From assembly GCA_002737705.1 (NCBI GenBank), contig NSIM01000007.1, positions 1 through 64,000 on the forward strand: 64,000 bases of DNA. The letters run 5' to 3'. Positions 1 to 64,000 of the stretch are shown here, in pieces. The notes below the pieces were generated by a model. That model searched no databases. It was not told where the DNA came from and saw only the letters and a list, made by a program, of their open reading frames with translations. The first letter of the stretch is position 1. Every line of letters starts with the position of its first letter. This stretch comes from Flavobacteriales bacterium (GTDB lineage: Bacteria; Bacteroidota; Bacteroidia; NS11-12g; UBA955). The translations under genes and the position numbers were made by a program.

Positions 1-353
1 CCGCTATTTATTTAATTTTAAAAAATCATTCCATAGTTCAGGGTAAAAAAAACAGCATTTTTTTGCGATCTATAGCGTTTTTCAGAATTTGCTTAGAGTA
101 TTTAGATACCAACTCAAAAAAAATAAAACTTTTCAATGGGAATCCGTTTGGGGCAACATACGGTTTGATTAATCTTAGAACATCAAAACCACTATTGGTC
201 CTGGGTTTGTGCAAGTATAAACGTATTTACCACGAACCCTTTCAAAAGACCCTGTATTTAGGAATCAGTCTGTCCGAGTATTGCAAGCAATCAATTTCAT
301 GCTTTCGGCGAATTCCATCGATTATTGAATCTTCATTTTTTATATTTAGCCCT
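1..353. other. Left-edge region without a supported gene
   Basis: An open frame on the plus strand runs from a TTG at 63 into the DUF6702 gene. The residues it would encode before about 354 look unlike any signal peptide or domain and are probably not translated. The stretch is AT-rich with several T-runs. No tRNA, promoter or terminator could be recognised. Confidence 0.4.
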
Positions 354-878
354 ATTAAGAAGTCTTTTTTACCCATCTTAGTATTTTTTTTGTGTGCCGC
401 AATCGCCAAACATCCCTACCATGTTGGCGTTACAGAAATAACACTCAATTCATCTTCACAAACCCTACAAGTTCGATGTAAATTGATTACAAACGATGTC
501 CAAGAAGCTCTTATTGCCCAGCAAAAGACCTCGATCGACCTAAGTTTAAAATCCCAAGACAACAAAGTTTTACTGGGAAATTTTATGCTAAGTGGCCTGC
601 AATTACAATTGAGTAAACAACCTATTGCAAAACAGACACAAATTCGACTTCAATCACCAATTAATTTAATTTTTTTGGGCTGGGAAATTGAAGAAGATGC
701 TATATGGTGCTATTTTGAAGCCAATAATACACCCCCACAAAAAAATATATCCGTTTGTAATACCTTGCTTTTTGGACAATTTTCAGGTCAAACTCATTTT
801 GTGCATTGTGTGTTGAATGGAACAAGAAAAAGTCACAAATTAAGCAACCCAGAAGGCTGCACTTCATTTCATTTTTAA
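354..878 (+). CDS. DUF6702 family exported protein
   Basis: The conserved core reads KHPYHVGVTEITLN and then a CKLITNDVQEAL-like stretch, which is the signature of DUF6702, a Bacteroidota family of about 165 residues with unknown function. It is preceded by a clear signal peptide (KKSFLPILVFFLCAAIA), so the mature protein should be periplasmic or outer-membrane associated. No ATG, GTG or TTG lies just before the signal peptide. The codon at the ideal place is ATT at 354, giving 174 residues, close to the family length. The frame stays open upstream to a TTG at 63, but that extension would bury the signal peptide. Either ATT is used, or the start was damaged. Family assignment is fairly sure; the start is not. 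Confidence 0.65.
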   Translation: MKKSFLPILVFFLCAAIAKHPYHVGVTEITLNSSSQTLQVRCKLITNDVQEALIAQQKTSIDLSLKSQDNKVLLGNFMLSGLQLQLSKQPIAKQTQIRLQSPINLIFLGWEIEEDAIWCYFEANNTPPQKNISVCNTLLFGQFSGQTHFVHCVLNGTRKSHKLSNPEGCTSFHF

Positions 879-995
879 TAGAATCCCCTCAAAAATATTA
901 TTTTGAACTGCATACAACGCTGTGTAAAAAAAATATATCTATGTAAATGAAATCCCGGTGTATCGGATAAAACAAAATAATATAATATCGAACCC

Positions 996-3113
996 ATGAA
1001 AAAAATTGTCTTTGTATCTTTTTTATTTTTCCTATCAGCCGCTGGCAGCGCAAAATGCAATCTGCCAAAAGGGTGGTCTCAAAGCAATAGCTCCTGCTAC
1101 GTGTTCAATTTTGACGGCTATAAAGTGAATGATTCTAGTAGTTCCAATTCATGCATAAAGTATTATTGGGATTTTGGCGACAAAACCACTGCACACGGAA
1201 AAACAACCAAACACCAATACCTAAAAAATGGAACTTATACAGTATGCATGAAAGTTTGGGACAGCTGTAATAATTGTGATACCAGCATTTGTAAAACCCT
1301 TACAATCGCAAATTGTGATTGTGATTTAAAGACAGAATTTTCGTGGAGCAACGACTGCAAAAAAGTAAAATTTATTGCCCATTCAAACCAGAAAACCGCA
1401 ACATACACCTGGAATTTTGGAGATAAAACGGAAGGAAGAGGGGCTGATCCAATACATACATACTTGTCTGAAGGCGTTTACAAAGTATGTCTCAAAGCAA
1501 GTTGGACAGACGCCAACGGGAAAGTTTGCTCTGTGTATTACTGCAAAGAAATTACCGTCAAATGTGGCAATCCTTGCGAACTAAAAGGAGATTTTACCTG
1601 GGGAGTAAGCAGCGGAGACAATAAAATTCGGTTTAAAGGAAGTAGTAATGCGGGATATACCTATGAATGGAGTTTCGGTGACGGAAAAACAGGCAAAGGA
1701 ATAAACCCCTATCACGAATATGCGAAAGCGGGAACCTATGAAGTATGCTTAACAATCATCAATAAAACCGGAAAATGCAAAGTAAAAATTTGCAAAAAAA
1801 TTACGGTTGGCAACCCCTGCGGACTCCTTGGATCTTTTACATTTAAGAAAACCAATGACAGCACTTGGAAATTTTATGTTGTTTCCAACGGCCCATATGG
1901 CACTACCTATTCATGGTCCTGGGGCGATGGCACAATGTCATCAGGAAAAGACGCCGCCCACACATATAAAAAGTCGGGCATCTATGAAATTTGTGTAAAA
2001 ATTTACAATCCATCAAAAAAGTGTTATCTGTATATATGCAAAAAAGTAGAAATCTCAGTTCCAACCCATTCTAAAAAATGCACTTGGACGGGTCATTTGG
2101 GTTTGGGTTATTCCTATGATTGCAATAAATACTTTTTTGAAATGAATTATTTAACTGACTCGTGTATCCGTTACCAAATAAGTGTGTACAATTTTAAAAC
2201 AGGAAAAACAACCCCATTGACTGCTGGCAGAACTGGAAATTATGTATTTTCAGATACTGGGAAATATAAAATTATAGGAAAGTATAGCAATGTGTGTACA
2301 GGGTGTGATACGCTGTTATATAGAATCTTTACCGTAGGTTGTGAGCCCTTTGTTGGCAAATGCAACTGGGCAGCGAAAGGGGTAAGTTTTGGCTATACCA
2401 ACAAATGCAATGTTTTCACATTCGAAGGCAAAAACCTGAATTCCCCCTGCATCAAATACAAAATATCTGTTGGCAGCATCAAATACTATAACCGCTCGGC
2501 AACGCATACTTTTTCTGCCAAAGGCACATATACTGTTTGCATATTTTACTATGATTCCTGCAATAAATGCGATACAAGCATTTGTAAAACCCTTGTCGTT
2601 AATTGTATTCCTTGCCCTGCAATTGCCAAATTCCAGGTCGATAGTGTTTCGAGCAATGGAAAAATGTATGTAAAAAATACCAGTACTGGATCGTATAAGT
2701 ATAGTTGGAGTTTTAGTGACAGTTCTGCCAATAGCAAGGACAAAACACCCATTCACCAATTTGCCAAATCGGGAACCTTTTTGGTTTGCTTAACAGCCTA
2801 TGACAGCTCAGCCCTTTGCTCAACAACCTATTGTCTTGAAGTAAAAGTCGTTCGCAGCCGTTCTGCAACCCAATTTATGGGTTATATCAGAAAACCCATC
2901 TACCCCAGTCCAACTGATTTGGGTTTCTATATTCCACTCGGGGAAGGCAATTCATCGTACCGGGTATTCGGATCACAAGGACAATTGATGGGCAGTGGAA
3001 ACGGCACTAATTTGGTTTACATTGAAACAAAAAATTGGGCTGAAGGCTTCTATAAAATTGAGACCGTACACGGCAATACCCGCAATACCCAGAGTATAGT
3101 CGTTGTGCATTAA
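996..3113 (+). CDS. Secreted cysteine-rich PKD-repeat protein with probable T9SS tail
   Basis: A 705-residue exported protein. A signal peptide (residues 1-19) is followed by seven PKD-like modules at about 31-104, 108-189, 194-271, 275-355, 362-448, 456-536 and 540-619. Modules 1-4 keep the PKD core (YYWDFGDK, YTWNFGDK, YEWSFGDG, YSWSWGDG, each followed by HxY and GxYxVC). Modules 5 and 6 are degenerate. Nearly every module has cysteines in the last strands (for example DSCNNCDTSIC), suggesting disulfides. The C-terminal 70 residues (YPSPTDLGFYIP, then a GFYKIET strand) resemble a type A T9SS sorting domain without the usual YPNP. PKD domains are typical of surface adhesins and carbohydrate-binding proteins. 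No enzyme domain is visible, so a structural or adhesive role is inferred. Confidence 0.8.
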   Translation: MKKIVFVSFLFFLSAAGSAKCNLPKGWSQSNSSCYVFNFDGYKVNDSSSSNSCIKYYWDFGDKTTAHGKTTKHQYLKNGTYTVCMKVWDSCNNCDTSICKTLTIANCDCDLKTEFSWSNDCKKVKFIAHSNQKTATYTWNFGDKTEGRGADPIHTYLSEGVYKVCLKASWTDANGKVCSVYYCKEITVKCGNPCELKGDFTWGVSSGDNKIRFKGSSNAGYTYEWSFGDGKTGKGINPYHEYAKAGTYEVCLTIINKTGKCKVKICKKITVGNPCGLLGSFTFKKTNDSTWKFYVVSNGPYGTTYSWSWGDGTMSSGKDAAHTYKKSGIYEICVKIYNPSKKCYLYICKKVEISVPTHSKKCTWTGHLGLGYSYDCNKYFFEMNYLTDSCIRYQISVYNFKTGKTTPLTAGRTGNYVFSDTGKYKIIGKYSNVCTGCDTLLYRIFTVGCEPFVGKCNWAAKGVSFGYTNKCNVFTFEGKNLNSPCIKYKISVGSIKYYNRSATHTFSAKGTYTVCIFYYDSCNKCDTSICKTLVVNCIPCPAIAKFQVDSVSSNGKMYVKNTSTGSYKYSWSFSDSSANSKDKTPIHQFAKSGTFLVCLTAYDSSALCSTTYCLEVKVVRSRSATQFMGYIRKPIYPSPTDLGFYIPLGEGNSSYRVFGSQGQLMGSGNGTNLVYIETKNWAEGFYKIETVHGNTRNTQSIVVVH

Positions 3114-3240
3114 AGCAAATTTATGGGCTTCTGTGGCACCTGCTCAAAATTGAATTTAGGAGCTCAGTGGAGATACCGATGGTTTGAGTTTCTTGTTTGC
3201 TTACCCACTTAATATCAAAAAAACAGTCATTATAGATAGT

Positions 3241-4704
3241 ATGAAACAAAAAATATTGGGTTTAATGATGGGAATATTCGGTTTTGGATTGTCTGCAATG
3301 GCCCAAAATCCCATTCCAAATGCCTCATTTGATGATTGGGAATCTTTGTCCTTCAAAGCCCCAACAAAATGGATGTTAATCGGTAAAGGATTGCTTGATT
3401 CATCCAAGACTATGCCAAATAACCAAGGCCTCCGACTATTCAATGATTTTAATTCTCAAACCATCAGCTATGCTCTTCAAGTAGGGCTCAATTACCCTGA
3501 TATTTTGACTGGTGGATTCCCAATTTCTGGCACACCCACATCCATCAAAATTAATTACAATTCAGCATACCTTGGAAGTGATACTGCAACAATTATAGTG
3601 GGTTTTACCAAGGGCATTGATGGTGTTCCGATCATTTTACAACAGTTCGATATTTTGCCGGATGCACCGGGTTCTGGAGACAAGCAACTCACAATTCCAC
3701 TTACATATTCGCATCCCACCCTGTCACTGTCTGCTGATTCGGGTTTTGTGTATATTGTGAGCAGTCAAGGGCGAGGAAAACCCAATGGGAACGGGTCTAT
3801 AGCAATCTATGATTTGGGTTTTGTAGATGGAACAACCGCAACTACTGCCAATCTCGATTTCGAAACATGGGGAGGATTTTCGGTTATGAAACCCAAAAGT
3901 TGGTATACCTCAACAGATGCCTTTGAAGAAAAAATGGGCAAATTATACGATACAAAAAAAACCTTTACTTCACAAAGCAATGATGCCCGTTCTGGATCAG
4001 CGATTGTATTACAGGCTCAATCTACAGGATTAAGCACAACAGGCAATAATTGGATACCCGCTTGGATGATTACCCAGAATACCAATTCCCCCTTCGCAGC
4101 CATGGATATGCCATCTTTTACGATCAACCAACGCTACGAAAGCATGCGTGGCTATTGGAAAGGAAATTTGGTTGCGGGCGACAGGGTAACGGTAATCGTA
4201 AATTTCTTTCATACCGACACCTTGGTTGGATCAGCCATTTTTTCTCAAAATTCTGATGTACTTGTTCCTTCAAGCTACTCATTATTTACCGAAAATGTAG
4301 TATGGGATTCTCGATTCACATTGATACCCACCAAGGCAACTGTCGGCGTGTTTTTGTCTGACTCTACTTTCACTGAGGCAAGCAATGCCTCTAGTAAAAT
4401 CTTTCTTGACGATTTGTCTTTAGAAACATATGCCGCCAAGATTCCCCATTTGGCAAAATCTGCTGTATCTGTTTCTGTATACCCCAACCCGAGCAAAGGA
4501 AATGTTAATCTGGTTTCTGCCAAAACAATAAAACACCTACTTGTAATAGACCGACAAGGAAAAATCGTATACCGTGCTAACCACGTCGATGCGCTTAGAC
4601 ACGCATTTCAATTGCCTGAAAACCAATTGGGTTTTGGAGTGTATTGGATTAAGATAGAGGGTGACGATTTGAGTGAAACCCATAGTATTGTATTCCAGCC
4701 CTGA
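3241..4704 (+). CDS. T9SS-secreted protein with two lectin-like modules
   Basis: 487 residues from the ATG at 3241. An in-frame TTG at 3184 exists, but the signal peptide (MKQKILGLMMGIFGFGLSAMAQ) fixes the ATG as start. The mature part has two related modules, opening with NASFDDWE...APTKWM and NLDFETWG...KPKSWY, a pattern seen in Bacteroidota surface proteins with jelly-roll or PCMD-like carbohydrate-associated domains. The C-terminus (VSVYPNPSKGNV ... GKIVYRA ... FGVYWIKIEG) is a canonical type A T9SS sorting domain, so the protein should cross the outer membrane and be anchored or released. It lies 127 bp after the PKD gene on the same strand. The ligand is unknown. Confidence 0.8.
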   Translation: MKQKILGLMMGIFGFGLSAMAQNPIPNASFDDWESLSFKAPTKWMLIGKGLLDSSKTMPNNQGLRLFNDFNSQTISYALQVGLNYPDILTGGFPISGTPTSIKINYNSAYLGSDTATIIVGFTKGIDGVPIILQQFDILPDAPGSGDKQLTIPLTYSHPTLSLSADSGFVYIVSSQGRGKPNGNGSIAIYDLGFVDGTTATTANLDFETWGGFSVMKPKSWYTSTDAFEEKMGKLYDTKKTFTSQSNDARSGSAIVLQAQSTGLSTTGNNWIPAWMITQNTNSPFAAMDMPSFTINQRYESMRGYWKGNLVAGDRVTVIVNFFHTDTLVGSAIFSQNSDVLVPSSYSLFTENVVWDSRFTLIPTKATVGVFLSDSTFTEASNASSKIFLDDLSLETYAAKIPHLAKSAVSVSVYPNPSKGNVNLVSAKTIKHLLVIDRQGKIVYRANHVDALRHAFQLPENQLGFGVYWIKIEGDDLSETHSIVFQP

Positions 4705-4807
4705 ATATTATTGGCAAAAAAATACATCCAGATATTGAGTGCCCCTATTCTCGTTTAAGCCCTGTAGGTTTTCCACGAAATCCAAAAAATTTCAGGCTCA
4801 ATAAACA

Positions 4808-4826
4808 TGTTAGAGAGTCTCTAACA
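4808..4826. repeat. 19-bp perfect palindrome between convergent genes
   Basis: Nine bases, a central G and their exact reverse complement (TGTTAGAGA / TCTCTAACA). It lies between two convergent genes and covers the stop codon of the minus-strand gene. It could be a bidirectional terminator stem or a protein-binding site. There is no long T-run after it on either strand, so terminator function is uncertain. Confidence 0.4.
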
Positions 4827-5543
4827 GAGAAACAAGACTTTTCTAAATGCCTCCAGTTTTAAAGAAAATACTTGAATATCTTGGTTTTCGGATTTAGAAA
4901 ATTGGGGGTTTTCGGGTTCTTCTTTGGAACAACTTAACAGCAATGATGATTTAATCAAGGTTTCCGAATCAATTAAATTCGAAATCCAAAGAACAATCAT
5001 CGAAAGGTGAATACCACCAAAAATGTTTTGCAATAACTCAACAGCATACATTTTTTCTTGGCTAAAATCTGCGGTGATTCCTGCGATTTTTTCAAGAACA
5101 GAATCCGGAACAAATTCAAGATTTTTTTGCTGCATTTCCTCAAGTGTTTGAGAAGTATTCGGACCCAAACAAACCCAATCTTCTTGTAAATAGAGCATAA
5201 GAGCTGCAATAGATTTATATTGAATCTCTGCAATATCCTCGTCTTCGGATAAACGATACGCTGCATCCCACTGGATATCCTCCTTGAGATACAACTGAAA
5301 AACAGGGCTATGCTCTTCACTGAATGTACTCAGCAAACAATAAATTAAACTTTCACGCAAGTCTGTTTGCGGGGGCAATCCATTGAGATCTTTCTCAAGC
5401 AATTGCATCACAGGGCTCGTAAATGAAGAGAAATTGTTTCGCAAATGGGTTTTAAGACTCTTGCCAGAAGAATCTATAATAATCGCATGTCCTTGATAAT
5501 CAGGACAGGGAACTATAGAAAAAGGTACGCTACTGTTTTTCAT
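4821..5543 (-). CDS. Hypothetical protein, unrecognised
   Basis: 240 residues from the ATG at 5543. A TTG nine bases upstream is also possible. No signal peptide, membrane segment or known motif is seen. The N-terminus (SVPFSIVPCPDYQGHAIIIDSSGKSLKTHL) is beta-like, the middle is acidic and helical, and the C-terminus is Ser/Glu/Lys-rich. It looks like a soluble cytoplasmic protein. It stands alone, with 333 bp free upstream and a convergent neighbour downstream, and its function cannot be inferred. Confidence 0.55.
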   Translation of the reverse strand: MKNSSVPFSIVPCPDYQGHAIIIDSSGKSLKTHLRNNFSSFTSPVMQLLEKDLNGLPPQTDLRESLIYCLLSTFSEEHSPVFQLYLKEDIQWDAAYRLSEDEDIAEIQYKSIAALMLYLQEDWVCLGPNTSQTLEEMQQKNLEFVPDSVLEKIAGITADFSQEKMYAVELLQNIFGGIHLSMIVLWISNLIDSETLIKSSLLLSCSKEEPENPQFSKSENQDIQVFSLKLEAFRKVLFLC

Positions 5544-5885
5544 TATTGACAAACAAATATGAAAATTAAATTACAAATCCTGTGCCATCAAAAAAAATAA
5601 TGGGATATTTTTATTTTTTATTGCGGATAGTTTGGGGGTATATGTATTGGTGTTTCAGTGATCCATCATGATTTATATGCGCGGAAAGAAAAATCAACTT
5701 ACTCCATAGGGGGAAGGTGTATACGGGCCAAAAATCCGGATGGTACCGCCCAACAGGGTATTGTGGACGCAAATTCTCAAATTGAATGCCCGAACGGACA
5801 AGAAGATCACGTAAGTATGTGGCTATACATCTACGCTATAACATAGACAATACTCAACTTCCGACTGAGAAGGGTAGCGAAAAAA
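5544..5885. other. Intergenic region, nothing recognised
   Basis: About 340 bp between two minus-strand genes. A 62-codon open frame on the plus strand (5658-5846) has no recognisable protein features and was not accepted. No tRNA, hairpin-plus-T-run or repeat was identified. The promoter of the unknown gene at 5543 should lie here, but no TAnnTTTG box stood out. Confidence 0.4.
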
Positions 5886-6956
5886 CTAGGCGCCTACCGC
5901 TTTGAGGTGCAACAAATGTGCGCGAATGGCCGCAAGCATTGTTGGAAATTCATTGTACATGATATTGAAATCCTTACATGTTTCGCGGACAATTTTGCTT
6001 ATTTTGGGATAATGTATATGGCTTATTTTTGGAAATAAGTGGTGTTCTACTTGAAAATTTAAGCCCCCCAAACACCAAGCCAATAATTTGCTATTGGTTC
6101 CAAAATTTGCTGTTGTGCGAATCTGATGGGTGGCCCAATCGGCTTCTACTGAGGTAACAGGTATAGCTTTCGCTACAAAATCTACAGTACCTACAACATG
6201 AGCCAATTGAAAAACTACCGCGATTATCAATCCGGTAATCATGGCCATACACAAAAAACCAATGATGGTTTGAACCACCCCTACAAAGAAAAAAGGTATT
6301 ATAATAAATACGCCAATATAAAGTATTTTGCCAATCCAAAAACTGAAGTGTTGACCCAATGACATCTTTTCTTTAATAACGCGATCTCCCACCTTTCCAC
6401 CAAAATACTTTACAAAATCTTGGTAGAAAATCCACATTAAATAGGTTATTGTATACAACATCAAACCATAGATATGCTGAAATCGGTGAAACCAATATTT
6501 GCTTTGAATATGGTTCAATCTCATGAATGGACTAATATCAATATCCTCGTCGGCTCCTTCAATATTGGTAAAGGAATGGTGGGCTATATTGTGTTTCTGG
6601 TGCCAATAAAAAGCATTTCCACCCATCACATTCAAGCTCAGTGCCATCATTTTATTAACCCATTTCTTTGAAGAATAACTACCATGAGCGCCATCGTGCA
6701 TAACGTTAAAACCAATAAACGAAAAATTAACACCCACCAAAATACACAGTGAAATACACACCAATGTAGAAGAAGGTGTAAAAAATACCACTATTGTGTA
6801 CAGTGTGATAAGGGAAACAAAAAGTATAATCGTCTTACTATACAATCTCCAATTCCCGGATGCTTTCACATTGATGGCGTTTAAATGCTCATCAATTCTA
6901 GAACGCAGAGTTGAAAAAAACAATGCATTTCTACCTTCGAAACGAATTTGATTCAT
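5886..6956 (-). CDS. Membrane fatty acid desaturase (acyl-CoA/acyl-lipid type)
   Basis: A membrane di-iron desaturase that introduces a double bond into acyl chains using oxygen. The three histidine boxes are intact: HDGAH (87-91), HNIAHH (122-127) and QVEHH (302-306). With four or more hydrophobic segments this is a complete family member (356 residues). The stretch GADEDIDISPF after box 2 and the QxxHH third box are typical of the linoleoyl-CoA/front-end-like bacterial subgroup. Regioselectivity cannot be read from the sequence. The ATG at 6956 (MNQIRFEGRN) is chosen because the longer frame adds an unrelated hydrophobic stretch. It lies 156 bp behind the accD-gcvH-vanZ group on the same strand, consistent with membrane lipid tuning. 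Confidence 0.85.
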   Translation of the reverse strand: MNQIRFEGRNALFFSTLRSRIDEHLNAINVKASGNWRLYSKTIILFVSLITLYTIVVFFTPSSTLVCISLCILVGVNFSFIGFNVMHDGAHGSYSSKKWVNKMMALSLNVMGGNAFYWHQKHNIAHHSFTNIEGADEDIDISPFMRLNHIQSKYWFHRFQHIYGLMLYTITYLMWIFYQDFVKYFGGKVGDRVIKEKMSLGQHFSFWIGKILYIGVFIIIPFFFVGVVQTIIGFLCMAMITGLIIAVVFQLAHVVGTVDFVAKAIPVTSVEADWATHQIRTTANFGTNSKLLAWCLGGLNFQVEHHLFPKISHIHYPKISKIVRETCKDFNIMYNEFPTMLAAIRAHLLHLKAVGA

Positions 6957-7112
6957 AATGATATACAAAGATACACAAAGCAATCCTATCCAAATACACT
7001 TTATAATGGTGTGTGGACAATATACTACACAATGATTAAACAAAAAGTTCGCACCACCCATGCACGGGCGTATGAATAAACAAACCATATAAATACCATC
7101 CTTTTAGAACGC

Positions 7113-7505
7113 TTAAGAATTATCAGACCAGTATCGTCGGTGTTGAAAGACGAAATAGCCAAAAAGCAATCCACTAAAGTCGGCAAAAAAATCGGCCCAT
7201 TCTGCTGCACGATTACGCACATATAAATCTTGAAGAAACTCGATACTTGCGCCAAAAGAAATTGAAAGCAATACCACTTTCCAGGTATTTTTTAAAGGAT
7301 TCGTATTTTCTAAACTCCATATTCTATATAAAAAAAAATAGAGCACAAAATGAGCCCACTTATCGATTCCCAAGATTCCCAACCAAGGAATTTTGGGAAT
7401 GGTTTTTAGATCGGGAACAGGTAAAAGACATAAGACTGCAATACCCAATAAAACCCCCAGGGTTTTTTTATATTGAACAATTTTTTTTATTCCAAATTCA
7501 ATCAT
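7113..7505 (-). CDS. VanZ-like small membrane protein
   Basis: 130 residues with about four membrane segments and the VanZ-like pattern IDKWAHFVLYFFL ... GASIEFLQ ... RAAEWADFFADFSGLLFG. The aspartate and histidine of DKxxHF and the E and D residues of the second half are the conserved polar residues of the family. VanZ proteins confer low-level teicoplanin resistance in enterococci. The many Bacteroidota homologues have no known role. The gene begins 2 bp after gcvH, so it is cotranscribed with it. Confidence 0.8.
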   Translation of the reverse strand: MIEFGIKKIVQYKKTLGVLLGIAVLCLLPVPDLKTIPKIPWLGILGIDKWAHFVLYFFLYRIWSLENTNPLKNTWKVVLLSISFGASIEFLQDLYVRNRAAEWADFFADFSGLLFGYFVFQHRRYWSDNS

Positions 7506-7507
7506 GA

Positions 7508-7885
7508 TTATCCTACCATGGCAGTGTATTCGGCATGGCTCATCAAGGAATGCAAGACGCTTGGATTGTTCATTTTGACTTTAACCATCCATCCCGCATT
7601 ATAAGGATCGCTATTTACAGATTCTGGCGAGCTTTCTAAATCAGGATTGACTTCAACAACTTCACCAGCCAAGGGCATATACAGATCGCTCACTGTTTTT
7701 ACAGCTTCTACCGTCCCAAAAACCACATGGGCATCGAGTATCTCTCCCAATGAAGGGATGTCTACAAAAACAATATCACCCAATTCGCTTTGCGCAAAAT
7801 CTGTAATACCAATGGTGGCGATGTCGCCATTCACCGAAATCCATTCATGGTCTTTGGTGTACTTGAGATTATCTGGAAAATTCAT
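7508..7885 (-). CDS. gcvH: Glycine cleavage system H protein
   Basis: The lipoyl-carrying shuttle of the glycine cleavage complex: it accepts the aminomethyl group from the P protein and passes it to the T protein. It has 125 residues from the ATG at 7885 ([15 protein letters not shown], the usual N-terminus). The lipoylation site is Lys63 in [11 protein letters not shown], followed by the conserved [10 protein letters not shown] strand. An upstream in-frame start at 7918 would overlap accD and is not needed. It begins 8 bp after the accD stop. gcvP and gcvT are not in the window. Confidence 0.95.
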
Positions 7886-7893
7886 ATGTATAA

Positions 7894-8799
7894 CTATTTT
7901 GTGTTTTTCAAACTCCAAATTACGTGTAATAGACCTGAAATCTTTTGTTTTAATTCATTTCTATTGACGATAAAATCTAAAAATCCATGATCCAACAAGA
8001 ATTCTGCACTTTGGAAATCTTTTGGCAAGTCCCTTCCAATGGTTTCACGAATCACCCTTGGGCCGGCAAAGCCAATTAATGACTCAGGCTCGGCAATATT
8101 AAAATCGCCCAACATAGCAAATGATGCAGTAACACCCCCTGTCGTAGGATTGGTTAACAGTGAAATATAGGGAATACCAGCCCGGTGTAACAATGCCAAT
8201 TTTGCGCTGGTTTTGGCCATTTGCATGAGAGAATACGCCGCTTCCATCATGCGTGCACCCCCAGATTTTGAAATCATCAAAAAAGGAGTACCCGTTTGCA
8301 AACAGTTATCAATCGCACGGGAAATTTTTTCCCCAACCACACTCCCCATAGACCCACCAATAAAACTAAAATCCATACAAGCAATCATTAATGGCTGGCT
8401 ATCAATGGTTCCATGCCCGGTCCGAACAGCATCTGTTAATCCTGTTTTTTTCTTTGCTACAATCAAGCGATCGCTGTAGGGAGCAGAATCGTTAAATTTC
8501 AGGGGATCAGCACTAGACAAATTTGCGTTTATCTCTGTATAATTGTTTTCATCAAACAATATATCAAAGTATTCTAAAGACCCAATTCGTTCGTGAAAAC
8601 GACAAGACGGACAAACATAGCGGTTTAAAATCCATTCCTTGGTGGGGGCCACTTCCTTGCAGCGCTTACACCTCTCCCACAAACCATCTGGGGTAGGTTT
8701 TTTATCTTTGGTTTTGGTTAAGATTCCACTCCAGGTTCTTTGGTACCATTTTGGTCCATTACCAGAGAGTTCATCATCATATTCGAAATCTACATTCAC
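7894..8799 (-). CDS. accD: Acetyl-CoA carboxylase carboxyltransferase subunit beta
   Basis: The beta subunit of the carboxyltransferase that moves the carboxyl group from biotin to acetyl-CoA, giving malonyl-CoA for fatty acid synthesis. The N-terminal zinc ribbon is intact (Cys44, Cys47, Cys63, Cys66: CKRC...CPSC). The crotonase-fold core follows with [18 protein letters not shown] and the [12 protein letters not shown] oxyanion region. The start is a GTG at 8799, as no ATG is available in frame before WYQRTWSGI. At 301 residues it is slightly long at the N-terminus. It lies 11 bp after the aldolase gene. accA is not in the window. Confidence 0.93.
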
Positions 8800-8810
8800 A
8801 GATTATACCA

Positions 8811-9869
8811 TTATGCCAACTCTATAGTGCGATCTAAATACACATCTTGCACCGCATTCAACAATACAATGCCTTCATTCATGGGTTTTTGAAATGCCTT
8901 GCGTCCCAAAATTAACCCAGAACCTCCAGCACGTTTATTAACAACAGCAGTAAAAACTGCTTCCTCAACATCTCCCTGGCCTTTACTTTCTCCTCCAGAA
9001 TTAATGAGTCCAGCACGTCCCATAAAACAATTTGCCACTTGGTAGCGCGTTAAATCGATGGGATGATTTGAAGACAATTCAGAATATACTTTTGGATGGG
9101 TTTTACCATGTTTGGTGGCGTTGAATCCTCCGTTGTTGGTTGGCAATTTTTGTTTGATGATGTCGGCTTGAATGGTAACTCCCAAATGATTGGCCTGGGC
9201 TGTCAAATCGGCACTTGAATGATAATCAACACCGTCTACCTTAAACGCATTGTTTCGGGTATAACACCATAAAATTGTGGCCAGCCCCAATTCGTGTGCA
9301 CGTTCAAATGCTGCAGCCACTTCCATTAATTGACGACCGCTTTCTGGACTTCCAAAATATATGGTAGCACCCACAGCGGTTGCACCCATATTCCAAGCAT
9401 CGTCCACAGAACCAAACATCAATTGGTCATATTTATTGGGATAAGAAAGGAATTCGTTGTGGTTTAATTTTACAATAAAAGGTATTTTATGAGCATATTT
9501 GCGGGAATGCATACCCAAAACGCCAAAGGTTGAAGCCACTGCATTGCATCCACCAGCGATCGCCAATTGAACAATTTTTTCAGAGTCAAAATATATCGGA
9601 TTTGGTGCGAAAGAAGCCCCTGCACTGTGTTCGATACCCTGGTCAACCGGCAAAATACTCACATACCCCGTATTCGCCAAACGTCCGTTTCCGTAGAGTT
9701 GTTGCAAACTTTTCAAGACCTGTGGATTCCGATTGGTTTGGGAAAAAATACGGTCAACAACATCAGATCCGGGTGCATGAATCATCGATTTGTCTATGGT
9801 TTTGCATTTGTGATTTAGCAAGAAATCTGCTTGGGAACCTAATAGTGTTTGAATGTTTTTTTGGGCCAT
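8811..9869 (-). CDS. fbaB: Class I fructose-bisphosphate aldolase (DhnA/FbaB family)
   Basis: 352 residues. Conserved pieces include [52 protein letters not shown] and the C-terminal [15 protein letters not shown] phosphate-binding region. This fits the Schiff-base, metal-independent aldolases of the DhnA/FbaB family, which cleave fructose-1,6-bisphosphate to dihydroxyacetone phosphate and glyceraldehyde-3-phosphate. I could not assign the catalytic lysine with certainty. It is the first gene of a minus-strand group (fba-accD-gcvH-vanZ), 48 bp from the divergent acetyltransferase gene, with a TAAATTTG box in between. Confidence 0.88.
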
Positions 9870-9886
9870 AACGATATCTTTATTCG

Positions 9887-9894
9887 TATTTTTG
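9887..9894 (+). promoter_or_regulatory. Candidate -7 box for the GNAT gene
   Basis: TATTTTTG matches the Bacteroidota -7 consensus TAnnTTTG and ends 23 bp before the ATG at 9918. A TTG lies at 9861, with wider spacing (23 bp) than the usual 19. Confidence 0.4.
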
Positions 9895-9897
9895 ATG

Positions 9898-9905
9898 CAA
9901 ATTTA
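9898..9905 (-). promoter_or_regulatory. Candidate -7 box for fba
   Basis: On the minus strand this reads TAAATTTG followed by CATC, a match to TAnnTTTG, 28 bp before the fba ATG. No TTG was found at the expected -33 distance. With the plus-strand box it forms a compact divergent promoter. Confidence 0.45.
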
Positions 9906-9917
9906 ACCATTTTTTTT

Positions 9918-10388
9918 ATGATAGAAGTGAGAGAAATTAGAAATCAGGCTGATATGTCGAAAGCATTTGACATTCGCCGTAGGGTTTTTGTGATCGAGCA
10001 AGAATGTCCGCCCGATGAAGAATACGATACTTACGAGGAAAGCAGCCGGCATTTTTTGGCAAATTTTAAAGGATTGCCCGTGGGAACTTGTAGGTTTAGA
10101 ACAACCCAAAAAGGCATCAAACTCGAACGATTTGCCGTGTTAAAAGCGTATAGAAAAACAGGTATTGGCGCAGCATTATTACAGAATTGTTTGGATATTA
10201 TCTCTAAAAATATGCTTGGTTACGATCACTCAAAGTCACCACAAATCACAACTTCTAGTGTTTCTACTATTTATCTTCATGCCCAAGAACACGCCATGGA
10301 ATTTTATACAAAATACCACTTTATTGCAGAAGGTGATCGATTTTACGAAGCAGGAATACCCCATTTTGCCATGCGGTTTACCCTGTGA
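9918..10388 (+). CDS. GNAT family N-acetyltransferase
   Basis: 156 residues. The N-terminal IRRRVFVIEQECPPDEEYD is typical of the ElaA/YjcF-like GNAT group. It is followed by GTCRFRTTQKGIKLERFAVLKAYRKTGIGAALLQ, which holds the acetyl-CoA pyrophosphate loop (RxxGxG/A, here RKTGIGAA). The C-terminus (YLHAQEHAMEFYTKYHFIAEGDRFYEAGIPHFAM) is the usual last motif. The substrate is unknown. The ATG at 9918 was chosen over a longer frame that would run into the fba promoter. Its stop is one base from the end of the convergent glycosyltransferase gene. Confidence 0.85.
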   Translation: MIEVREIRNQADMSKAFDIRRRVFVIEQECPPDEEYDTYEESSRHFLANFKGLPVGTCRFRTTQKGIKLERFAVLKAYRKTGIGAALLQNCLDIISKNMLGYDHSKSPQITTSSVSTIYLHAQEHAMEFYTKYHFIAEGDRFYEAGIPHFAMRFTL

Positions 10389-10389
10389 T

Positions 10390-11799
10390 TTACAACAATC
10401 CGGTCAAAAATTTCAATAGTTTTTCTGTATTGTGCTTGCTATTGTGCTGGGCTTTAACATAGGCAAAGGCCTCGTCTACAATCTCATTGGTAAGGGTAGG
10501 ATTTGTCATTAAATCGACAATGGCATTCGCAAAATCTTGAGGAGTATCGGCAATTTTACAATGGACATTGTGAAGAATTTTAAGCCCCTGAACACCAACA
10601 GACGTAGTCACAACCGGAACACGCAATGCCATTGCTTCGATAATTTTGATGCGAATCCCACTGCCAACCGAAATGGGGACAAGCATAATGCCATTTTCTT
10701 TCATAAAAATTTGGGCATCCGATACAGGACCATGGTTGATTACACCAGATTGAAAAAATCGTGGGTCATCTGTGCGCATTGACTTACCCGCCAGGTGAAA
10801 TTCGGCAAGGGGCAACTTTGCAAGAAGAATAGGCCATACTTTCTGCAAAAACCACTGAACTCCTTGTTGATTTGCCTGCCATTCCATACTCCCTATATGA
10901 AAAACCTTATTGGGCTGCAGTTTGCATATTGAAGGGTTTATGGTTTCAATTCCTGGCAAATAGACCGTTTGGGCTACAGCAATGCCCTTAACCCTTTGGG
11001 TATACTTGCCAATAACATTGGAATCATTTTCGGTAATGGAAATTACTGCATCAACGCTACACCATATTTTTTGTTCAAACTGTTGCAATTTCCTAGACTG
11101 CAATAGCAAATACCATTTTTTAAACGCTTGGCGCGACTGTTGGGCCAGTCTAAACCAAATTTCAGATTCTACATTGTGCGATCTATAAACCAAAGGCAAA
11201 GGACTCCGACCCATCTCGGGATTTTTAATCGAAGTTGATTTATGGATTCTGGACCTATTTTTATTGTGTTGCGTAAACTCGGAACCATTTACTTCTTTTT
11301 CAGGGTTTTGGTTAATAAACCGAAGGGTGGCGTGTTCTTGAATTCCAACGCTGAGACTTTTAAAATCCTTTTTTGGTCCGCGGTATTGATTTTCAACGCT
11401 GAGACTTTTGTTATAGCGAACAACAGCATTCATCATCGTCATAGAATAAATACCTTCAAATAAAACCAAATCAAATCTTTGCTCATGCAAAAGAGCTTCG
11501 ACAATATCATTGGCTTCTTTGCGCTCATAGCGAGATATGTGGTAACTTTTTCCTAAAAAAAGATTCTTACAGGCTCCCCAAACGGAAAGCGATGAATCCA
11601 ATGGGATCGTTTTGACTGTACAAAATCCAAAATGTTTGTTGCATAATTCTTGTGAAACGAAATGCTTTTTTGTATTAAAACTGCAAAAATGCAATGCAAT
11701 TCCAGCCCCAGACAAAGCGCGAAGCATGGCATAGCTTGCAATTGCACCACCATCATGCAATGGCCATGGTATGCGATTCCCAAGAACCAGAATTTTCAT
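10390..11799 (-). CDS. Glycosyltransferase (GT4-like) with an in-frame insertion
   Basis: A 469-residue GT-B glycosyltransferase. The N-terminus MKILVLGNRIPWPLHDGGA is the usual GT4 start, LVYRSHNVESEIW precedes the linker, and GSMEWQANQQGVQWFL plus VPISVGSGIRIKIIEAMALRVPVVTTSVGVQGL form the donor-binding domain with the E-x7-E-like region. Between residues about 130 and 201 there is a hydrophilic Lys/Asn-rich stretch that such enzymes lack at this place, with two copies of KSLSV encoded by identical 16-bp repeats. The sugar and acceptor are unknown; surface polysaccharide synthesis is inferred. The start ATG overlaps the stop of the upstream permease gene by 4 bp (ATGA). Confidence 0.85.
   Translation of the reverse strand: MKILVLGNRIPWPLHDGGAIASYAMLRALSGAGIALHFCSFNTKKHFVSQELCNKHFGFCTVKTIPLDSSLSVWGACKNLFLGKSYHISRYERKEANDIVEALLHEQRFDLVLFEGIYSMTMMNAVVRYNKSLSVENQYRGPKKDFKSLSVGIQEHATLRFINQNPEKEVNGSEFTQHNKNRSRIHKSTSIKNPEMGRSPLPLVYRSHNVESEIWFRLAQQSRQAFKKWYLLLQSRKLQQFEQKIWCSVDAVISITENDSNVIGKYTQRVKGIAVAQTVYLPGIETINPSICKLQPNKVFHIGSMEWQANQQGVQWFLQKVWPILLAKLPLAEFHLAGKSMRTDDPRFFQSGVINHGPVSDAQIFMKENGIMLVPISVGSGIRIKIIEAMALRVPVVTTSVGVQGLKILHNVHCKIADTPQDFANAIVDLMTNPTLTNEIVDEAFAYVKAQHNSKHNTEKLLKFLTGLL
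11197..11412 (-). repeat. In-frame inserted segment in the glycosyltransferase
   Basis: About 216 bp encoding residues 130-201 of the glycosyltransferase. It carries a 16-bp direct repeat, CAACGCTGAGACTTTT, at 11346-11361 and 11394-11409, 48 bp apart, so the copies keep the same reading frame (KSLSV twice). The encoded stretch is polar (NQNPEKEVNGSEFTQHNKN) and interrupts the link between two conserved GT4 motifs. This may be a small mobile or expanding element tolerated in a surface loop. Confidence 0.5.
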
Positions 11800-13355
11800 G
11801 TCTCTAAATTTGATTGAATGGCTGAATCAGGGTTATTGGATGGCCTATCATTGCTGTCATTGTCAGATCCGATACGCAGTTTTTTCGCCATCGCAATCCA
11901 TTTTTTTAGCCAAGCAGCTAGATTGCTCAATGGGTTACTTCCATGAAAACTTTTGTCGATACTCGCACGGTAGGTAATAATCAGCCCGACTGGCAACAAC
12001 AACATCGAGCTCAACCAAGAGCCTAACCAAACAGAGACAATACCCGCCTTTCCCATTTTTTCACCCGTAAGATTTAATGCGTAGAAAACAACAAAAAGAA
12101 GGACAGAAATGACCAAAGGCATGCCAATACCCCCTTTCCGAATAATCGCACCCAAGGGAGCTGAGATTAAAAACAACAAGACGACCAAAAAAGAAAAAGC
12201 AAATTTCTTGTGCAATTCTGAACGGTATAAATTTACCTCTGATTCTTCAAATTGCAATGATCCCGTGAGGCCTTCCGCCATGCTTTTAACAGACCGGGCG
12301 TGATTGATCGCAGCACTTATAGTTGATTGCCTGATTTGACTTGGAAAGTTCTTGATGATTTGCTTATTGGATAGTAGCTTGTATTCTGCATGCCCTCGTT
12401 GGAAAGAACCCTGCTGAGAATCTAAGAGAAATAGTCCCGGAACATGCAAATACCGCCCCAAATATTTACTGTTGTCATCACGCAATTTCTTGCATTTCAA
12501 ATGAAACGTATCAATTTCTAAAAACAACTGCGAAACATTCTGTAGTCGGTAATCTGTGGCAATTAAATCGCGATCGGTAAATTGAAAATCCAAACTCGAA
12601 AGGTCTATTGCCATAGACTGTTTTTCAAAAAACATTTGGTTGAAAGGTTGTGTTTTGCTGTACTCCGAAGAATTTGTCATCTCTTCATAACGAACCCCAT
12701 TATAAAGTGTTAAATTAAGCGTCCTGTGATCGGGAGAAAGTAACATTTTACCCCATTCGGCCCGCATTACATTCAATCGTTTGCTGTCATCTTGTTTATA
12801 CTCATAAATCAACACATCGCGCAGGGTTTGATTGTCTTTCTCTTTTGTGCCAACCCGAATAGCAAAGCCCTCTATTTGGTGATAAAAAACACCCTCAGAT
12901 ATATTGAAAGTGGGTTTTTTCTGACGCATGTCGATGAGCATCACTGCTTGTTCTAGTTTGGCCTTGGGTATTATATAATTTAAAAACAAAAAATTGAGAA
13001 CCGCCAAACAACACATCAACAAAAAAATTGGCCTGAGGGCGCGAAGCAGCGAGATGCCATTCGATTTCATGGCAACCAATTCAAAACTCTCACTCAGATT
13101 TCCGAATGTCATTAGACCCGCAACCATAATTGTTAGCGGCAAAGCCATTGGAACCAAATCGGCCAAACTAAAAAAAATCAATTTGAGCAAAAGGTCGAAA
13201 GAAATGCCCTTTCCGACCAATTCATCGATAAATTTCCATAAAAATTGCATCAAAAAAAGAAACATGCTTAAAAAAAAAGTAACGGCAAACGGACCAATAT
13301 AGGAACGTATCAAAAGGATGTCTACTTTTTTGATGAAAGGCAGTTTGAATCTCAT
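11796..13355 (-). CDS. LptF/LptG family permease
   Basis: 519 residues of the YjgP/YjgQ family, the inner-membrane permeases that with LptB extract lipopolysaccharide and push it along the Lpt bridge. N-terminal membrane segments (about 15-40, 60-85 and 105-130) contain the conserved IRSYIGPF...FLWKFIDELVGKG and NLSESFELVAMKSNGIS, the cytoplasmic coupling helix. A long periplasmic beta-rich part (about 140-370) follows, then three C-terminal helices (FSFLVVLLFLISAPLGAIIRKGG). It is not clear which of LptF or LptG it is. It is transcribed just upstream of the glycosyltransferase (4-bp overlap), fitting an envelope role. Confidence 0.85.
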   Translation of the reverse strand: MRFKLPFIKKVDILLIRSYIGPFAVTFFLSMFLFLMQFLWKFIDELVGKGISFDLLLKLIFFSLADLVPMALPLTIMVAGLMTFGNLSESFELVAMKSNGISLLRALRPIFLLMCCLAVLNFLFLNYIIPKAKLEQAVMLIDMRQKKPTFNISEGVFYHQIEGFAIRVGTKEKDNQTLRDVLIYEYKQDDSKRLNVMRAEWGKMLLSPDHRTLNLTLYNGVRYEEMTNSSEYSKTQPFNQMFFEKQSMAIDLSSLDFQFTDRDLIATDYRLQNVSQLFLEIDTFHLKCKKLRDDNSKYLGRYLHVPGLFLLDSQQGSFQRGHAEYKLLSNKQIIKNFPSQIRQSTISAAINHARSVKSMAEGLTGSLQFEESEVNLYRSELHKKFAFSFLVVLLFLISAPLGAIIRKGGIGMPLVISVLLFVVFYALNLTGEKMGKAGIVSVWLGSWLSSMLLLPVGLIITYRASIDKSFHGSNPLSNLAAWLKKWIAMAKKLRIGSDNDSNDRPSNNPDSAIQSNLET

Positions 13356-13365
13356 GGCCGTTCTT

Positions 13366-13373
13366 CAAAGATA
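13366..13373 (-). promoter_or_regulatory. Candidate -7 box for the LptF/G-like gene
   Basis: TATCTTTG on the minus strand, matching TAnnTTTG, only 10 bp before the ATG at 13355. This would give a very short or absent leader. No TTG at -33 was found. The B12 operon could also read through into this gene. Confidence 0.35.
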
Positions 13374-13386
13374 GCAAAAAGGAATA

Positions 13387-14424
13387 CTATGGCTGTAATG
13401 GAACAAAAAACGAAGGATTGACACCCGTAGCGAACCGTTGCATTAAAGCGCCACTCTTTGCATTGACCACAGAAACTTCCCCATTGCTCACATAATCTTT
13501 CGCATCTGCTATGTATAAACAACTGTCTCTGGGGTTAAGATTGAATCCATAAATAAGTTTTGGACCGCGGTAAAAAACCGATGCCTCTGCCAGCGATACT
13601 GCACTTACCGGCATTCTCCAAATGGCGTTTTGATACAAAAAAAACAGATCTCTTCCATCCAAAGACAACTCGATTTTCCCAAACGATTTCTTTTCTGCAT
13701 TAAAATATCTAGTGCGCGAAAAATCTGACACTGAAAATTTCTGCATTGAACTTTTCCCAACAGCCGACGAAACAACCCAAAGAGAACTGCTTGCGTCGAC
13801 AGCCAGAAACATGGAGCCCGTGTCTGTATAAATTGTATGCTTTAGCATAAATGAATTGGGGTCGAATAACAATACTTTCCCATTATAGGAGGCAACTGCC
13901 ACGAATTGGTTCCATTTCACCAACTGCTCGGTATACGCGTCAACAAGAAGTTCTTTTTCCAAACTTAATGAAGCTGTATCGAGAACCGATATGGTATTAG
14001 AATATAGATCCGTTATCCAAAGATGGCGGCCCACAGGCAATATGAATCGCGGGGATTTGAGGTGTGCGTTAATTTTGGTTTGTTGTAGCGTCTTGGGATT
14101 GATTCCCAACACCTTGCCACTGTTGTTTATACTCAAATACAGGGTATTTGCATACAATACGCCATTTTGAAGCACATCACCCAGGGGTTTTTTATTGACT
14201 TGCTCATACGCATTGGCCCAATTGATATTTGAATCGGGATGATAGATATCCAAACGCGCATTGTTCCACATAAAATTTCCCTCACACAAAACAGCCACCC
14301 GGTTGCCTTGAATTCCGGAAATCGCCAATGGTTTTATAATAGTGGGTTCACAAGCGGAAAAAAAACATGCCGCAAGCAGTAATCCAGGGAAAATAAAAAC
14401 GAAATACTGCTTACAAAAACGCAT
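13387..14424 (-). CDS. BtuG-like beta-propeller lipoprotein, surface B12 binding (predicted)
   Basis: 345 residues. The signal peptide ends in a lipobox-like region (LLLAAC, then FFSAC at Cys25), so a lipoprotein is likely. The rest consists of repeats of about 40 residues in the style of YncE/DUF5074 seven-bladed propellers (LYLSINNSGKVLGINPKTLQ, LWITDLYSNTISVLDTASL, FVAVASYNGKVLLFDPNS). BtuG, a propeller lipoprotein capping the BtuB receptor, is known from Bacteroides to bind cobalamin with extreme affinity. The position here, last in a riboswitch-controlled operon after BtuB-like and BtuH-like genes, makes that role likely. Start 11 bp after the DUF4465 gene. The propeller type is fairly sure; B12 binding is inferred from context. 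Confidence 0.75.
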   Translation of the reverse strand: MRFCKQYFVFIFPGLLLAACFFSACEPTIIKPLAISGIQGNRVAVLCEGNFMWNNARLDIYHPDSNINWANAYEQVNKKPLGDVLQNGVLYANTLYLSINNSGKVLGINPKTLQQTKINAHLKSPRFILPVGRHLWITDLYSNTISVLDTASLSLEKELLVDAYTEQLVKWNQFVAVASYNGKVLLFDPNSFMLKHTIYTDTGSMFLAVDASSSLWVVSSAVGKSSMQKFSVSDFSRTRYFNAEKKSFGKIELSLDGRDLFFLYQNAIWRMPVSAVSLAEASVFYRGPKLIYGFNLNPRDSCLYIADAKDYVSNGEVSVVNAKSGALMQRFATGVNPSFFVPLQP

Positions 14425-14435
14425 TGCTTACCAAA

Positions 14436-15473
14436 TTATTGTTTAACAATTTCACATGTTTCAATTCCAATGCTCGTGATTATTTTTACCCTATACACAC
14501 CCATGGCCCAATCGGAAATAACAATATCAAATGCCTTCCTATTGAGGCCAGCTTCTAAATACACCCGTTTGCCCAAGACATCCACAATTTCTATTTTATC
14601 CATATTGCCAGTCGTTTCCACGCGCACTTTATCTTTCGCAGGATTTGGATAAGATAAGGCGAGCATTTTTGGAATGGAAACCACCTTTACCCAAAGATCT
14701 GCTCCAACTTCATCAATCGCAAAAAATCCAGGTGTATTCATTCCATATGAACCACTGTCTGAGCTCTGTAATTCGAAGACTGTACTATCTATGGGGCCCA
14801 ATTGTCCCACACCCTGCTTTGCGCAAAATACCGTTTGCCATGAATCCAAAATATAATCTTTGGAATTGTCTGCAAATCTGTAATCTGCGAGAACAACACT
14901 GAAGCGCGACAACAATTTTCCTTTATGGTAAAAACCAATTTTAAGAACAAAACTGTCGGCATCATTTCCAGAAAGTCCACCAAATTTCTTTGCAATTGCA
15001 TCACCATTTTTCATGCTATTGTAGGCATATGTTGTATTGGCAATTTTTAGATTAGAAAAGAACCCCTTTAATGGATTCGTTGGCGATAGAATATATGATT
15101 TGTTCATACCCACAGCAAATGTTGTTCCCTTGTATTTGCCATTTATACCTTTTTCTGAACCATAACCTGGCTTCGCGCAATACAAATGTTTCGAAAAATC
15201 CGAATTGCCCAAAGACCCATCAATTTTTTTGGATATAGCCCAACCCGCAGCCCAATAACCACCATAAGAGGTATCCCATAAGATTGGCATAGTAGAAACA
15301 AATCCACCACCTTGGGAATGCAATTTAAAAAAGTTCTCCCCCTTGCTGCCATTTATTACCTGCCCAGAGTCTGCTTTGACATATTCAAATCCTTCAAGCA
15401 TTTGGGCACAGATAGCATTCAGGTTTAACAAGGTAAACAAAAAGATCAATGCGTTTTTTTTGGTTGTTTTCAT
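14436..15473 (-). CDS. DUF4465 (BtuH-like) protein with T9SS sorting tail
   Basis: 345 residues from the ATG at 15473, where a signal peptide begins (KKNALIFLFTLLNLNAICAQ). The central domain has DUF4465 features: GFEY, then GGYWAAGWAISKKID, SKHLYCAKPGYG and TFAVG. Members of DUF4465 called BtuH bind vitamin B12 at the cell surface of Bacteroides, where they are lipoproteins. Here there is no lipobox. Instead the C-terminus (LALSYPNPAKDKVRV ... DVLGKRVYLEAG ... MGVYRVKIITS) is a type A T9SS sorting domain. It sits between the BtuB-like receptor (110 bp upstream) and the BtuG-like lipoprotein (11 bp downstream). The longer frame, starting in the btuB stop region, has no signal peptide at its start and is rejected. 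Confidence 0.8.
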   Translation of the reverse strand: MKTTKKNALIFLFTLLNLNAICAQMLEGFEYVKADSGQVINGSKGENFFKLHSQGGGFVSTMPILWDTSYGGYWAAGWAISKKIDGSLGNSDFSKHLYCAKPGYGSEKGINGKYKGTTFAVGMNKSYILSPTNPLKGFFSNLKIANTTYAYNSMKNGDAIAKKFGGLSGNDADSFVLKIGFYHKGKLLSRFSVVLADYRFADNSKDYILDSWQTVFCAKQGVGQLGPIDSTVFELQSSDSGSYGMNTPGFFAIDEVGADLWVKVVSIPKMLALSYPNPAKDKVRVETTGNMDKIEIVDVLGKRVYLEAGLNRKAFDIVISDWAMGVYRVKIITSIGIETCEIVKQ

Positions 15474-15583
15474 TTTAGGTTTGTTATAGGTTTTATTTTG
15501 ATTGTCTTTATTATAGGTCTTGGTTTTGTATGGTGTTACTGGGTTTTGCATGATGGGCATTTGAAGAAATGTATTGTCTATAC

Positions 15584-17554
15584 TTATTTCCATTTGAAGA
15601 GCAATCCCAATTTTAGCATCCTACCGGGCATAGGTCTTCCGGGCATATTTATAAATACTGTGTTAAACACATTCAAGGCTTCCAAGTTTATTGACCATCC
15701 ATAGCCTAAATAATTAACCACATCTGGAATCTGGAACTGGATGTTAATTAATTTGTATGAAGGTAAAAATGCCTGGTTATCGGTTTGAATAAATCGTTTG
15801 CCGACATATTGTAGATTGGTGCCAATATTCCACCGTTTTGCCTCTAGGGCAACCCAGAAATTTCCATTCCAATTGGGAACAAAAATTTGCTGGTATGCGT
15901 CGGAATTGGTTGTTTGTCTTACCCGACTGCTCACCCTATCCCAATTCGATTTAAACGCCAAGGCATGGGTTCCAAATTTCCATCGGCTACTGGCTGCCAA
16001 TTGAATCCCAGCGTATTTTCCGCCGCCTTCAAGATTCACAGGATACCAAAAACTGCCATTGGGCACCCACAATATGGGTTGATCCAATGTCCGATAATAC
16101 ACGGTAGCTTCTGTCGAAATAGACCACCGCTTGGTAAAAATTCGCCGCATATCCAAACCCCCTTCTACGCCCCATCCCTTTTCAGGCTTTAGTTCTCGCG
16201 TCATATTCCCTGTAATCCAAAACAAATCATTCAAATTGGGCCTACGGAAACTGTTGTGGGCATTGGCTTTGATACTGATCCATTTCGAAGTCTTGTAGCA
16301 AATTGACAACCCTGCGGTGGGAACCTTTTCATGCCATTCGTAACGGGCATTGAAAACGGCAGACAATGACTCATTTGCCCAATTTATACCCAACAAAGAA
16401 GCAGGCAAGGTTCTATTTGCCCAACCCAAATAGTATTCTGAATTTGCCTTCTGATATTGAATATCTGTTCCCAAAAAACCATTCCAATTGCCCCATTGTT
16501 TGTATATTTCACTCTGAAAATGCAGGGTTTTTGCAAGACTTTTACTTCCAATGACAAGTTTGGGGGTTTCGAAATATTCAATTTCATCTTGTATATAACC
16601 CATGCGATGGGTGGCAGACCAATATTGATTGGGTTGGTATATATATTCTACTACGGACCGAAAATTACCGTCTTCTTGCTTTCCCAATGGCTGAAATGAA
16701 CCCAAGGCAAGTCCCAATTGTCTTTGCATGCTCACCCATTCACTGACTCCTTTTAAATAGTGTTTTCCTTTGCGATAGCCCAATACACCCCGAATCAATC
16801 CTTGCTCACTCCGCGCATTTTCCATTCGGCGCAGGGGAATATCAAGACCCTTGTCAGCGAAGGAAAATGTATTGGAACGATCAAATCGAGCCGCTGTAAC
16901 CGCTAAAAAGCAACGGTTATTTGAAACCCCAAGTTCTGCTCCAAAATTGCGTTCCCCAAAACTACCTTTAGAAAAAAGTATTTTACCACGCGATGTAAAT
17001 TTGTTTTGTGCGCCAAATTGAGCGGAATTTCGCATAAAAATTGTCCCCCCCATACTTCCACTTCCAACGGTTGGGGAATTTCCCCCATCAACCAAAAAAA
17101 GATCGGTATTTCCCCAAGTAAGTAAGGTGTTAAAATCCGTCATCCCCAACATCACATTGTTCACAGGTATACCATTCCAATTGACTTGGGTCTGATTGGC
17201 ATCGGCTCCCCGACGAGAAATTATACTCGAGCCAGTCATTCCATATTGTTTAAAAAATACGCCTTGGTCGTCTAAGGCATCTGTGAGGGATTTATTGTCA
17301 TCCCCAATCTGAATCGTCCGAACAACCCGACCGAGTGTGGCAAAATCCAATCTTTGGGCATGGATATACACGGTATCTAAGGGGTTTAAAGAGGCAGCGC
17401 TTGGCGAAATCAAAATTGGGTCTGAGCCCCCTGTTCTTTGAAAAAAAAGTGGGCTTTGGACAGCCATCGGTTTGTGCTGCAATAAAAAAGTATCCTTTTT
17501 GGGTTCTATCCCCCCAAAAACAGATATTAGCGATATGACGCACAAGGCAAACAT
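15584..17554 (-). CDS. btuB: TonB-dependent cobalamin receptor, BtuB-like
   Basis: 656 residues from the ATG at 17554. An in-frame start at 17689 lies inside the riboswitch and is rejected. A short signal peptide (MFALCVISLISVFGG) is followed by the plug domain (SRRGADANQTQVNWNGIPVN, DGGNSPTVGSGSMGGTIFMRN) and a beta-barrel rich in alternating aromatic strands, ending in a C-terminal strand with LGLLFKWK. There is no carboxypeptidase-like N-terminal domain, unlike SusC-type receptors and like BtuB. Its control by a cobalamin riboswitch and the BtuH/BtuG-like genes downstream point to vitamin B12 or corrinoid uptake across the outer membrane. The TonB box was not identified. The BtuCDF inner-membrane transporter is not in this window. 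Confidence 0.85.
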   Translation of the reverse strand: MFALCVISLISVFGGIEPKKDTFLLQHKPMAVQSPLFFQRTGGSDPILISPSAASLNPLDTVYIHAQRLDFATLGRVVRTIQIGDDNKSLTDALDDQGVFFKQYGMTGSSIISRRGADANQTQVNWNGIPVNNVMLGMTDFNTLLTWGNTDLFLVDGGNSPTVGSGSMGGTIFMRNSAQFGAQNKFTSRGKILFSKGSFGERNFGAELGVSNNRCFLAVTAARFDRSNTFSFADKGLDIPLRRMENARSEQGLIRGVLGYRKGKHYLKGVSEWVSMQRQLGLALGSFQPLGKQEDGNFRSVVEYIYQPNQYWSATHRMGYIQDEIEYFETPKLVIGSKSLAKTLHFQSEIYKQWGNWNGFLGTDIQYQKANSEYYLGWANRTLPASLLGINWANESLSAVFNARYEWHEKVPTAGLSICYKTSKWISIKANAHNSFRRPNLNDLFWITGNMTRELKPEKGWGVEGGLDMRRIFTKRWSISTEATVYYRTLDQPILWVPNGSFWYPVNLEGGGKYAGIQLAASSRWKFGTHALAFKSNWDRVSSRVRQTTNSDAYQQIFVPNWNGNFWVALEAKRWNIGTNLQYVGKRFIQTDNQAFLPSYKLINIQFQIPDVVNYLGYGWSINLEALNVFNTVFINMPGRPMPGRMLKLGLLFKWK

Positions 17555-17654
17555 AGTTTTGCATTGGCAAACAAACGCGAATGAAACGGTTAAAGGAAAC
17601 TGGACGATGGCCTGTCCTATTCCTCTCCGCGCCTCTATTCCCGAAAGCGTGCAC

Positions 17655-17852
17655 TGGGTGTTATTAGGCAGGTCTTCTGACTTCTCCACCTTAGGCGCCT
17701 TCCCATTTCTTGAGAAATAGTGGCTTAGATGCCTAAAATATAAACCAACACTGGGGTTGATTTGGAGTTACAGCTGCGGGTACAGTCTCGGTTTTACACC
17801 GAAGTTCCCTTTTCATCGAAGTGGATTTCCTTTCCACATTCGAACCTAGCAA
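17655..17852 (-). ncRNA. Cobalamin riboswitch
   Basis: On the minus strand the conserved blocks occur in order: a GGTTCGAATGTGG stem, AAAAGGGAACTTCGGTG, ACTGTACCCGCAGCTGTAA, the GCCACT box (near 17717-17722), GGGAAGGCGCC, and AAGTCAGAAGACCTGCCT (17666-17683). These are the core and B12-box sequences of the adenosylcobalamin/cobalamin aptamer. About 100 nt separate the aptamer from the btuB ATG. The expression platform could not be resolved by eye. By family knowledge, cobalamin binding lowers expression of the downstream uptake genes. Confidence 0.95.
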
Positions 17853-17857
17853 CGATG

Positions 17858-17865
17858 CAAATATA
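17858..17865 (-). promoter_or_regulatory. Candidate -7 box of the B12 operon
   Basis: TATATTTG followed by CATC on the minus strand matches TAnnTTTG and lies just upstream of the riboswitch, so transcription would begin at its first stem. No TTG is found at the expected -33. Confidence 0.5.
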
Positions 17866-18045
17866 GGTATTCTTTAAAACCTACGAAATAAAATTTATCC
17901 GGCGCAACCTCTACCGGTTTTTTCGAGAAAATGAAACTATTTTGGGCGATTTACAGTATTTTTGAGCAGGCAGGTGCAGCACAACTTACACTGAATGGCT
18001 GGACCCAACTTGATTGGCTATGAATTTTAGAGTAACTTAAACGTC

Positions 18046-19326
18046 TTATTTCTTCTTTTTTAGCTTATCACCATCATTGATTGTTTTCGCAATCGACATG
18101 CTTGGGCCAGAAACAACCTCGTCACCAGCTTTAAGGCCACCAAGCACTTCATAAAAATCTAAATCTTGCACACCTGTTTTTACTTCTACTGCTTTGGCCT
18201 TGCCCGCATTGTATAGAAATACCCAGGTTTGAACCTCCCGTTTTGTAGTTGTAGTTGTAGCTTCATCTTTTTTTTCTGTAACAAATGGATTGCGGGTAGT
18301 TACTGCTGCAATTGGCAGGGAAACAACTTTTGTGCGTGTGATGGTTTTAACATCAACGCTGGCCGTCATACCAGGCAAAAAAGCTTGTTTTTTATCCTTT
18401 TCCAAATCGCTGTAACTCGAAGGAAGTAGGCGAATTTTTACGACAAAATTGCTAACCTGGTCAGTCATATTTTGGGCGGCATTAAACACCGCAGAATTGG
18501 CGATTTCCATAACAATACCCTTGAAAATTCTTTTGTCATAGGCGTCAACCTTGATGTCTGCACTGTCGCCTTTATGAATCCGGACAATGTCGTTTTCATT
18601 AATATTTACCTGGACTTCCATCACGTTCAAGTTTGAAATACGCATGATTTCTGTACCTGCCATTTGGGCGGTTCCTACAACACGTTCTCCTTTTTCACTG
18701 CTGAGATGTGTGATTGTTCCAGAAGCGGGCGCGTATATACTGGTTCTACCCAAATTACGCCTGCCTTCCTCTAATCTGGCAGCAAAACTCTGTACAGTAT
18801 ATTGAGATGCCAATAGCATTTTTTTTGCGGCCTCAAAATCTGCCTTTCCAATCTCGAATTGAGATTCGGCATTTTCCCATTCTTGTTCTGAAATGACCTT
18901 TTGGTCGTGCAGCAATTTCTGTCGACGATAATTGAGTGCAATTTGTTCACTGGAGGCCTTGGCTTTAATGAGTTGCGCTCCACTGCCTTCCAAAGAAGCT
19001 TTTGAATTGTCTAAATTGGCCTTTAATTGCGACATGGCTGTTTCATATAACTCTGGATTGATGCGTAAAAGCAATTGACCTTTTGTTACACTATCCCCTT
19101 CTAAAACAAACATGTCTATGATTTCACCACTCACATCGGCACTAATTTTAACCTCGCTTTCGGGCTGTATCTTTCCAGTAACACTTACAATTTCTGTAAT
19201 GGTTCGGATGGCTATTTTGCTTGTTTCTACTTCTAACTCTTTTGTTCCACCTTTAATAATTGTAGCCAGCACAATCAAAATAATCAGGCCTAAAAATGAA
19301 ATTAATAGTATGCGTTTCTTTTTCAT
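18046..19326 (-). CDS. Efflux periplasmic adaptor (HlyD/MacA family)
   Basis: 426 residues with an N-terminal membrane anchor (RILLISFLGLIILIVLATII). Next come the barrel-sandwich half-motif VTGKIQPESEVKISADVSGEI...EGDSVTKGQLL, a coiled-coil hairpin (about 95-205), the second lipoyl half (IYAPASGTITHLSSEKGERV) and beta-barrel and membrane-proximal domains. This is the membrane fusion protein of an ABC (MacAB-type) or RND pump, bridging the inner-membrane pump to TolC. It follows the TolC-like gene by 2 bp. No MacB-like ABC or RND gene follows; the next downstream features are the B12 riboswitch and its operon. Confidence 0.88.
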   Translation of the reverse strand: MKKKRILLISFLGLIILIVLATIIKGGTKELEVETSKIAIRTITEIVSVTGKIQPESEVKISADVSGEIIDMFVLEGDSVTKGQLLLRINPELYETAMSQLKANLDNSKASLEGSGAQLIKAKASSEQIALNYRRQKLLHDQKVISEQEWENAESQFEIGKADFEAAKKMLLASQYTVQSFAARLEEGRRNLGRTSIYAPASGTITHLSSEKGERVVGTAQMAGTEIMRISNLNVMEVQVNINENDIVRIHKGDSADIKVDAYDKRIFKGIVMEIANSAVFNAAQNMTDQVSNFVVKIRLLPSSYSDLEKDKKQAFLPGMTASVDVKTITRTKVVSLPIAAVTTRNPFVTEKKDEATTTTTKREVQTWVFLYNAGKAKAVEVKTGVQDLDFYEVLGGLKAGDEVVSGPSMSIAKTINDGDKLKKKK

Positions 19327-19328
19327 TG

Positions 19329-20825
19329 TTATTTATCGGTTTTAATCGAGTTGTAATCTGCAATCGGGGGCATAAGATAAAAATCTAGTACCAGGCGTCT
19401 GAAACTGCGCTCGTATTTGGCAGAAATAAAATTTTGATACGCATTTACATAATTGGTATTTGCAACTTGGTATTCAAAATAGGAAGCCGCTCCAGCATTC
19501 AGTCGCTGCAAAACAGACTGTTCATTTTGTTGTTGCAAATCAACATTTTCTTTATTTGCTACATACCTTTTATCGGCATTTAAATAATTATTATATGCCG
19601 AAAGAACCTCGTTTTCGATGGCTTGTTTGGTTCTTTCTAGATTTAATTCAGCTCGATTCAATGCGAGATTGGCATTTTTTAACTGTGTATGTCTCTGCAA
19701 TCCACTGTAAATTGGAATGGTCATATTTAGACCCAAGGACTGTCCAAAATTGTCACCCAATTGATTGCGAAATGCCTTCGTTTGCATCGAATATGTATAT
19801 TCTGGTCCCTCTACAATCTCATTGCTACCCTGGACCCTACCAATTGGCCTGAACCCGGAAATAGACCCATCGATCAATTTGGCATTGCTGGAGTATACAC
19901 TTCCCAAACTACCTCCAAGACTCAGTATCGGGAAAAGAGCCCCTTTTGCTGAACGACAAGCATATTGAGCAGCAAAGCAACGGTATTGTGCCGCATGATA
20001 ATCTGGGCGTCTTTCAAGGATAGTATCGATTAATTCTTGGGCATTCAGGGGAAATTCAGTCGCCGACCAACCAAAATTTTCCATGGCAGGCTCAAAAGAC
20101 TGTGAAGCGGGTAAACGAATCAATTGTTTGAGATTTTGTAAAGCACTGATTTTGTTGTTTTGCGCATTGGTCATACTGGCTAAATCGGAAGCGTATTGTG
20201 CCTTTAAAGACAATAAAGCACCCTGATTACTTGCACCTACATCATAAATTTTTTGTCCACGATCCAATTGTAACTTACTCCCATTCAAAATACTTGCAGC
20301 TGCTATTTCTAATTCATTGGATTGAAGCCACAACACAAAAGCTGACGCCACTTGAAGGGTTACAGAAAGCCTGATCGATTCTAAGTCGGCTCCAGATGCC
20401 ATCCAATTCTGTTTGGCTTGTTTTCGCGCATTTTGGTTTTGCAAACCATTAAACAAAAGCAAAGAACCCTGTAATTGAAAATTATTGCTACCGATTGTTG
20501 ATTGAACAAATTGATTGGAAAAACGATCGATACTTCTCCCAGACTGGTAAAACTGGCCAACAGAACCGCCCAACTCTGGGCCAAAATTGCGGGTAGCCTG
20601 TTCAAATGCCAATGCCGCTTGTTCCTCTGATAACATTGATAATTGAATGTCTATGTTTTGACTCAATGCCTGCTGAATACAACGTTCCAGGGTCCAATCG
20701 GAAATTCCATCAGAAAACGTAACAGATTCTATATTGTTTGCATTCTTGGAAGTGGGTTGACCCATCGAAGTTGAAGAACCCGCATAAGCCAGAACGGCTA
20801 AAATCCGAAAAATCCATTTTTGCAT
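19329..20825 (-). CDS. TolC family outer membrane efflux protein
   Basis: 498 residues from the ATG at 20825. A GTG 18 bases upstream is also in frame but would precede the signal peptide MQKWIFRILAVLAYAG. Two repeats with long helices are visible (WTLERCIQQALSQNIDIQLSMLSEEQAALAFEQATRNFGPELG and the second half with ERRPDYHAAQYRCFAAQYACRSAKGALFPILSLGGSLG), typical of TolC-like OEP proteins. It forms the trimeric outer-membrane exit duct and partners with the adaptor gene 2 bp downstream. The substrate is unknown. Confidence 0.9.
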   Translation of the reverse strand: MQKWIFRILAVLAYAGSSTSMGQPTSKNANNIESVTFSDGISDWTLERCIQQALSQNIDIQLSMLSEEQAALAFEQATRNFGPELGGSVGQFYQSGRSIDRFSNQFVQSTIGSNNFQLQGSLLLFNGLQNQNARKQAKQNWMASGADLESIRLSVTLQVASAFVLWLQSNELEIAAASILNGSKLQLDRGQKIYDVGASNQGALLSLKAQYASDLASMTNAQNNKISALQNLKQLIRLPASQSFEPAMENFGWSATEFPLNAQELIDTILERRPDYHAAQYRCFAAQYACRSAKGALFPILSLGGSLGSVYSSNAKLIDGSISGFRPIGRVQGSNEIVEGPEYTYSMQTKAFRNQLGDNFGQSLGLNMTIPIYSGLQRHTQLKNANLALNRAELNLERTKQAIENEVLSAYNNYLNADKRYVANKENVDLQQQNEQSVLQRLNAGAASYFEYQVANTNYVNAYQNFISAKYERSFRRLVLDFYLMPPIADYNSIKTDK

Positions 20826-20830
20826 ACCCA

Positions 20831-20838
20831 CAAAAGTA
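20831..20838 (-). promoter_or_regulatory. Candidate -7 box for the tolC-adaptor pair
   Basis: TACTTTTG on the minus strand matches TAnnTTTG, 5 bp before the ATG of the TolC-like gene. If used, the message would be nearly leaderless. This makes it only a weak candidate. Confidence 0.25.
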
Positions 20839-21214
20839 ATCACTTTTTATCAATGCTTTTTCTCAACTCGATGGGATTAAACATGTATCCGACAAGTTCT
20901 TTACTTGGTTTGTTATAAAATCGCAAATCTTGTCAAAGGGTCCGCTTTGATCTATCTGATGCACAATTTGAGAGAAGTGGTAAATCATTGACTTTTTTTG
21001 GCGCATTTTGGGTTTTTGCAATGGCGCGTCTACCTTGAATATATAAAAAACAAATGGCTAAAAAGACACGCATTGAGACGCAACTCCAGCGACATTCCCT
21101 GCAACACTTTTCACGGGCTTTTCTTTTTGCCGGATTGTGCAAGACCATTGCAGGGAGTAGCGGAGCTCTTTAGCGCATCTGGTTTGGGCCATTGCAGGGA
21201 GTTAGACTATCAAT
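20839..21214. other. Intergenic region with short repeats
   Basis: About 376 bp without a supported gene. It holds two direct copies of CCATTGCAGGGAGT (21145-21158 and 21189-21202, 44 bp apart) and a near-inverse copy (CATTCCCTGCAA, near 21093-21104). It marks the left side of a lower-GC stretch that carries the TonB receptor. No transposase or tRNA is seen here. Confidence 0.45.
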
Positions 21215-23629
21215 TTAAAGATTAACAATCAATTTCAGGCTTATGTTTCTGCCCATATTAAAAACTCCGTTTCTGCCCGTCAATGGATTTTGAGGTGCAT
21301 ATTTCAATCTGCTTAAATGACTTTGGTATGCAACGTCAGCTAAGTTTTCTGCACTAATATAAATACTCATAAAGTTGCTACGGTTGAGCGCTTTTACGTT
21401 AGCACCAAGTCCCGCACTCAACAATGTATATGACGGAGTTCCAGACTCCGTACCATACGCACTGAAAAATTTGTCCTGGTGAAAATAGTAGTCCATTCCA
21501 AATTTTATATACGCATTTGTCAAATTTTTACCCACCTTTTTAAACTGTGCTTTCAATTCCCCTCTGTATTTAGGTGCAGGAATAAATGGTAAATACTTTG
21601 TGCTGTCGGATTGCTTGTTCTGTGTTGCTTGAACAAAAGAAAATGCGTTTTCAATATGCAACCAGTCAAATGGGTGTGGATGAATATCTAAATAAATCTC
21701 TCCACCAATTAATGTTGCATTCCCATGCGTAAACTTGAAAGCTGGTGTGGGGTCGGATGGGTCGGTTATTGAGTCGCCACCAAATGCACTTGTCAGTTTT
21801 TCTGAAAAAATATAATTTGAAATAAAGTTTGCAAATGGCGTAAATTCAAACGTAACGTGGTCGGAATTTAAAAAATACGCAAGGTCTATTTGATGGCTTA
21901 CTTCCGATTTCAAATCTGCATTACCATACTCGTATCTCAATGTTCCTTCGTGTTTACCATTTGATGAAATTTCGGCAATGTTGGGTGCTCTGAATCCTCT
22001 TGATAAATTAAACTTAATAGTAGATATCTTATTGATTTGATATGACAGTCCAATGCTTCCTGAATAGCTGTTGTAGTTTTTTGTAAAAGGCCTAAATTTT
22101 AAATTTGTTGTACTATCCTCAATGCTTACTGGATTTCCCAAACTGTCCAAAATTAATTGCTTTGTGCTTATGTTTCTGTTGTCAAAACGAAAGCCACCAG
22201 ATACAGTAAGTTTTTTAAAGGTTTTTTGTGTAAATACAAAACCACCAATATCAAAGAGATTGTATTCAGGAATTAAAAATTCCAAACCTTTATTTGCATT
22301 ACTTTGTTGCATACCGCTTACACCTGCCGAAGTTTCCCAACCTTTTATTTCAGCCAAATTGTATCTCAAATTGTAGTTGATAGTATTTAAGTCAAAGAAC
22401 AAGGCCTTGTCATTTGGGTTTAAAACATCCCCAAATTCTTTTCTCTTATTATTTTGGTATCCTAAATCTAAATTGATAGTTCCCTTTCTAAGTATGAAAT
22501 AGTTGTTTGTCAGCACTCTTAAATGGTTGACTTCTTGATGTGGTAAGCCAATTTTATAGCCGTTTAAATCCTTTGCAGTTGCTGATAATTCTGTTATCAA
22601 ACCCTTGCCGTCTGGAGTTGCGAAAATAAATCTGCCTAAACTGTCTCTATCTCCTTCAACCATATTTAAGGTGGTGTTGAACGTGCTTAAATTCAAGTGA
22701 GAATAACCCCACTTTTTGGTTACTCCTAAAAACAAACTTCCATTATATTCTTGAAAACCTGAATTGTAAACTTTGCCGTCATATTGATTTTGATAATTTC
22801 CTACAAATTTATTGCTGAACCGACCCAGCCATTGAAACCCATTTTTATTTCCTGCATTTGATAGTGAATAACCGATTAAATTATTATTGCTTTGGTAGTT
22901 TGAAATAAATTGCGTTTTGATTTGTCCTAATGGCGGTGCTTTTGGAGAAATAAAATTTAAAACGCCTGCTATTCCGTCCGAACCATACAACAAACTACCG
23001 GGTCCCCGAACAATTTCAATTCTATCAATAGAATATTCATCAATTTCAATTCCGTGTTCATCACCCCATTGTTGACCTTCCTGACGAATACCATTGTAAA
23101 GAGAAATAACTCTATTGTACCCCAATCCTCTAATGATTGGTTTGGATATTCCTGCACCCGTTGTAATTTGGTTAACACCTTGAACATTTTTTAAAGCGTC
23201 AATTAAATTTGTAGAACTGTTTTGATTGAGAACCTCAACATCAAAAGGTTTAATGATTAACGGACTTAATTTTAATTCGGTAGAACGGGAAACGGCTGTA
23301 ACTAAAACTTCGTTCCATTCCGATACAGATTGACTGATTAGAAAATCTACAACAGTGTCTTTGCTGATGTAAATACGTTCGACCCTTTTTTTATAACCGA
23401 TAAAGCTTATTTCAAAAAGATAAGTTCCTATTTTGATGTTTTCTAACCTGTAGTTTCCTTCTTTGTCTGAAGTTGCACCAGTTTTTAGGTCGCTAACATA
23501 TATTGATACACCTGTTAAAATTTCTTTTGTTTTTTCGTCTTTGATGTTACCCGAAATTTTATTTTGAGCAACGATGGTTTGAATTGCGAAAACGAACGCA
23601 AGTGTTGTATAAATGAATTTTGGTTTCAT
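21215..23629 (-). CDS. TonB-dependent receptor with carboxypeptidase-like N-domain, probable metal uptake
   Basis: 804 residues. It has a signal peptide, a CarboxypepD_reg-like domain at 22-110 (ISGNIKDEKTKEILTGVSIYVSD...NYRLENIKIGTYLFEISFIGYKK), a plug (VQGVNQITTGAGISKPIIRGLGYNRV, GSLLYGSDGIAGVLNF) and a barrel ending with NISLKLIVNL. The His-containing loops (EHGIEIDEYSIDRIE, DIHPHPFDWLHIENAF, IPAPKYRGELK) resemble zinc/copper-type receptors such as ZnuD-like proteins, but the substrate is an inference. The gene is visibly richer in A/T than neighbours. Directly upstream is a small Cys/His-rich exported protein, and both lie between short repeats and an IS30 remnant, so acquisition by transfer is plausible. 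Confidence 0.85.
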   Translation of the reverse strand: MKPKFIYTTLAFVFAIQTIVAQNKISGNIKDEKTKEILTGVSIYVSDLKTGATSDKEGNYRLENIKIGTYLFEISFIGYKKRVERIYISKDTVVDFLISQSVSEWNEVLVTAVSRSTELKLSPLIIKPFDVEVLNQNSSTNLIDALKNVQGVNQITTGAGISKPIIRGLGYNRVISLYNGIRQEGQQWGDEHGIEIDEYSIDRIEIVRGPGSLLYGSDGIAGVLNFISPKAPPLGQIKTQFISNYQSNNNLIGYSLSNAGNKNGFQWLGRFSNKFVGNYQNQYDGKVYNSGFQEYNGSLFLGVTKKWGYSHLNLSTFNTTLNMVEGDRDSLGRFIFATPDGKGLITELSATAKDLNGYKIGLPHQEVNHLRVLTNNYFILRKGTINLDLGYQNNKRKEFGDVLNPNDKALFFDLNTINYNLRYNLAEIKGWETSAGVSGMQQSNANKGLEFLIPEYNLFDIGGFVFTQKTFKKLTVSGGFRFDNRNISTKQLILDSLGNPVSIEDSTTNLKFRPFTKNYNSYSGSIGLSYQINKISTIKFNLSRGFRAPNIAEISSNGKHEGTLRYEYGNADLKSEVSHQIDLAYFLNSDHVTFEFTPFANFISNYIFSEKLTSAFGGDSITDPSDPTPAFKFTHGNATLIGGEIYLDIHPHPFDWLHIENAFSFVQATQNKQSDSTKYLPFIPAPKYRGELKAQFKKVGKNLTNAYIKFGMDYYFHQDKFFSAYGTESGTPSYTLLSAGLGANVKALNRSNFMSIYISAENLADVAYQSHLSRLKYAPQNPLTGRNGVFNMGRNISLKLIVNL

Positions 23630-23734
23630 GTTGATATTTTTAATGATAAAAATGATAGTAGATATAAATGACTGTAAGAGACAAAAAAATTGTCCTTACA
23701 CAACTTAAAAGCACCAAACTTAAATGGCTAAAGA

Positions 23735-24103
23735 TTAAACCGAAGGAGGACCTCTGTTAGCAAAATTAGAGGGGGCTTGATGACAATATTTTTTGGAAAT
23801 TTGTAAATAGCTTCCACTGATTGGGTAGCTGAAATATTTATTTACGCGTATTTGGACGTCATGTGTAGAAATAGTATGATTATCACAAAGCCAGCATTTT
23901 TCGTTCGCTTTGGCAACATGTGTCTTGTGGGTGCAATTTCCATCTTTGTAAGAGAAGAAAACAGATTTTTTGCAATCTGTTGACTTTTTGCATGTGGCTG
24001 TATCTAACTTGTGGTGATGAAATACAATACCGGGATGAATACTGAACAAGTATACCAGTAAAAGCATAAATGCTTTCCATTGAATACGGTGCAGTTTCTT
24101 CAT
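23735..24103 (-). CDS. Small exported Cys/His-rich protein
   Basis: 122 residues: an N-terminal hydrophobic segment (WKAFMLLLVYLFSIHPGIVFHHH), then a chain of potential metal ligands (HHHK, TCKKSTDCKKS, GNCTHKTH, KCWLCDNH) and a C-terminal KKYCHQAPSNF. It is not a family I can name. Similar small proteins accompany metal-related TonB receptors in Bacteroidota, and this one is 105 bp upstream of such a receptor on the same strand. A role as a periplasmic or membrane-bound metal-binding partner is inferred. It could equally be a membrane protein of unknown role. Confidence 0.6.
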   Translation of the reverse strand: MKKLHRIQWKAFMLLLVYLFSIHPGIVFHHHKLDTATCKKSTDCKKSVFFSYKDGNCTHKTHVAKANEKCWLCDNHTISTHDVQIRVNKYFSYPISGSYLQISKKYCHQAPSNFANRGPPSV

Positions 24104-24293
24104 GATATTTTAACCCGTAGTGCGATTAACAAAAGGCAAATATAAAGTAATTAATCGGTTTTAAGTTCATTGCGTTGCTATTAATCCCAGGATTACAGCT
24201 CATATATCATTATCCGATAAAAGATGGTTCAGTTGGAACCGAAATATTCAACTTGGATAGTAATTTTATATTGCATTCTTTAATCGCATTTTC
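24104..24293. other. Intergenic region upstream of the small Cys/His gene
   Basis: Together with the IS30 remnant and the stretch to ligA this makes 580 bp without an intact gene. No promoter matching TAnnTTTG, tRNA or terminator was identified here. The part next to the remnant may be decayed transposase sequence, but no frame supports it. Confidence 0.35.
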
Positions 24294-24490
24294 ACTGAAG
24301 AGAATTTCACTGGGAGGGTGATTTGATTGTTTGCAAGGATCACAAATCGGCCATTGGAACCTTAATAGAACACAGTATGCGTTATTGTTTATTGGTTCAC
24401 CTAAAGAAAAAAGATGACGAGAGCGTGAGAAAAGCATTCGCCAAAAAAATCAAAGATTTGCCTAGGAACTTAAAAAGACCTTGACATACT
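24294..24490 (+). pseudogene. IS30-family transposase remnant
   Basis: Reading the plus strand from 24312 gives WEGDLIVCKDHKSAIGTLIE, HSMRYCLLVHLKKKDDESVR and then KAFAKKIKDLPRNLKR. This is the start of the DDE catalytic core of IS30 transposases, including the first catalytic Asp in WEGD; the usual G of IVGKDHKS is C here. A stop falls at 24483, but a shift of one base at about 24480 continues with TLTY, the next conserved piece, so a frameshift has occurred. The N-terminal HTH region and the later DDE residues are absent. No terminal inverted repeats could be found. Confidence 0.8.
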
Positions 24491-24683
24491 ATTGTAGTAC
24501 TCATTTTTGCGTTAACAACTTGAAACCACCCTGCTAAATTCACTGCACTAGAAAATGGCGTATAATCTGGTGATACTGCGAGAAAAAAAGACCTATTTTT
24601 TTATGTAAAATGTGCATAACTCTTGTGTCCTGAATTAGGCAAATACCTGCCCGGAATCTTACTTTGAAATCAGGTTTTTTACA

Positions 24684-26684
24684 ATGCAGTCCTACGAAAT
24701 TGAAGCACAAATAAAAGCCCTTTCTGATGAACTCAGAGGCCTCAATTACCATTATTATGTTTTGGCCGAGTCTGTGATTTCTGACCTTGAATTCGATCTA
24801 AAAATTAAACAATTACAATCCCTTGAATCTGAATTTCCACAATTCGCTTTACCAGACAGCCCAACCCAATTGGTGGGGGGGCTTGTTATCGAAGAGTTTA
24901 AGAGTGTCCCACACAAAAGGAGAATGCTTTCTCTCGGAAATACCTATTGTGAAGAAGACCTCAATGCGTTTGATGAAAGGGTAAAAAAATCATTGGGAAT
25001 AGATGAAGTAGAATATATCTGCGAACTCAAAATTGATGGCCTTGCAATCTCTTTGTTTTATGAAAATGGCAAATTGATTCAAGCCGTAACAAGGGGTGAC
25101 GGGTTTCGAGGGGATGATGTAACTGAAAATGTAAAAACCATTCGCAGTGTAACCAAAACCTTGCAAGGAAATTACCCACCCTCTTTTGAAATACGGGGTG
25201 AAATTTTTATGCATCGAAAAGGATTTGAAAAACTGAACTCAAAACGCCGTGAGCAAGGCGAGGACGAATATGCAAACCCCCGCAATGTGGCAGCAGGTTC
25301 ACTAAAAATGAAAGAAACTTCAGGGGTTGCAAAACGTCCGCTGGATATTGTACTCTACCATTTCCTAAGCGATAAAAATCTTTTTGTGTCGCACCAGGAA
25401 TCATTAAATGCAGCCCATTCCTGGGGTCTAAAAACAGCAGACCATAGCAAAATTTGCCAAGGGATGAATGGGGTATTTGATTATTTGCATACGTGGGAAA
25501 CAAAAAGAAAAATGCTGGGATTCGACATCGATGGAATTGTTGTTAAAGTAAATAGCATTCGATTTCAAGAAGAACTGGGTTTTACTGCAAAAGTGCCCCG
25601 GTGGGCGATATCCTATAAATTTCAAACCGAAACAGCCACATCAACCTTGCTGGCTATTGTTTTTCAGGTGGGAAGAACCGGTGCCATAACCCCTGTGGCA
25701 GAAATTGTACCCATTGTTCTTTTGGGAACCACTGTTAAACGGGCAAGCTTATACAATGCAAATGAAATTGAACGCCTCGATATCCGTCTGGGAGACACTG
25801 TTTTTATTCAAAAAGGAGGTGAGATCATCCCCAAAATTGTAGGCATCGATTTCTCAAAACGAAGCCCCAACTCAATAGCAACCGTATACATTGATCGCTG
25901 TCCAGAATGCAATACCCCTCTGAGCCGCGATGAGGGCGAGGTGAATTATTATTGTCGAAATCATGACCATTGTCGGCCCCAAGCGATTGGGAAAATCGAG
26001 CATTTTTCTTCCCGCAAGGCAATGGATATTCAGAGTATCGGAACCGAGATGGCCGAAACCCTCTATACAAGCCAATTGGTGAAAGACCTCCCAGACCTAT
26101 ACGACTTGCAATTCGATCAATTGAGAGCCCTCGACCGCGTCGGAGACAAAACCGCCCACAATCTATTAGAAGGAATCACTGCGAGCAAATCGCAAGCCTT
26201 TGAGAGAGTCCTTTTCGGGCTGGGAATACGTTACGTTGGAGAAACCGTTGCAAAAAAACTGGCCCTGGGTATGGGAAATATAGACAATCTCCAAAAGGCA
26301 GAATTAGAAGAATTGGTTACCATAGATGAGATTGGAGAACGCATTGCTGAATCTGTAATCCAATACTTTAAAGACCCCAATCACATCAAGGGTATTGAAC
26401 GCATGAAATCGGCAGGGCTTCAATTTAGCACTGTTCCAAGAAATAGTCTTGGAGAATCACTTGCTGGAAAAACAATGGTCATTTCAGGAATTTTTGCAGT
26501 ACACTCCAGAGACGAGATTACACAATTAATTGAATCCCATGGGGGCAAGGTGGGCAGCAGTATTAGCAGCAAAACCGATTATTTAATCGCGGGGGAAGGC
26601 GTCGGTCCCTCAAAATTGGCAAAAGCACAGCAATTGGGCATCCCCACAATAGATGAATCAATATTATTAACCTTGATCAAATGA
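24684..26684 (+). CDS. ligA: NAD-dependent DNA ligase
   Basis: 666 residues, complete. It seals nicks using NAD. The adenylation lysine is Lys116 in CELKIDGLAISL. The N-terminal Ia domain (LNYHYYVLAESVISDLEFD), the OB-fold (VGRTGAITPVAEI), the four-cysteine zinc site (CPECNTPL...CRNHDHC), the HhH domain and a C-terminal BRCT domain (LAGKTMVISGIF...KTDYLIAGEGVGPSKLAKAQQLG) are all present. It overlaps the next gene by 4 bp (ATGA), forming a plus-strand unit with the DUF6913 gene and dapA. Confidence 0.97.
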   Translation: MQSYEIEAQIKALSDELRGLNYHYYVLAESVISDLEFDLKIKQLQSLESEFPQFALPDSPTQLVGGLVIEEFKSVPHKRRMLSLGNTYCEEDLNAFDERVKKSLGIDEVEYICELKIDGLAISLFYENGKLIQAVTRGDGFRGDDVTENVKTIRSVTKTLQGNYPPSFEIRGEIFMHRKGFEKLNSKRREQGEDEYANPRNVAAGSLKMKETSGVAKRPLDIVLYHFLSDKNLFVSHQESLNAAHSWGLKTADHSKICQGMNGVFDYLHTWETKRKMLGFDIDGIVVKVNSIRFQEELGFTAKVPRWAISYKFQTETATSTLLAIVFQVGRTGAITPVAEIVPIVLLGTTVKRASLYNANEIERLDIRLGDTVFIQKGGEIIPKIVGIDFSKRSPNSIATVYIDRCPECNTPLSRDEGEVNYYCRNHDHCRPQAIGKIEHFSSRKAMDIQSIGTEMAETLYTSQLVKDLPDLYDLQFDQLRALDRVGDKTAHNLLEGITASKSQAFERVLFGLGIRYVGETVAKKLALGMGNIDNLQKAELEELVTIDEIGERIAESVIQYFKDPNHIKGIERMKSAGLQFSTVPRNSLGESLAGKTMVISGIFAVHSRDEITQLIESHGGKVGSSISSKTDYLIAGEGVGPSKLAKAQQLGIPTIDESILLTLIK

Positions 26685-27232
26685 CAAAAAATGCTTCCAC
26701 TCTGTTTGATCGATTTATTGCGGCATTTAAGCCCAGTAGAATAAGACAATTTGGCAAATTGCACTATTCTCCCAATTTCAAACAATCTCGGACATTTGTA
26801 TTGGCTTGGGACAGCAAATTGGCATTAACCGACAAAAAACATATTGCACAGTATATTGAATACCTTAAAAATGAAGGCAAACAGGTCGTGCGAATTGTAT
26901 ATTTCGATGTCAAAACCAAAGACGATACCCCCCTGGTACCCGAGGTCAATACCTTTCATATTGGCAGATGGGATTTCGACCGGAGCGGATACCCAAAAGG
27001 CGCTGAATTGAAAAATATTTTACGCCAAGACATAGACTTTTTCATTTCTCTAGACCTAGTAGGAGAACCCCATTTTATCGGAATGGCCACCATCAGCAAA
27101 GCTGCCTGTAAAGTGGCTTACCTTGAGCAAAATACCCTGCAAATTTTTGATGTGCTCCTCAAACAAAACGAGAAGCAAGGAATGAAGCAGTACCTTTGCG
27201 ATTTAAAAGAGTATCTCAATAAATTAGGATGA
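26681..27232 (+). CDS. DUF6913 family protein
   Basis: 183 residues, soluble, without signal peptide. Features such as GKLHYSPNFKQSRTFVLAWDS, VRIVYFDVKTKDD and DFFISLDLVGEPHFIGMATISKAACKVAYLE fit DUF6913, a Bacteroidota-restricted family without known function, usually found next to dapA. Here it is wedged between ligA and dapA with 4-bp overlaps on both sides, so it is translationally coupled to them. Family name from memory; the gene itself is certain. Confidence 0.7.
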   Translation: MTKNASTLFDRFIAAFKPSRIRQFGKLHYSPNFKQSRTFVLAWDSKLALTDKKHIAQYIEYLKNEGKQVVRIVYFDVKTKDDTPLVPEVNTFHIGRWDFDRSGYPKGAELKNILRQDIDFFISLDLVGEPHFIGMATISKAACKVAYLEQNTLQIFDVLLKQNEKQGMKQYLCDLKEYLNKLG

Positions 27233-28104
27233 AAGAATTAATTGGAACCGGCACCGCCTTGATCACCCCATTCAATGTTGACTTGAGCATTGATTTCCTT
27301 GCTTTGGAACGAATCATTGAACAGCAAATTGCGGGTGGAACAAACTATTTTGTTATTGTAGGAACAACCGGAGAAAGTCCAAGCCTTACCGAACAGGAAA
27401 AATCTGCGATTATTGTCCATATCAAAAAAATCAATGACGGCAGATTGCCGCTGATTTTAGGTGTTGGCGGGAACAATACGATGCGGGTTGTCGAAGAATT
27501 GAAAACACGCAATACCGACGGAATTTCTGCCATACTGAGTGTTTCTCCCTACTATAACAAACCCAACCAAACGGGTATTATTCACCATTATACAGCCCTT
27601 GCAAATGCCTCTAATTTGCCTCTCATTTTATACAATGTACCAAGCAGAACAGGCAGCAATATGACTGCAGCAACGCAATTGGAATTGGCCCAACACCCCA
27701 ATATTGTAGCAACAAAAGAAGCGAGTGGAAATATGGAACAAGTCATGGCGATTTTGGCAAACAAACCCAAAGACTTTTTGGTCATTAGTGGCGATGATGC
27801 ACTTACTTTCCCGATACTTGCCTGTGGGGGATTGGGCGTTATTTCTGTTATCAACCATGTGTACCCAAAAACCTTTTCTGGTATGGTTCAATCCGCCCTG
27901 AAAGGAGATTGGGAAAGTGCAAAAAAAGCCCATTACCAAGTTTTGGAAGCCGCCATCGCAATTTTTGAAGATGGAAGCCCCGGAGGCATCAAAACCATGC
28001 TCAATGAATTGGGCCTGTGTAAAACCACCGTGCGTTTGCCTTTGTATCCAGTAAATGATTCTGTAAACCTAAACCTTCGACGCTTGGCAAAATTGGCCCA
28101 CTAA
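27229..28104 (+). CDS. dapA: 4-hydroxy-tetrahydrodipicolinate synthase
   Basis: 291 residues. It condenses pyruvate and aspartate semialdehyde, the first committed step to lysine and diaminopimelate for peptidoglycan. The Schiff-base lysine is Lys163 (VATKEASGN), the catalytic Tyr135 lies in YNVPSRTG, and the substrate loop GTTGESPSLTEQEK (45-58) is intact. The start overlaps the DUF6913 gene by 4 bp. Confidence 0.96.
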   Translation: MKELIGTGTALITPFNVDLSIDFLALERIIEQQIAGGTNYFVIVGTTGESPSLTEQEKSAIIVHIKKINDGRLPLILGVGGNNTMRVVEELKTRNTDGISAILSVSPYYNKPNQTGIIHHYTALANASNLPLILYNVPSRTGSNMTAATQLELAQHPNIVATKEASGNMEQVMAILANKPKDFLVISGDDALTFPILACGGLGVISVINHVYPKTFSGMVQSALKGDWESAKKAHYQVLEAAIAIFEDGSPGGIKTMLNELGLCKTTVRLPLYPVNDSVNLNLRRLAKLAH

Positions 28105-28122
28105 TCCCATTCAAATACTGTT

Positions 28123-29151
28123 ATGAACCCAAATTTAGATCCCAATGCCGACAACCTAGACAATTCTGAGAAAGAAATTGAAAAGGTACTGCGCCCTGCG
28201 GATTTTAACGATTTTACGGGGCAAGAAAAAATCATTGAAAACCTAAAAGTATTTGTACAAGCCGCCAAAATGCGCGGTGAAGCCCTAGACCATATATTGC
28301 TTCACGGACCTCCTGGCTTAGGCAAAACAACCCTCAGCCATATTGTTGCAAACGAAATGGGAAGCAGCATGAAAATTACCAGCGGGCCTGTATTGGAGAA
28401 ACCAGGAGATTTGGCTGGCTTGCTCACAAATTTACAAGAGGGCGACGTACTGTTTATTGATGAAATCCACCGTTTAAGTCCGGTCATTGAAGAGTATTTA
28501 TATTCTGCAATGGAAGACTACCGCATTGACATAATGATTGATACCGGCCCGAATGCGCGCAGTGTTCAAATCGCTTTGCAGCCCTTCACTTTGGTGGGCG
28601 CGACTACCCGAAGTGGACTGCTAACATCTCCTCTCCGTGCGCGTTTTGGCATCAATTGCAGACTCGAATATTACGATGCCAAAATCCTAACAAACATTGT
28701 AAACAGAAGTGCCAAGATACTCAATACCCCCATCGATGGTGAGGCTGCGTTTGAAATTGCGCGCAGAAGTCGGGGAACACCCCGAATAGCCAACGCGTTG
28801 CTGCGTCGTACCCGTGACTTTGCCCAAATAAAAGGAGAAGGAATTGTCACAATCGACATAGCCAAATTTGCTCTTAAGGCACTCAACGTCGATGCCAATG
28901 GATTAGACGAAATGGACAATAAAATTTTACGAACTATCATTGAGAAATTCAAAGGAGGTCCTGTTGGATTAAATACGATTGCAACCGCTGTAGGTGAGGA
29001 TGCAGGCACAATTGAAGAGGTATATGAGCCTTTCCTCATTCAGGAGGGTTATTTGCAAAGAACCGCCAGGGGAAGAGAGGCTACCACATTGTCTTTTAAA
29101 CATTTGGGAAAACTAGACCACCGGTATCCCGGTGGAGGCACATTGCTTTAA
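28123..29151 (+). CDS. ruvB: Holliday junction branch migration helicase RuvB
   Basis: 342 residues. The AAA+ motor of the RuvABC resolvasome. It has Walker [10 protein letters not shown] (62-70), Walker B FIDEIHRL, sensor 1 GATTRSGLL, the arginine finger region (TSPLRARFG) and the C-terminal winged-helix domain ([40 protein letters not shown]). It starts 18 bp after dapA. ruvA and ruvC are elsewhere. Confidence 0.97.
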
Positions 29152-29267
29152 TGCATAAAAAACGGATTCTTAACAAGTGCTTAACAATGTTTATCAGCAA
29201 TTACTCCAACTGCAATTCGCAATCAAATTGCGCTTGTAATCTGCACTCCCCCATATGAGACCACCGC

Positions 29268-29420
29268 ATGAAAGCCGATACAGCATTCATAGTTTACCAC
29301 GGCAAACCGCAATACCAATTTGCCGCAGGGTTATTGGCAACAATCACCGCTTGTGATTTTTGTATTGAATACGGCATAGAGGGTATACAAACAATGGGTA
29401 TTTTAAACTGTAATGTATAG
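29268..29420 (+). CDS. Possible 50-residue ORF overlapping the queG start
   Basis: ATG at 29268 to TAG at 29418, overlapping the queG start codon (29413) by 8 bp in another frame. The product (KADTAFIVYHGKPQYQFAA...) resembles nothing known. It could be a short upstream ORF that couples translation to queG, or chance. No ribosome-binding site stands out. Confidence 0.2.
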   Translation: MKADTAFIVYHGKPQYQFAAGLLATITACDFCIEYGIEGIQTMGILNCNV

Positions 29421-30330
29421 CGACCGAATCAAACAACTGTCTTACAAACACGGGTTTTTGGCTTGTGGAATTGCAAAAGCAGAAAATCTACCTTTAGCAT
29501 CGCGTCAATTAAAAGATTGGCTCGACATGGGATATCATGGGGAGATGGCTTACCTAGAAAACCATTTTGACAAAAGAACAGATTTACGAAACTTGGTTGA
29601 AGGGGCAAAATCAATACTGTGTTTGGCCTTTAATTATTTTCCAGAACCCCGGAATAAAACAGACTTTAAAATCGCACGCTATGCCTATGGCGATGACTAC
29701 CACATTGTAATTAAAGAAAAATTGTTTGCCTTGATGGCAGATATACAGAATCTAATACCCAGCTTTACTGGAAGGGCTTTTGTCGATAGTGCTCCCGTAA
29801 TGGAAAGACAATGGGCAGAAAGAGCGGGCATAGGGTGGATAGGAAAAAACAGCTTGATTTTGCGCAAAGGTGTGGGCAGTTATTTCTTTTTGGCCGAAAT
29901 CATTTGCACCATAGAACTGGATGCCGACAAGCCCGAAACCGATCATTGTGGAACCTGTACTGCCTGTATCGATGCCTGTCCAACCCAGGCCATTGTTCAA
30001 TCTCAGGTGATAGATTCTAGACTGTGTATTTCATACCAAACAATCGAAAAAAAAGAACCCAGCACATTGTCAATTGAGGAGAGTAAAAGTTGGATTTATG
30101 GTTGTGATATCTGCCAAGAAGTTTGTCCTTGGAACCGCTTTGCCGAGGCAAACAACGAACCGCGATTTTCCCCCCGCGATATTGTTGATTGGTCAGCAGA
30201 AGAATGGCGAATTGCATCGAAAGACCTATCGCTCATCAAAAAACAAATTACAAGAAGTGCAATGGAACGAGCGGGTATTGAAAAAATTGCAAGTCAGGGC
30301 TTTACACAACTTAACGCGACCAAACCCTAG
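29413..30330 (+). CDS. queG: Epoxyqueuosine reductase
   Basis: 305 residues. It performs the last step of queuosine biosynthesis in tRNA, reducing epoxyqueuosine with cobalamin and two [4Fe-4S] clusters. Catalytic Asp125 lies in FVDSAPVMERQWAERAGIGWIGKN. Cluster cysteines are at 179, 182, 185 and 189 (CGTCTACIDACP) and 205, 231, 234 and 238 (CDICQEVCPWN). Slightly shorter than E. coli QueG, without the C-terminal HEAT extension, as is common in Bacteroidota. It needs cobalamin, which gives one use for the B12 uptake operon in this window. Confidence 0.95.
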   Translation: MYSDRIKQLSYKHGFLACGIAKAENLPLASRQLKDWLDMGYHGEMAYLENHFDKRTDLRNLVEGAKSILCLAFNYFPEPRNKTDFKIARYAYGDDYHIVIKEKLFALMADIQNLIPSFTGRAFVDSAPVMERQWAERAGIGWIGKNSLILRKGVGSYFFLAEIICTIELDADKPETDHCGTCTACIDACPTQAIVQSQVIDSRLCISYQTIEKKEPSTLSIEESKSWIYGCDICQEVCPWNRFAEANNEPRFSPRDIVDWSAEEWRIASKDLSLIKKQITRSAMERAGIEKIASQGFTQLNATKP

Positions 30331-30570
30331 TAAAGATAGCATAAAGGCAGGGTTTTTCAAAACCACCCGAACTGGAAATTATGGAGAAATACCCATAACC
30401 AGAACTACCCAATAGGGTTTCTGACAAAGAATTAATTTGCGTTTTTGAGCGATTGGCTGTTGCGAAATAAAGATTGAAACCAGAACTCCATTCACTGCCC
30501 AGAACAAATAAACGGTCTCATTATTTGGGTTTGGAAATGCTAAAAGGCACAGGTGTAAAAATTAGGAATT
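30331..30570. other. Convergent gap with a weak terminator-like hairpin
   Basis: 240 bp between queG (plus) and the kinase gene (minus). AAACCCT at 30322-30328 pairs with AGGGTTT at 30349-30355, followed by a short T-run, and could be a weak queG terminator. Nothing else was recognised. Confidence 0.3.
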
Positions 30571-33500
30571 TTACTCTTTTGATGCCAGCAATGGCAATAC
30601 AATGGTAAATGTAGTACCCTTGTCTAAACTAGTTTGGTAAGAAATTTCACCACCCAACTGTTCTACAATTTTCTTGGATATACCCAATCCCAAACCCATT
30701 CCACTATTTTTTGTACTGAAATTTGGGCTGAAAATTTTGTCTCGAAATGTCTCAGGGATTCCTTTTCCATTGTCGGATATGCGAACCTCTACCCGCTTCA
30801 TCTTTAAAGAAATAGACACAGAAATTACTCCAATTTTCCCATCCGGTATAGACTGTAAGGCATTCTTTAAAATATTGGTAAATACCCTTACCAATTGCAA
30901 TGGATCGGCTTCAACCAAAACCGTCTTTGATGGAGCAACCCACTGTATTCGAAGACTACTTTCTTTTCCAATCAAAGACACTGCATCATTGATGACCAAT
31001 TCAAGCTTCACTTTCTCCAATTTGGGATCGGGCATCTTGGCAAAAGAGCTAAATTCTTCAGCCATCTGGCTTAAGGAATCGATTTGCCTGATCAACAATT
31101 CACTGGTTTTTTGAATTTTGTCTTTTAAGTTTTTATCATCGTTTGTTAAGGAAGACTGCAAATGTTGGAGCGATAGACGCATCGGCGTTAATGGATTCTT
31201 AATTTCATGTGCCACTTGTTTTGCCATCTCCCGCCAAGCGCCCTGTCTTTCACTCTCACTTAGCCGGTCATAACTACTATCCAATTCAACAATCATCTTG
31301 TTATATTCTTTTACCAATAACCCAATTTCATCATTTTTGTCCCAATCGAGCAGCTGGTTTCGTTCACCAATTTTGAGTGAAGCCAACTGTTTGCGAATCA
31401 AATTCAAGGGTAGGGCGATCCTTTGTGCCAACAAATAAGCAATGACTACCATAATGGCAAAAACCAAGGCGAAGAGATTGATAATTGTAACTGCGTATTC
31501 AGAAATATCGCGATAAAGATCCTCCCTGTTCGAAAAATACGGCAAATTCAAATACCCCCGCACCTCCAAATCTTTATTTAATAGAGCCGTGTATGAAGAT
31601 ATATAATCCAAATCACCCAGTTTCTCATTTACAAGGGAGGTCGACGTCCCGAAATTGTGCATTTTTTCGAACACAATGGGATTCATCAAACGACCCCGAA
31701 CACCTTCTTCTATCAAGCGGTCGTTGGTGGTAACCAAGAGTGTTCCATCAGTCCGATACAGGCTAATGTCTGTATTGTAGTATTCAGCCAAATCGTATAC
31801 CAAACCTGTTTGGTATTTATCAAACACCGCATCAATATTTATTTTACTGCTGATTTTGGCTGCAATTTCACTGCCTTTCTTTCGCAAATCATCTTTTTGT
31901 GTAGTGGTGTAATTACGAATAAAATAGTTTACTGTCACAAATAGCACCACCAGGAATGTGGCAAATACCATCCATGTTACATATAGCTGTAACCGACTGC
32001 TAATAAATAACTCCGCCCGATTTCCCAAGGGCATACGACTGCGAATATTTTTGAGAATCCGCAATTTTGTACCCGTCAGTTCTCCCATGGAAATAAATCG
32101 CTGTTGAACCCAAAGAACAAGATAATACAATAGAATCAGAACAATACCCCCCAGTACCAAAAAGGTAAATCCTGTGAGTGATGGTATAAAATCTCTATGG
32201 GTTCGGGAAAGTATCACCGTATTGTTACTGCTGTCATTTAACACAAAATGGCTTGTACCACTTGCATCGAAAAATCCGTCAATATGGGGAGATTGGTTCT
32301 TTAAAGCATAATCAAAAAATCCATATGAAAAGTTAAGGCGATTGTTATTGTATATCCCAAAGCTATATTGATTATCGGCAAAGACAGGCGCTAATACCCT
32401 GGGGGTAAAAACACCAGACAATCTACCCTCCATAGAGTTAAAGCGGGGTGTTAAAATCACAAACAATACTCCTACATATCCTTCCTGACTCGAAACATCG
32501 AATCGACCAATATAGCTCCCTTTGAGCTTCAAATTACCCACCTTTACAAAATTAGAAGTGATCGGAATGCAACTTTCTCCCTTGAACAATTGTTGAAGGG
32601 CGGAATAATCATAGGCATTCTCAAGTCGATAACTTTGTCCGAAGGCGTTGTAATCCAAAAAATTTAACTCAAAATTATTGCTATACGAATCAAAATACAA
32701 TTCCCTAAGTCGTTTTTCAAACTCTGCCTTTGTTTCATCGGTACACGTATAATAATCGACAATTCCCTTGTCTTTCAACAACTGATCTTGGGTTGTTTTG
32801 AGTAATTCCACAGTTTCGAAATCGGCTCCTTCCAGAATTTTTTGTGCCAAAATTCTGCGGGTTTGCTTTTCTTTAACCCCCGTTTCAATTCCAAAAATAC
32901 TGCTAACAACTACCCCCGCTAAAACCACACGCAAAACCACCCGAAGCCAATCTTGGCGACGAGACAACCACCACTCAAGAATCAGCCAAGCCAAAACAAA
33001 AGCCAGCCAATAATACAAAACCGGCTTTGCTGATTCTTGGGTATATAAAAAAATAAACGGTGGCAAAGCCTGCGCAAAGGAACAGAGTCTGCCCACCCAT
33101 GGTTTTTCTTGGTGAAATGCTTTCCAAGCAGAGCCATAGATGCGATAAAAGGCCAACCATTGAAGGCCCAAAGCAATCACTGCAATAAAGGAATAGGTGT
33201 CTAAGCGATGAAACTGCTGGAAATCTAAATTGATTTGACCGGCATACACCAAATCCAATCCATTGAGCAAAATCAGAATCAATACCCATAGACTCAATTG
33301 CATCATCAGATTGGCAAGAATAAATTTTCCCCTCTGATTTGAAGACTGTTGAACCCTATATTCTATCCAACGCAAGAGACTTCCAACAATAAATAAAGCC
33401 AAAATTGCATAAAAAAGAAACTCGCCAAGACTACCCAATCCAAATTTTGAATAAAAAACATCGGGAGAAAAGATGGACAAGCTTTTCAATGCATTCAAGG

Positions 33501-34254
33501 TATATTGACTTTCAAAAAATACGTGAACGGTCAACCAGGCAATCGCCAATCCAGAAACAGCAACAAGATGCGAATTTTCGAGCTTGTAAAAAGAAAAAAT
33601 AGCCATGCTCATCATCAAAAACCCCAATAAGAAGAGTATATCAAACCAAACGATTGCTTGGTAATTGTCTACCACCAAGTAAAGCAATTCGATACCAGGT
33701 AAAACCAATGGGGTACTGTTTTTTAAAGGGTTTCTGGAGATCGTATATTCCGTTATTTTACTGTCTAAATTCGCCTGTGATTGTTTGTAAGAAATATTTT
33801 TCGCTTCTAAAATCGGCAATGTATAAACATAGGATCGATTTCCATACTGCCTATTAAAAAAAATAACATACCCATTGCCTTGCTTGCGCAATTCAACTGT
33901 TTTGGTGGCATTGGGAGAAATTTGAAAATTTTGGGTTGTCCAAAAAATTGGATTGCCCATTTCAAATACAAACAGATCTAAATCGGCCGTTTTTAATTGG
34001 CTTGTATTGCTAGAATACGCATCCCAAGACAGAGCCGAAAAATCCTTTTTCAAAGCCTCAGCAGAAGCAATACTAGAATCTACTGAAGCCATCACCTTGT
34101 TTGCATTCACAACCAATTGCTGAACATGGCTTGCTTTATTGACAATCGCTTTTTCTGCACCCAAATTCTGCTCACGAACCATTAATATCTGACCTGTTAC
34201 AACGAAAATTGTTCCCAGAATTAGCAGAATCGTGTTGCGGTTATACCTGTTCAT
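30571..34254 (-). CDS. Very large membrane sensor histidine kinase
   Basis: 1227 residues. It has about a dozen predicted membrane helices: one at the N-terminus, a cluster between about 195 and 455, and three more near 690-715, 755-777 and 912-937. Large extracytoplasmic segments lie between them. A HAMP-like linker (ALPLNLIRKQLASLKIGE) leads to the HisKA domain with phospho-acceptor His1016 (VAHEIKNPLTPM) and a HATPase domain (N box TNILKNAL, G1 DNGKGIP, G2 GMGLGLGIS). This layout resembles NtrY-like kinases of Bacteroidota. No response regulator is adjacent; it lies 3 bp after the hldD-like gene. The signal is unknown; envelope sensing is a guess from context. Confidence 0.88.
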   Translation of the reverse strand: MNRYNRNTILLILGTIFVVTGQILMVREQNLGAEKAIVNKASHVQQLVVNANKVMASVDSSIASAEALKKDFSALSWDAYSSNTSQLKTADLDLFVFEMGNPIFWTTQNFQISPNATKTVELRKQGNGYVIFFNRQYGNRSYVYTLPILEAKNISYKQSQANLDSKITEYTISRNPLKNSTPLVLPGIELLYLVVDNYQAIVWFDILFLLGFLMMSMAIFSFYKLENSHLVAVSGLAIAWLTVHVFFESQYTLNALKSLSIFSPDVFYSKFGLGSLGEFLFYAILALFIVGSLLRWIEYRVQQSSNQRGKFILANLMMQLSLWVLILILLNGLDLVYAGQINLDFQQFHRLDTYSFIAVIALGLQWLAFYRIYGSAWKAFHQEKPWVGRLCSFAQALPPFIFLYTQESAKPVLYYWLAFVLAWLILEWWLSRRQDWLRVVLRVVLAGVVVSSIFGIETGVKEKQTRRILAQKILEGADFETVELLKTTQDQLLKDKGIVDYYTCTDETKAEFEKRLRELYFDSYSNNFELNFLDYNAFGQSYRLENAYDYSALQQLFKGESCIPITSNFVKVGNLKLKGSYIGRFDVSSQEGYVGVLFVILTPRFNSMEGRLSGVFTPRVLAPVFADNQYSFGIYNNNRLNFSYGFFDYALKNQSPHIDGFFDASGTSHFVLNDSSNNTVILSRTHRDFIPSLTGFTFLVLGGIVLILLYYLVLWVQQRFISMGELTGTKLRILKNIRSRMPLGNRAELFISSRLQLYVTWMVFATFLVVLFVTVNYFIRNYTTTQKDDLRKKGSEIAAKISSKINIDAVFDKYQTGLVYDLAEYYNTDISLYRTDGTLLVTTNDRLIEEGVRGRLMNPIVFEKMHNFGTSTSLVNEKLGDLDYISSYTALLNKDLEVRGYLNLPYFSNREDLYRDISEYAVTIINLFALVFAIMVVIAYLLAQRIALPLNLIRKQLASLKIGERNQLLDWDKNDEIGLLVKEYNKMIVELDSSYDRLSESERQGAWREMAKQVAHEIKNPLTPMRLSLQHLQSSLTNDDKNLKDKIQKTSELLIRQIDSLSQMAEEFSSFAKMPDPKLEKVKLELVINDAVSLIGKESSLRIQWVAPSKTVLVEADPLQLVRVFTNILKNALQSIPDGKIGVISVSISLKMKRVEVRISDNGKGIPETFRDKIFSPNFSTKNSGMGLGLGISKKIVEQLGGEISYQTSLDKGTTFTIVLPLLASKE

Positions 34255-34257
34255 AGC

Positions 34258-35223
34258 CTATAAATACTTAGAAGCAACAAGGTAATTTAATACATAATCT
34301 TGCACGGCATTGTCTAAAGTATAAAATTGCGCCGTATATCCGGCCTCCCGTAAACGATGCATATCAGCCTTGGTATGGTATTGATATTTTTCGCGAATAT
34401 CTTCTGGCATTGGAATAAAATCGATGATTGGCTCCATACCAAGGGCCTTGAACACAGCATAAGACAAATCCAAGAAAGTATTTGCCTCCCCAGTACCCAA
34501 ATTATAGAGCCCAGGATTCTTGCGATTTTCCATAAAATGAATCAACACCAAAATCACATCTTTTACATAAATAAAATCGCGCTCTTGTGCGCCATCTAAA
34601 TAGGATGGATTAAGACTTTTAAACAAAGAGACACGACCATTTTTTTTGATTTGATTGTACGCATGATAAACCACTGAAGCCATTCGATTTTTATGGTATT
34701 CATTGGGTCCAAACACGTTAAAAAACTTGAACCCTGCCCAAAATGGAGGGGCATTTTCTTGTCCCAATACCCATACATCAAAGGATTGTTTGCTGCGACC
34801 ATAGGGATTTAATGGTTTCAATCGTCCGATACCATCGGGCCGATCGGAAAAACCTTCCTTTCCATCTCCGTAAGTTGCTGCCGAAGAAGCGTATACCAAT
34901 GGAATACTGAATTCAACGCAGGCATTCCACACTTTTTTGGAGTATCCGAAATTTAACAATTCGAGCACATCTTCGTCTAATTCTGTTGTCTTTGTTCTCG
35001 CCCCAATATGAAAAATACACTGTACTTGTTCTGCGTTTAATTGCAACCATTCAAAAAAAACCAATCTCTCAACCCTTGCAAATATTGATTTAGAATCGAG
35101 ATTTTGGCGTTTATCTATATCACCAAAATCATCTACCGCCACCAATTCTCCAAAGCCCATTCTCTCCAATTCTCCCAGCAATGCTGAGCCAACAAATCCA
35201 GCTGCTCCGGTAACGACAATCAT
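34258..35223 (-). CDS. hldD: ADP-L-glycero-D-manno-heptose 6-epimerase
   Basis: 321 residues from the ATG at 35223 (MIVVTGAAGFVGSALL). A longer frame adds an unrelated N-terminus and is rejected. It is a short-chain dehydrogenase/epimerase with the NAD(P)-binding GAAGFVGS, the YGRSK catalytic pair and the FFNVFGPNEYHKNRMASV signature specific to HldD/RfaD. It makes the heptose donor for the lipopolysaccharide inner core. It is transcribed upstream of the kinase with only 3 bp between them. Confidence 0.9.
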   Translation of the reverse strand: MIVVTGAAGFVGSALLGELERMGFGELVAVDDFGDIDKRQNLDSKSIFARVERLVFFEWLQLNAEQVQCIFHIGARTKTTELDEDVLELLNFGYSKKVWNACVEFSIPLVYASSAATYGDGKEGFSDRPDGIGRLKPLNPYGRSKQSFDVWVLGQENAPPFWAGFKFFNVFGPNEYHKNRMASVVYHAYNQIKKNGRVSLFKSLNPSYLDGAQERDFIYVKDVILVLIHFMENRKNPGLYNLGTGEANTFLDLSYAVFKALGMEPIIDFIPMPEDIREKYQYHTKADMHRLREAGYTAQFYTLDNAVQDYVLNYLVASKYL

Positions 35224-35542
35224 TACAACAAACCTACAAAGATTTTTTACTCTTTGAAACAGAATGAAAACAGATTTGAAAACAATGCCCCAATTCATGG
35301 TATACTCCACATTTTTACCCCAATCCATCCAACGCCCATCACAGTTAAAGAAAAATTGCGAATGGTCCCGGTTGGGTACCTGACGATGCATTTTCCTATT
35401 CCATTGGATCCGACGGGAACCATTGAGAGAGAAAAATGCCGTTTGCTGTCATTCTGGTAGAATAAATTGGGCATTCGTTTGGGTTGTTTTCGCTAAGTTC
35501 AATTCCTTGTTTAACTCCTTTTCACGTATAATTGCAGTAGGC
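35224..35542. other. Divergent intergenic region
   Basis: 319 bp between hldD (minus) and the symporter gene (plus). Promoters for both should lie here, but no clear TAnnTTTG box with a spaced TTG was recognised. A longer plus-strand frame from 35423 has no coding character. No RNA gene or repeat was seen. Confidence 0.35.
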
Positions 35543-36778
35543 ATGCGCAATAAAAATCATACCCTTACACTGTGGATTATCGCTTCAATGATTATTGGAA
35601 TAATTGTTGGCGAGTGTATTCATTGGATATACCCCCAAGCCGATGCTGCATTGATTGGCTCCTATTTCAAAATCCTCACCAGCATCTTCCTTCGTTTGGT
35701 TCAAATGATTATTGCTCCATTGGTCATCACAACCTTAATTGTTGGCATTGCTAAAATGGGCAACTTGCAATCGGTTGGAAGGGTTGGTGGTCGTTCTTTG
35801 TTGTGGTTTTTTAGCGCCTCATTGGCTTCGCTTTTATTGGGTCTGTTGTTGGTGAATTATTTCCAACCCGGTGCTGCGCTTAAACTGGACATGCATACAA
35901 TCGACACACAATCAGCCTCTGAATTACTCGGAAAGACCCAAAGTTTTTCGATACAGAATTTTGTTGAACACCTGTTTCCAAAAAGTATTTTTGAAGCACT
36001 TGCAAGCAATGAAATTCTTCAGATTGTAATCTTTTCAATATTTTTTGGCGTAGCCCTGACCCAATTTGGCGAAAAAGGAATTGGCATCGTAACCATGCTC
36101 GACAATCTTAGCAAAGTAATTTTGATTTTGGTGGGCTATGTAATGTGGTTTGCTCCATTGGGTGTTTTTGGGGGAATAACTGCCATCATCGCAACAAAAG
36201 GATTGGGGATTTTAGGTGTTTATGGATATTATATCGCCACATTTTATGTTGGTATAGGCATTCTTTGGATATTGCTTTTATCGGTCGGCTATGTGATTTT
36301 AAGAAAACGACTATTCTTGTTGCTAGGACACCTCAAAAACCCACTCATCATTGCTTTCAGCACCACGAGTAGCGAGGCGGTTTTCCCAAAACTAAGCGAA
36401 GAATTGGAAAAATTTGGTTGCCGAAAGAAAATTGTAAGTTTTACCCTGCCACTGGGCTATAGTTTTAACCTCGATGGGAGTATGATGTACATGACTTTTG
36501 CCAGTATTTTTATTGCACAGGCCTACCAAATTCATCTCGATTTGGGAACCCAAATAACAATGCTATTGGTATTGATGCTCACTTCAAAAGGGATTGCTGG
36601 TGTTCCAAGGGCTTCGTTGGTTGTCGTTGCCGCAACCTGTTCTATGTTTAATATTCCGGTGGAGGGCATTGCATTGATATTGCCCATCGACCATTTTTGT
36701 GATATGGGAAGAGCCATGACAAATGTCTTGGGCAATGGCTTAGCAACAAGCGCAATTGATCGGTGGGAGAAAGAATAA
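35543..36778 (+). CDS. Dicarboxylate/amino acid:cation symporter (DAACS family)
   Basis: 411 residues from the ATG at 35543. It is an inner-membrane symporter of glutamate, aspartate or C4-dicarboxylates with Na+ or H+. Visible signatures are the hairpin AFSTTSSEAVFPKL (serine-rich HP1), NLDGSMMYMTFASIFIAQA in TM7, SKGIAGVPRASLVV (HP2) and DHFCDMGRAMTNVLGNGLATSAI at the end, with the substrate-binding Asp (CDMGR) and Asn (TNVLGN). The exact substrate cannot be read from sequence. The frame upstream from 35423 is rejected because it lacks a plausible N-terminus. Confidence 0.9.
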   Translation: MRNKNHTLTLWIIASMIIGIIVGECIHWIYPQADAALIGSYFKILTSIFLRLVQMIIAPLVITTLIVGIAKMGNLQSVGRVGGRSLLWFFSASLASLLLGLLLVNYFQPGAALKLDMHTIDTQSASELLGKTQSFSIQNFVEHLFPKSIFEALASNEILQIVIFSIFFGVALTQFGEKGIGIVTMLDNLSKVILILVGYVMWFAPLGVFGGITAIIATKGLGILGVYGYYIATFYVGIGILWILLLSVGYVILRKRLFLLLGHLKNPLIIAFSTTSSEAVFPKLSEELEKFGCRKKIVSFTLPLGYSFNLDGSMMYMTFASIFIAQAYQIHLDLGTQITMLLVLMLTSKGIAGVPRASLVVVAATCSMFNIPVEGIALILPIDHFCDMGRAMTNVLGNGLATSAIDRWEKE

Positions 36779-36825
36779 TCATCGAATATTTTTCCCGATG
36801 AACAACATCCCTATTCAATAATTCG

Positions 36826-37173
36826 ATGGACGAAGTTTCACTATGGACAAACGAACTTCCCAGCAAGGAAACACCCGAAATGATACAGGGTGTTGTCTCT
36901 CAAATTGAAAAAGATTTTTTGATGGCCAAATTTGTCTTTTCTCATGGCTTGCATAACTCTCTCGAATCCTTACTTCCAGAAATTACCTTGTGTATCGAAT
37001 CTCTTAGATTCGACCAACCAGACCTGTGGATGAAAATAGTGAATCGGGTAGATCTGAGTGAAAAACAATACCGTTTTGTGCAAAAAATGGGTGGTCCGAG
37101 TTCGGAAAATATGGCCAAAGCTGTCGTTTTGAGGGAATTTCAAAAAGTTTATAGCCGTTCTCAATATACTTAG
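36826..37173 (+). CDS. Small hypothetical protein
   Basis: 115 residues, soluble and mostly helical, rich in Leu/Glu/Lys (for example IEKDFLMAKFVFSHGLHNSLESLLPEI). I do not recognise a family. It begins 47 bp after the symporter gene and ends 39 bp before the DUF5606 gene, so it may be cotranscribed with both. No membrane segment or signal peptide is seen. Confidence 0.55.
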   Translation: MDEVSLWTNELPSKETPEMIQGVVSQIEKDFLMAKFVFSHGLHNSLESLLPEITLCIESLRFDQPDLWMKIVNRVDLSEKQYRFVQKMGGPSSENMAKAVVLREFQKVYSRSQYT

Positions 37174-37212
37174 TTTGGTTATTTAAATCCATTGAATGAA
37201 ATTTGTAGGACT

Positions 37213-37764
37213 ATGGAATTGAAAGACATTATATCGGTTACAGGTATGCCCGGACTGCACAAAATATTGGCTAATAATAAAAATGGATTTGTTTTAGAAT
37301 CGTTAATCGATGGCAAACGTTTTGGAAGTAATCCCAGACAACGCGTGAGCAACTTGAGTGAAATTGCCATGTTTGCCGATGATGAAGAAGTAAAATTGGG
37401 CAAAATATTACTCTCTATAAAGGCATTAGATGAAGGCAACAAGGTCATCCCAACATCCAAATCCAATGATCTTGAAGTGAAAGCATTTATGGCGTTGGTT
37501 TTGCCAAAATACGACAGAGAGCGCGTGTACACGAGCGATATGCGAAAATTGTTTGGTTGGTATACCCTCTTAAAAGCCAGTGACTTAGACTTTTCTACTT
37601 TAGAAAAAGCAGATTCTGAAACCAATACTACGGAAGCAGAATCTGTCAAATCTGTGGATGCAAAAATTAAAAAACCCTTGTCAACGCCAAAAAATACAGC
37701 CGTAAGAAAAACGTCAGTAGGTGCAAAAATAAAAACAACTACCCCCCGTAAAATGGGAAGTTAA
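37213..37764 (+). CDS. DUF5606 family protein
   Basis: 183 residues from the ATG at 37213. The first 140 residues (ELKDIISVTGMPGLHKILANNKNGFVLESLIDGKR, then DMRKLFGWYTLLKASDLDF) match DUF5606, a conserved Bacteroidota family without known function that is predicted to be cytoplasmic. The last 45 residues form a Lys/Ser/Thr-rich tail (KKPLSTPKNTAVRKTSVGAK), a common feature of the family that may bind nucleic acid (inference). Confidence 0.8.
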   Translation: MELKDIISVTGMPGLHKILANNKNGFVLESLIDGKRFGSNPRQRVSNLSEIAMFADDEEVKLGKILLSIKALDEGNKVIPTSKSNDLEVKAFMALVLPKYDRERVYTSDMRKLFGWYTLLKASDLDFSTLEKADSETNTTEAESVKSVDAKIKKPLSTPKNTAVRKTSVGAKIKTTTPRKMGS

Positions 37765-37998
37765 TTTGGGATACATTTTCCATGCAAAGATTCTATTGAC
37801 GGGCCTCGGCTCAATGAAATAAGAGAGAAGAAATCTGTATTACAAGACCAGGGTAGCCAATTCACCAGCAAGGCCAACGGAAATACTTTAAATGAATACA
37901 TGCAAAAAGTCATCACATTTCAATCTACATGGGCAATTTTTTTGTTCTGCAATTGATTGTATCTCTATTTTTGCCTTATCTTCTCATTCCATTTTTTA

Positions 37999-39705
37999 AT
38001 GCAACGCACATTCATACCCGATCCTTTTATTGTCCTTTCCAAAGACAATGTATTGCCCCTTTATCATGAATTACTTGGGCGCAATATCAAATCGTTGACT
38101 GAATTTCGCCAATTCCTTGTCGATATCAGTGATTTGGATAGTGCGCTCTCTGAAGATATGGCTTGGCGCTATATCAAAATGACCTGTGACACCCAAAACA
38201 AAGCACACGAATCGTCTTATCTCAACTTCATTCAAGAAATACAACCCCATCTCTCACCCCTAGACGATCAACTCAATCGCAAAATTGTAGAATCTCCCTA
38301 TGGCTTGGTATTGAAAGAAAGCAATCAGGCTGATGAAATTTATCTCCGGGGTCTCCAAGGGTCAGTTGAAATTTTTAAGGAAGAAAATATTCCCTTGCAA
38401 AGCGAACTGCAAACCTGGGCGCAAGAATACGCTGCCATTCAAGGCAACATGTCAATAGAATGGGAAGAGAAAACAATCACCCTACAACAAGCAAACAATA
38501 TATTGATGCAGACCAATCGCAACAAACGCAAATTGGTTTGGCAAATGATTCAAAATCGAAGGTCGCAAGACACCGACAAACTGAATGTATTGTTTAACAA
38601 AATGGTTTTGCATAGACATCAAATTGCACTCAATGCAGGGTTTTCCAATTTTCGTGATTATATGTTTAAGGCCATGGGGAGGTATGATTATACCCCAGAA
38701 GCATGCAAAGCATTTAACAATAGCGTAAAAACAGCCGTTGTACCGATGCTTAAAACCCTGATGCAGCAACGAAAGGCTATGATGAAACTCGCTGTATTAA
38801 AGCCATGGGATACCCAAGTTGACCCAATGGGGAGGCCTCCTTTAAAACCTTTTGAAGGGGGGGCTGAATTGTTGTCAAAAGGCATAGACTGTCTGGACCG
38901 GGTTGATCCATTCTTTGGAGAATGTATTCGCAGTATGCAAAAACACAATCTATTGGATCTTGACAGCAGGTTGGGTAAGGCACCAGGAGGGTATAATTAT
39001 CCCCTGGCAAAAACAAATATGCCTTTCATTTTTATGAATGCCAGTGGCAATTTGAGAGATGTTGAAACATTGGTTCACGAAGCTGGACACGCCATTCACA
39101 GTTTTCAAATGGCGGCATTGCCATTGAATACGTATAAAAACACCCCCTCAGAGGTGGCGGAATTGGCAAGTATGGGCATGGAATTGCTCACAATGAGTAC
39201 CTGGGATGCGTATTTCGACAATGAACCCTCGTTAAAACGTGCCAAAGCCGAACAGCTTGAAGGCATACTTGGCACACTTCCTTGGATTGCCCAAGTCGAT
39301 TCTTTCCAACATTGGATCTACGAGAATCCAACACATAGCCCCAATGAACGAAACGCAAAATGGTTGGATTTATGCGCAGAATTTGGCAGTGGCGAAGTAG
39401 ATTATAGCGATTTAGGAGACGCATTGGCCAATTCATGGCACAAGCAATTGCACATTTTTGAAGTTCCATTCTACTATATTGAATATGGATTTGCGCAATT
39501 GGGGGCAATTGGTGTTTGGAGAAATTTTATCACTAACAGACCATCGGCCCTGGAAGATTATAAAGCATTCATGAAACTTGGACATACGCGCAGTATTCCA
39601 GAAATATATGCTACTGCTGGCGTAAAATTTGAATTTTCAGAAACCTATATCCGCGAACTTATGGATTTTGTGAAAGCAGAATTGGAGTCGATACATGCTG
39701 CATAA
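37999..39705 (+). CDS. M3 family metallopeptidase (oligoendopeptidase F-like)
   Basis: 568 residues from the ATG at 37999. The zinc site HEAGH lies in VETLVHEAGHAIHSFQM, with the third ligand Glu in the downstream NTPSEVAELASMGMELL stretch. The helical N-terminal half and the C-terminal GAIGVWRNFITNRPSALEDYKAFMKLGHTRSIPEIY are typical of M3B oligoendopeptidases, cytoplasmic enzymes that cleave short peptides. No signal peptide. A longer N-terminus from 37957 would add a hydrophobic stretch and is not preferred. The lipoprotein gene starts 40 bp downstream. Confidence 0.88.
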   Translation: MQRTFIPDPFIVLSKDNVLPLYHELLGRNIKSLTEFRQFLVDISDLDSALSEDMAWRYIKMTCDTQNKAHESSYLNFIQEIQPHLSPLDDQLNRKIVESPYGLVLKESNQADEIYLRGLQGSVEIFKEENIPLQSELQTWAQEYAAIQGNMSIEWEEKTITLQQANNILMQTNRNKRKLVWQMIQNRRSQDTDKLNVLFNKMVLHRHQIALNAGFSNFRDYMFKAMGRYDYTPEACKAFNNSVKTAVVPMLKTLMQQRKAMMKLAVLKPWDTQVDPMGRPPLKPFEGGAELLSKGIDCLDRVDPFFGECIRSMQKHNLLDLDSRLGKAPGGYNYPLAKTNMPFIFMNASGNLRDVETLVHEAGHAIHSFQMAALPLNTYKNTPSEVAELASMGMELLTMSTWDAYFDNEPSLKRAKAEQLEGILGTLPWIAQVDSFQHWIYENPTHSPNERNAKWLDLCAEFGSGEVDYSDLGDALANSWHKQLHIFEVPFYYIEYGFAQLGAIGVWRNFITNRPSALEDYKAFMKLGHTRSIPEIYATAGVKFEFSETYIRELMDFVKAELESIHAA

Positions 39706-39745
39706 ATTTGAACTTTCTCCAAATCCACCTCAAAAGAGCCAATAC

Positions 39746-40852
39746 ATGAAAATCCTACCCTTTGTTTCACTGTTGTTTGCACTGGGTGGATGTACCATTC
39801 TTTCACAACCCACGAAAAATGCGAATCGAATAGACCTCGACAAGGTAAGTGTTTTCCACCAATACCGAAATTTGCCCGAAACACCCTTAGATAGTTCATG
39901 GAGAACCTATGCCCTTCGAATGGAAATCCCGAGTACGATTTCTTACTCAGTTTCGCTGGCCTCAATTGACGAGAGAATACACTTAGAGGGCTGGAAAAAA
40001 ATCGTTGGCCCTTCATACAATACCCCACAAAAAGCGCATCTTCAAATTAGTATTGTTTTTGATGATTTGATGTTTGACAACCAAAAAATCGAGCAAAGAA
40101 AAGAAGAAACTCGAAACAAAGAAGGTGTCATTACTTCTTCCCGATCGTTTTTTTGGTCATTGGTTTATTACAGCCTTAGCGCGGGCTATTCTATTTTAGA
40201 TTACCAAGGAAATCGCTTGTGGTATCGAAAGAATTTGGGAGGCTCTTCATCAAAATTAGAATGGAAAAGCCCTATTTTTAATAGTTATTCTGAAGCCGAC
40301 CGTTACTTCAATAACAACCGCATGGCCATTTCTAACAAATTGGTCAAAGAACGAATGGATGGAATTTTGCTGGACATGAACAACGAAATTAACCGAAAGT
40401 ATGGTTTTCCTATTGCCAGCGAACCAATAATTTTATGGACCACTGATTCCAAAAAACACCCTGAGAACATTCGTTTCAATGAAAACATGTCCAAGATAAA
40501 GAATGCCATCTCAAGAGTGGGTGCAAAGGGAATTGATAGCATCACCCATTCAGCGTTGAAAAATGCCATTGCTTATTTCACAGATTTACAAGAAGAATAT
40601 GCAAGCGATGAAAAAGGCAATCGAAAATTGCGGTATGCGTGTTGTTATAATACTGCTATTTTATTCATGATTTTGGATATGCCAACCGAGGCCATTTCCG
40701 CATGTAAATCTTTAATTGAAAATGATTTTGACATTATCGATGGAGAAAAAATGATTGAAAAAATTACTGCCTTACAAGAATTGATGGCAAAAAATAAGAT
40801 TCGCTCTCGACACTACCCCATCGATACCCATAAATTCAGTTTTCCCCAATAA
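39746..40852 (+). CDS. Hypothetical lipoprotein
   Basis: 368 residues from the ATG at 39746. The signal peptide ends in a lipobox (FALGGC), so it should be anchored in a membrane. The body has a beta-rich N-terminal half (SISYSVSL-type strands, YSILDYQGNRLWYRKNLGG) and a helical C-terminal half (about 240-360) with a TPR-like feel (YACCYNTAILFMILDMPTEAISACKSLI). No named family recognised. It is downstream of the M3 peptidase gene on the same strand. Confidence 0.7.
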   Translation: MKILPFVSLLFALGGCTILSQPTKNANRIDLDKVSVFHQYRNLPETPLDSSWRTYALRMEIPSTISYSVSLASIDERIHLEGWKKIVGPSYNTPQKAHLQISIVFDDLMFDNQKIEQRKEETRNKEGVITSSRSFFWSLVYYSLSAGYSILDYQGNRLWYRKNLGGSSSKLEWKSPIFNSYSEADRYFNNNRMAISNKLVKERMDGILLDMNNEINRKYGFPIASEPIILWTTDSKKHPENIRFNENMSKIKNAISRVGAKGIDSITHSALKNAIAYFTDLQEEYASDEKGNRKLRYACCYNTAILFMILDMPTEAISACKSLIENDFDIIDGEKMIEKITALQELMAKNKIRSRHYPIDTHKFSFPQ

Positions 40853-41117
40853 TTCCTTGGTTGGTAAAATTGAAGGCGGGTAATATAAGAATTTCAATAT
40901 CTGATACCCTGGGCGAAATGTATTGCAATTGTTCTATGCGAACACCGTCACGTCACTATTTTCGATAGAGAACACAAGGGGGGTGTGTTTCCACGTTGGT
41001 TGGGGTTCCTCCATTTTTAAAGGCGTCATTTGAAATCAGTTGTGTAGTTGCACGGTGTAACAACAATTGGGGGTAAGTCAGCGACGTGTATAAATCACTT
41101 TTACGACCTTCAACACT

Positions 41118-42242
41118 TTACAAATTACCGCGGTTTTCTTGTTCGCGTTCAATACTCTCAAATAAAGCTTTAAAATTGCCTTTCCCAAAACTTTTTGCCC
41201 CTTTGCGCTGAATAATTTCGAAGAACAATGTGGGTCTATCTTCTACTGGCTTTGTAAAAATCTGTAATAGGTAACCCGACTCGTCACGATCCACCAAAAT
41301 ATTCATTTTTTTGAGGGACTCCATGTCTTCATCAATATTGCCAACCCTCTCCAATACATCATCGTAGTAGGTCTCTGGCACATACAAAAACTCTATTCCC
41401 CGGCGACGAAGTTCTCCAACAGTCTTGAGAATGTCGTGTGTCTCCAGAGCAATATGCTGAACACCTGCACACCCGTAAAAATCTAAATATTCTTCGATTT
41501 GAGACTTCTTTTTTCCCTCCGCCGGCTCATTGATAGGAAACTTTACATACCCATTGCCATTGCTAACCACTTTGCTCATCAAGGCACTGTATTCAGTGCT
41601 AATATCTTTGTCGTCAAAAGTCAATAACAACTTGAAACCCATTACATTTTCATAAAAATCAACCCAATCGTTCATCTTCCCCAATTCTACATTTCCTACA
41701 CAATGATCCACATATTTAAGCCCTACAGAAACGGCCTTCATTGGAGAAACAATCGATTTGTAGCCAGGCAAAAACTGTCCTGTATAATTGCTGCGTTCTA
41801 TAAACTTGTGAACTGTATCACCATAGGTATGAATGGCGCTAATAACAACGTATCCGAACTCGTCTTCGAAACGAGTTGGTTCCATGAAAGGTTTAGCACC
41901 CCGTTTCACTGTTTCGTTAAAACTAGCACGCGCATCATCGACCCAAAGACTCAAAAACTTAACCCCATCGCCATGTTTTTTGTGGTGATCAGAAATCTCC
42001 GAGTCGGGCACCAAAGAGGTGGTCAATACCAATCGGATTTTGTCTTGCTGAAGCACATAGCTGGCACGATCTCGAACCCCAGTTTCAGGACCAGCATAGG
42101 CTACCAAGGTATAACCCCATGCGGTTTGATAATAGTACGCACTCTGCTTGGCATTTCCGACATAAAATTCGAGGTGGTCTGTGCCATTTAAGGGAAGAAA
42201 ATCAACCTCTGTCGTGGTTTTTTCAAAAGTATCTGTTTCCAT
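41118..42242 (-). CDS. hpd: 4-hydroxyphenylpyruvate dioxygenase
   Basis: 374 residues. It converts 4-hydroxyphenylpyruvate to homogentisate in tyrosine breakdown. Two vicinal-oxygen-chelate domains are present. The iron ligands are the His in YVDHCVGNVELGKMNDWVDFYE, the His in GVQHIALETHDI and the Glu in LFFEIIQRKGAKSFGKGNFKALFE. Hydrophobic active-site residues follow the family pattern. It stands alone, with a good promoter box upstream. Homogentisate 1,2-dioxygenase is not in the window. Confidence 0.95.
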   Translation of the reverse strand: METDTFEKTTTEVDFLPLNGTDHLEFYVGNAKQSAYYYQTAWGYTLVAYAGPETGVRDRASYVLQQDKIRLVLTTSLVPDSEISDHHKKHGDGVKFLSLWVDDARASFNETVKRGAKPFMEPTRFEDEFGYVVISAIHTYGDTVHKFIERSNYTGQFLPGYKSIVSPMKAVSVGLKYVDHCVGNVELGKMNDWVDFYENVMGFKLLLTFDDKDISTEYSALMSKVVSNGNGYVKFPINEPAEGKKKSQIEEYLDFYGCAGVQHIALETHDILKTVGELRRRGIEFLYVPETYYDDVLERVGNIDEDMESLKKMNILVDRDESGYLLQIFTKPVEDRPTLFFEIIQRKGAKSFGKGNFKALFESIEREQENRGNL

Positions 42243-42260
42243 GTTCGCTTATTCGTACGT

Positions 42261-42289
42261 CAAATTTACAAAAAGGGTCCATGAATCAA
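42261..42289 (-). promoter_or_regulatory. Promoter of hpd
   Basis: On the minus strand a TTG (42287-42289) is followed after 18 bp by TAAATTTG (42261-42268). This is close to the Bacteroidota consensus TTG-N19-TAnnTTTG. The box ends 18 bp before the ATG. It is the best -33/-7 pair found in the window. Confidence 0.6.
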
Positions 42290-42377
42290 TGATTTTTTAA
42301 TACTGCTTAGAAATCAGCAACTGCAACTCGCTTCCCCATTCGAATACCCACCCCAAATCAAAGAAACAAATCGATGG

Positions 42378-44840
42378 CTACGATGGATCAACCACAATAT
42401 CTATTCGAACTGAACGCCACACATTCTGTAAAAGTGCTTGTTCTCTGATTGTTTGAACAAAGTTTTTGGTCGCTACCAAGGCCGTTGAATCCCGGGGTAT
42501 TTTAACCATTATTTGCTGAACAAATCGATTTTTTATGCGGGCCACTGAGGGGACTATTGGACCCAAAACCTGGTTCCCAAGTTTTTTTTTCAATTGTTCT
42601 GCGAACCAACGAGACGCATCGCTTGCTACCTGGATTTCCAAATGTTTAACATCAATTTTAAGCAATTTGGTGTATGGAGGATATCCAAACGCCTCTCTTT
42701 GGATCATCTCTTCGCACATTAACGAGTTGTAATTGTCATTTTTTAGGGCCTGCAATACCGGATGATTGGGCTGGTAGGTTTGGAGTATCATAACCCCTTT
42801 TTCTGCTCTTCGGCCTATCCGACCTGCCAATTGTTGAAACTGTTGAAACGCCCTTTCATGGCTCTTAAAGTCAGGAATATGGAGTACCATGTCGGCATCG
42901 GCAACCACCACCAATCCAATATTCTCAATGTCTATGCCTTTGGAAAGCAATTGTGTTCCAACCAAAATATCGATATCTCCCCGTTGAAACGCCGTTAGCG
43001 TTTTTTGAAAATCATCGCGTTTAAGCATACTCTGTTGGTCGAAACGAGCCACCCTTGCCTTTGGATAAAGCTGGCCCAATTCCTCAGCCAATTTTTCTGT
43101 TCCTGTTCCTTTGAGTTTGAATTCATGCGATCCGCACGCTGCACAACGCGAAGGAACCTGTTGCTGGTAATTGCAATAACTGCAACGCTGGTTGTCGCTA
43201 CTTTTATAATACGTTAAGGCAATATCACAATTTTTACATTGGGTTGCCAATCCGCATTGTTCACATTCAATATAGGGGACATATCCTTTGCGGTTGTGGT
43301 AAACAACCACCCGCTGACGATTTTCCAATGCCTTGTCAATGGCCATTTTAGCGGGATCCGAAAACAGTGCCGTCATTTTACCCGCACGTTTCAAATCGGC
43401 AATATTCAAATAAATCAAGGATGGTGTTGCACCCCCATCGTATTTTTTATGAAGCCTTGCCAAAACAATTTTCTGATGGCTTACTGCAAACTGCATTTCA
43501 TAACTTGGAGTTGCCGACCCCAAAAGAATATTTGCGCCATGAATATTGGCTAACTGAAAAGACGCATCCCGGCCATTGAAATAGGGTTTTTTTTCGAATT
43601 GCTTGTAGCTAGATTCATGTTCCTCGTCTATAACAATCAAGCCAAGATTATGGAAAGGCGCAAACACGGCACCCTTTGTCCCAACAACAAATTGAATTTG
43701 ATTCTTTAAAATGCGGTCATATAATTCCGTGCGTTCATGGGAACTATAATAATGATGCCATACACCAATTTCGATAGGCAAATATGCTGCCATGCGGGTC
43801 ACCATGTGTTCGGTAAGGGCAACTTCTGGAAGCAAATACAATACCTGTTTTCCTTGTGAAATTGACTGTTTTACCAATTCCATATACACATGGGTTTTGC
43901 CAGAGCCAGTTACACCAAACAATAAAGCAGGTTTTCCATTGTCGAAAGCCTCCTGAATCGTATCTAATGCCTGTGATTGTTCTTCATTTAAAACATATTC
44001 TTTGGATCCCCCAAGGGTGACTTGCAAATGATTTCTCCGCAATTTATGCAACGACAAAAACCCTTTTTTTGCGAGTTGTTTGATTGTCTCACGAAGGATA
44101 AGGTTCTGCTTTGTAAGCATTTCAATCGGTACTTCTTTTTTTCCCAAGCCCAACAAAACCATCATCGCCTCATATTGTTTTGGAGCACGTTTTTCCAATC
44201 CATTGAGCGTTTCATTTAAAACAGACGAATCCTCCCAAAATGAAGTCAAGGCAATAACTTCCTCAAATTTGGGTCTATAACTGTCCTTTAACTCCTCCTC
44301 CATCACAATTAATCCGCGGAGATAGAGTAATTTGATCAGTTTCAACACATTTTTAACAGCCAATTTTTGGTGAATTTCATCCAATGAAAGACTGTCTTTT
44401 TTACCCAATAATTTTAGTATATGCCATTGAAGGTCGTCCAATTCTTCTGGCAAGACAACAGACAAGTCGGCATCGGGATGCAAGGCTATTCTGGTTTCAC
44501 TTTGCAAGCGATAACCCGCCGGGAGTGCTGTCGCCATAACTTCTCCCAAATAGCACATATAGTATTTGGCCACCCACCGCCAAAATTGCAATTGCTTAAA
44601 TCCAACAATGGGCGATTCGTCCAGAATATCCAAAATATAGGAAGCCTGATAAGCCAAGGGTGCTTGGTCGACAATGTCGATAACAATACCTGCATAAATT
44701 TTCTTTGGACCAAATTGAACTGCAACCCTTAAACCTTCATGCACCCAATCATTCCAATCGAAGGGAATACGGTAAGTATAGGTTTTTGGCACCGGAACTG
44801 GCACCAAAACTTGGGCAAAAAGTGTTTGCAATTCTGTCAC
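42378..44840 (-). CDS. priA: Primosomal protein N' (replication restart helicase)
   Basis: About 820 residues. PriA reloads the replisome at repaired forks. Visible are the N-terminal DNA-binding domain, the helicase core with Walker A (GVTGSGKTHVY, near residue 310) and DEEH box (IVIDEEHESSYKQ), the zinc-binding insert with eight cysteines (CEQCGLATQCKNCDIAL...CSYCNYQQQVPSRCAACG) and LAGRIGRRAEKG in the second RecA lobe. No ATG is found at the start. The GTG at 44840 (TELQTLFAQVLVPVPVPKTYTY) is preferred; a TTG at 44855 is the alternative. It follows the mevalonate genes on the same strand. Confidence 0.93.
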   Translation of the reverse strand: MTELQTLFAQVLVPVPVPKTYTYRIPFDWNDWVHEGLRVAVQFGPKKIYAGIVIDIVDQAPLAYQASYILDILDESPIVGFKQLQFWRWVAKYYMCYLGEVMATALPAGYRLQSETRIALHPDADLSVVLPEELDDLQWHILKLLGKKDSLSLDEIHQKLAVKNVLKLIKLLYLRGLIVMEEELKDSYRPKFEEVIALTSFWEDSSVLNETLNGLEKRAPKQYEAMMVLLGLGKKEVPIEMLTKQNLILRETIKQLAKKGFLSLHKLRRNHLQVTLGGSKEYVLNEEQSQALDTIQEAFDNGKPALLFGVTGSGKTHVYMELVKQSISQGKQVLYLLPEVALTEHMVTRMAAYLPIEIGVWHHYYSSHERTELYDRILKNQIQFVVGTKGAVFAPFHNLGLIVIDEEHESSYKQFEKKPYFNGRDASFQLANIHGANILLGSATPSYEMQFAVSHQKIVLARLHKKYDGGATPSLIYLNIADLKRAGKMTALFSDPAKMAIDKALENRQRVVVYHNRKGYVPYIECEQCGLATQCKNCDIALTYYKSSDNQRCSYCNYQQQVPSRCAACGSHEFKLKGTGTEKLAEELGQLYPKARVARFDQQSMLKRDDFQKTLTAFQRGDIDILVGTQLLSKGIDIENIGLVVVADADMVLHIPDFKSHERAFQQFQQLAGRIGRRAEKGVMILQTYQPNHPVLQALKNDNYNSLMCEEMIQREAFGYPPYTKLLKIDVKHLEIQVASDASRWFAEQLKKKLGNQVLGPIVPSVARIKNRFVQQIMVKIPRDSTALVATKNFVQTIREQALLQNVWRSVRIDIVVDPS

Positions 44841-44873
44841 AATTGCAAGGTACAAATTATTCGTAGAAGCACT

Positions 44874-45797
44874 TTAATTAAGCCAAAAAGTGGGGATATT
44901 CACCTTGATAATAATGCTTAACAGGTGCAGAACAATCGCAAATTTCAAAAATGCATCCAGTTTATTCGCACTTCGAATGTTGCTGAATAAAAACAAAGCC
45001 CATGAAACCAAGAAACACACCCCCAGTGTAATTCCCGACATGAAATAATAATAATCCGGATGCCAACTGGGCAATATCGGTTGGGATTTTTGCAAAAAGT
45101 ACAGCAAAGAAAAAGCCAAAAAAATACCCGTATTAAATAGTGCTAACCCCAAGCGAGACCTATTAAATCCATAAGCAACCAAGAGGGTTTGATACCCAAA
45201 AACAAGGTTCCCTTTGTGCCCTGTTATATCTTTAATAATTTCACGGGTGAACAACAAAATCAACAAACTACCCATATAATAAAACATTCCCCAATGCCAA
45301 TGGTCAAAATGAAGCCATATAGCCAAAAGTGGAAACAGGGCTATCAGGGTTGCCGAAACCTCTCTAATCAACGGCAATTTCTGCAACTTGTGTGAGTATA
45401 ACCAACAAAAAATCGTGTACGACCCAAAAAATAACATGCACTTTATAGAGGCAAAAAAGGCAAAAACCATTGCCAAACCATTGAGAAAAACGTATGCGTT
45501 GAGCAACTTTCGCTCACCCAAATACCTTCCAATAATTACAGACTTTGGTTTGTTTACCAGGTCTTTGTTTACATCATAAAATGCATTTATAATGAAAGCC
45601 GCACTTACAGAAAATAATGAAGCAAAAACAATACAGTGCAATTTCACGTCATAAAAAAGTCCACGAATGCCATTGTTAGAAAACGCAAGCCACCACAGCA
45701 AATATTGCGAAAGAACAATGAGTAAAAGATTGTACCACCGCACAATACCCAAAAACAACAATAACCTAAGGGAGAATTTTTTGCGTCTATTAGACAT
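44874..45797 (-). CDS. UbiA-family prenyltransferase
   Basis: 307 residues with about eight membrane helices. The prenyl diphosphate motif NAFYDVNKD (N71, D75, D79) is the usual NxxxDxxxD, and a second Asp-rich region (REIIKDITGHKGN) lies near 185-195. UbiA enzymes join an isoprenoid chain to an acceptor. The type resembles proteins in Bacteroidota annotated as geranylgeranylglycerol-phosphate geranylgeranyltransferase-like, but the acceptor is not known. It is directly downstream (11 bp) of mevalonate kinase in the isoprenoid operon, so it probably uses the pathway's products. Confidence 0.8.
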   Translation of the reverse strand: MSNRRKKFSLRLLLFLGIVRWYNLLLIVLSQYLLWWLAFSNNGIRGLFYDVKLHCIVFASLFSVSAAFIINAFYDVNKDLVNKPKSVIIGRYLGERKLLNAYVFLNGLAMVFAFFASIKCMLFFGSYTIFCWLYSHKLQKLPLIREVSATLIALFPLLAIWLHFDHWHWGMFYYMGSLLILLFTREIIKDITGHKGNLVFGYQTLLVAYGFNRSRLGLALFNTGIFLAFSLLYFLQKSQPILPSWHPDYYYFMSGITLGVCFLVSWALFLFSNIRSANKLDAFLKFAIVLHLLSIIIKVNIPTFWLN

Positions 45798-45808
45798 CGT
45801 AGGTGTGA

Positions 45809-46750
45809 CTACAACTTGTAAATCACTTGCAATTTATGGTCTTTTAACATAGATTCCGTTGCCGCCAAATCTTTTGTAAATCCCAATACAAATCCACCCC
45901 CTCCACTGCCACACAATTTCAAGTAATAGGCATCTGTTCGCAACCCCTGCATCCAAATGTCTTCAAAGTGGTCGGGAATCATCGGGCGGAAATTGTCGAA
46001 CAACAATTGAGACAATCCCTTGAGATTGAAAAACAATTGGGCACTATCACCTGTTAAGAATGATTGCACACAGGCTTCATTTCTCTTGTTCAACCGGGTT
46101 TTAACCATATTTCTAAATCCGTCTTCTTTTAAGCGATTTAAAAATATAGACACCATATTTTGGGTTTTGCCAGGAGAACCAGAATTCAGTAGGAAAATGG
46201 CTCCTTTCCCCGAACTGTTTTCAATTGGAATTCCCACAGTCCCTAAATCGCCTTTCCCCTTGATAAGAATAGGCAGATTAAGATAGCAAATTAGGGGGTC
46301 TAATCCAGAGCTTTTGCCATGAAAAAAAGATTCTAATTTGGATAAAATATGTTTAAGGTCAGACAAATTATTGCCTTTCATTACTGTTTCTTGGGTAATG
46401 AGATTCTCTGCATAATGACTGTAAATACCTGCCACCAGTGCACCTGAGCTACCCACACCAAAACCTTGAGGAATGCTGCTGTCAAAATACAAACCTTGGT
46501 TAATATGTCGCCCAAGTTTTTCCAATTGCATGCTACAGGGCAAATTAGATTGGTCTTTTAAGGTTACAAGGTAATTGTAAAATGTGCGAATGTCTTGGTT
46601 AGACTTTGTTTGGATTGCGTCGGGATTCTCATAAAATGCAAATGCACCTTTGAAAAAATGATAGGGCATACTCAAGCCCATCGAATCTTCAATGATTCCA
46701 TATTCTCCAAAAAGGAGTATTTTGGCATAGTATAGTGAATCTTTAAACAT
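45809..46750 (-). CDS. Mevalonate kinase-like GHMP kinase
   Basis: 313 residues from the ATG at 46750, overlapping the stop of the decarboxylase gene by 8 bp. A TTG 18 bases upstream is possible. GHMP motifs are clear: YYAKILLFGEYGIIEDSMG (motif 1), IPQGFGVGSSGALVAGIY (motif 2, phosphate loop) and LKLCGSGGGGFVLGF (motif 3). The motif 1 form and the position next to diphosphomevalonate decarboxylase indicate mevalonate kinase, which makes 5-phosphomevalonate. Assignment among GHMP kinases rests partly on context. Confidence 0.8.
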   Translation of the reverse strand: MFKDSLYYAKILLFGEYGIIEDSMGLSMPYHFFKGAFAFYENPDAIQTKSNQDIRTFYNYLVTLKDQSNLPCSMQLEKLGRHINQGLYFDSSIPQGFGVGSSGALVAGIYSHYAENLITQETVMKGNNLSDLKHILSKLESFFHGKSSGLDPLICYLNLPILIKGKGDLGTVGIPIENSSGKGAIFLLNSGSPGKTQNMVSIFLNRLKEDGFRNMVKTRLNKRNEACVQSFLTGDSAQLFFNLKGLSQLLFDNFRPMIPDHFEDIWMQGLRTDAYYLKLCGSGGGGFVLGFTKDLAATESMLKDHKLQVIYKL

Positions 46751-47876
46751 GTATTTGATGGGGTGCAACTCCTAGTACGGAACAAAGATACTGACCTTTT
46801 TTACAATAGTATAACAAGGTATTGTGCACAAAGTTCATCACCGTCTCATCTATTTTCCGATCGAACAGCAAATGCACGTTGGCCCCGGCATCCAATGTAA
46901 AGCACAAAGGCAAGCGGGTTTTTTCGCGGAACTGCCATATTCTCTCGATAATAGACAATGTATTGGGGCGCATTAGTATATAATAGGGTATACTTGTCAT
47001 CATCATGCTGTGCAATTGCAAAGCCTCCGATTCAACGATTTCAATAAATTTGGCAACATCTCCATCGTTTAGGGCATGCACTATGGAAGTAAGGTTGGAT
47101 TGTGCTTGCTGAAACCTTGCGGCTGCAAAAGGATGGTTTTGTAATAAGGCATGCCCAGCAGAACTGCTAACGGCTTTCTCAGTTTCGTCTACAATTAATA
47201 CAACATCACCCCAATCTTGTAAATCCTTGTGAATTGGAGAAACTAATGGGACGGCAAACAAATCAGAACTACCCCCTACCGCGCTTGTTTCGCCCCATAC
47301 TGCCGGGAGAGAAAACATTGATCTAGCCGCACTGCCAGAACCTTTTCGGGCCAAATAACTGCTGCGCTGCATGAATACTTCACTTTCAGGCATGGCCGTT
47401 TTAAGCGATTTGCGGTCCGATTGAACAAGATCGCTGGATTCAGGCAAAGGGTTAAAATTTGCATCCCCTGAGCCATTAAGCAACAGTTGCTCTGCCTTAG
47501 CAATACAGAGCCCCAGGGCGCCAAATCCTGCGGCGGAACTGGCTATCCCGGTTCCGTGCGGAAAATTATTGTAAGAATCGATATGCAAGGTGTATTCAGA
47601 CAACCAAGTACAATCTTCGGCTATAGCCAATAAAAAATGGGCAATTTTCGAATCGAAAGTGGGTTGTTTTTTTCCCTCTAAGGTAAAGACGAAAGAGAGT
47701 CCCACAATGTCATTGACAATGCGATTTTTCAAAACCAGGGTTGTGGTTGCGTATAAATCACCCAGTGTCAAACTGATGCTCGGATTTGCGGGCAATTGAA
47801 TGCCTGTCTCTTTTTTACCCCAATATTTGACCAGGGCAATATTCGCAGGACATTGAAAACTAACCGCTAGATTCAT
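46743..47876 (-). CDS. mvaD: Diphosphomevalonate decarboxylase
   Basis: 377 residues. It converts mevalonate diphosphate to isopentenyl diphosphate with ATP. The N-terminus ANIALVKYWGKKETGIQLPANPSISLTL is the family signature. The phosphate loop FPHGTGIASSAAGFGAL is intact, and the later SVFALDAG-like region reads LCFTLDAGANVHLL, with the catalytic Asp. It ends inside the start of the mevalonate kinase gene and follows the GYDIA kinase by 30 bp. Confidence 0.95.
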   Translation of the reverse strand: MNLAVSFQCPANIALVKYWGKKETGIQLPANPSISLTLGDLYATTTLVLKNRIVNDIVGLSFVFTLEGKKQPTFDSKIAHFLLAIAEDCTWLSEYTLHIDSYNNFPHGTGIASSAAGFGALGLCIAKAEQLLLNGSGDANFNPLPESSDLVQSDRKSLKTAMPESEVFMQRSSYLARKGSGSAARSMFSLPAVWGETSAVGGSSDLFAVPLVSPIHKDLQDWGDVVLIVDETEKAVSSSAGHALLQNHPFAAARFQQAQSNLTSIVHALNDGDVAKFIEIVESEALQLHSMMMTSIPYYILMRPNTLSIIERIWQFREKTRLPLCFTLDAGANVHLLFDRKIDETVMNFVHNTLLYYCKKGQYLCSVLGVAPHQIHV

Positions 47877-47906
47877 TGTGTATTTTCTTGCTTTTCCAAA
47901 GGTACA

Positions 47907-48827
47907 TCATTCGTTTATAACCCATTCATTCCAAGAAACCACCGTATAATTTTCTAAAAAAACAGCGTTTTTACGAATAAAAGTTTTATTCACCAATAAC
48001 ATGTCGCCACCCCACGCACCCAACCACTTGCACAAACCACCCTTGATCGGGAGAATTTCAAACTGTTGATAGGGTGTTTTTAGACCCAAGGCCATTGAAA
48101 GCACCGCCTGCCACATCTCTAAACCTGCTTCAAGCATGGCTATTTCTTGCGCCATTTTAACCGCATTGGCTACGTGTTTGAGTTGTTGCATCAGAAAATC
48201 ATCCGTTTGTGTTTTTTGTAAACGATGCTTAACCTCCACTAGCGATGATCGACTATTTTGCTTTTTACCCAAAAAAACCAAATGCCAATTTGATGTAAGA
48301 TTTTCGTGAAGCGTCCAAGGTGCCCAATTGGCCTGTTCTTTTTCTATCCAAAAAATTAGGGGTTTTCCCAACTCGGCCAAGGCAATGTCGTATCCACTGC
48401 CACCAAATACTGATTGTTGTAAACGCTGGGCATCCAAACCCGTCCAGTGGGAAAAATTGGCAATCAGGGTACTTGAGCTACCCAATCCGCTGTTTTGTTC
48501 AAACTCCAATTGGGTCTCGATGCGATACGAACTTCGGGCAGCCCAAAAATTGGACGGAACCTGCTTTAACATTGATAAAAGGACCCCCCTCTCCCCTGAA
48601 CATTCTTCGTTTGATTCATGTATAGGCAATGGAAATGTTTCATTGAGCCAATGATTTCCATTGCAATCTATCGCATTCCATACCAAATGGTCTTCTGAGG
48701 GAGAATCAAACTCCCATACATCCATCCATTGTCCTTTTCTAACGGGCAATGCCAAAGCCTCAATACCAATGGTTACTGCATATTCGCCACATAACAATAT
48801 TTTTCCGTGAGAGAAATACGATTTCAA
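47907..48827 (-). CDS. GYDIA family GHMP kinase (candidate phosphomevalonate kinase)
   Basis: 306 residues. It has GHMP motif 1 (SHGKILLCGEYAVTIG), the phosphate loop NSGLGSSSTLIANF and the signature GGSGYDIALAE. That motif defines a Bacteroidota kinase family always found with mevalonate genes. Since the operon holds HMG-CoA reductase, mevalonate kinase and the decarboxylase but no classical phosphomevalonate kinase, this protein probably supplies that step (inference). The start is a TTG whose bases overlap the HMG-CoA reductase stop (TTGA), so translation is coupled. Confidence 0.8.
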   Translation of the reverse strand: MKSYFSHGKILLCGEYAVTIGIEALALPVRKGQWMDVWEFDSPSEDHLVWNAIDCNGNHWLNETFPLPIHESNEECSGERGVLLSMLKQVPSNFWAARSSYRIETQLEFEQNSGLGSSSTLIANFSHWTGLDAQRLQQSVFGGSGYDIALAELGKPLIFWIEKEQANWAPWTLHENLTSNWHLVFLGKKQNSRSSLVEVKHRLQKTQTDDFLMQQLKHVANAVKMAQEIAMLEAGLEMWQAVLSMALGLKTPYQQFEILPIKGGLCKWLGAWGGDMLLVNKTFIRKNAVFLENYTVVSWNEWVINE

Positions 48828-50182
48828 TTTGAAGATTTTGCTTGATTTATCTCGGATGTATTCCCAAGTCCTCGAACCGACAGGAAGGTTTCAATAGCAG
48901 CACTATGGCTCACAATTTTATCTTTAAAAAAATGGATTATAGCTTCTTTTTCAGAATCAGTGGCTTCCAATTGATTCAAAATATTCAGCAAGTGCATTTT
49001 CATATGTCCTTTTTGAATTCCAGATGTAATGAGAGACCTAACTGCACTAAAGTTTTGTGCCAAGCCTGCAACCGCAGCAATTTCCATTAATTGGCTAGCC
49101 GAAGGATATCCCAATAATTCATGTGAAAACCGAACCATGGGATGCAAATTTGTAATGCCTCCAACCGTTCCCAAGCTCAGTGGCAATTCTATCCAAAAAT
49201 GAAATTCATTTCCAACAACTTCTGCATGGGTGAGACTGGTATAGCGTCCATTTCTTGCAGCATAGGCATGAGCACAGGCCTCCGTAGCCCGGAAATCATT
49301 GCCACTCGCAATGACCAACCCATCTATCCCATTCATAATGCCTTTGTTTTGCGTAACGGCTCGATATGGCTCTATCTCGGCAATACGGATGGCCCGACAA
49401 AATTTGTCGACAAATTCACGATTCTCAATTCCGCTACCTTCTTCAATCTCATCGATCTTACACCATACTTCTGCTCGAACCAAGCACCCGGGAGTAAAAT
49501 TGCTCAAAATACTCATTATCACCTGAACTGGCGCATCTCCCAGACTATGAACAGCTCCCTCAACTAGGGTTGTTAACACCTTGGCAAACGCTTCCAAACA
49601 ACTATTAATAAAGTTGGCACCCATACTATCGCAGGTTTCAAACTTAGCCTCCAATTGATAATAGTTGGGCTCAGAATCGGTTTTGTCTATCAACGCTATC
49701 GAAACAACACCTCCGCCACGCGCACGCATGTTTTGGGTAATCTGATCCGTCGATTCGAAAAACATATTCATATTTTCATCGAGTAATTTTCGCAATGCCA
49801 TAACATTGTATCCCTTCCAAATAAAATGAACGTGACCAATTTTAACGGTGCCGATTACACTTGTCTTAAAGCCACCCCTCTCGAGCCAAAAATTGGCTGC
49901 TTTGGCTGCTGCTGCCACGACGCTACTTTCTTCTATTGCCAATGGAAGGGCATACAAACGATTATTGATGAGAAAATTGGGTGCTACCCCGAAAGGCATA
50001 TAATAATTACTCAAGGTATTCTCAATGAATTCATCGTGTAATTTTTGCACCTCTGGGCGGTTGTGCCAATACCCTTCGAGCATCTCTAATGACCTATCCC
50101 TATTGCTAGCATAATTGCTCAATAGCCACTCGATTTTGGCTTGTTTGCTCAGTTTGCTAAACCCTTTTATGGCTTGTATCAT
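48824..50182 (-). CDS. Hydroxymethylglutaryl-CoA reductase, class II type
   Basis: 452 residues from the ATG at 50182 (MIQAIKGFSKLSKQAKIEWL). A longer frame would run far into the isomerase gene and is rejected. It reduces HMG-CoA to mevalonate. Family signatures: IENTLSNYYMPFGVAPNFLINN (substrate region with the catalytic Glu), ETCDSMGANFINSCLE (dinucleotide-binding DxMGxN) and LGTVGGITNLHP. The shape of the sequence is that of the bacterial class II (degradative-type) enzymes, here used for biosynthesis. The start overlaps the isomerase stop by 4 bp (ATGA). Confidence 0.93.
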   Translation of the reverse strand: MIQAIKGFSKLSKQAKIEWLLSNYASNRDRSLEMLEGYWHNRPEVQKLHDEFIENTLSNYYMPFGVAPNFLINNRLYALPLAIEESSVVAAAAKAANFWLERGGFKTSVIGTVKIGHVHFIWKGYNVMALRKLLDENMNMFFESTDQITQNMRARGGGVVSIALIDKTDSEPNYYQLEAKFETCDSMGANFINSCLEAFAKVLTTLVEGAVHSLGDAPVQVIMSILSNFTPGCLVRAEVWCKIDEIEEGSGIENREFVDKFCRAIRIAEIEPYRAVTQNKGIMNGIDGLVIASGNDFRATEACAHAYAARNGRYTSLTHAEVVGNEFHFWIELPLSLGTVGGITNLHPMVRFSHELLGYPSASQLMEIAAVAGLAQNFSAVRSLITSGIQKGHMKMHLLNILNQLEATDSEKEAIIHFFKDKIVSHSAAIETFLSVRGLGNTSEINQAKSSN

Positions 50183-51192
50183 TTTGAATCTTTTAATGTT
50201 AAAAAAGCATATGCCAATTGCAAACCCTTGACTTGGGCAGAAACAAATTGGTGTAATGCATTTTCTCCCTCTAATGCATATTTCAAAAAAGGCGAGGCTT
50301 GGGCATATAAAGAAGGCATGTTTAAACGCAATAAATGATAGTATCCATCCAAGAAATTTCCAATTCCGCCCGAAACAATAACACGTTTGCATAAGCAGGA
50401 ATCGCCCAATTCAACTGATATTGTATTGACCCATTCGGTCATTTCAATCGCTGTATGGCCGATATATTGAACAGGCTCTAACAAATCCCGGTCCGACAAA
50501 TCCCTTCTGAGAACTTCTAATTTGCTAAAATTGGTTCCCCCAAAAGCCCCATATTCGATCGCTTCTAAAGGCAATTGCAACAAGGCTTTAAGGCTGCGTG
50601 GACCAAACCCCTGACCTACTTCTTTAACAATGATTGGGAATGTAACCCCATCCAATACGCGTCTGATGGTATCTATAGGAGAAGTTTTAAAGCGATCTCC
50701 TTCGGGCTGCATCCATTCTTGGAGGGGATTAACATGAACAATCAATCCATCTGCCTCCAATCGATTTACCATGTCCACCAATTCTGAAAACCTGCCTTTA
50801 AGCAAAAGTTCTTCTATTTGGGCAATGCCAATATTTGCAAATAAGGGCTGATTTCCCATGTATTTACGAATGCAAAAATCAGAAGAGTAGCCCGAATTTT
50901 CCAATACAGGCCTGCAAGATCCCAAACCCATTCCCAAAGCAAATTCTTTACAGACTTCGGCCAGCAATTGGTTTATTTTACCCGCCAATGCTGATCCACC
51001 CGTCATACTGCTAATCCAAATGGGTGCCCGCATAGGTATATTTGCAATGACAGCAATCGGTATCACGCCGTCACCGGGGTGAGCCGAGAGCATGGGCTCA
51101 TAATAAAAACGCTCATCGACATTTTTCAATTGCGAATCAAAAGCCAATTGAATATGGTCTTGTTTACGAGAACTTATACCTGAGTTTGACAA
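50179..51192 (-). CDS. fni: Type 2 isopentenyl-diphosphate delta-isomerase
   Basis: 337 residues. This FMN- and NADPH-dependent isomerase interconverts IPP and DMAPP. Signatures are the N-terminal SSRKQDHIQLAFDSQ, the FMN loop ISSMTGGSA, ANIGIAQ, HVNPLQEWMQPEGD, VKEVGQGFGPRS and IVSGGIGNFLDGY. The start is a TTG at 51192 (no ATG exists before the conserved N-terminus). It is the first gene of the mevalonate operon, followed with 4-bp overlaps by HMG-CoA reductase. Confidence 0.93.
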   Translation of the reverse strand: MSNSGISSRKQDHIQLAFDSQLKNVDERFYYEPMLSAHPGDGVIPIAVIANIPMRAPIWISSMTGGSALAGKINQLLAEVCKEFALGMGLGSCRPVLENSGYSSDFCIRKYMGNQPLFANIGIAQIEELLLKGRFSELVDMVNRLEADGLIVHVNPLQEWMQPEGDRFKTSPIDTIRRVLDGVTFPIIVKEVGQGFGPRSLKALLQLPLEAIEYGAFGGTNFSKLEVLRRDLSDRDLLEPVQYIGHTAIEMTEWVNTISVELGDSCLCKRVIVSGGIGNFLDGYYHLLRLNMPSLYAQASPFLKYALEGENALHQFVSAQVKGLQLAYAFLTLKDSK

Positions 51193-51199
51193 AACAATG

Positions 51200-51207
51200 C
51201 AAAGTTA
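51200..51207 (-). promoter_or_regulatory. Candidate -7 box of the mevalonate operon
   Basis: TAACTTTG on the minus strand, matching TAnnTTTG, 7 bp before the TTG start of the isomerase gene. If real, the message would be leaderless or nearly so. The -33 TTG is not at the standard distance. Confidence 0.35.
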
Positions 51208-51272
51208 ACGATTAAACAAACGCGTTGTTTGTTTGTGAAAACCCCTTTTAAGACAAATAATCCCTTGAAAAC

Positions 51273-51608
51273 CTAAGCCAACTTGGGATTGTCTTTGTGT
51301 CGGGATGCGTCTCGGTGGGTTTTCTTCTCTAGATTACGCTGGAATGCTTTTGTTAAATCGATACCTGTTTGGTTCGCCAAACAAAGTAACACAAATAAAA
51401 CATCTGCCATTTCATCACCCAAATTTTCATCATTTTCTCCTGCTTTAAACGATTGATCTCCATATTTTCGGGCCATCAATCGAGCCAATTCACCCACTTC
51501 CTCCATCAAAACAGCGGTATTGGTTAGCTCAGAAAAATAACGGACACCTACCGTTTTAATCCAACGATCAACTTCTTCTTGGGCCTCCAGTAAAGTAATA
51601 TTTGCCAT
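51273..51608 (-). CDS. MazG-like nucleotide pyrophosphohydrolase
   Basis: 111 residues, all-alpha. Metal-binding motifs EEVGELA (helix 2) and DEMADVLFVLLCLA (helix 3) match the MazG/dUTPase-like fold that hydrolyses NTPs to NMP and diphosphate for pool cleaning. Small single-domain MazG proteins of this size are common. It starts 15 bp after the dioxygenase gene, in an apparent three-gene group with rfbC. Confidence 0.85.
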   Translation of the reverse strand: MANITLLEAQEEVDRWIKTVGVRYFSELTNTAVLMEEVGELARLMARKYGDQSFKAGENDENLGDEMADVLFVLLCLANQTGIDLTKAFQRNLEKKTHRDASRHKDNPKLA

Positions 51609-51623
51609 CCTGTTTGTCCTTCT

Positions 51624-52574
51624 TTACCCGATTTGCTCGTCAACCCAAGACTTTCCCCATTCAGCCAATTCTGTATCAGTCCATAATTCAGGAAAAGACA
51701 CTATTTTTTGAAACTTGGGTGGCAAAAATTTCTGCCAATTGGTTCCGCCAGTGGCTCGGACGTCTGCATTTCCTATACCATTAGAAAGATATCGAACCGC
51801 AGATCGATAATGGGAAAGTCGCCAATTTACATTAAGACACGTATCCAACAATCGAAATTCTGATTTCAACCTATCGGTCAATATGCCATTGGCCATCATT
51901 TTTTTGGCGATCTGATACAGATTGCAGGTTTGCCAAGTCTTTGCCCAGGCAAGAAATTGCTCTTGGTAATTTTCCTCAAACTGGGTCAATGTCAGGGTTT
52001 TTTTCTCAGTGGTCGTATCCATTGCCCCCTGTTTCCAATAAATAGCATTGTATTGTTCTTCCAATGAAGCACTTGCAAGACCCTCACGTGTTGTTTGAAT
52101 TGCAAGATTTTTCATGTCTGTGAATGCCATCTCTATCATTCTAAACTGCGCACTCTGAAATCCACTTGCCGGTAAAAGCGCCATTCTAAATTTGAGAAAT
52201 TGCTCCTTTTCCATCCCATCAATCATAATATCAAAGCTTGCTATCAGGTTGTTGAGGTACCTTCTAATTCTTATAATTTTGTCAACAAAACGATCTATAT
52301 CGATAGAAGCAGCCTTTATCTGATTGAGTTCGTGAAGAATAAGTTTGAAATACAATTCCGTAATTTGGTGGTAGGTAATAAATACCATCTCGTCGGGAAT
52401 ATCTGTTTTGGGTTGCTGTAATCCCAACAGCGCATCCAGTGCAATATATCTCCAATAGGGTTCATAGTTGGCATGCAAAACCCCTTCAAGGTAATCATTC
52501 ACATTCTGTCCGTCGATGGCAAATTTGGCTGCAAGTTGTTCGATAAGGAATTTTGTTTTCTCTTGGTCTGACAT
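51624..52574 (-). CDS. Tryptophan 2,3-dioxygenase family protein
   Basis: 316 residues from the ATG at 52574. TDO features: YLEGVLHANYEPYWRYIALDALLGLQ, FITYHQITELYFKLILHELNQI (haem pocket and substrate residues) and a late NWRLSHYRSAVRYL in which the His is the likely haem ligand. The usual GTGGSSG stretch is replaced by RATGGTNWQKFLPP, so this is a divergent member. It probably opens the indole ring of tryptophan to N-formylkynurenine, though activity of this divergent type is not certain. It starts 26 bp after rfbC. Confidence 0.82.
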   Translation of the reverse strand: MSDQEKTKFLIEQLAAKFAIDGQNVNDYLEGVLHANYEPYWRYIALDALLGLQQPKTDIPDEMVFITYHQITELYFKLILHELNQIKAASIDIDRFVDKIIRIRRYLNNLIASFDIMIDGMEKEQFLKFRMALLPASGFQSAQFRMIEMAFTDMKNLAIQTTREGLASASLEEQYNAIYWKQGAMDTTTEKKTLTLTQFEENYQEQFLAWAKTWQTCNLYQIAKKMMANGILTDRLKSEFRLLDTCLNVNWRLSHYRSAVRYLSNGIGNADVRATGGTNWQKFLPPKFQKIVSFPELWTDTELAEWGKSWVDEQIG

Positions 52575-52600
52575 TCTTTTGTTGGTGGATGTTGTTTGTA

Positions 52601-53143
52601 TCAATTAAATGGACTGACGAAATCGGAAAAATCGGGCAACTGTGAATCTTTGTCGGATAGAATAGGATTCTCGAGTTGCCAAGGTATCGCCAATGAGGGG
52701 CTATTCCACAACACGCCACCCTCACTCAAAGGATGGTAATATTGAGAGCACTTATACGTAAAAATTGTATCGTTTTGTAAGGTGGCGAAGCCATGAGCAA
52801 AACCCGGAGGAATGAACAGCATCAGCTTATTGGCCGCACTCAATTCAATCGCCACAAACTGGCCGTAGGTTAAAGAATCCCTACGGATATCCAATGCTAC
52901 ATCCAATACAGCGCCCGTAATCACCCGAACAAGTTTTCCTTGGGCATACGGATTACTTTGAAAATGCAAACCCCTTAGAATTCCCCGATGTGATAAACTT
53001 TGATTGTCTTGAATAAAAGCATCTTTTACCCCGAACTGTGAAAGTACGTCTTCCCGAAAATTTTCAAAAAAATGTCCGCGATGGTCCTCAAAAATAGTGG
53101 GCTTGATGAGCAATAAATTTGGCAACAATTCGCTAATTTGCAT
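52601..53143 (-). CDS. rfbC: dTDP-4-dehydrorhamnose 3,5-epimerase
   Basis: 180 residues from the ATG at 53143. This cupin epimerase makes dTDP-4-keto-L-rhamnose, a precursor of L-rhamnose in surface polysaccharides. FEDHRGHFFENFRE, HRGILRGLHFQ (catalytic His), KLVRVITGAVLDVALDIRRDS, FIPPGFAHGFATL and YKCSQYYHP are all in place. rfbA, rfbB and rfbD are not nearby, so it is separated from its usual partners and sits instead with the dioxygenase gene. Confidence 0.95.
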   Translation of the reverse strand: MQISELLPNLLLIKPTIFEDHRGHFFENFREDVLSQFGVKDAFIQDNQSLSHRGILRGLHFQSNPYAQGKLVRVITGAVLDVALDIRRDSLTYGQFVAIELSAANKLMLFIPPGFAHGFATLQNDTIFTYKCSQYYHPLSEGGVLWNSPSLAIPWQLENPILSDKDSQLPDFSDFVSPFN

Positions 53144-53233
53144 AATTAGATGCAAATCAGCACTCTAAAATTCGTTTTGGCAAGAAATTTGTACTTTAAT
53201 TGCGTAAGTTTATTTTAAACTCCTAATATTTTT

Positions 53234-54139
53234 ATGGAAAACGAATCTAAATCAAACAAAAAAAACCTCTTATACACTATCGTGGGTATGTTGGTATTGA
53301 TTGTATTAGTTCTACTTTATTTGTTAAATAACATTAGCAACAAACAAGACATTACTGAAAAAGCCAAGACCGAGGTAGAGATTGCTTTAAAAGGCAAAGA
53401 AGAAGCATTGTCTAAAGCGGAAGTTCTGCTTGAGCAATACAAAAAAGACAGTTTGGCCCTTGCGGGAGACAACTTAATTTTATCTGAGGACTTAATACGA
53501 CGAAAAAAAGAAATAACCCAATTGGTATCTGAATTAAAAACGACCAAGGCCAACAGCCAATCATCCCTCAACGAATTAAAAGCCCAATTGGAAGAATTCA
53601 CTTCTCGCTTGGCAAAATTGGAGTCAGAAAATAAAGAACTCACCGCAAAGAATACTGTTCTCGAAAATCAAAATACAAATCTCAACAACAACAATACCCT
53701 ATTGTCTGCTGAGAAAACAAAACTCATTGCCTTGGCTTCTCGTTTGCAAGCCAGTGCTGTTAAAATCGAAACTCTTAAGAAAAAATGGCTTACAGGAAAA
53801 GAAACTGGAACCCTGAAAGCCACTGCTGTAGAAGCCTTTAGAATTAGTTTCAGCATCAATGAAAACACCGTGGCTTTGGCGGGTGATAAAACCTTGTATA
53901 TCAAAATTACTGGACCTGAAGGAATAACCTTGGCAAATAATGGCCAGGGAGGAACCTTTGATATTGATGGGAAATCGAGTAAGTATACCTACAAAATCAG
54001 CTCGGTTTTTGAAAATACAACCAAACCCGTTCAACCCACTGTTTGGAAACCCACTGCTCAACTCAAAACAGGAAAATATACCGTTGAAATATATTCTGAT
54101 GGCTATAAAATGGGTTCATCCATATTGGATCTGAAATAA
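53234..54139 (+). CDS. Membrane-anchored coiled-coil protein
   Basis: 301 residues. A short cytoplasmic N-terminus precedes one membrane helix (LLYTIVGMLVLIVLVLLYLL, about 12-31). A coiled coil of about 145 residues follows (Leu, Glu and Lys heptads, 38-185), then a beta-rich C-terminal domain (about 195-301, ITGPEGITLANNGQGGTF and TGKYTVEIYSDGYKMG). It is a type often called hypothetical in Bacteroidota. It is monocistronic, followed by a strong terminator. A structural or scaffold role in the envelope is a guess. Confidence 0.75.
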   Translation: MENESKSNKKNLLYTIVGMLVLIVLVLLYLLNNISNKQDITEKAKTEVEIALKGKEEALSKAEVLLEQYKKDSLALAGDNLILSEDLIRRKKEITQLVSELKTTKANSQSSLNELKAQLEEFTSRLAKLESENKELTAKNTVLENQNTNLNNNNTLLSAEKTKLIALASRLQASAVKIETLKKKWLTGKETGTLKATAVEAFRISFSINENTVALAGDKTLYIKITGPEGITLANNGQGGTFDIDGKSSKYTYKISSVFENTTKPVQPTVWKPTAQLKTGKYTVEIYSDGYKMGSSILDLK

Positions 54140-54164
54140 AAAACAAACCGGTTTTTTACAAAAA

Positions 54165-54198
54165 ATATCCCAGAAACTCTGCTGGGATATTTTTTTTT
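54165..54198 (+). terminator. Rho-independent terminator
   Basis: A 9-bp perfect stem (ATATCCCAG at 54165-54173 with CTGGGATAT at 54182-54190), an 8-nt loop and a run of eight further T residues. Flanking A and T tracts could extend the stem. It ends the coiled-coil gene and, because the A-tract precedes it, could work for the convergent TPR gene as well. Confidence 0.9.
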
Positions 54199-54262
54199 GG
54201 GGGGGATGGCACCTTGCCACGGTAGACGAATCCAAGAAATGAGGAAAACAAATCCAAGAAGA

Positions 54263-57250
54263 TTACTCAGTCTTTAAAACAGCCGATTGTTCGGCGGCCA
54301 ATTGATCTAATTTGGCTTTGGCTTCCTTGGTCAATTCTGGTATGTCAAAATTTTCTACAACCCCATTCCAGGTGGCTTTGGCGTTAAAAAAATCTGTCTC
54401 TTTTTTAAAGGCATCTCCCAATAATATCAAAGCCTTCCCCACCCATAAATCGTATCCATTAAAACCATCAAGAATAGCATAACAGGCATTTTTACAAGCC
54501 TCTACACTGTCTTTAGAGTATAAAAATTCGGCTTCTACATATTTGGCTTCTGCTGCAAACCGATTGTTATCTGCACTATAAATGTTTTTCAAATCATGGA
54601 TGGCATTGTCTGTCTTACCCGATTTGATATCGGCTTTCACTAAAACCAATTTGGCTTCCGTGCGCAATTCTTGTGGTGAAGATGCGTCGGCCAATACCTT
54701 GGTTGAAATTGATTCTAATAGGACAATGTTGTCGTTTTTGGCATAACAATACATCAGGGTCTTCCAACAATTTTGTTGGGTTTCTCGAGAATGGGTAATC
54801 GGCTCAAGCACCTCTACAAAAGGCATAATTTGGTCGCAAGAAGGGCCGTCACCGAGTAATTTCAATACTGCCATTGCCGCATCTTCCTTAAGATCCCCGC
54901 TATTGGATAAAGCAACCAGTGAATAATATTTGATTGCTTCTGCTGTGTTTTTGAGCTGTTCATTGCTCTGAGCCAAATAATAATTCGCAGAAAAATAAAA
55001 TGCGCCTTTCGGAAAATCATTGAGATAGGAATCAAACCCTTTTTTTGCCATAGGGTAATCCGCTTTTTCATAGGCACTGAAGGCGGCATCGTATAGCAAA
55101 CTATCTTGGTCATTGTCAGAAATTCCACCACGACTTTTTTTCCAACGAACATATTCTTTGGCGTTTCCTTGCTCAGAATAAATTTTTCTCACCATCTCAT
55201 TTGCTGCCTGTGCTTCTGCCGTTCCAGGATAAGTATCGTAAAATTTGGTATACGTCTGGATGGCTTCATCCGACTTGTTGTTGTTGTAATAAATCCGACC
55301 CAAAGGAGAATAGGCCTTGTTTGCCATGGGATTGTTTGGGAACCTTTGCAATATTTCACTGTAATATTTTTCTGCATTGACACTTCTGTCGGAAACCATA
55401 TATTCCTCTGCAATCGCGAAATAGGCATCCACAATCAACCGCGAATTGGGAAAATTGTCGATGAGCCGTTTTAGCACACCCAACTTCTCATCTGATTTTT
55501 CCAAAAGTCCGTATATCAATCCACTCTGGTAAAGAGCATAATCTGCATCATTTCCCTTTTTCACACTCACATAGGCGTAAGCTTTTAAGGCTTCTTCTAA
55601 TTGTTTTGTCATGAAATTACAATCTCCCAAGCGCAAATACCCATCGTGAACCATCCGCTCATCATAGCGCCCATTTGCAGCTTGAAGGGTAAATTTACCA
55701 AACTCCAAGGCAGCCTCTTCATATTGTTTCAATCCGTATTTCACATACCCCATTCCATAATAAGCATAGGGATGAACTTCTGTTAAAGCAGAATATGGAC
55801 GATCTAAAAATGTCTGGTAGGCCGACATCGCCAGGGCAACATTTCCCTGCTGCATATATGTTTCCGCCTTCCAAAATACCGCCTGTGCACCCATATCGGC
55901 ATTTACACGTTTTGAAGCACATTTATCAAATAACTCAATGGCGCCATTAAAATTTCGGCTTTTATACAACTCCATCCCCCTTGCAAGGGTTACTCTTTGG
56001 TATATTTCTTCGGTTTGTGCATCTAATTCATCCAATGCATCGAGAAGTGCAACCGCTTCTCTGTAACTATCCGTATTGATTAACAGTCGGGCTTTTAGCT
56101 TAACCGCTTCTTTTGCATTGCTATTGTTTGGAAACAACTTTACATATTTGTCTAGCAAGCCAATCGAACTGTAATCTCCCAATTGTATGGCCAACTTAGA
56201 CTGATTAAACAAAGCAATTTCAGCAATGTCTGCATTAAATCCAGTGCGAAAAGCCTCCGCAAAAGCATTCATTGCCTCGCGGTTATTTTTCTGTTTCATC
56301 AATGCATTCCCCAATTGAAAACTGGCAATTTGAGAAAGACTATCTCCCCCTGATGCAACACTTCGCAACCATATCTCACTGCCTTTATAATCTCCTGTTC
56401 GGTAAAATGAATAGCCTATTTCATATCTTTCCTCGACGGCAAGCGTGTCCGGCAACAACTGGGCCAGACGGTATGATTCAGCGGCTTTTTCAAAATTGTT
56501 TTTTCGGAAATAACTCTTGCCTTTTAGCCATTCCACCTGCTTGCGTGGAATGGTATTACCCACTTTTTCGAGCTCGGACAATGCATAGTCATAATTGCTC
56601 ATTTGATAATGCACTTGGGCCAGATACAGACGAACATTTTCATAACCCTTGTCTCTAATTCTTTCAAGTGCTTCTATAGATTGTGGAAAATCCCCCACCA
56701 TTAAACAAGCAAAGCCATAATAATAACTTCCTAAATCGCGGTATTCGCCTGGGGTATTTGCAACACTTTTCAAGGTTTCAACTGCTTCTTTATATTTTTT
56801 TTGTGATACAGCACAGTATCCTTTACGGTAATTAAATTGCGGGCGCAAATCCTTGTCAATTGCTTTGGCGTCTACATTTTTATAAAAGCGCATCGCATTG
56901 CCATAGCGCATCTTGAGATAATAATAATCTCCCAAAGCCAAATTGGCTTCGGTTATTTTAAGTGATCCCGGATTTTTTTCGAGAAATTGCTGCAAAGAAG
57001 CTACCCCGTCAGTATGTCCGGCCTTGAGCTTGGAAATAGCGTAATAATAACCTGCTTCACTGCTATGGGTACTCGTCACTGCAACATTGGTATAATTTCT
57101 AAACTGTGATGCAGCGGCATTAAATCTGCCTTCCCTGTACAATTCAATTCCCCTTTCAAAATAAGTTTCTGGGAACTGATTCTGCATACCTTCTTGGCCC
57201 AATAACGAACTTGTCGCTGCCATCAATAAGACAAACCATACGAATCTCAT
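54263..57250 (-). CDS. Large exported TPR-repeat protein
   Basis: 995 residues from the ATG at 57250, where a signal peptide begins (RFVWFVLLMAATSSLLGQ). A longer frame from 57406 is rejected. Almost the whole mature protein is made of TPR-like helix pairs of about 35 residues (for example YFERGIELYREGRFNAAASQF, YYYGFACLMVGDFPQSIEAL, YGMGYVKYGLKQYEEAALEF, PNNPMANKAYSPLGRIYYNN), roughly 20 or more. It is probably a periplasmic scaffold for protein-protein contacts. Its partner is not visible. Confidence 0.85.
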   Translation of the reverse strand: MRFVWFVLLMAATSSLLGQEGMQNQFPETYFERGIELYREGRFNAAASQFRNYTNVAVTSTHSSEAGYYYAISKLKAGHTDGVASLQQFLEKNPGSLKITEANLALGDYYYLKMRYGNAMRFYKNVDAKAIDKDLRPQFNYRKGYCAVSQKKYKEAVETLKSVANTPGEYRDLGSYYYGFACLMVGDFPQSIEALERIRDKGYENVRLYLAQVHYQMSNYDYALSELEKVGNTIPRKQVEWLKGKSYFRKNNFEKAAESYRLAQLLPDTLAVEERYEIGYSFYRTGDYKGSEIWLRSVASGGDSLSQIASFQLGNALMKQKNNREAMNAFAEAFRTGFNADIAEIALFNQSKLAIQLGDYSSIGLLDKYVKLFPNNSNAKEAVKLKARLLINTDSYREAVALLDALDELDAQTEEIYQRVTLARGMELYKSRNFNGAIELFDKCASKRVNADMGAQAVFWKAETYMQQGNVALAMSAYQTFLDRPYSALTEVHPYAYYGMGYVKYGLKQYEEAALEFGKFTLQAANGRYDERMVHDGYLRLGDCNFMTKQLEEALKAYAYVSVKKGNDADYALYQSGLIYGLLEKSDEKLGVLKRLIDNFPNSRLIVDAYFAIAEEYMVSDRSVNAEKYYSEILQRFPNNPMANKAYSPLGRIYYNNNKSDEAIQTYTKFYDTYPGTAEAQAANEMVRKIYSEQGNAKEYVRWKKSRGGISDNDQDSLLYDAAFSAYEKADYPMAKKGFDSYLNDFPKGAFYFSANYYLAQSNEQLKNTAEAIKYYSLVALSNSGDLKEDAAMAVLKLLGDGPSCDQIMPFVEVLEPITHSRETQQNCWKTLMYCYAKNDNIVLLESISTKVLADASSPQELRTEAKLVLVKADIKSGKTDNAIHDLKNIYSADNNRFAAEAKYVEAEFLYSKDSVEACKNACYAILDGFNGYDLWVGKALILLGDAFKKETDFFNAKATWNGVVENFDIPELTKEAKAKLDQLAAEQSAVLKTE

Positions 57251-57255
57251 ATTTT

Positions 57256-57263
57256 CAAAGATA
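57256..57263 (-). promoter_or_regulatory. Candidate -7 box for the TPR gene
   Basis: TATCTTTG on the minus strand matches TAnnTTTG, 5 bp before the ATG. A TTG lies 16 bp further upstream (57280-57282), a little closer than the usual 19. Confidence 0.4.
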
Positions 57264-57471
57264 AGTCTTGGATACAAGGCAATTTTTGACCTTATTAACC
57301 AAAAATCCGACTGCCTTTTGAATTGTACAGTAACGCATAAAATACGTGCGCAATTCGCAAAATAGAAACCACAGAATCGTAAGAATCCAGTTTTTGTTTT
57401 ACACACCCGCGAGCACCCAAAAACAGTTCAGAATTTCACATTCCAGATGATTCGCCACCACCCACAACTAT

Positions 57472-58686
57472 TTATCCTTTGAGTACTTGTTCAACAAGGA
57501 TGGCTGCGTCATGGAGGGCAATTGCACTGTATACCTTCAACCCGCTCTCATCAATAATTCGTTTGGCTTCTACCGCATTGGTTCCTTGTAAACGTACAAT
57601 AATGGGTATTTGAACATTCCCGATTTTTCGATACGCCTCTACTACCCCATTGGCGACCCTATCACAGCGAACAATACCCCCAAAAATATTGATGAGAATT
57701 GCTTTTACATTGGAATCGCTCATAATAATACGAAACCCTGCCTCAACGGTTTCTGCATTTGCCGCACCGCCCACATCCAAGAAATTTGCAGGCTCACCCC
57801 CGCTGAGTTTAATGATATCCATGGTTGCCATCGCCAATCCCGCACCATTGACCATGCAGCCAACATTCCCGTCCAATTTTACATAATTTAAGTTGTATTT
57901 TCCTGCTTCAACTTCGGTAGGATCTTCCTCTGCTAGGTCTCGGAGTAATAAAAAGTCCGGATGGCGGTATAAAGCATTGTCATCCAAATTTACTTTGGCA
58001 TCAACCGCAATGATTCGATCGTCCGAGGTTTTTAGCACCGGGTTTATTTCAAACATAGCACTATCAGTTTCATCGTATGCCCTGTACAAGGCTGTTACAA
58101 ATGCCACCATCTCCTTGAATGATTTGCCTGTAAGTCCCAAGTTAAATGCAATTTTTCTTGCTTGGAAGGGCTGCAAACCCACTGAAGGGCTTACCCATTC
58201 CCTTTGAATTTTTTCGGGATGATTCTCGGCAACTTCTTCGATATTCATTCCGCCCTCCGTGGTATAAATAATGACATTTTGTTTTTTGGTTCGATCCAAA
58301 AGAACACTCATATAAAATTCTTTGGGATCACTGTTCCCAGGATAAAAAACATCTTGTGCTACCAATACTTTCCCTACAACTTTTCCCAATTCTCCTGTTT
58401 GAATGGTAACAAGGGTTCCTCCCAGCATGTTTTTTGCAATTTCAGCAGCCTGCTCAGGGCTTTTAGCCAATTGGACTCCGCGCTGTTCGCTTCCTTGTAT
58501 CTTTCCTTTACCACGGCCCCCAGCATGAATTTGTGCTTTCAGTACACACCAATCACTGTGAAAATGATCTCTTACTTTCTGGGCAGCTTCCATCGCTTCT
58601 TCTGGAGACTCTGCAATAAATCCTTCCTGAACGGCTACTCCGTATTGTTTAAGAATTTCTTTGGCTTGATACTCGTGGATGTTCAT
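57472..58686 (-). CDS. sucC: Succinyl-CoA synthetase subunit beta (ADP-forming)
   Basis: 404 residues. With SucD it interconverts succinyl-CoA and succinate with substrate-level ATP formation in the TCA cycle. An ATP-grasp domain starts with [19 protein letters not shown] and [23 protein letters not shown] and [12 protein letters not shown] provide metal ligands. The CoA-ligase-like C-terminal domain has [30 protein letters not shown] and [12 protein letters not shown]. sucD is not adjacent; the downstream gene on this strand is the TPR gene. Confidence 0.96.
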
Positions 58687-58727
58687 AATATTAGGGGAAT
58701 GCTATATTAATCGTTCGCGAAAATAAC

Positions 58728-58735
58728 TAAATTTG
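58728..58735 (+). promoter_or_regulatory. Candidate -7 box for the lolD-like gene
   Basis: TAAATTTG matches TAnnTTTG exactly, 34 bp before the ATG at 58770. At the -33 position there is TTA instead of TTG. It lies in the divergent gap between sucC and lolD. Confidence 0.45.
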
Positions 58736-58769
58736 ATCCAATTACAAGGTATGCCCTTGGGTTTTCATT

Positions 58770-59438
58770 ATGGTTTTCTGCAAGAATTTACACAAGTATT
58801 ATGGCCATCTTCATGTTGTGAAGGGTATCGACCTAGAGATTTCCTCTGGAGAAATTGTGGCAATCATCGGTGAAAGTGGGGCAGGGAAAAGCACCTTGCT
58901 TCAACTATTGGGTACACTCGAAAAACCAACCCAAGGTGAAATATTCATTCACAACACGGCAATATTAGAATTGTCTGCAAACAAACTGGCAGCGTTCCGA
59001 AATAAAGAATTGGGATTCGTTTTTCAATTTCACCAATTATTGCCTGAATTCACTGCCCTGGAAAACGCAATGATGCCTGGACTTATCGCCAAAATGGGGA
59101 AACAAAAAGCGGCATTTAGGGCCCATGAATTGTTAGATTATTTGGGACTTTCTGACAGAATACACCATAAACCCAAGCAACTTTCTGGTGGAGAACAGCA
59201 ACGCGTTGCCATCGCTAGGGCGCAATTCAACAATCCAAGGGTAATCTTTGCCGATGAACCTACCGGAAATTTAGACACCCAAAATGCCGAATTAATTCAG
59301 GAGTATTTTCTAAAAATGCGCAATGATTTTGGGCAAACTTTTGTAATTGTTACACACAATATGTCATTGGCAAATATCGCCGACCGAAAATTGCAGATGT
59401 GCGATGGGAACGTAACACTCAGTCCATCAAAATCATAG
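58770..59438 (+). CDS. lolD: ABC transporter ATPase, LolD-like
   Basis: 222 residues. Walker A is GESGAGKST (34-42), the signature is LSGGEQQR, Walker B is [12 protein letters not shown] and the switch His lies in [10 protein letters not shown]. The size and the [12 protein letters not shown] / [25 protein letters not shown] stretches place it in the LolD/MacB/FtsE ATPase group. LolD drives release of lipoproteins from the inner membrane through LolCE. No LolCE-like permease is next to it, so LolD is likely but MacB-type use is possible. Confidence 0.8.
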
Positions 59439-59504
59439 TTCCTCACCCAGGGATTTCTATTTTTTTACAGTTTTTATTGTATACATTTACCGACAATCAA
59501 ATTG

Positions 59505-59972
59505 ATGGACACCCCTATTCAAAAGCCATTTATTGCGTTGTTAAAAAATGTCACTTCCCCACATTTGAGCCTTGCAAAACCATTGAGGAAATTACTTGAA
59601 ACGAGTGTAGACTCTGTCTATAGAAGACTTCGTTGCGAAACAGAACCCACATTGTCTGAAACCTTGTCGATTTGCAAGCATTTCGACCTCATTATCGAAG
59701 CCCTGTCTGCAGTACATTCTGAAATTGTTGCCTTTCGAACCAAGAAACTCTCATCTGATTCCGATAGCTTTGGCCATTCTCTACAGGTATTGCACAACGA
59801 TTTAAGTTGGATTATGAAATACCCCAATGACCATTTGATTTATGCATGGCTCAACAATATGGTATCAAAATGCACTACACTCAGTGTGGTGGCTAAAAAA
59901 TCCCCAAATCAGTTTTTTCAACGTTTGCATAAAGGTGTCGCCATCTTCAGACATCAAGTTTTGACAGATTGA
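59505..59972 (+). CDS. HTH-type DNA-binding protein, short
   Basis: 155 residues from the ATG at 59505. An HTH region sits at about 25-65 (PLRKLLETSVDSVYRRLRCETEPTLSETLSICKHFDLIIEAL), in a form seen in Bacteroidota XRE-related proteins that usually run to about 250 residues. This copy is shorter, so it may be a truncated or distinct form. The remaining part is helical without further recognisable motif. It is 66 bp after the lolD-like gene and 9 bp before recQ, so it may regulate or be carried with them. Confidence 0.65.
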   Translation: MDTPIQKPFIALLKNVTSPHLSLAKPLRKLLETSVDSVYRRLRCETEPTLSETLSICKHFDLIIEALSAVHSEIVAFRTKKLSSDSDSFGHSLQVLHNDLSWIMKYPNDHLIYAWLNNMVSKCTTLSVVAKKSPNQFFQRLHKGVAIFRHQVLTD

Positions 59973-59981
59973 TCCAAAATA

Positions 59982-61886
59982 ATGGCCATGACACACAAGG
60001 AAATCCTCAATAAATATTGGGGTTATGACGAATTTCGTCCTGAACAATTGGCCATCATACAGTCTTTATTGGCTGGCAAAGACACAATGGCTTTGCTGCC
60101 AACGGGAGGTGGGAAAAGTATTTGTTTCCAATTGCCTGCCCTGATTCACGAAGGACTCACTTTGGTTATTTCTCCACTCATTGCATTGATGAAAGACCAG
60201 GTCGACGCCCTACATAAAAGAAATATCCCTGCAGAAGCGTTGCATAGCGGCCATACTCACTCAGAATCAAAGACAATCTTAGACAATGCGTTGAAAGGAC
60301 ATTATCGCTTGCTTTACCTATCACCAGAAAGATTGGCAACGAAAAATTTCCGGGGTTATATAGCCAATCTTTCAATCAAAATGTTGGTAATTGATGAAGC
60401 CCATTGTATCTCCATGTGGGGTCAAGATTTTAGACCATCCTATCAAAAACTGGTTGAAGTGCGAAAATTGTTGCCAGGAATCCCTGTGGCAGCATTCACC
60501 GCCAGTGCCCCACAATGGATTCAAGACGACATTGTTTCGGGTCTGCAATTAATAAATCCAAGCATTCACTCAGGGGATTTTACAAGAAAAAATTTGGTTT
60601 TTTACGGCATCCAAACCGAAAATAAAGCGGGGAGTTTGACCCGTCTGATTGAAAAATCAAGGGGGAGCACCTTGGTATTCGCTCATACCCGCAAGGAGGT
60701 AGAAGAAACAACAAAAATGTTGGCGAATTCCGGATTTTCTACCCTATTTTACCATGCTGGATTAAGCCATGATGAGCGGGCTAAACGTCAAACTGCTTGG
60801 ATCAATAACCAATTCAGAATTATGGTTTGTACCAATGCTTTTGGAATGGGGGTTGACAAGTCTAATGTGCGCCTGGTTGTGCACACGCACCCACCCAAGA
60901 ATCCAGAAGATTATTACCAAGAATCGGGAAGGGCTGGACGTGATGGAAAAAAAAGTTATTGTATTTTGCTTCATCGGCCGCAAGATTGGGTGCATATACA
61001 GGAAGATTTGGTTAAACAACACCCTGGAGAAAAAGCGCTAACACATATTTACCATGCCACAATGAACCATTTGCAACTGGCGGGAGGAGAAGGAGCGTTT
61101 CAAACATTTCCCCTTGATTTGTATGCGATTTCTCAGCAAAACAGTATCCCAATAAGCGATTTGCTTCATGGAATCAAAGCCTTGGAAGTCATTGGACAAT
61201 GGAATTTTTTGGAAGAAAATTGGATGCCTTCAAAGGTAAAAATGCTTCGCAGAATAGAGGATTGTGGCCATGCAAAAAGGCAATACAAGAATCTAGAACC
61301 CATCGTAGACAGCCTTTTGAGATCTCACGGTGGTATTTTCGACTACCCTGCTATCATTTACGAACAAGGATTGGCAAAACGTCTGCGAATCACTCCAGAA
61401 CAGACAATAGAAAACCTATATCGACTGGATGCCATGGGAATATTGAAGTATTCTCCGCAAACCAATTTCCCTTCAATCACTTTGCCTGAAGCACGATCGC
61501 TTTACCCAACCTTAAACACAGATGCATTAAAAATATTGTTTGAAAGAAGAATCCTTTCCTTACAGAAAATGGAAGAATACTCCTCTGTAAAGTGCTGTCG
61601 GTCAATTTTTTGGCAGAATTATTTTAACACCTCATCCAAAATTTCAGCTGCACTTTCTTCATGTGGATTGTGTGATGTATGTAAGAATACTTCCGATGGA
61701 AAACGCATGCCCATTCGACAATGGTGGCAAAACACCTTGGTAAACAAACCCCAAAAGCCCAGTGATATTGTAAACACGCTTTCACTAAGCAAAAAAGCAT
61801 TGTATACCCAAATCCTTCGTGAATTACTCGATGAAGGTTGTATTATTGAAAACGCAAACGGTGATTGGGAATGGGTAGGAGAATAA
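59982..61886 (+). CDS. recQ: ATP-dependent DNA helicase RecQ
   Basis: 634 residues. It has the motif 0 region YWGYDEFRPEQLAIIQSLLAGKD, Walker A TGGGKS (41-46), the DEAH box (138-141, DEAHCISMWGQDFRP) and motif VI ESGRAGRDGK. The RQC zinc site reads CCRSIFWQNYF...CGLCDVC. No HRDC domain follows, which is common in Bacteroidota RecQ. It unwinds 3'-5' in recombination and repair. Its end overlaps the next glycosyltransferase start by 16 bp. Confidence 0.92.
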   Translation: MAMTHKEILNKYWGYDEFRPEQLAIIQSLLAGKDTMALLPTGGGKSICFQLPALIHEGLTLVISPLIALMKDQVDALHKRNIPAEALHSGHTHSESKTILDNALKGHYRLLYLSPERLATKNFRGYIANLSIKMLVIDEAHCISMWGQDFRPSYQKLVEVRKLLPGIPVAAFTASAPQWIQDDIVSGLQLINPSIHSGDFTRKNLVFYGIQTENKAGSLTRLIEKSRGSTLVFAHTRKEVEETTKMLANSGFSTLFYHAGLSHDERAKRQTAWINNQFRIMVCTNAFGMGVDKSNVRLVVHTHPPKNPEDYYQESGRAGRDGKKSYCILLHRPQDWVHIQEDLVKQHPGEKALTHIYHATMNHLQLAGGEGAFQTFPLDLYAISQQNSIPISDLLHGIKALEVIGQWNFLEENWMPSKVKMLRRIEDCGHAKRQYKNLEPIVDSLLRSHGGIFDYPAIIYEQGLAKRLRITPEQTIENLYRLDAMGILKYSPQTNFPSITLPEARSLYPTLNTDALKILFERRILSLQKMEEYSSVKCCRSIFWQNYFNTSSKISAALSSCGLCDVCKNTSDGKRMPIRQWWQNTLVNKPQKPSDIVNTLSLSKKALYTQILRELLDEGCIIENANGDWEWVGE

Positions 61887-63133
61887 TATTTACAGTAAGC
61901 AATGATTTGAGTTTTGATCAGCGAATGCATCGCATTTGCAACTCGATGTCTGTAGCGGGTTACGATATTGTGCTAATTGGACGCCAACTCAAGCAATCTA
62001 AACCTCTAGAAATTAAGCTTTTTATTCAAACTCGACTTCAATACCTTATATTTTCGAAAGGAAAATTGTTTTATCTCGAATATTCTATTCGCTTATTTTT
62101 CTTTTTACTTTTTCAACGCTTTGATGCAATTTGTAGCATAGATCTCGACACCTCCGTGCCCGGAATTCTTGCATGTAAATTAAAATCCAAGCCACATGTA
62201 TTCGACGCCCATGAATTATTTAGCCATACACCCGAAGTGCAGCGTCGCCCCGGCATACAAAAAATATGGCTCAAGATTCAACGATTTACTTTCAACAACA
62301 GCACTGCCAACTATACTGTTGGATCGGCCATTGCCCTATGGTTCCAAGAAAAATACCAAAAGCCTGTTTCTGTTTTGCGTAATATGCCTATCGGGAATAT
62401 TGACCACCGCGGTAGGTTCCTGAAAGCAACTGTTCAATCCAACGCCAACAATAAAAAAGACGACCCGATGGTTGCTTCATCCAATAAAATAATGCGTGGA
62501 TCAACCGAAGTCCATTTGACAAACAACATTTCCATCCATACACTACCCCATTCTACCATAGAACTTCTAAAAAATAGACAATTTATATTATACCAAGGAG
62601 CTTTAAATGAAGGCCGCGGACTTGAAATTCTGATTCGTGCAATGCACCAGATTCCCTGTGATTTGGTTTTGGCAGGAGAAGGCGATCTGAGTCAATCTTT
62701 AGGGGAACAAGTATCTAGCGAAAATCTGCAACACAAAATTTTCTTTTTGGGCATGCTCGACCCAAGCCAATTGCCGGCCTTGGCTTCATTGGCCTACCTT
62801 GGATTTAATGTAAGCGAAAATGCGGGTCTGAGTTATTATCTTTCGCTGAACAACAAATTTTTCGACTATGTCCAAGCGCATTTGCCAAGCCTTGTTAATC
62901 CATTTCCGGAATACGAAAAATTGTTGGGCGATTTTCAAGTGGGTTTAATCACAGAACCTACTGTTGAAAGCATTGTTCGTCAAGCCAATGAAATGCTTAC
63001 CAACCAAAAATTATATCAAAAAATACAATCCAATTGCAAAGATGCCGCCCGCAACTGGATTTGGAAGAACGAAGAACCGCAACTGATTGAAATATACAAA
63101 ACCCTATTCTCTAAACCTAGATTAACGAGTTGA
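61871..63133 (+). CDS. GT4 family glycosyltransferase
   Basis: 420 residues from the ATG at 61871 (MGRRIIFTVSNDLSFDQRMHRIC), overlapping the recQ end by 16 bp. GT-B fold with IDLDTSVPGILACKLKSKPHVFDAHELFSHTPEV in the acceptor half. The donor-binding half has ILYQGALNEGRGLEILIRAM, LVLAGEGDLSQ, KIFFLGMLDPSQLPALASLAYLGFNVSENAGLSYYLSLNNKFFDYVQAHLPSL. The usual E-x7-E is replaced here by an NxxGLS-type region. It probably adds a sugar to a cell-surface polymer; the next gene is a related enzyme. Confidence 0.85.
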   Translation: MGRRIIFTVSNDLSFDQRMHRICNSMSVAGYDIVLIGRQLKQSKPLEIKLFIQTRLQYLIFSKGKLFYLEYSIRLFFFLLFQRFDAICSIDLDTSVPGILACKLKSKPHVFDAHELFSHTPEVQRRPGIQKIWLKIQRFTFNNSTANYTVGSAIALWFQEKYQKPVSVLRNMPIGNIDHRGRFLKATVQSNANNKKDDPMVASSNKIMRGSTEVHLTNNISIHTLPHSTIELLKNRQFILYQGALNEGRGLEILIRAMHQIPCDLVLAGEGDLSQSLGEQVSSENLQHKIFFLGMLDPSQLPALASLAYLGFNVSENAGLSYYLSLNNKFFDYVQAHLPSLVNPFPEYEKLLGDFQVGLITEPTVESIVRQANEMLTNQKLYQKIQSNCKDAARNWIWKNEEPQLIEIYKTLFSKPRLTS

Positions 63134-64000
63134 CAAAAAAACGCATCCATATCATCTCTTTCGACCTGCCCTACCCTCCAGATTATGGGGGTGCAACTGA
63201 TATTTATCACAAAATACGAAGCTTTCACGAATTGGGCATTGAGATAATTTTGCATGTCTTTTTATACAAAGGAAAAATTCCGTCGCCAGAACTTGAAGCA
63301 CTCACTTACAAAACACATTATTATTACCGTCGCTCTTGGGTGAATCCTTTTTGGGGCAGAAATCCCTATGTGGTGAGTACCCGAAACAGCCAAGTTCTAT
63401 TGCGCAATTTGCTCATGGATAACAACCCAATTCTATTCGAGGGTTTGCATTCAACATCCCACCTAAACAGGCCTGAATTACGCAACAGAAATATGGTTGT
63501 TAGGGCGCACAATATAGAACACAATTACTATAAATCTTTGGGTGATGCAGAAAGACTTTGGATAAAAAGGGCGTTTTATTATCTCGAAGCAAAGCGACTC
63601 AAACACTATGAAACTGTTTTAGAAAAGGCCAGCGCCATCGCGGGAATATCTCCAATGGAAACAAAATATTTTCATCAAACCTATGGAAAGGCCAGCTATA
63701 TACCCGCATTTCATTCAAATGTCGATGTTGTTTCGCTTGCAGGAACTGGAGATTACATTCTCTATCATGGAAACCTTTCGATACCCGAAAATGATAGGGC
63801 CGCACTGTATTTGGTTGAAAAGGTTTTTCCATTGCTGAAAGAACCCTGCATCATCGCTGGCAACAACCCCTCAAATGCCTTGCAAAAATCCATCTCTAAA
63901 TACCCGCACATAAGCCTAAAAGCAAACTTAACTGCTGAAAATATCTTTGAATTAATGCGCAATGCACAAGTAAATGCAATAATTACCTTTCAGTCGACTG
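63130..64000 (+). CDS. Glycosyltransferase, truncated by the window edge
   Basis: An open frame from a TTG at 63130, overlapping the stop of the previous gene (TTGA, 4 bp), runs 290 codons to the end of the window without a stop. It begins TKKRIHIISFDLPYPPDYGGATDI, a GT4-type N-terminus. It continues with VVRAHNIEHNYYKSL, IAGISPMETKYF and YILYHGNLSIPENDRAALYLVEKVFP, matching GT-B glycosyltransferases like the 10.4 kb gene. The C-terminal part is outside the window. Tight coupling to the upstream glycosyltransferase suggests a joint role in one glycan. Confidence 0.85.
   Translation, partial: MTKKRIHIISFDLPYPPDYGGATDIYHKIRSFHELGIEIILHVFLYKGKIPSPELEALTYKTHYYYRRSWVNPFWGRNPYVVSTRNSQVLLRNLLMDNNPILFEGLHSTSHLNRPELRNRNMVVRAHNIEHNYYKSLGDAERLWIKRAFYYLEAKRLKHYETVLEKASAIAGISPMETKYFHQTYGKASYIPAFHSNVDVVSLAGTGDYILYHGNLSIPENDRAALYLVEKVFPLLKEPCIIAGNNPSNALQKSISKYPHISLKANLTAENIFELMRNAQVNAIITFQST

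Follow-up and report, generated by a model that had tools for sequence, protein, structure and literature searches.

Gut Bacteroides are the only bacteria in which the capture of vitamin B12 by surface proteins has been worked out in detail, and their external binders are lipoproteins. In B. theta, the DUF4465 proteins (IPR027828) are BtuJ1 and BtuJ2 (BT_1491 and BT_1957), and BtuH corresponds to BT_1488, BT_1956 and the C-terminal half of BtuGH, with a fold distinct from DUF4465 (PMC12751083, PMC13398666, PMC8941943). Cobalamin is bound in vitro by eight divergent DUF4465 proteins, and a survey of the family described more than 70% of its members as lipoproteins and called the others periplasmic, leaving T9SS unmentioned (PMC13398666). 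The Fluviicola protein F2I9N3 is a B12-binding member of IPR027828.

In the window (the whole stretch of DNA analysed, 64,000 nucleotides), a putative promoter box, a riboswitch, btuB, a DUF4465 gene (btuJ-like) and btuG follow one another on the minus strand, running from 17865 to 13387. An earlier note on this DNA had described a cobalamin riboswitch, a BtuB-like receptor, a DUF4465 protein and a BtuG-like propeller as consecutive on one strand, and all of these parts are present. The features, with the evidence for each, are as follows.

17858 to 17865, minus strand: putative -7 promoter box TATATTTG (TAnnTTTG, Bacteroidota-type), from the sequence and the 5' edge of the riboswitch
17650 to 17864, minus strand: cobalamin riboswitch aptamer RF00174, from the covariance model (90.3 bits)
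15584 to 17554, minus strand: btuB, TonB-dependent receptor, from the Plug domain and BtuB structures 8p97/8p98
14436 to 15473, minus strand: btuJ-like gene, a DUF4465 protein of 345 aa with a T9SS type A sorting domain, from PF14717, PF18962, TIGR04183 and the fold
15405 to 15473, minus strand: signal peptide I, residues 1-23, ending ...LNAICA/Q, no lipobox, from the sequence and orthologue comparison
14706 to 15266, minus strand: DUF4465 domain, residues 70-256, from PF14717, with pocket residues from alignment
14439 to 14651, minus strand: T9SS type A C-terminal sorting domain (CTD), residues 275-345, from PF18962, TIGR04183 and the predicted structure
13387 to 14424, minus strand: btuG, lipid-anchored beta-propeller (...ACFFSAC/EPT), from BtuG structures, with the lipobox read from the sequence

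The riboswitch matches the RF00174 covariance model over its full length, well above the gathering threshold of 31.5 bits (E 5e-21), and a cobalamin riboswitch lies upstream in 26 of the 27 related operons scanned, covering both families and the outliers. In 18 of 26 related operons a TAnnTTTG box is found no more than 4 bases from the 5' edge of the riboswitch, compared with a chance rate of about 5% anywhere in a 70-base stretch. This enrichment suggests that transcription of the operon probably starts at the aptamer edge. Scans for sigma-70-type promoters and terminators returned fewer sites than in shuffled sequences. The end of btuB is separated from the btuJ start codon by 110 bases, and btuJ from btuG by 11 bases.

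The btuB reading frame is open from GTG 17689. Since a start at this listed codon would make the gene overlap the riboswitch, ATG 17554 is taken as the likeliest start. The receptor carries a Pfam Plug domain above the cut-off, and among solved structures it is closest to the Bacteroides BtuB chains 8p97/8p98 (E 4e-22, the top of three matches). Assignment as an E. coli-type BtuB was rejected, with TIGR01779 at 26.3 bits against an equivalog cut-off of 599.7. Residues 37-340 of the window BtuG match the BtuG structures 8bmx/8bmy/8p97/3dsm (7e-21 to 1.5e-20); the propeller assignment was borne out by solved structures, while Pfam DUF5074 stayed just under its cut-off (23 against 27.2). The BtuG lipobox reads F-F-S-A-C-E, with predicted cleavage at FFSAC/E. 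All 64 full-length BtuG relatives have a lipoprotein cysteine (48 assigned by rule, 16 by eye), in agreement with the earlier claim that BtuG is still lipid-anchored, and a CTD was found in 0 of these 64 proteins.

The start of the DUF4465 gene, listed at 15593, was corrected to ATG 15473. Its product scores 104 bits against PF14717, far above the curated cut-off of 25, which confirms family membership. The earlier note had called this protein BtuH-like, and that name has to be withdrawn, since DUF4465 (IPR027828) corresponds to BtuJ1/BtuJ2 and BtuH has another fold. In sequence searches the protein matches DUF4465 structures and not BtuH2 (7BIZ), and the fold search likewise places BtuJ/DUF4465 entries on top. 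The window DUF4465 protein is BtuJ, not BtuH.

The N-terminus of the window BtuJ is an ordinary signal peptide, MKTTKKNALIFLFTLLNLNAICA, with predicted cleavage before Q. Its sole cysteine, C22, stands two residues ahead of the Ala-Gln signal-peptidase I site, and the N-A-I that precedes it does not make a lipobox. This position is free of cysteine in those orthologues from the same genus whose N-terminus is complete. The context of C22 and the cysteine-free orthologues together exclude an overlooked lipobox, and the sequence and the orthologues thus agree with the earlier description of an ordinary signal peptide without a lipobox.

The tail of the protein scores 39.6 bits against PF18962 (cut-off 27) and 32.5 bits against TIGR04183 (cut-off 23), in line with the canonical T9SS CTD that had been proposed. 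An independent CTD model, trained solely on 17 CTD proteins encoded elsewhere in the genome, gives the tail 44 bits. A chance match was rejected on these three scores, two of which exceed curated cut-offs. The CTD is retained in relatives down to 31% overall identity, with the usual P-N-P, Gly-x-Tyr and Lys-rich end motifs present.

A structural model of the window BtuJ was generated using AlphaFold2 from an alignment of 13 sequences. Mean pLDDT is 56.7; the last 70 residues, which form the CTD, reach 82-92, and the DUF4465 part is of low confidence. The first Foldseek matches of the model are BtuJ1, BtuJ2, BtuJ1 with cyanocobalamin (9qpm) and a B12-bound DUF4465 protein (9hmu). For this low-confidence whole-protein model, BtuJ1-B12 (9qpm), BtuJ1 (9fct) and other DUF4465 structures rank first with Z scores of 11.8-10.8, and VIA-align superposes it on 9qpm at 3.3 A over 187 residues (Z 11.8). 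With the same reservation about model confidence, the fold matched is the augmented beta-jelly-roll of BtuJ1 (9qpm). Over 71-74 residues, the CTD superposes at 1.9 A on the CTDs of RemA and RemZ as bound in the T9SS translocon; the VIA-align match to the RemA CTD has a Z score of 10.1 (1.9 A over 74 residues).

B12-contact residues were located through alignment with 9i2l and the family alignment. Three of the four BtuJ1 contacts (Tyr146, Asn241, Thr242 and Tyr245) are kept, as Tyr149, Asn246 and Thr247; with reference to the BtuJ2 pocket, Tyr199/Asn291/Thr292 are conserved in the window BtuJ. The fourth, Tyr245, is the tyrosine contacting B12 that varies least across the family and has been described as 97% conserved; it is Phe250 in the window BtuJ. 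Of the full-length CTD members, 40 of the 51 with a single DUF4465 domain have Phe at this HI-loop position, as do 7 of the 46 domains of the tandem members, and Tyr is found in 8 of 8 lipoprotein DUF4465 proteins. In this clade, the single-domain members thus mostly have Phe in place of the tyrosine described as 97% conserved. Since a conserved pocket tyrosine is replaced, the affinity or specificity of the window BtuJ may differ from that of Tyr-bearing family members.

Comparison across genomes shows that the T9SS-tagged BtuJ arrangement is an order-wide rule and not one odd operon. Of 108 genomes of the order, 77 have DUF4465, compared with 11 of 392 sampled from the phylum. The btuB-btuJ-btuG order is nearly constant in the family of the window, and in the sister family btuJ usually encodes two DUF4465 domains followed by one CTD. 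The 87 full-length DUF4465 proteins divide into 74 that carry a CTD but lack a lipobox, 8 with a lipobox but without a CTD, 4 lacking both and one ambiguous case (L094). A single branch of low support (SH-aLRT 64) separates the CTD proteins from the rest of the domain tree, and the CTD and lipobox states therefore represent at most a few independent events. The weight of the argument is consequently on the long-standing conservation of the CTD and not on its repeated gain. PorU was detected in 17 of 17 further CTD-type BtuJ genomes tested; of six lipoprotein-type genomes, three have PorU and three have none. The idea that lipobox or CTD status tracks the presence of T9SS is accordingly only half true, as lipoprotein DUF4465 proteins also occur in genomes with PorU (3 of 6). 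Together, the operon and its counterparts across the order indicate that the binder can be routed through T9SS while the lid of the transporter is still lipidated.

Genomic analysis provides the corresponding context. PorU (962 bits), PorV (382 bits) and PorQ (260 bits), along with 47 CTD model matches across the genome, indicate a T9SS that includes the attachment components. B12-dependent enzymes encoded in the genome are MetH, methylmalonyl-CoA mutase small domains, an IcmF-like protein and QueG. The last, which the earlier note had placed in the window, was confirmed there at 29413-30330 (TIGR00276, 300 bits). MetE was not found in the genome, and neither was CbiL/CobI. As CbiL/CobI is a single marker, de novo cobalamin synthesis is likely, though not proven, to be lacking. 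A btuF-btuC pair is located on another contig (C23).

A protein of 320-340 residues with a signal peptide and a CTD is encoded between btuJ and btuG in Taibaiella soli, in most members of the sister family and in a single genus of the family of the window. Its CTD scores 45.7 (L077) and 23.6 bits (L109) against PF18962, and 43 (L077) and 30.9 bits (L109) against TIGR04183. A strong-looking iterated search may have drifted, and non-iterated searches in both directions were therefore relied upon. A non-iterated profile of the N-terminal domain retrieves the BtuH domains of BtuGH fusions (best E 2e-7); one such fusion, L058, matches 7BIZ at 7e-29. In the reverse direction, a BtuH profile ranks most second proteins directly behind true BtuH (8e-6 to 1.5e-2), and the first unrelated ORF follows only at 0.18. 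The core common to both proteins spans about 40-60 residues, the profile-profile match is weak (probability 10%, P 0.0008), and a profile of the second protein searched against the PDB gave no BtuH match. The structural model has a mean pLDDT of 48.4, with the CTD alone recognised, and a fold search with this low-confidence model gave no match to the BtuH fold. Given the short core, the weak profile-profile match and the poor model, the second CTD protein is regarded with moderate confidence as akin to BtuH.

The genome of the window encodes one copy of this BtuH-like CTD protein, on C23 (L174:5855-6826), outside both the operon and the window. No riboswitch was found at the C23 btuF-btuC pair or at the C23 BtuH-like gene. 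A tentative suggestion, which we hold to be possible rather than likely, is that BtuJ and its BtuH-like partner moved together from a lipid anchor to T9SS throughout the order, as secreted cobamide carriers. If true, T9SS would also be a vitamin-acquisition system, and cells that lost it would be starved of B12 whenever the vitamin is scarce.

For the window operon, it is likely that T9SS takes BtuJ to the surface or into the medium, and that cobamide is captured there and passed to lipid-anchored BtuG on BtuB. Gene content and order, the riboswitch, the CTD, the absence of a lipobox, the T9SS machinery and conservation across the order were established computationally. The steps of B12 binding, export, CTD removal and hand-over are modelled on what is known of the families involved (PMC12751083, PMC13398666, PMC10404256, PMC10202324). 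Under low intracellular cobalamin, the riboswitch would permit expression of btuB, btuJ and btuG. BtuG would be lipidated and flipped to the surface to act as a lid on BtuB, and BtuJ would cross the inner membrane by Sec, its CTD then being taken by PorV and the translocon. PorU would cut off the CTD, leaving mature BtuJ displayed on the surface or released. Mature BtuJ would bind cobamide and deliver it to BtuG/BtuB, and TonB-driven transport through BtuB would bring it to periplasmic BtuF-BtuC. The imported cobamide would feed MetH (in a genome where no MetE was found), methylmalonyl-CoA mutase and QueG. The earlier proposal of B12 capture that relies on T9SS, with BtuG lipid-anchored, is thereby supported by profiles, structure, genome machinery and comparison, apart from the BtuH name.

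After CTD removal, BtuJ might not work as a surface-tethered receptor. If released, it could be a diffusible cobamide carrier, the protein counterpart of vesicle-borne BtuJ in B. theta, where BtuJ1/2 enable vesicle delivery of B12 to cells and have been likened to siderophores (PMC12751083). Once PorU has cut it, type A cargo can either leave the cell or become attached to A-LPS (PMC10202324). However, PorU, PorV and PorQ, which are three parts of the attachment module, are present and also permit surface attachment, and in open water a diffusible carrier would presumably lose its cargo to neighbours. A freely diffusing BtuJ is therefore a possible outcome but a rather unlikely one.

Two further readings concern the location and the ligand of BtuJ. 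The published assignment of non-lipoprotein DUF4465 members to the periplasm (PMC13398666) would make BtuJ a periplasmic ferry carrying cobamide from BtuB to BtuF, with the CTD as a degenerate or structural Ig domain. This is improbable, as two curated T9SS models score above their cut-offs, the CTD and its motifs persist at the low overall identity noted above, every further CTD-type genome tested has PorU, and the lipoprotein homologues are surface or vesicle proteins. Even less credible is recruitment of the protein to another ligand, such as a cobamide precursor or another tetrapyrrole, with loss of the signature tyrosine. The presence of Phe instead of Tyr in the HI loop of most single-domain CTD members would fit such a shift, but a cobalamin riboswitch and BtuB/BtuG partners occur at nearly every locus, the remaining pocket residues are kept, and the substitution retains the aromatic ring. 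Export of BtuJ through T9SS, followed by cobamide capture for BtuG and BtuB, is thus the preferred reading.

The T9SS-tagged BtuJ arrangement appears to be unreported. A full-text literature search found no paper joining DUF4465 and T9SS, and the papers examined that treat both B12 and T9SS draw no connection between them. Many non-lipoprotein DUF4465 proteins are probably T9SS cargo and not periplasmic, which suggests that their published periplasmic reading is wrong for many of them. The closest functional parallel within T9SS is Hbp35 of Porphyromonas gingivalis, a protein for haem capture that T9SS exports by way of a type A CTD (PMC10202324). The window operon would tie T9SS to vitamin competition, for which haem capture by Hbp35 is the sole precedent found. 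Hbp35 captures haem and not cobamide, and we take it to be neither a DUF4465 protein nor part of any BtuBG-type operon.

Among B12 systems, BtuH2 (BT_1956, PDB 7BIZ) has the same role, that of an auxiliary B12 capture protein in a like operon, but its fold differs from DUF4465 and the window has no BtuH. The Bacteroides BtuB-BtuG complex (PDB 8P97, 8P98, 8BMX; PMC10404256) combines the same TonB receptor and lipid-anchored propeller lid, with both genes likewise in one operon under a cobalamin riboswitch; in the window, by contrast, btuJ lies between btuB and btuG, and the genome has no linked btuFCD. The nearest relatives of the window BtuJ are BtuJ1 and BtuJ2 of B. theta (BT_1491, BT_1957; PDB 9FCT, 9QPM, 9I2L), which share the DUF4465 augmented jelly roll, are the top fold match and are similarly encoded in riboswitch-controlled B12 operons beside BtuB/BtuG. 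They differ in the pocket, where Tyr245 of BtuJ1 is Phe in the window BtuJ, and in their route to the surface: BtuJ1/2 are lipoproteins on cells and vesicles, whereas the window BtuJ has a signal peptide I and a T9SS CTD.

Genomic neighborhood analysis of sister lineages placed a gene for another protein bearing the type A C-terminal sorting domain (CTD) between btuJ and btuG. In the window's own genome (GCA_002737705.1), this gene stands alone on contig C23.

L174:5855-6826 (contig C23), minus strand: BtuH-like CTD protein, own genome
L077:8781-9782, L109:9379-10347 and L051:8826-9830: counterparts in related genomes

The CTD is the sole domain that Pfam found in this family, which, judged by sequence, appears to be remotely similar to the BtuH domain. 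The same contig encodes a btuF-btuC pair, with btuD not adjacent and no riboswitch there; its btuC is the only FecCD permease found in the genome.

L161:7533-9830 (contig C23), minus strand: btuF (lipoprotein) and btuC

The DUF4465 domain also occurs in unusual architectures. At sister-family loci, including L109, L110 and L112-L117, BtuJ-like proteins carry two tandem DUF4465 domains followed by one CTD, possibly providing two B12 sites per molecule. In another genome, which has the normal operon too, a DUF4465 domain is embedded in a CTD protein of 886 residues. Two Bacteroidales proteins have neither a lipobox nor a recognised CTD; they end in a short tail, VKVVRDGQVVILRGEKAFNILGAEL, which is perhaps another sorting tail, and other L057 proteins have similar ends.

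L105:445-3102: DUF4465/CTD protein, larger architecture of no known type around the DUF4465 domain
L057:7791-8618 and L061:1044-1868: Bacteroidales DUF4465 proteins, signal peptide I

The close genomes G352 and G427 (genus g29) both encode a lipoprotein DUF4465. PorU was detected at 1415 bits in one and not in the other, which may have lost its T9SS or have an assembly gap.

Other genes in the window include two adjoining T9SS cargo candidates (CTD matches from the genome search) and a possible metal-uptake pair, formed by a second TonB receptor and a small exported protein. QueG matches only positions 1-294 of its 337-position family model, and its C-terminal part is therefore short.

996-3113, plus strand: cargo candidate, PKD-like repeats, 24.2 bits
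3184-4704, plus strand: cargo candidate, 28.5 bits
21215-24103, minus strand: receptor (nearest to haem/zinc types) and preceding small protein
23735-24103, minus strand: that small protein, His/Cys-rich
29413-30330, plus strand: QueG

Finally, the HI-loop tyrosine that contacts B12 (Tyr245 of BtuJ1), described as 97% conserved, is a phenylalanine (Phe250) in the window's DUF4465 protein.

About 14724-14738, minus strand: HI loop

Phenylalanine occupies this position in 40 of the 51 single-domain CTD-type relatives, and tyrosine in all 8 lipoproteins.
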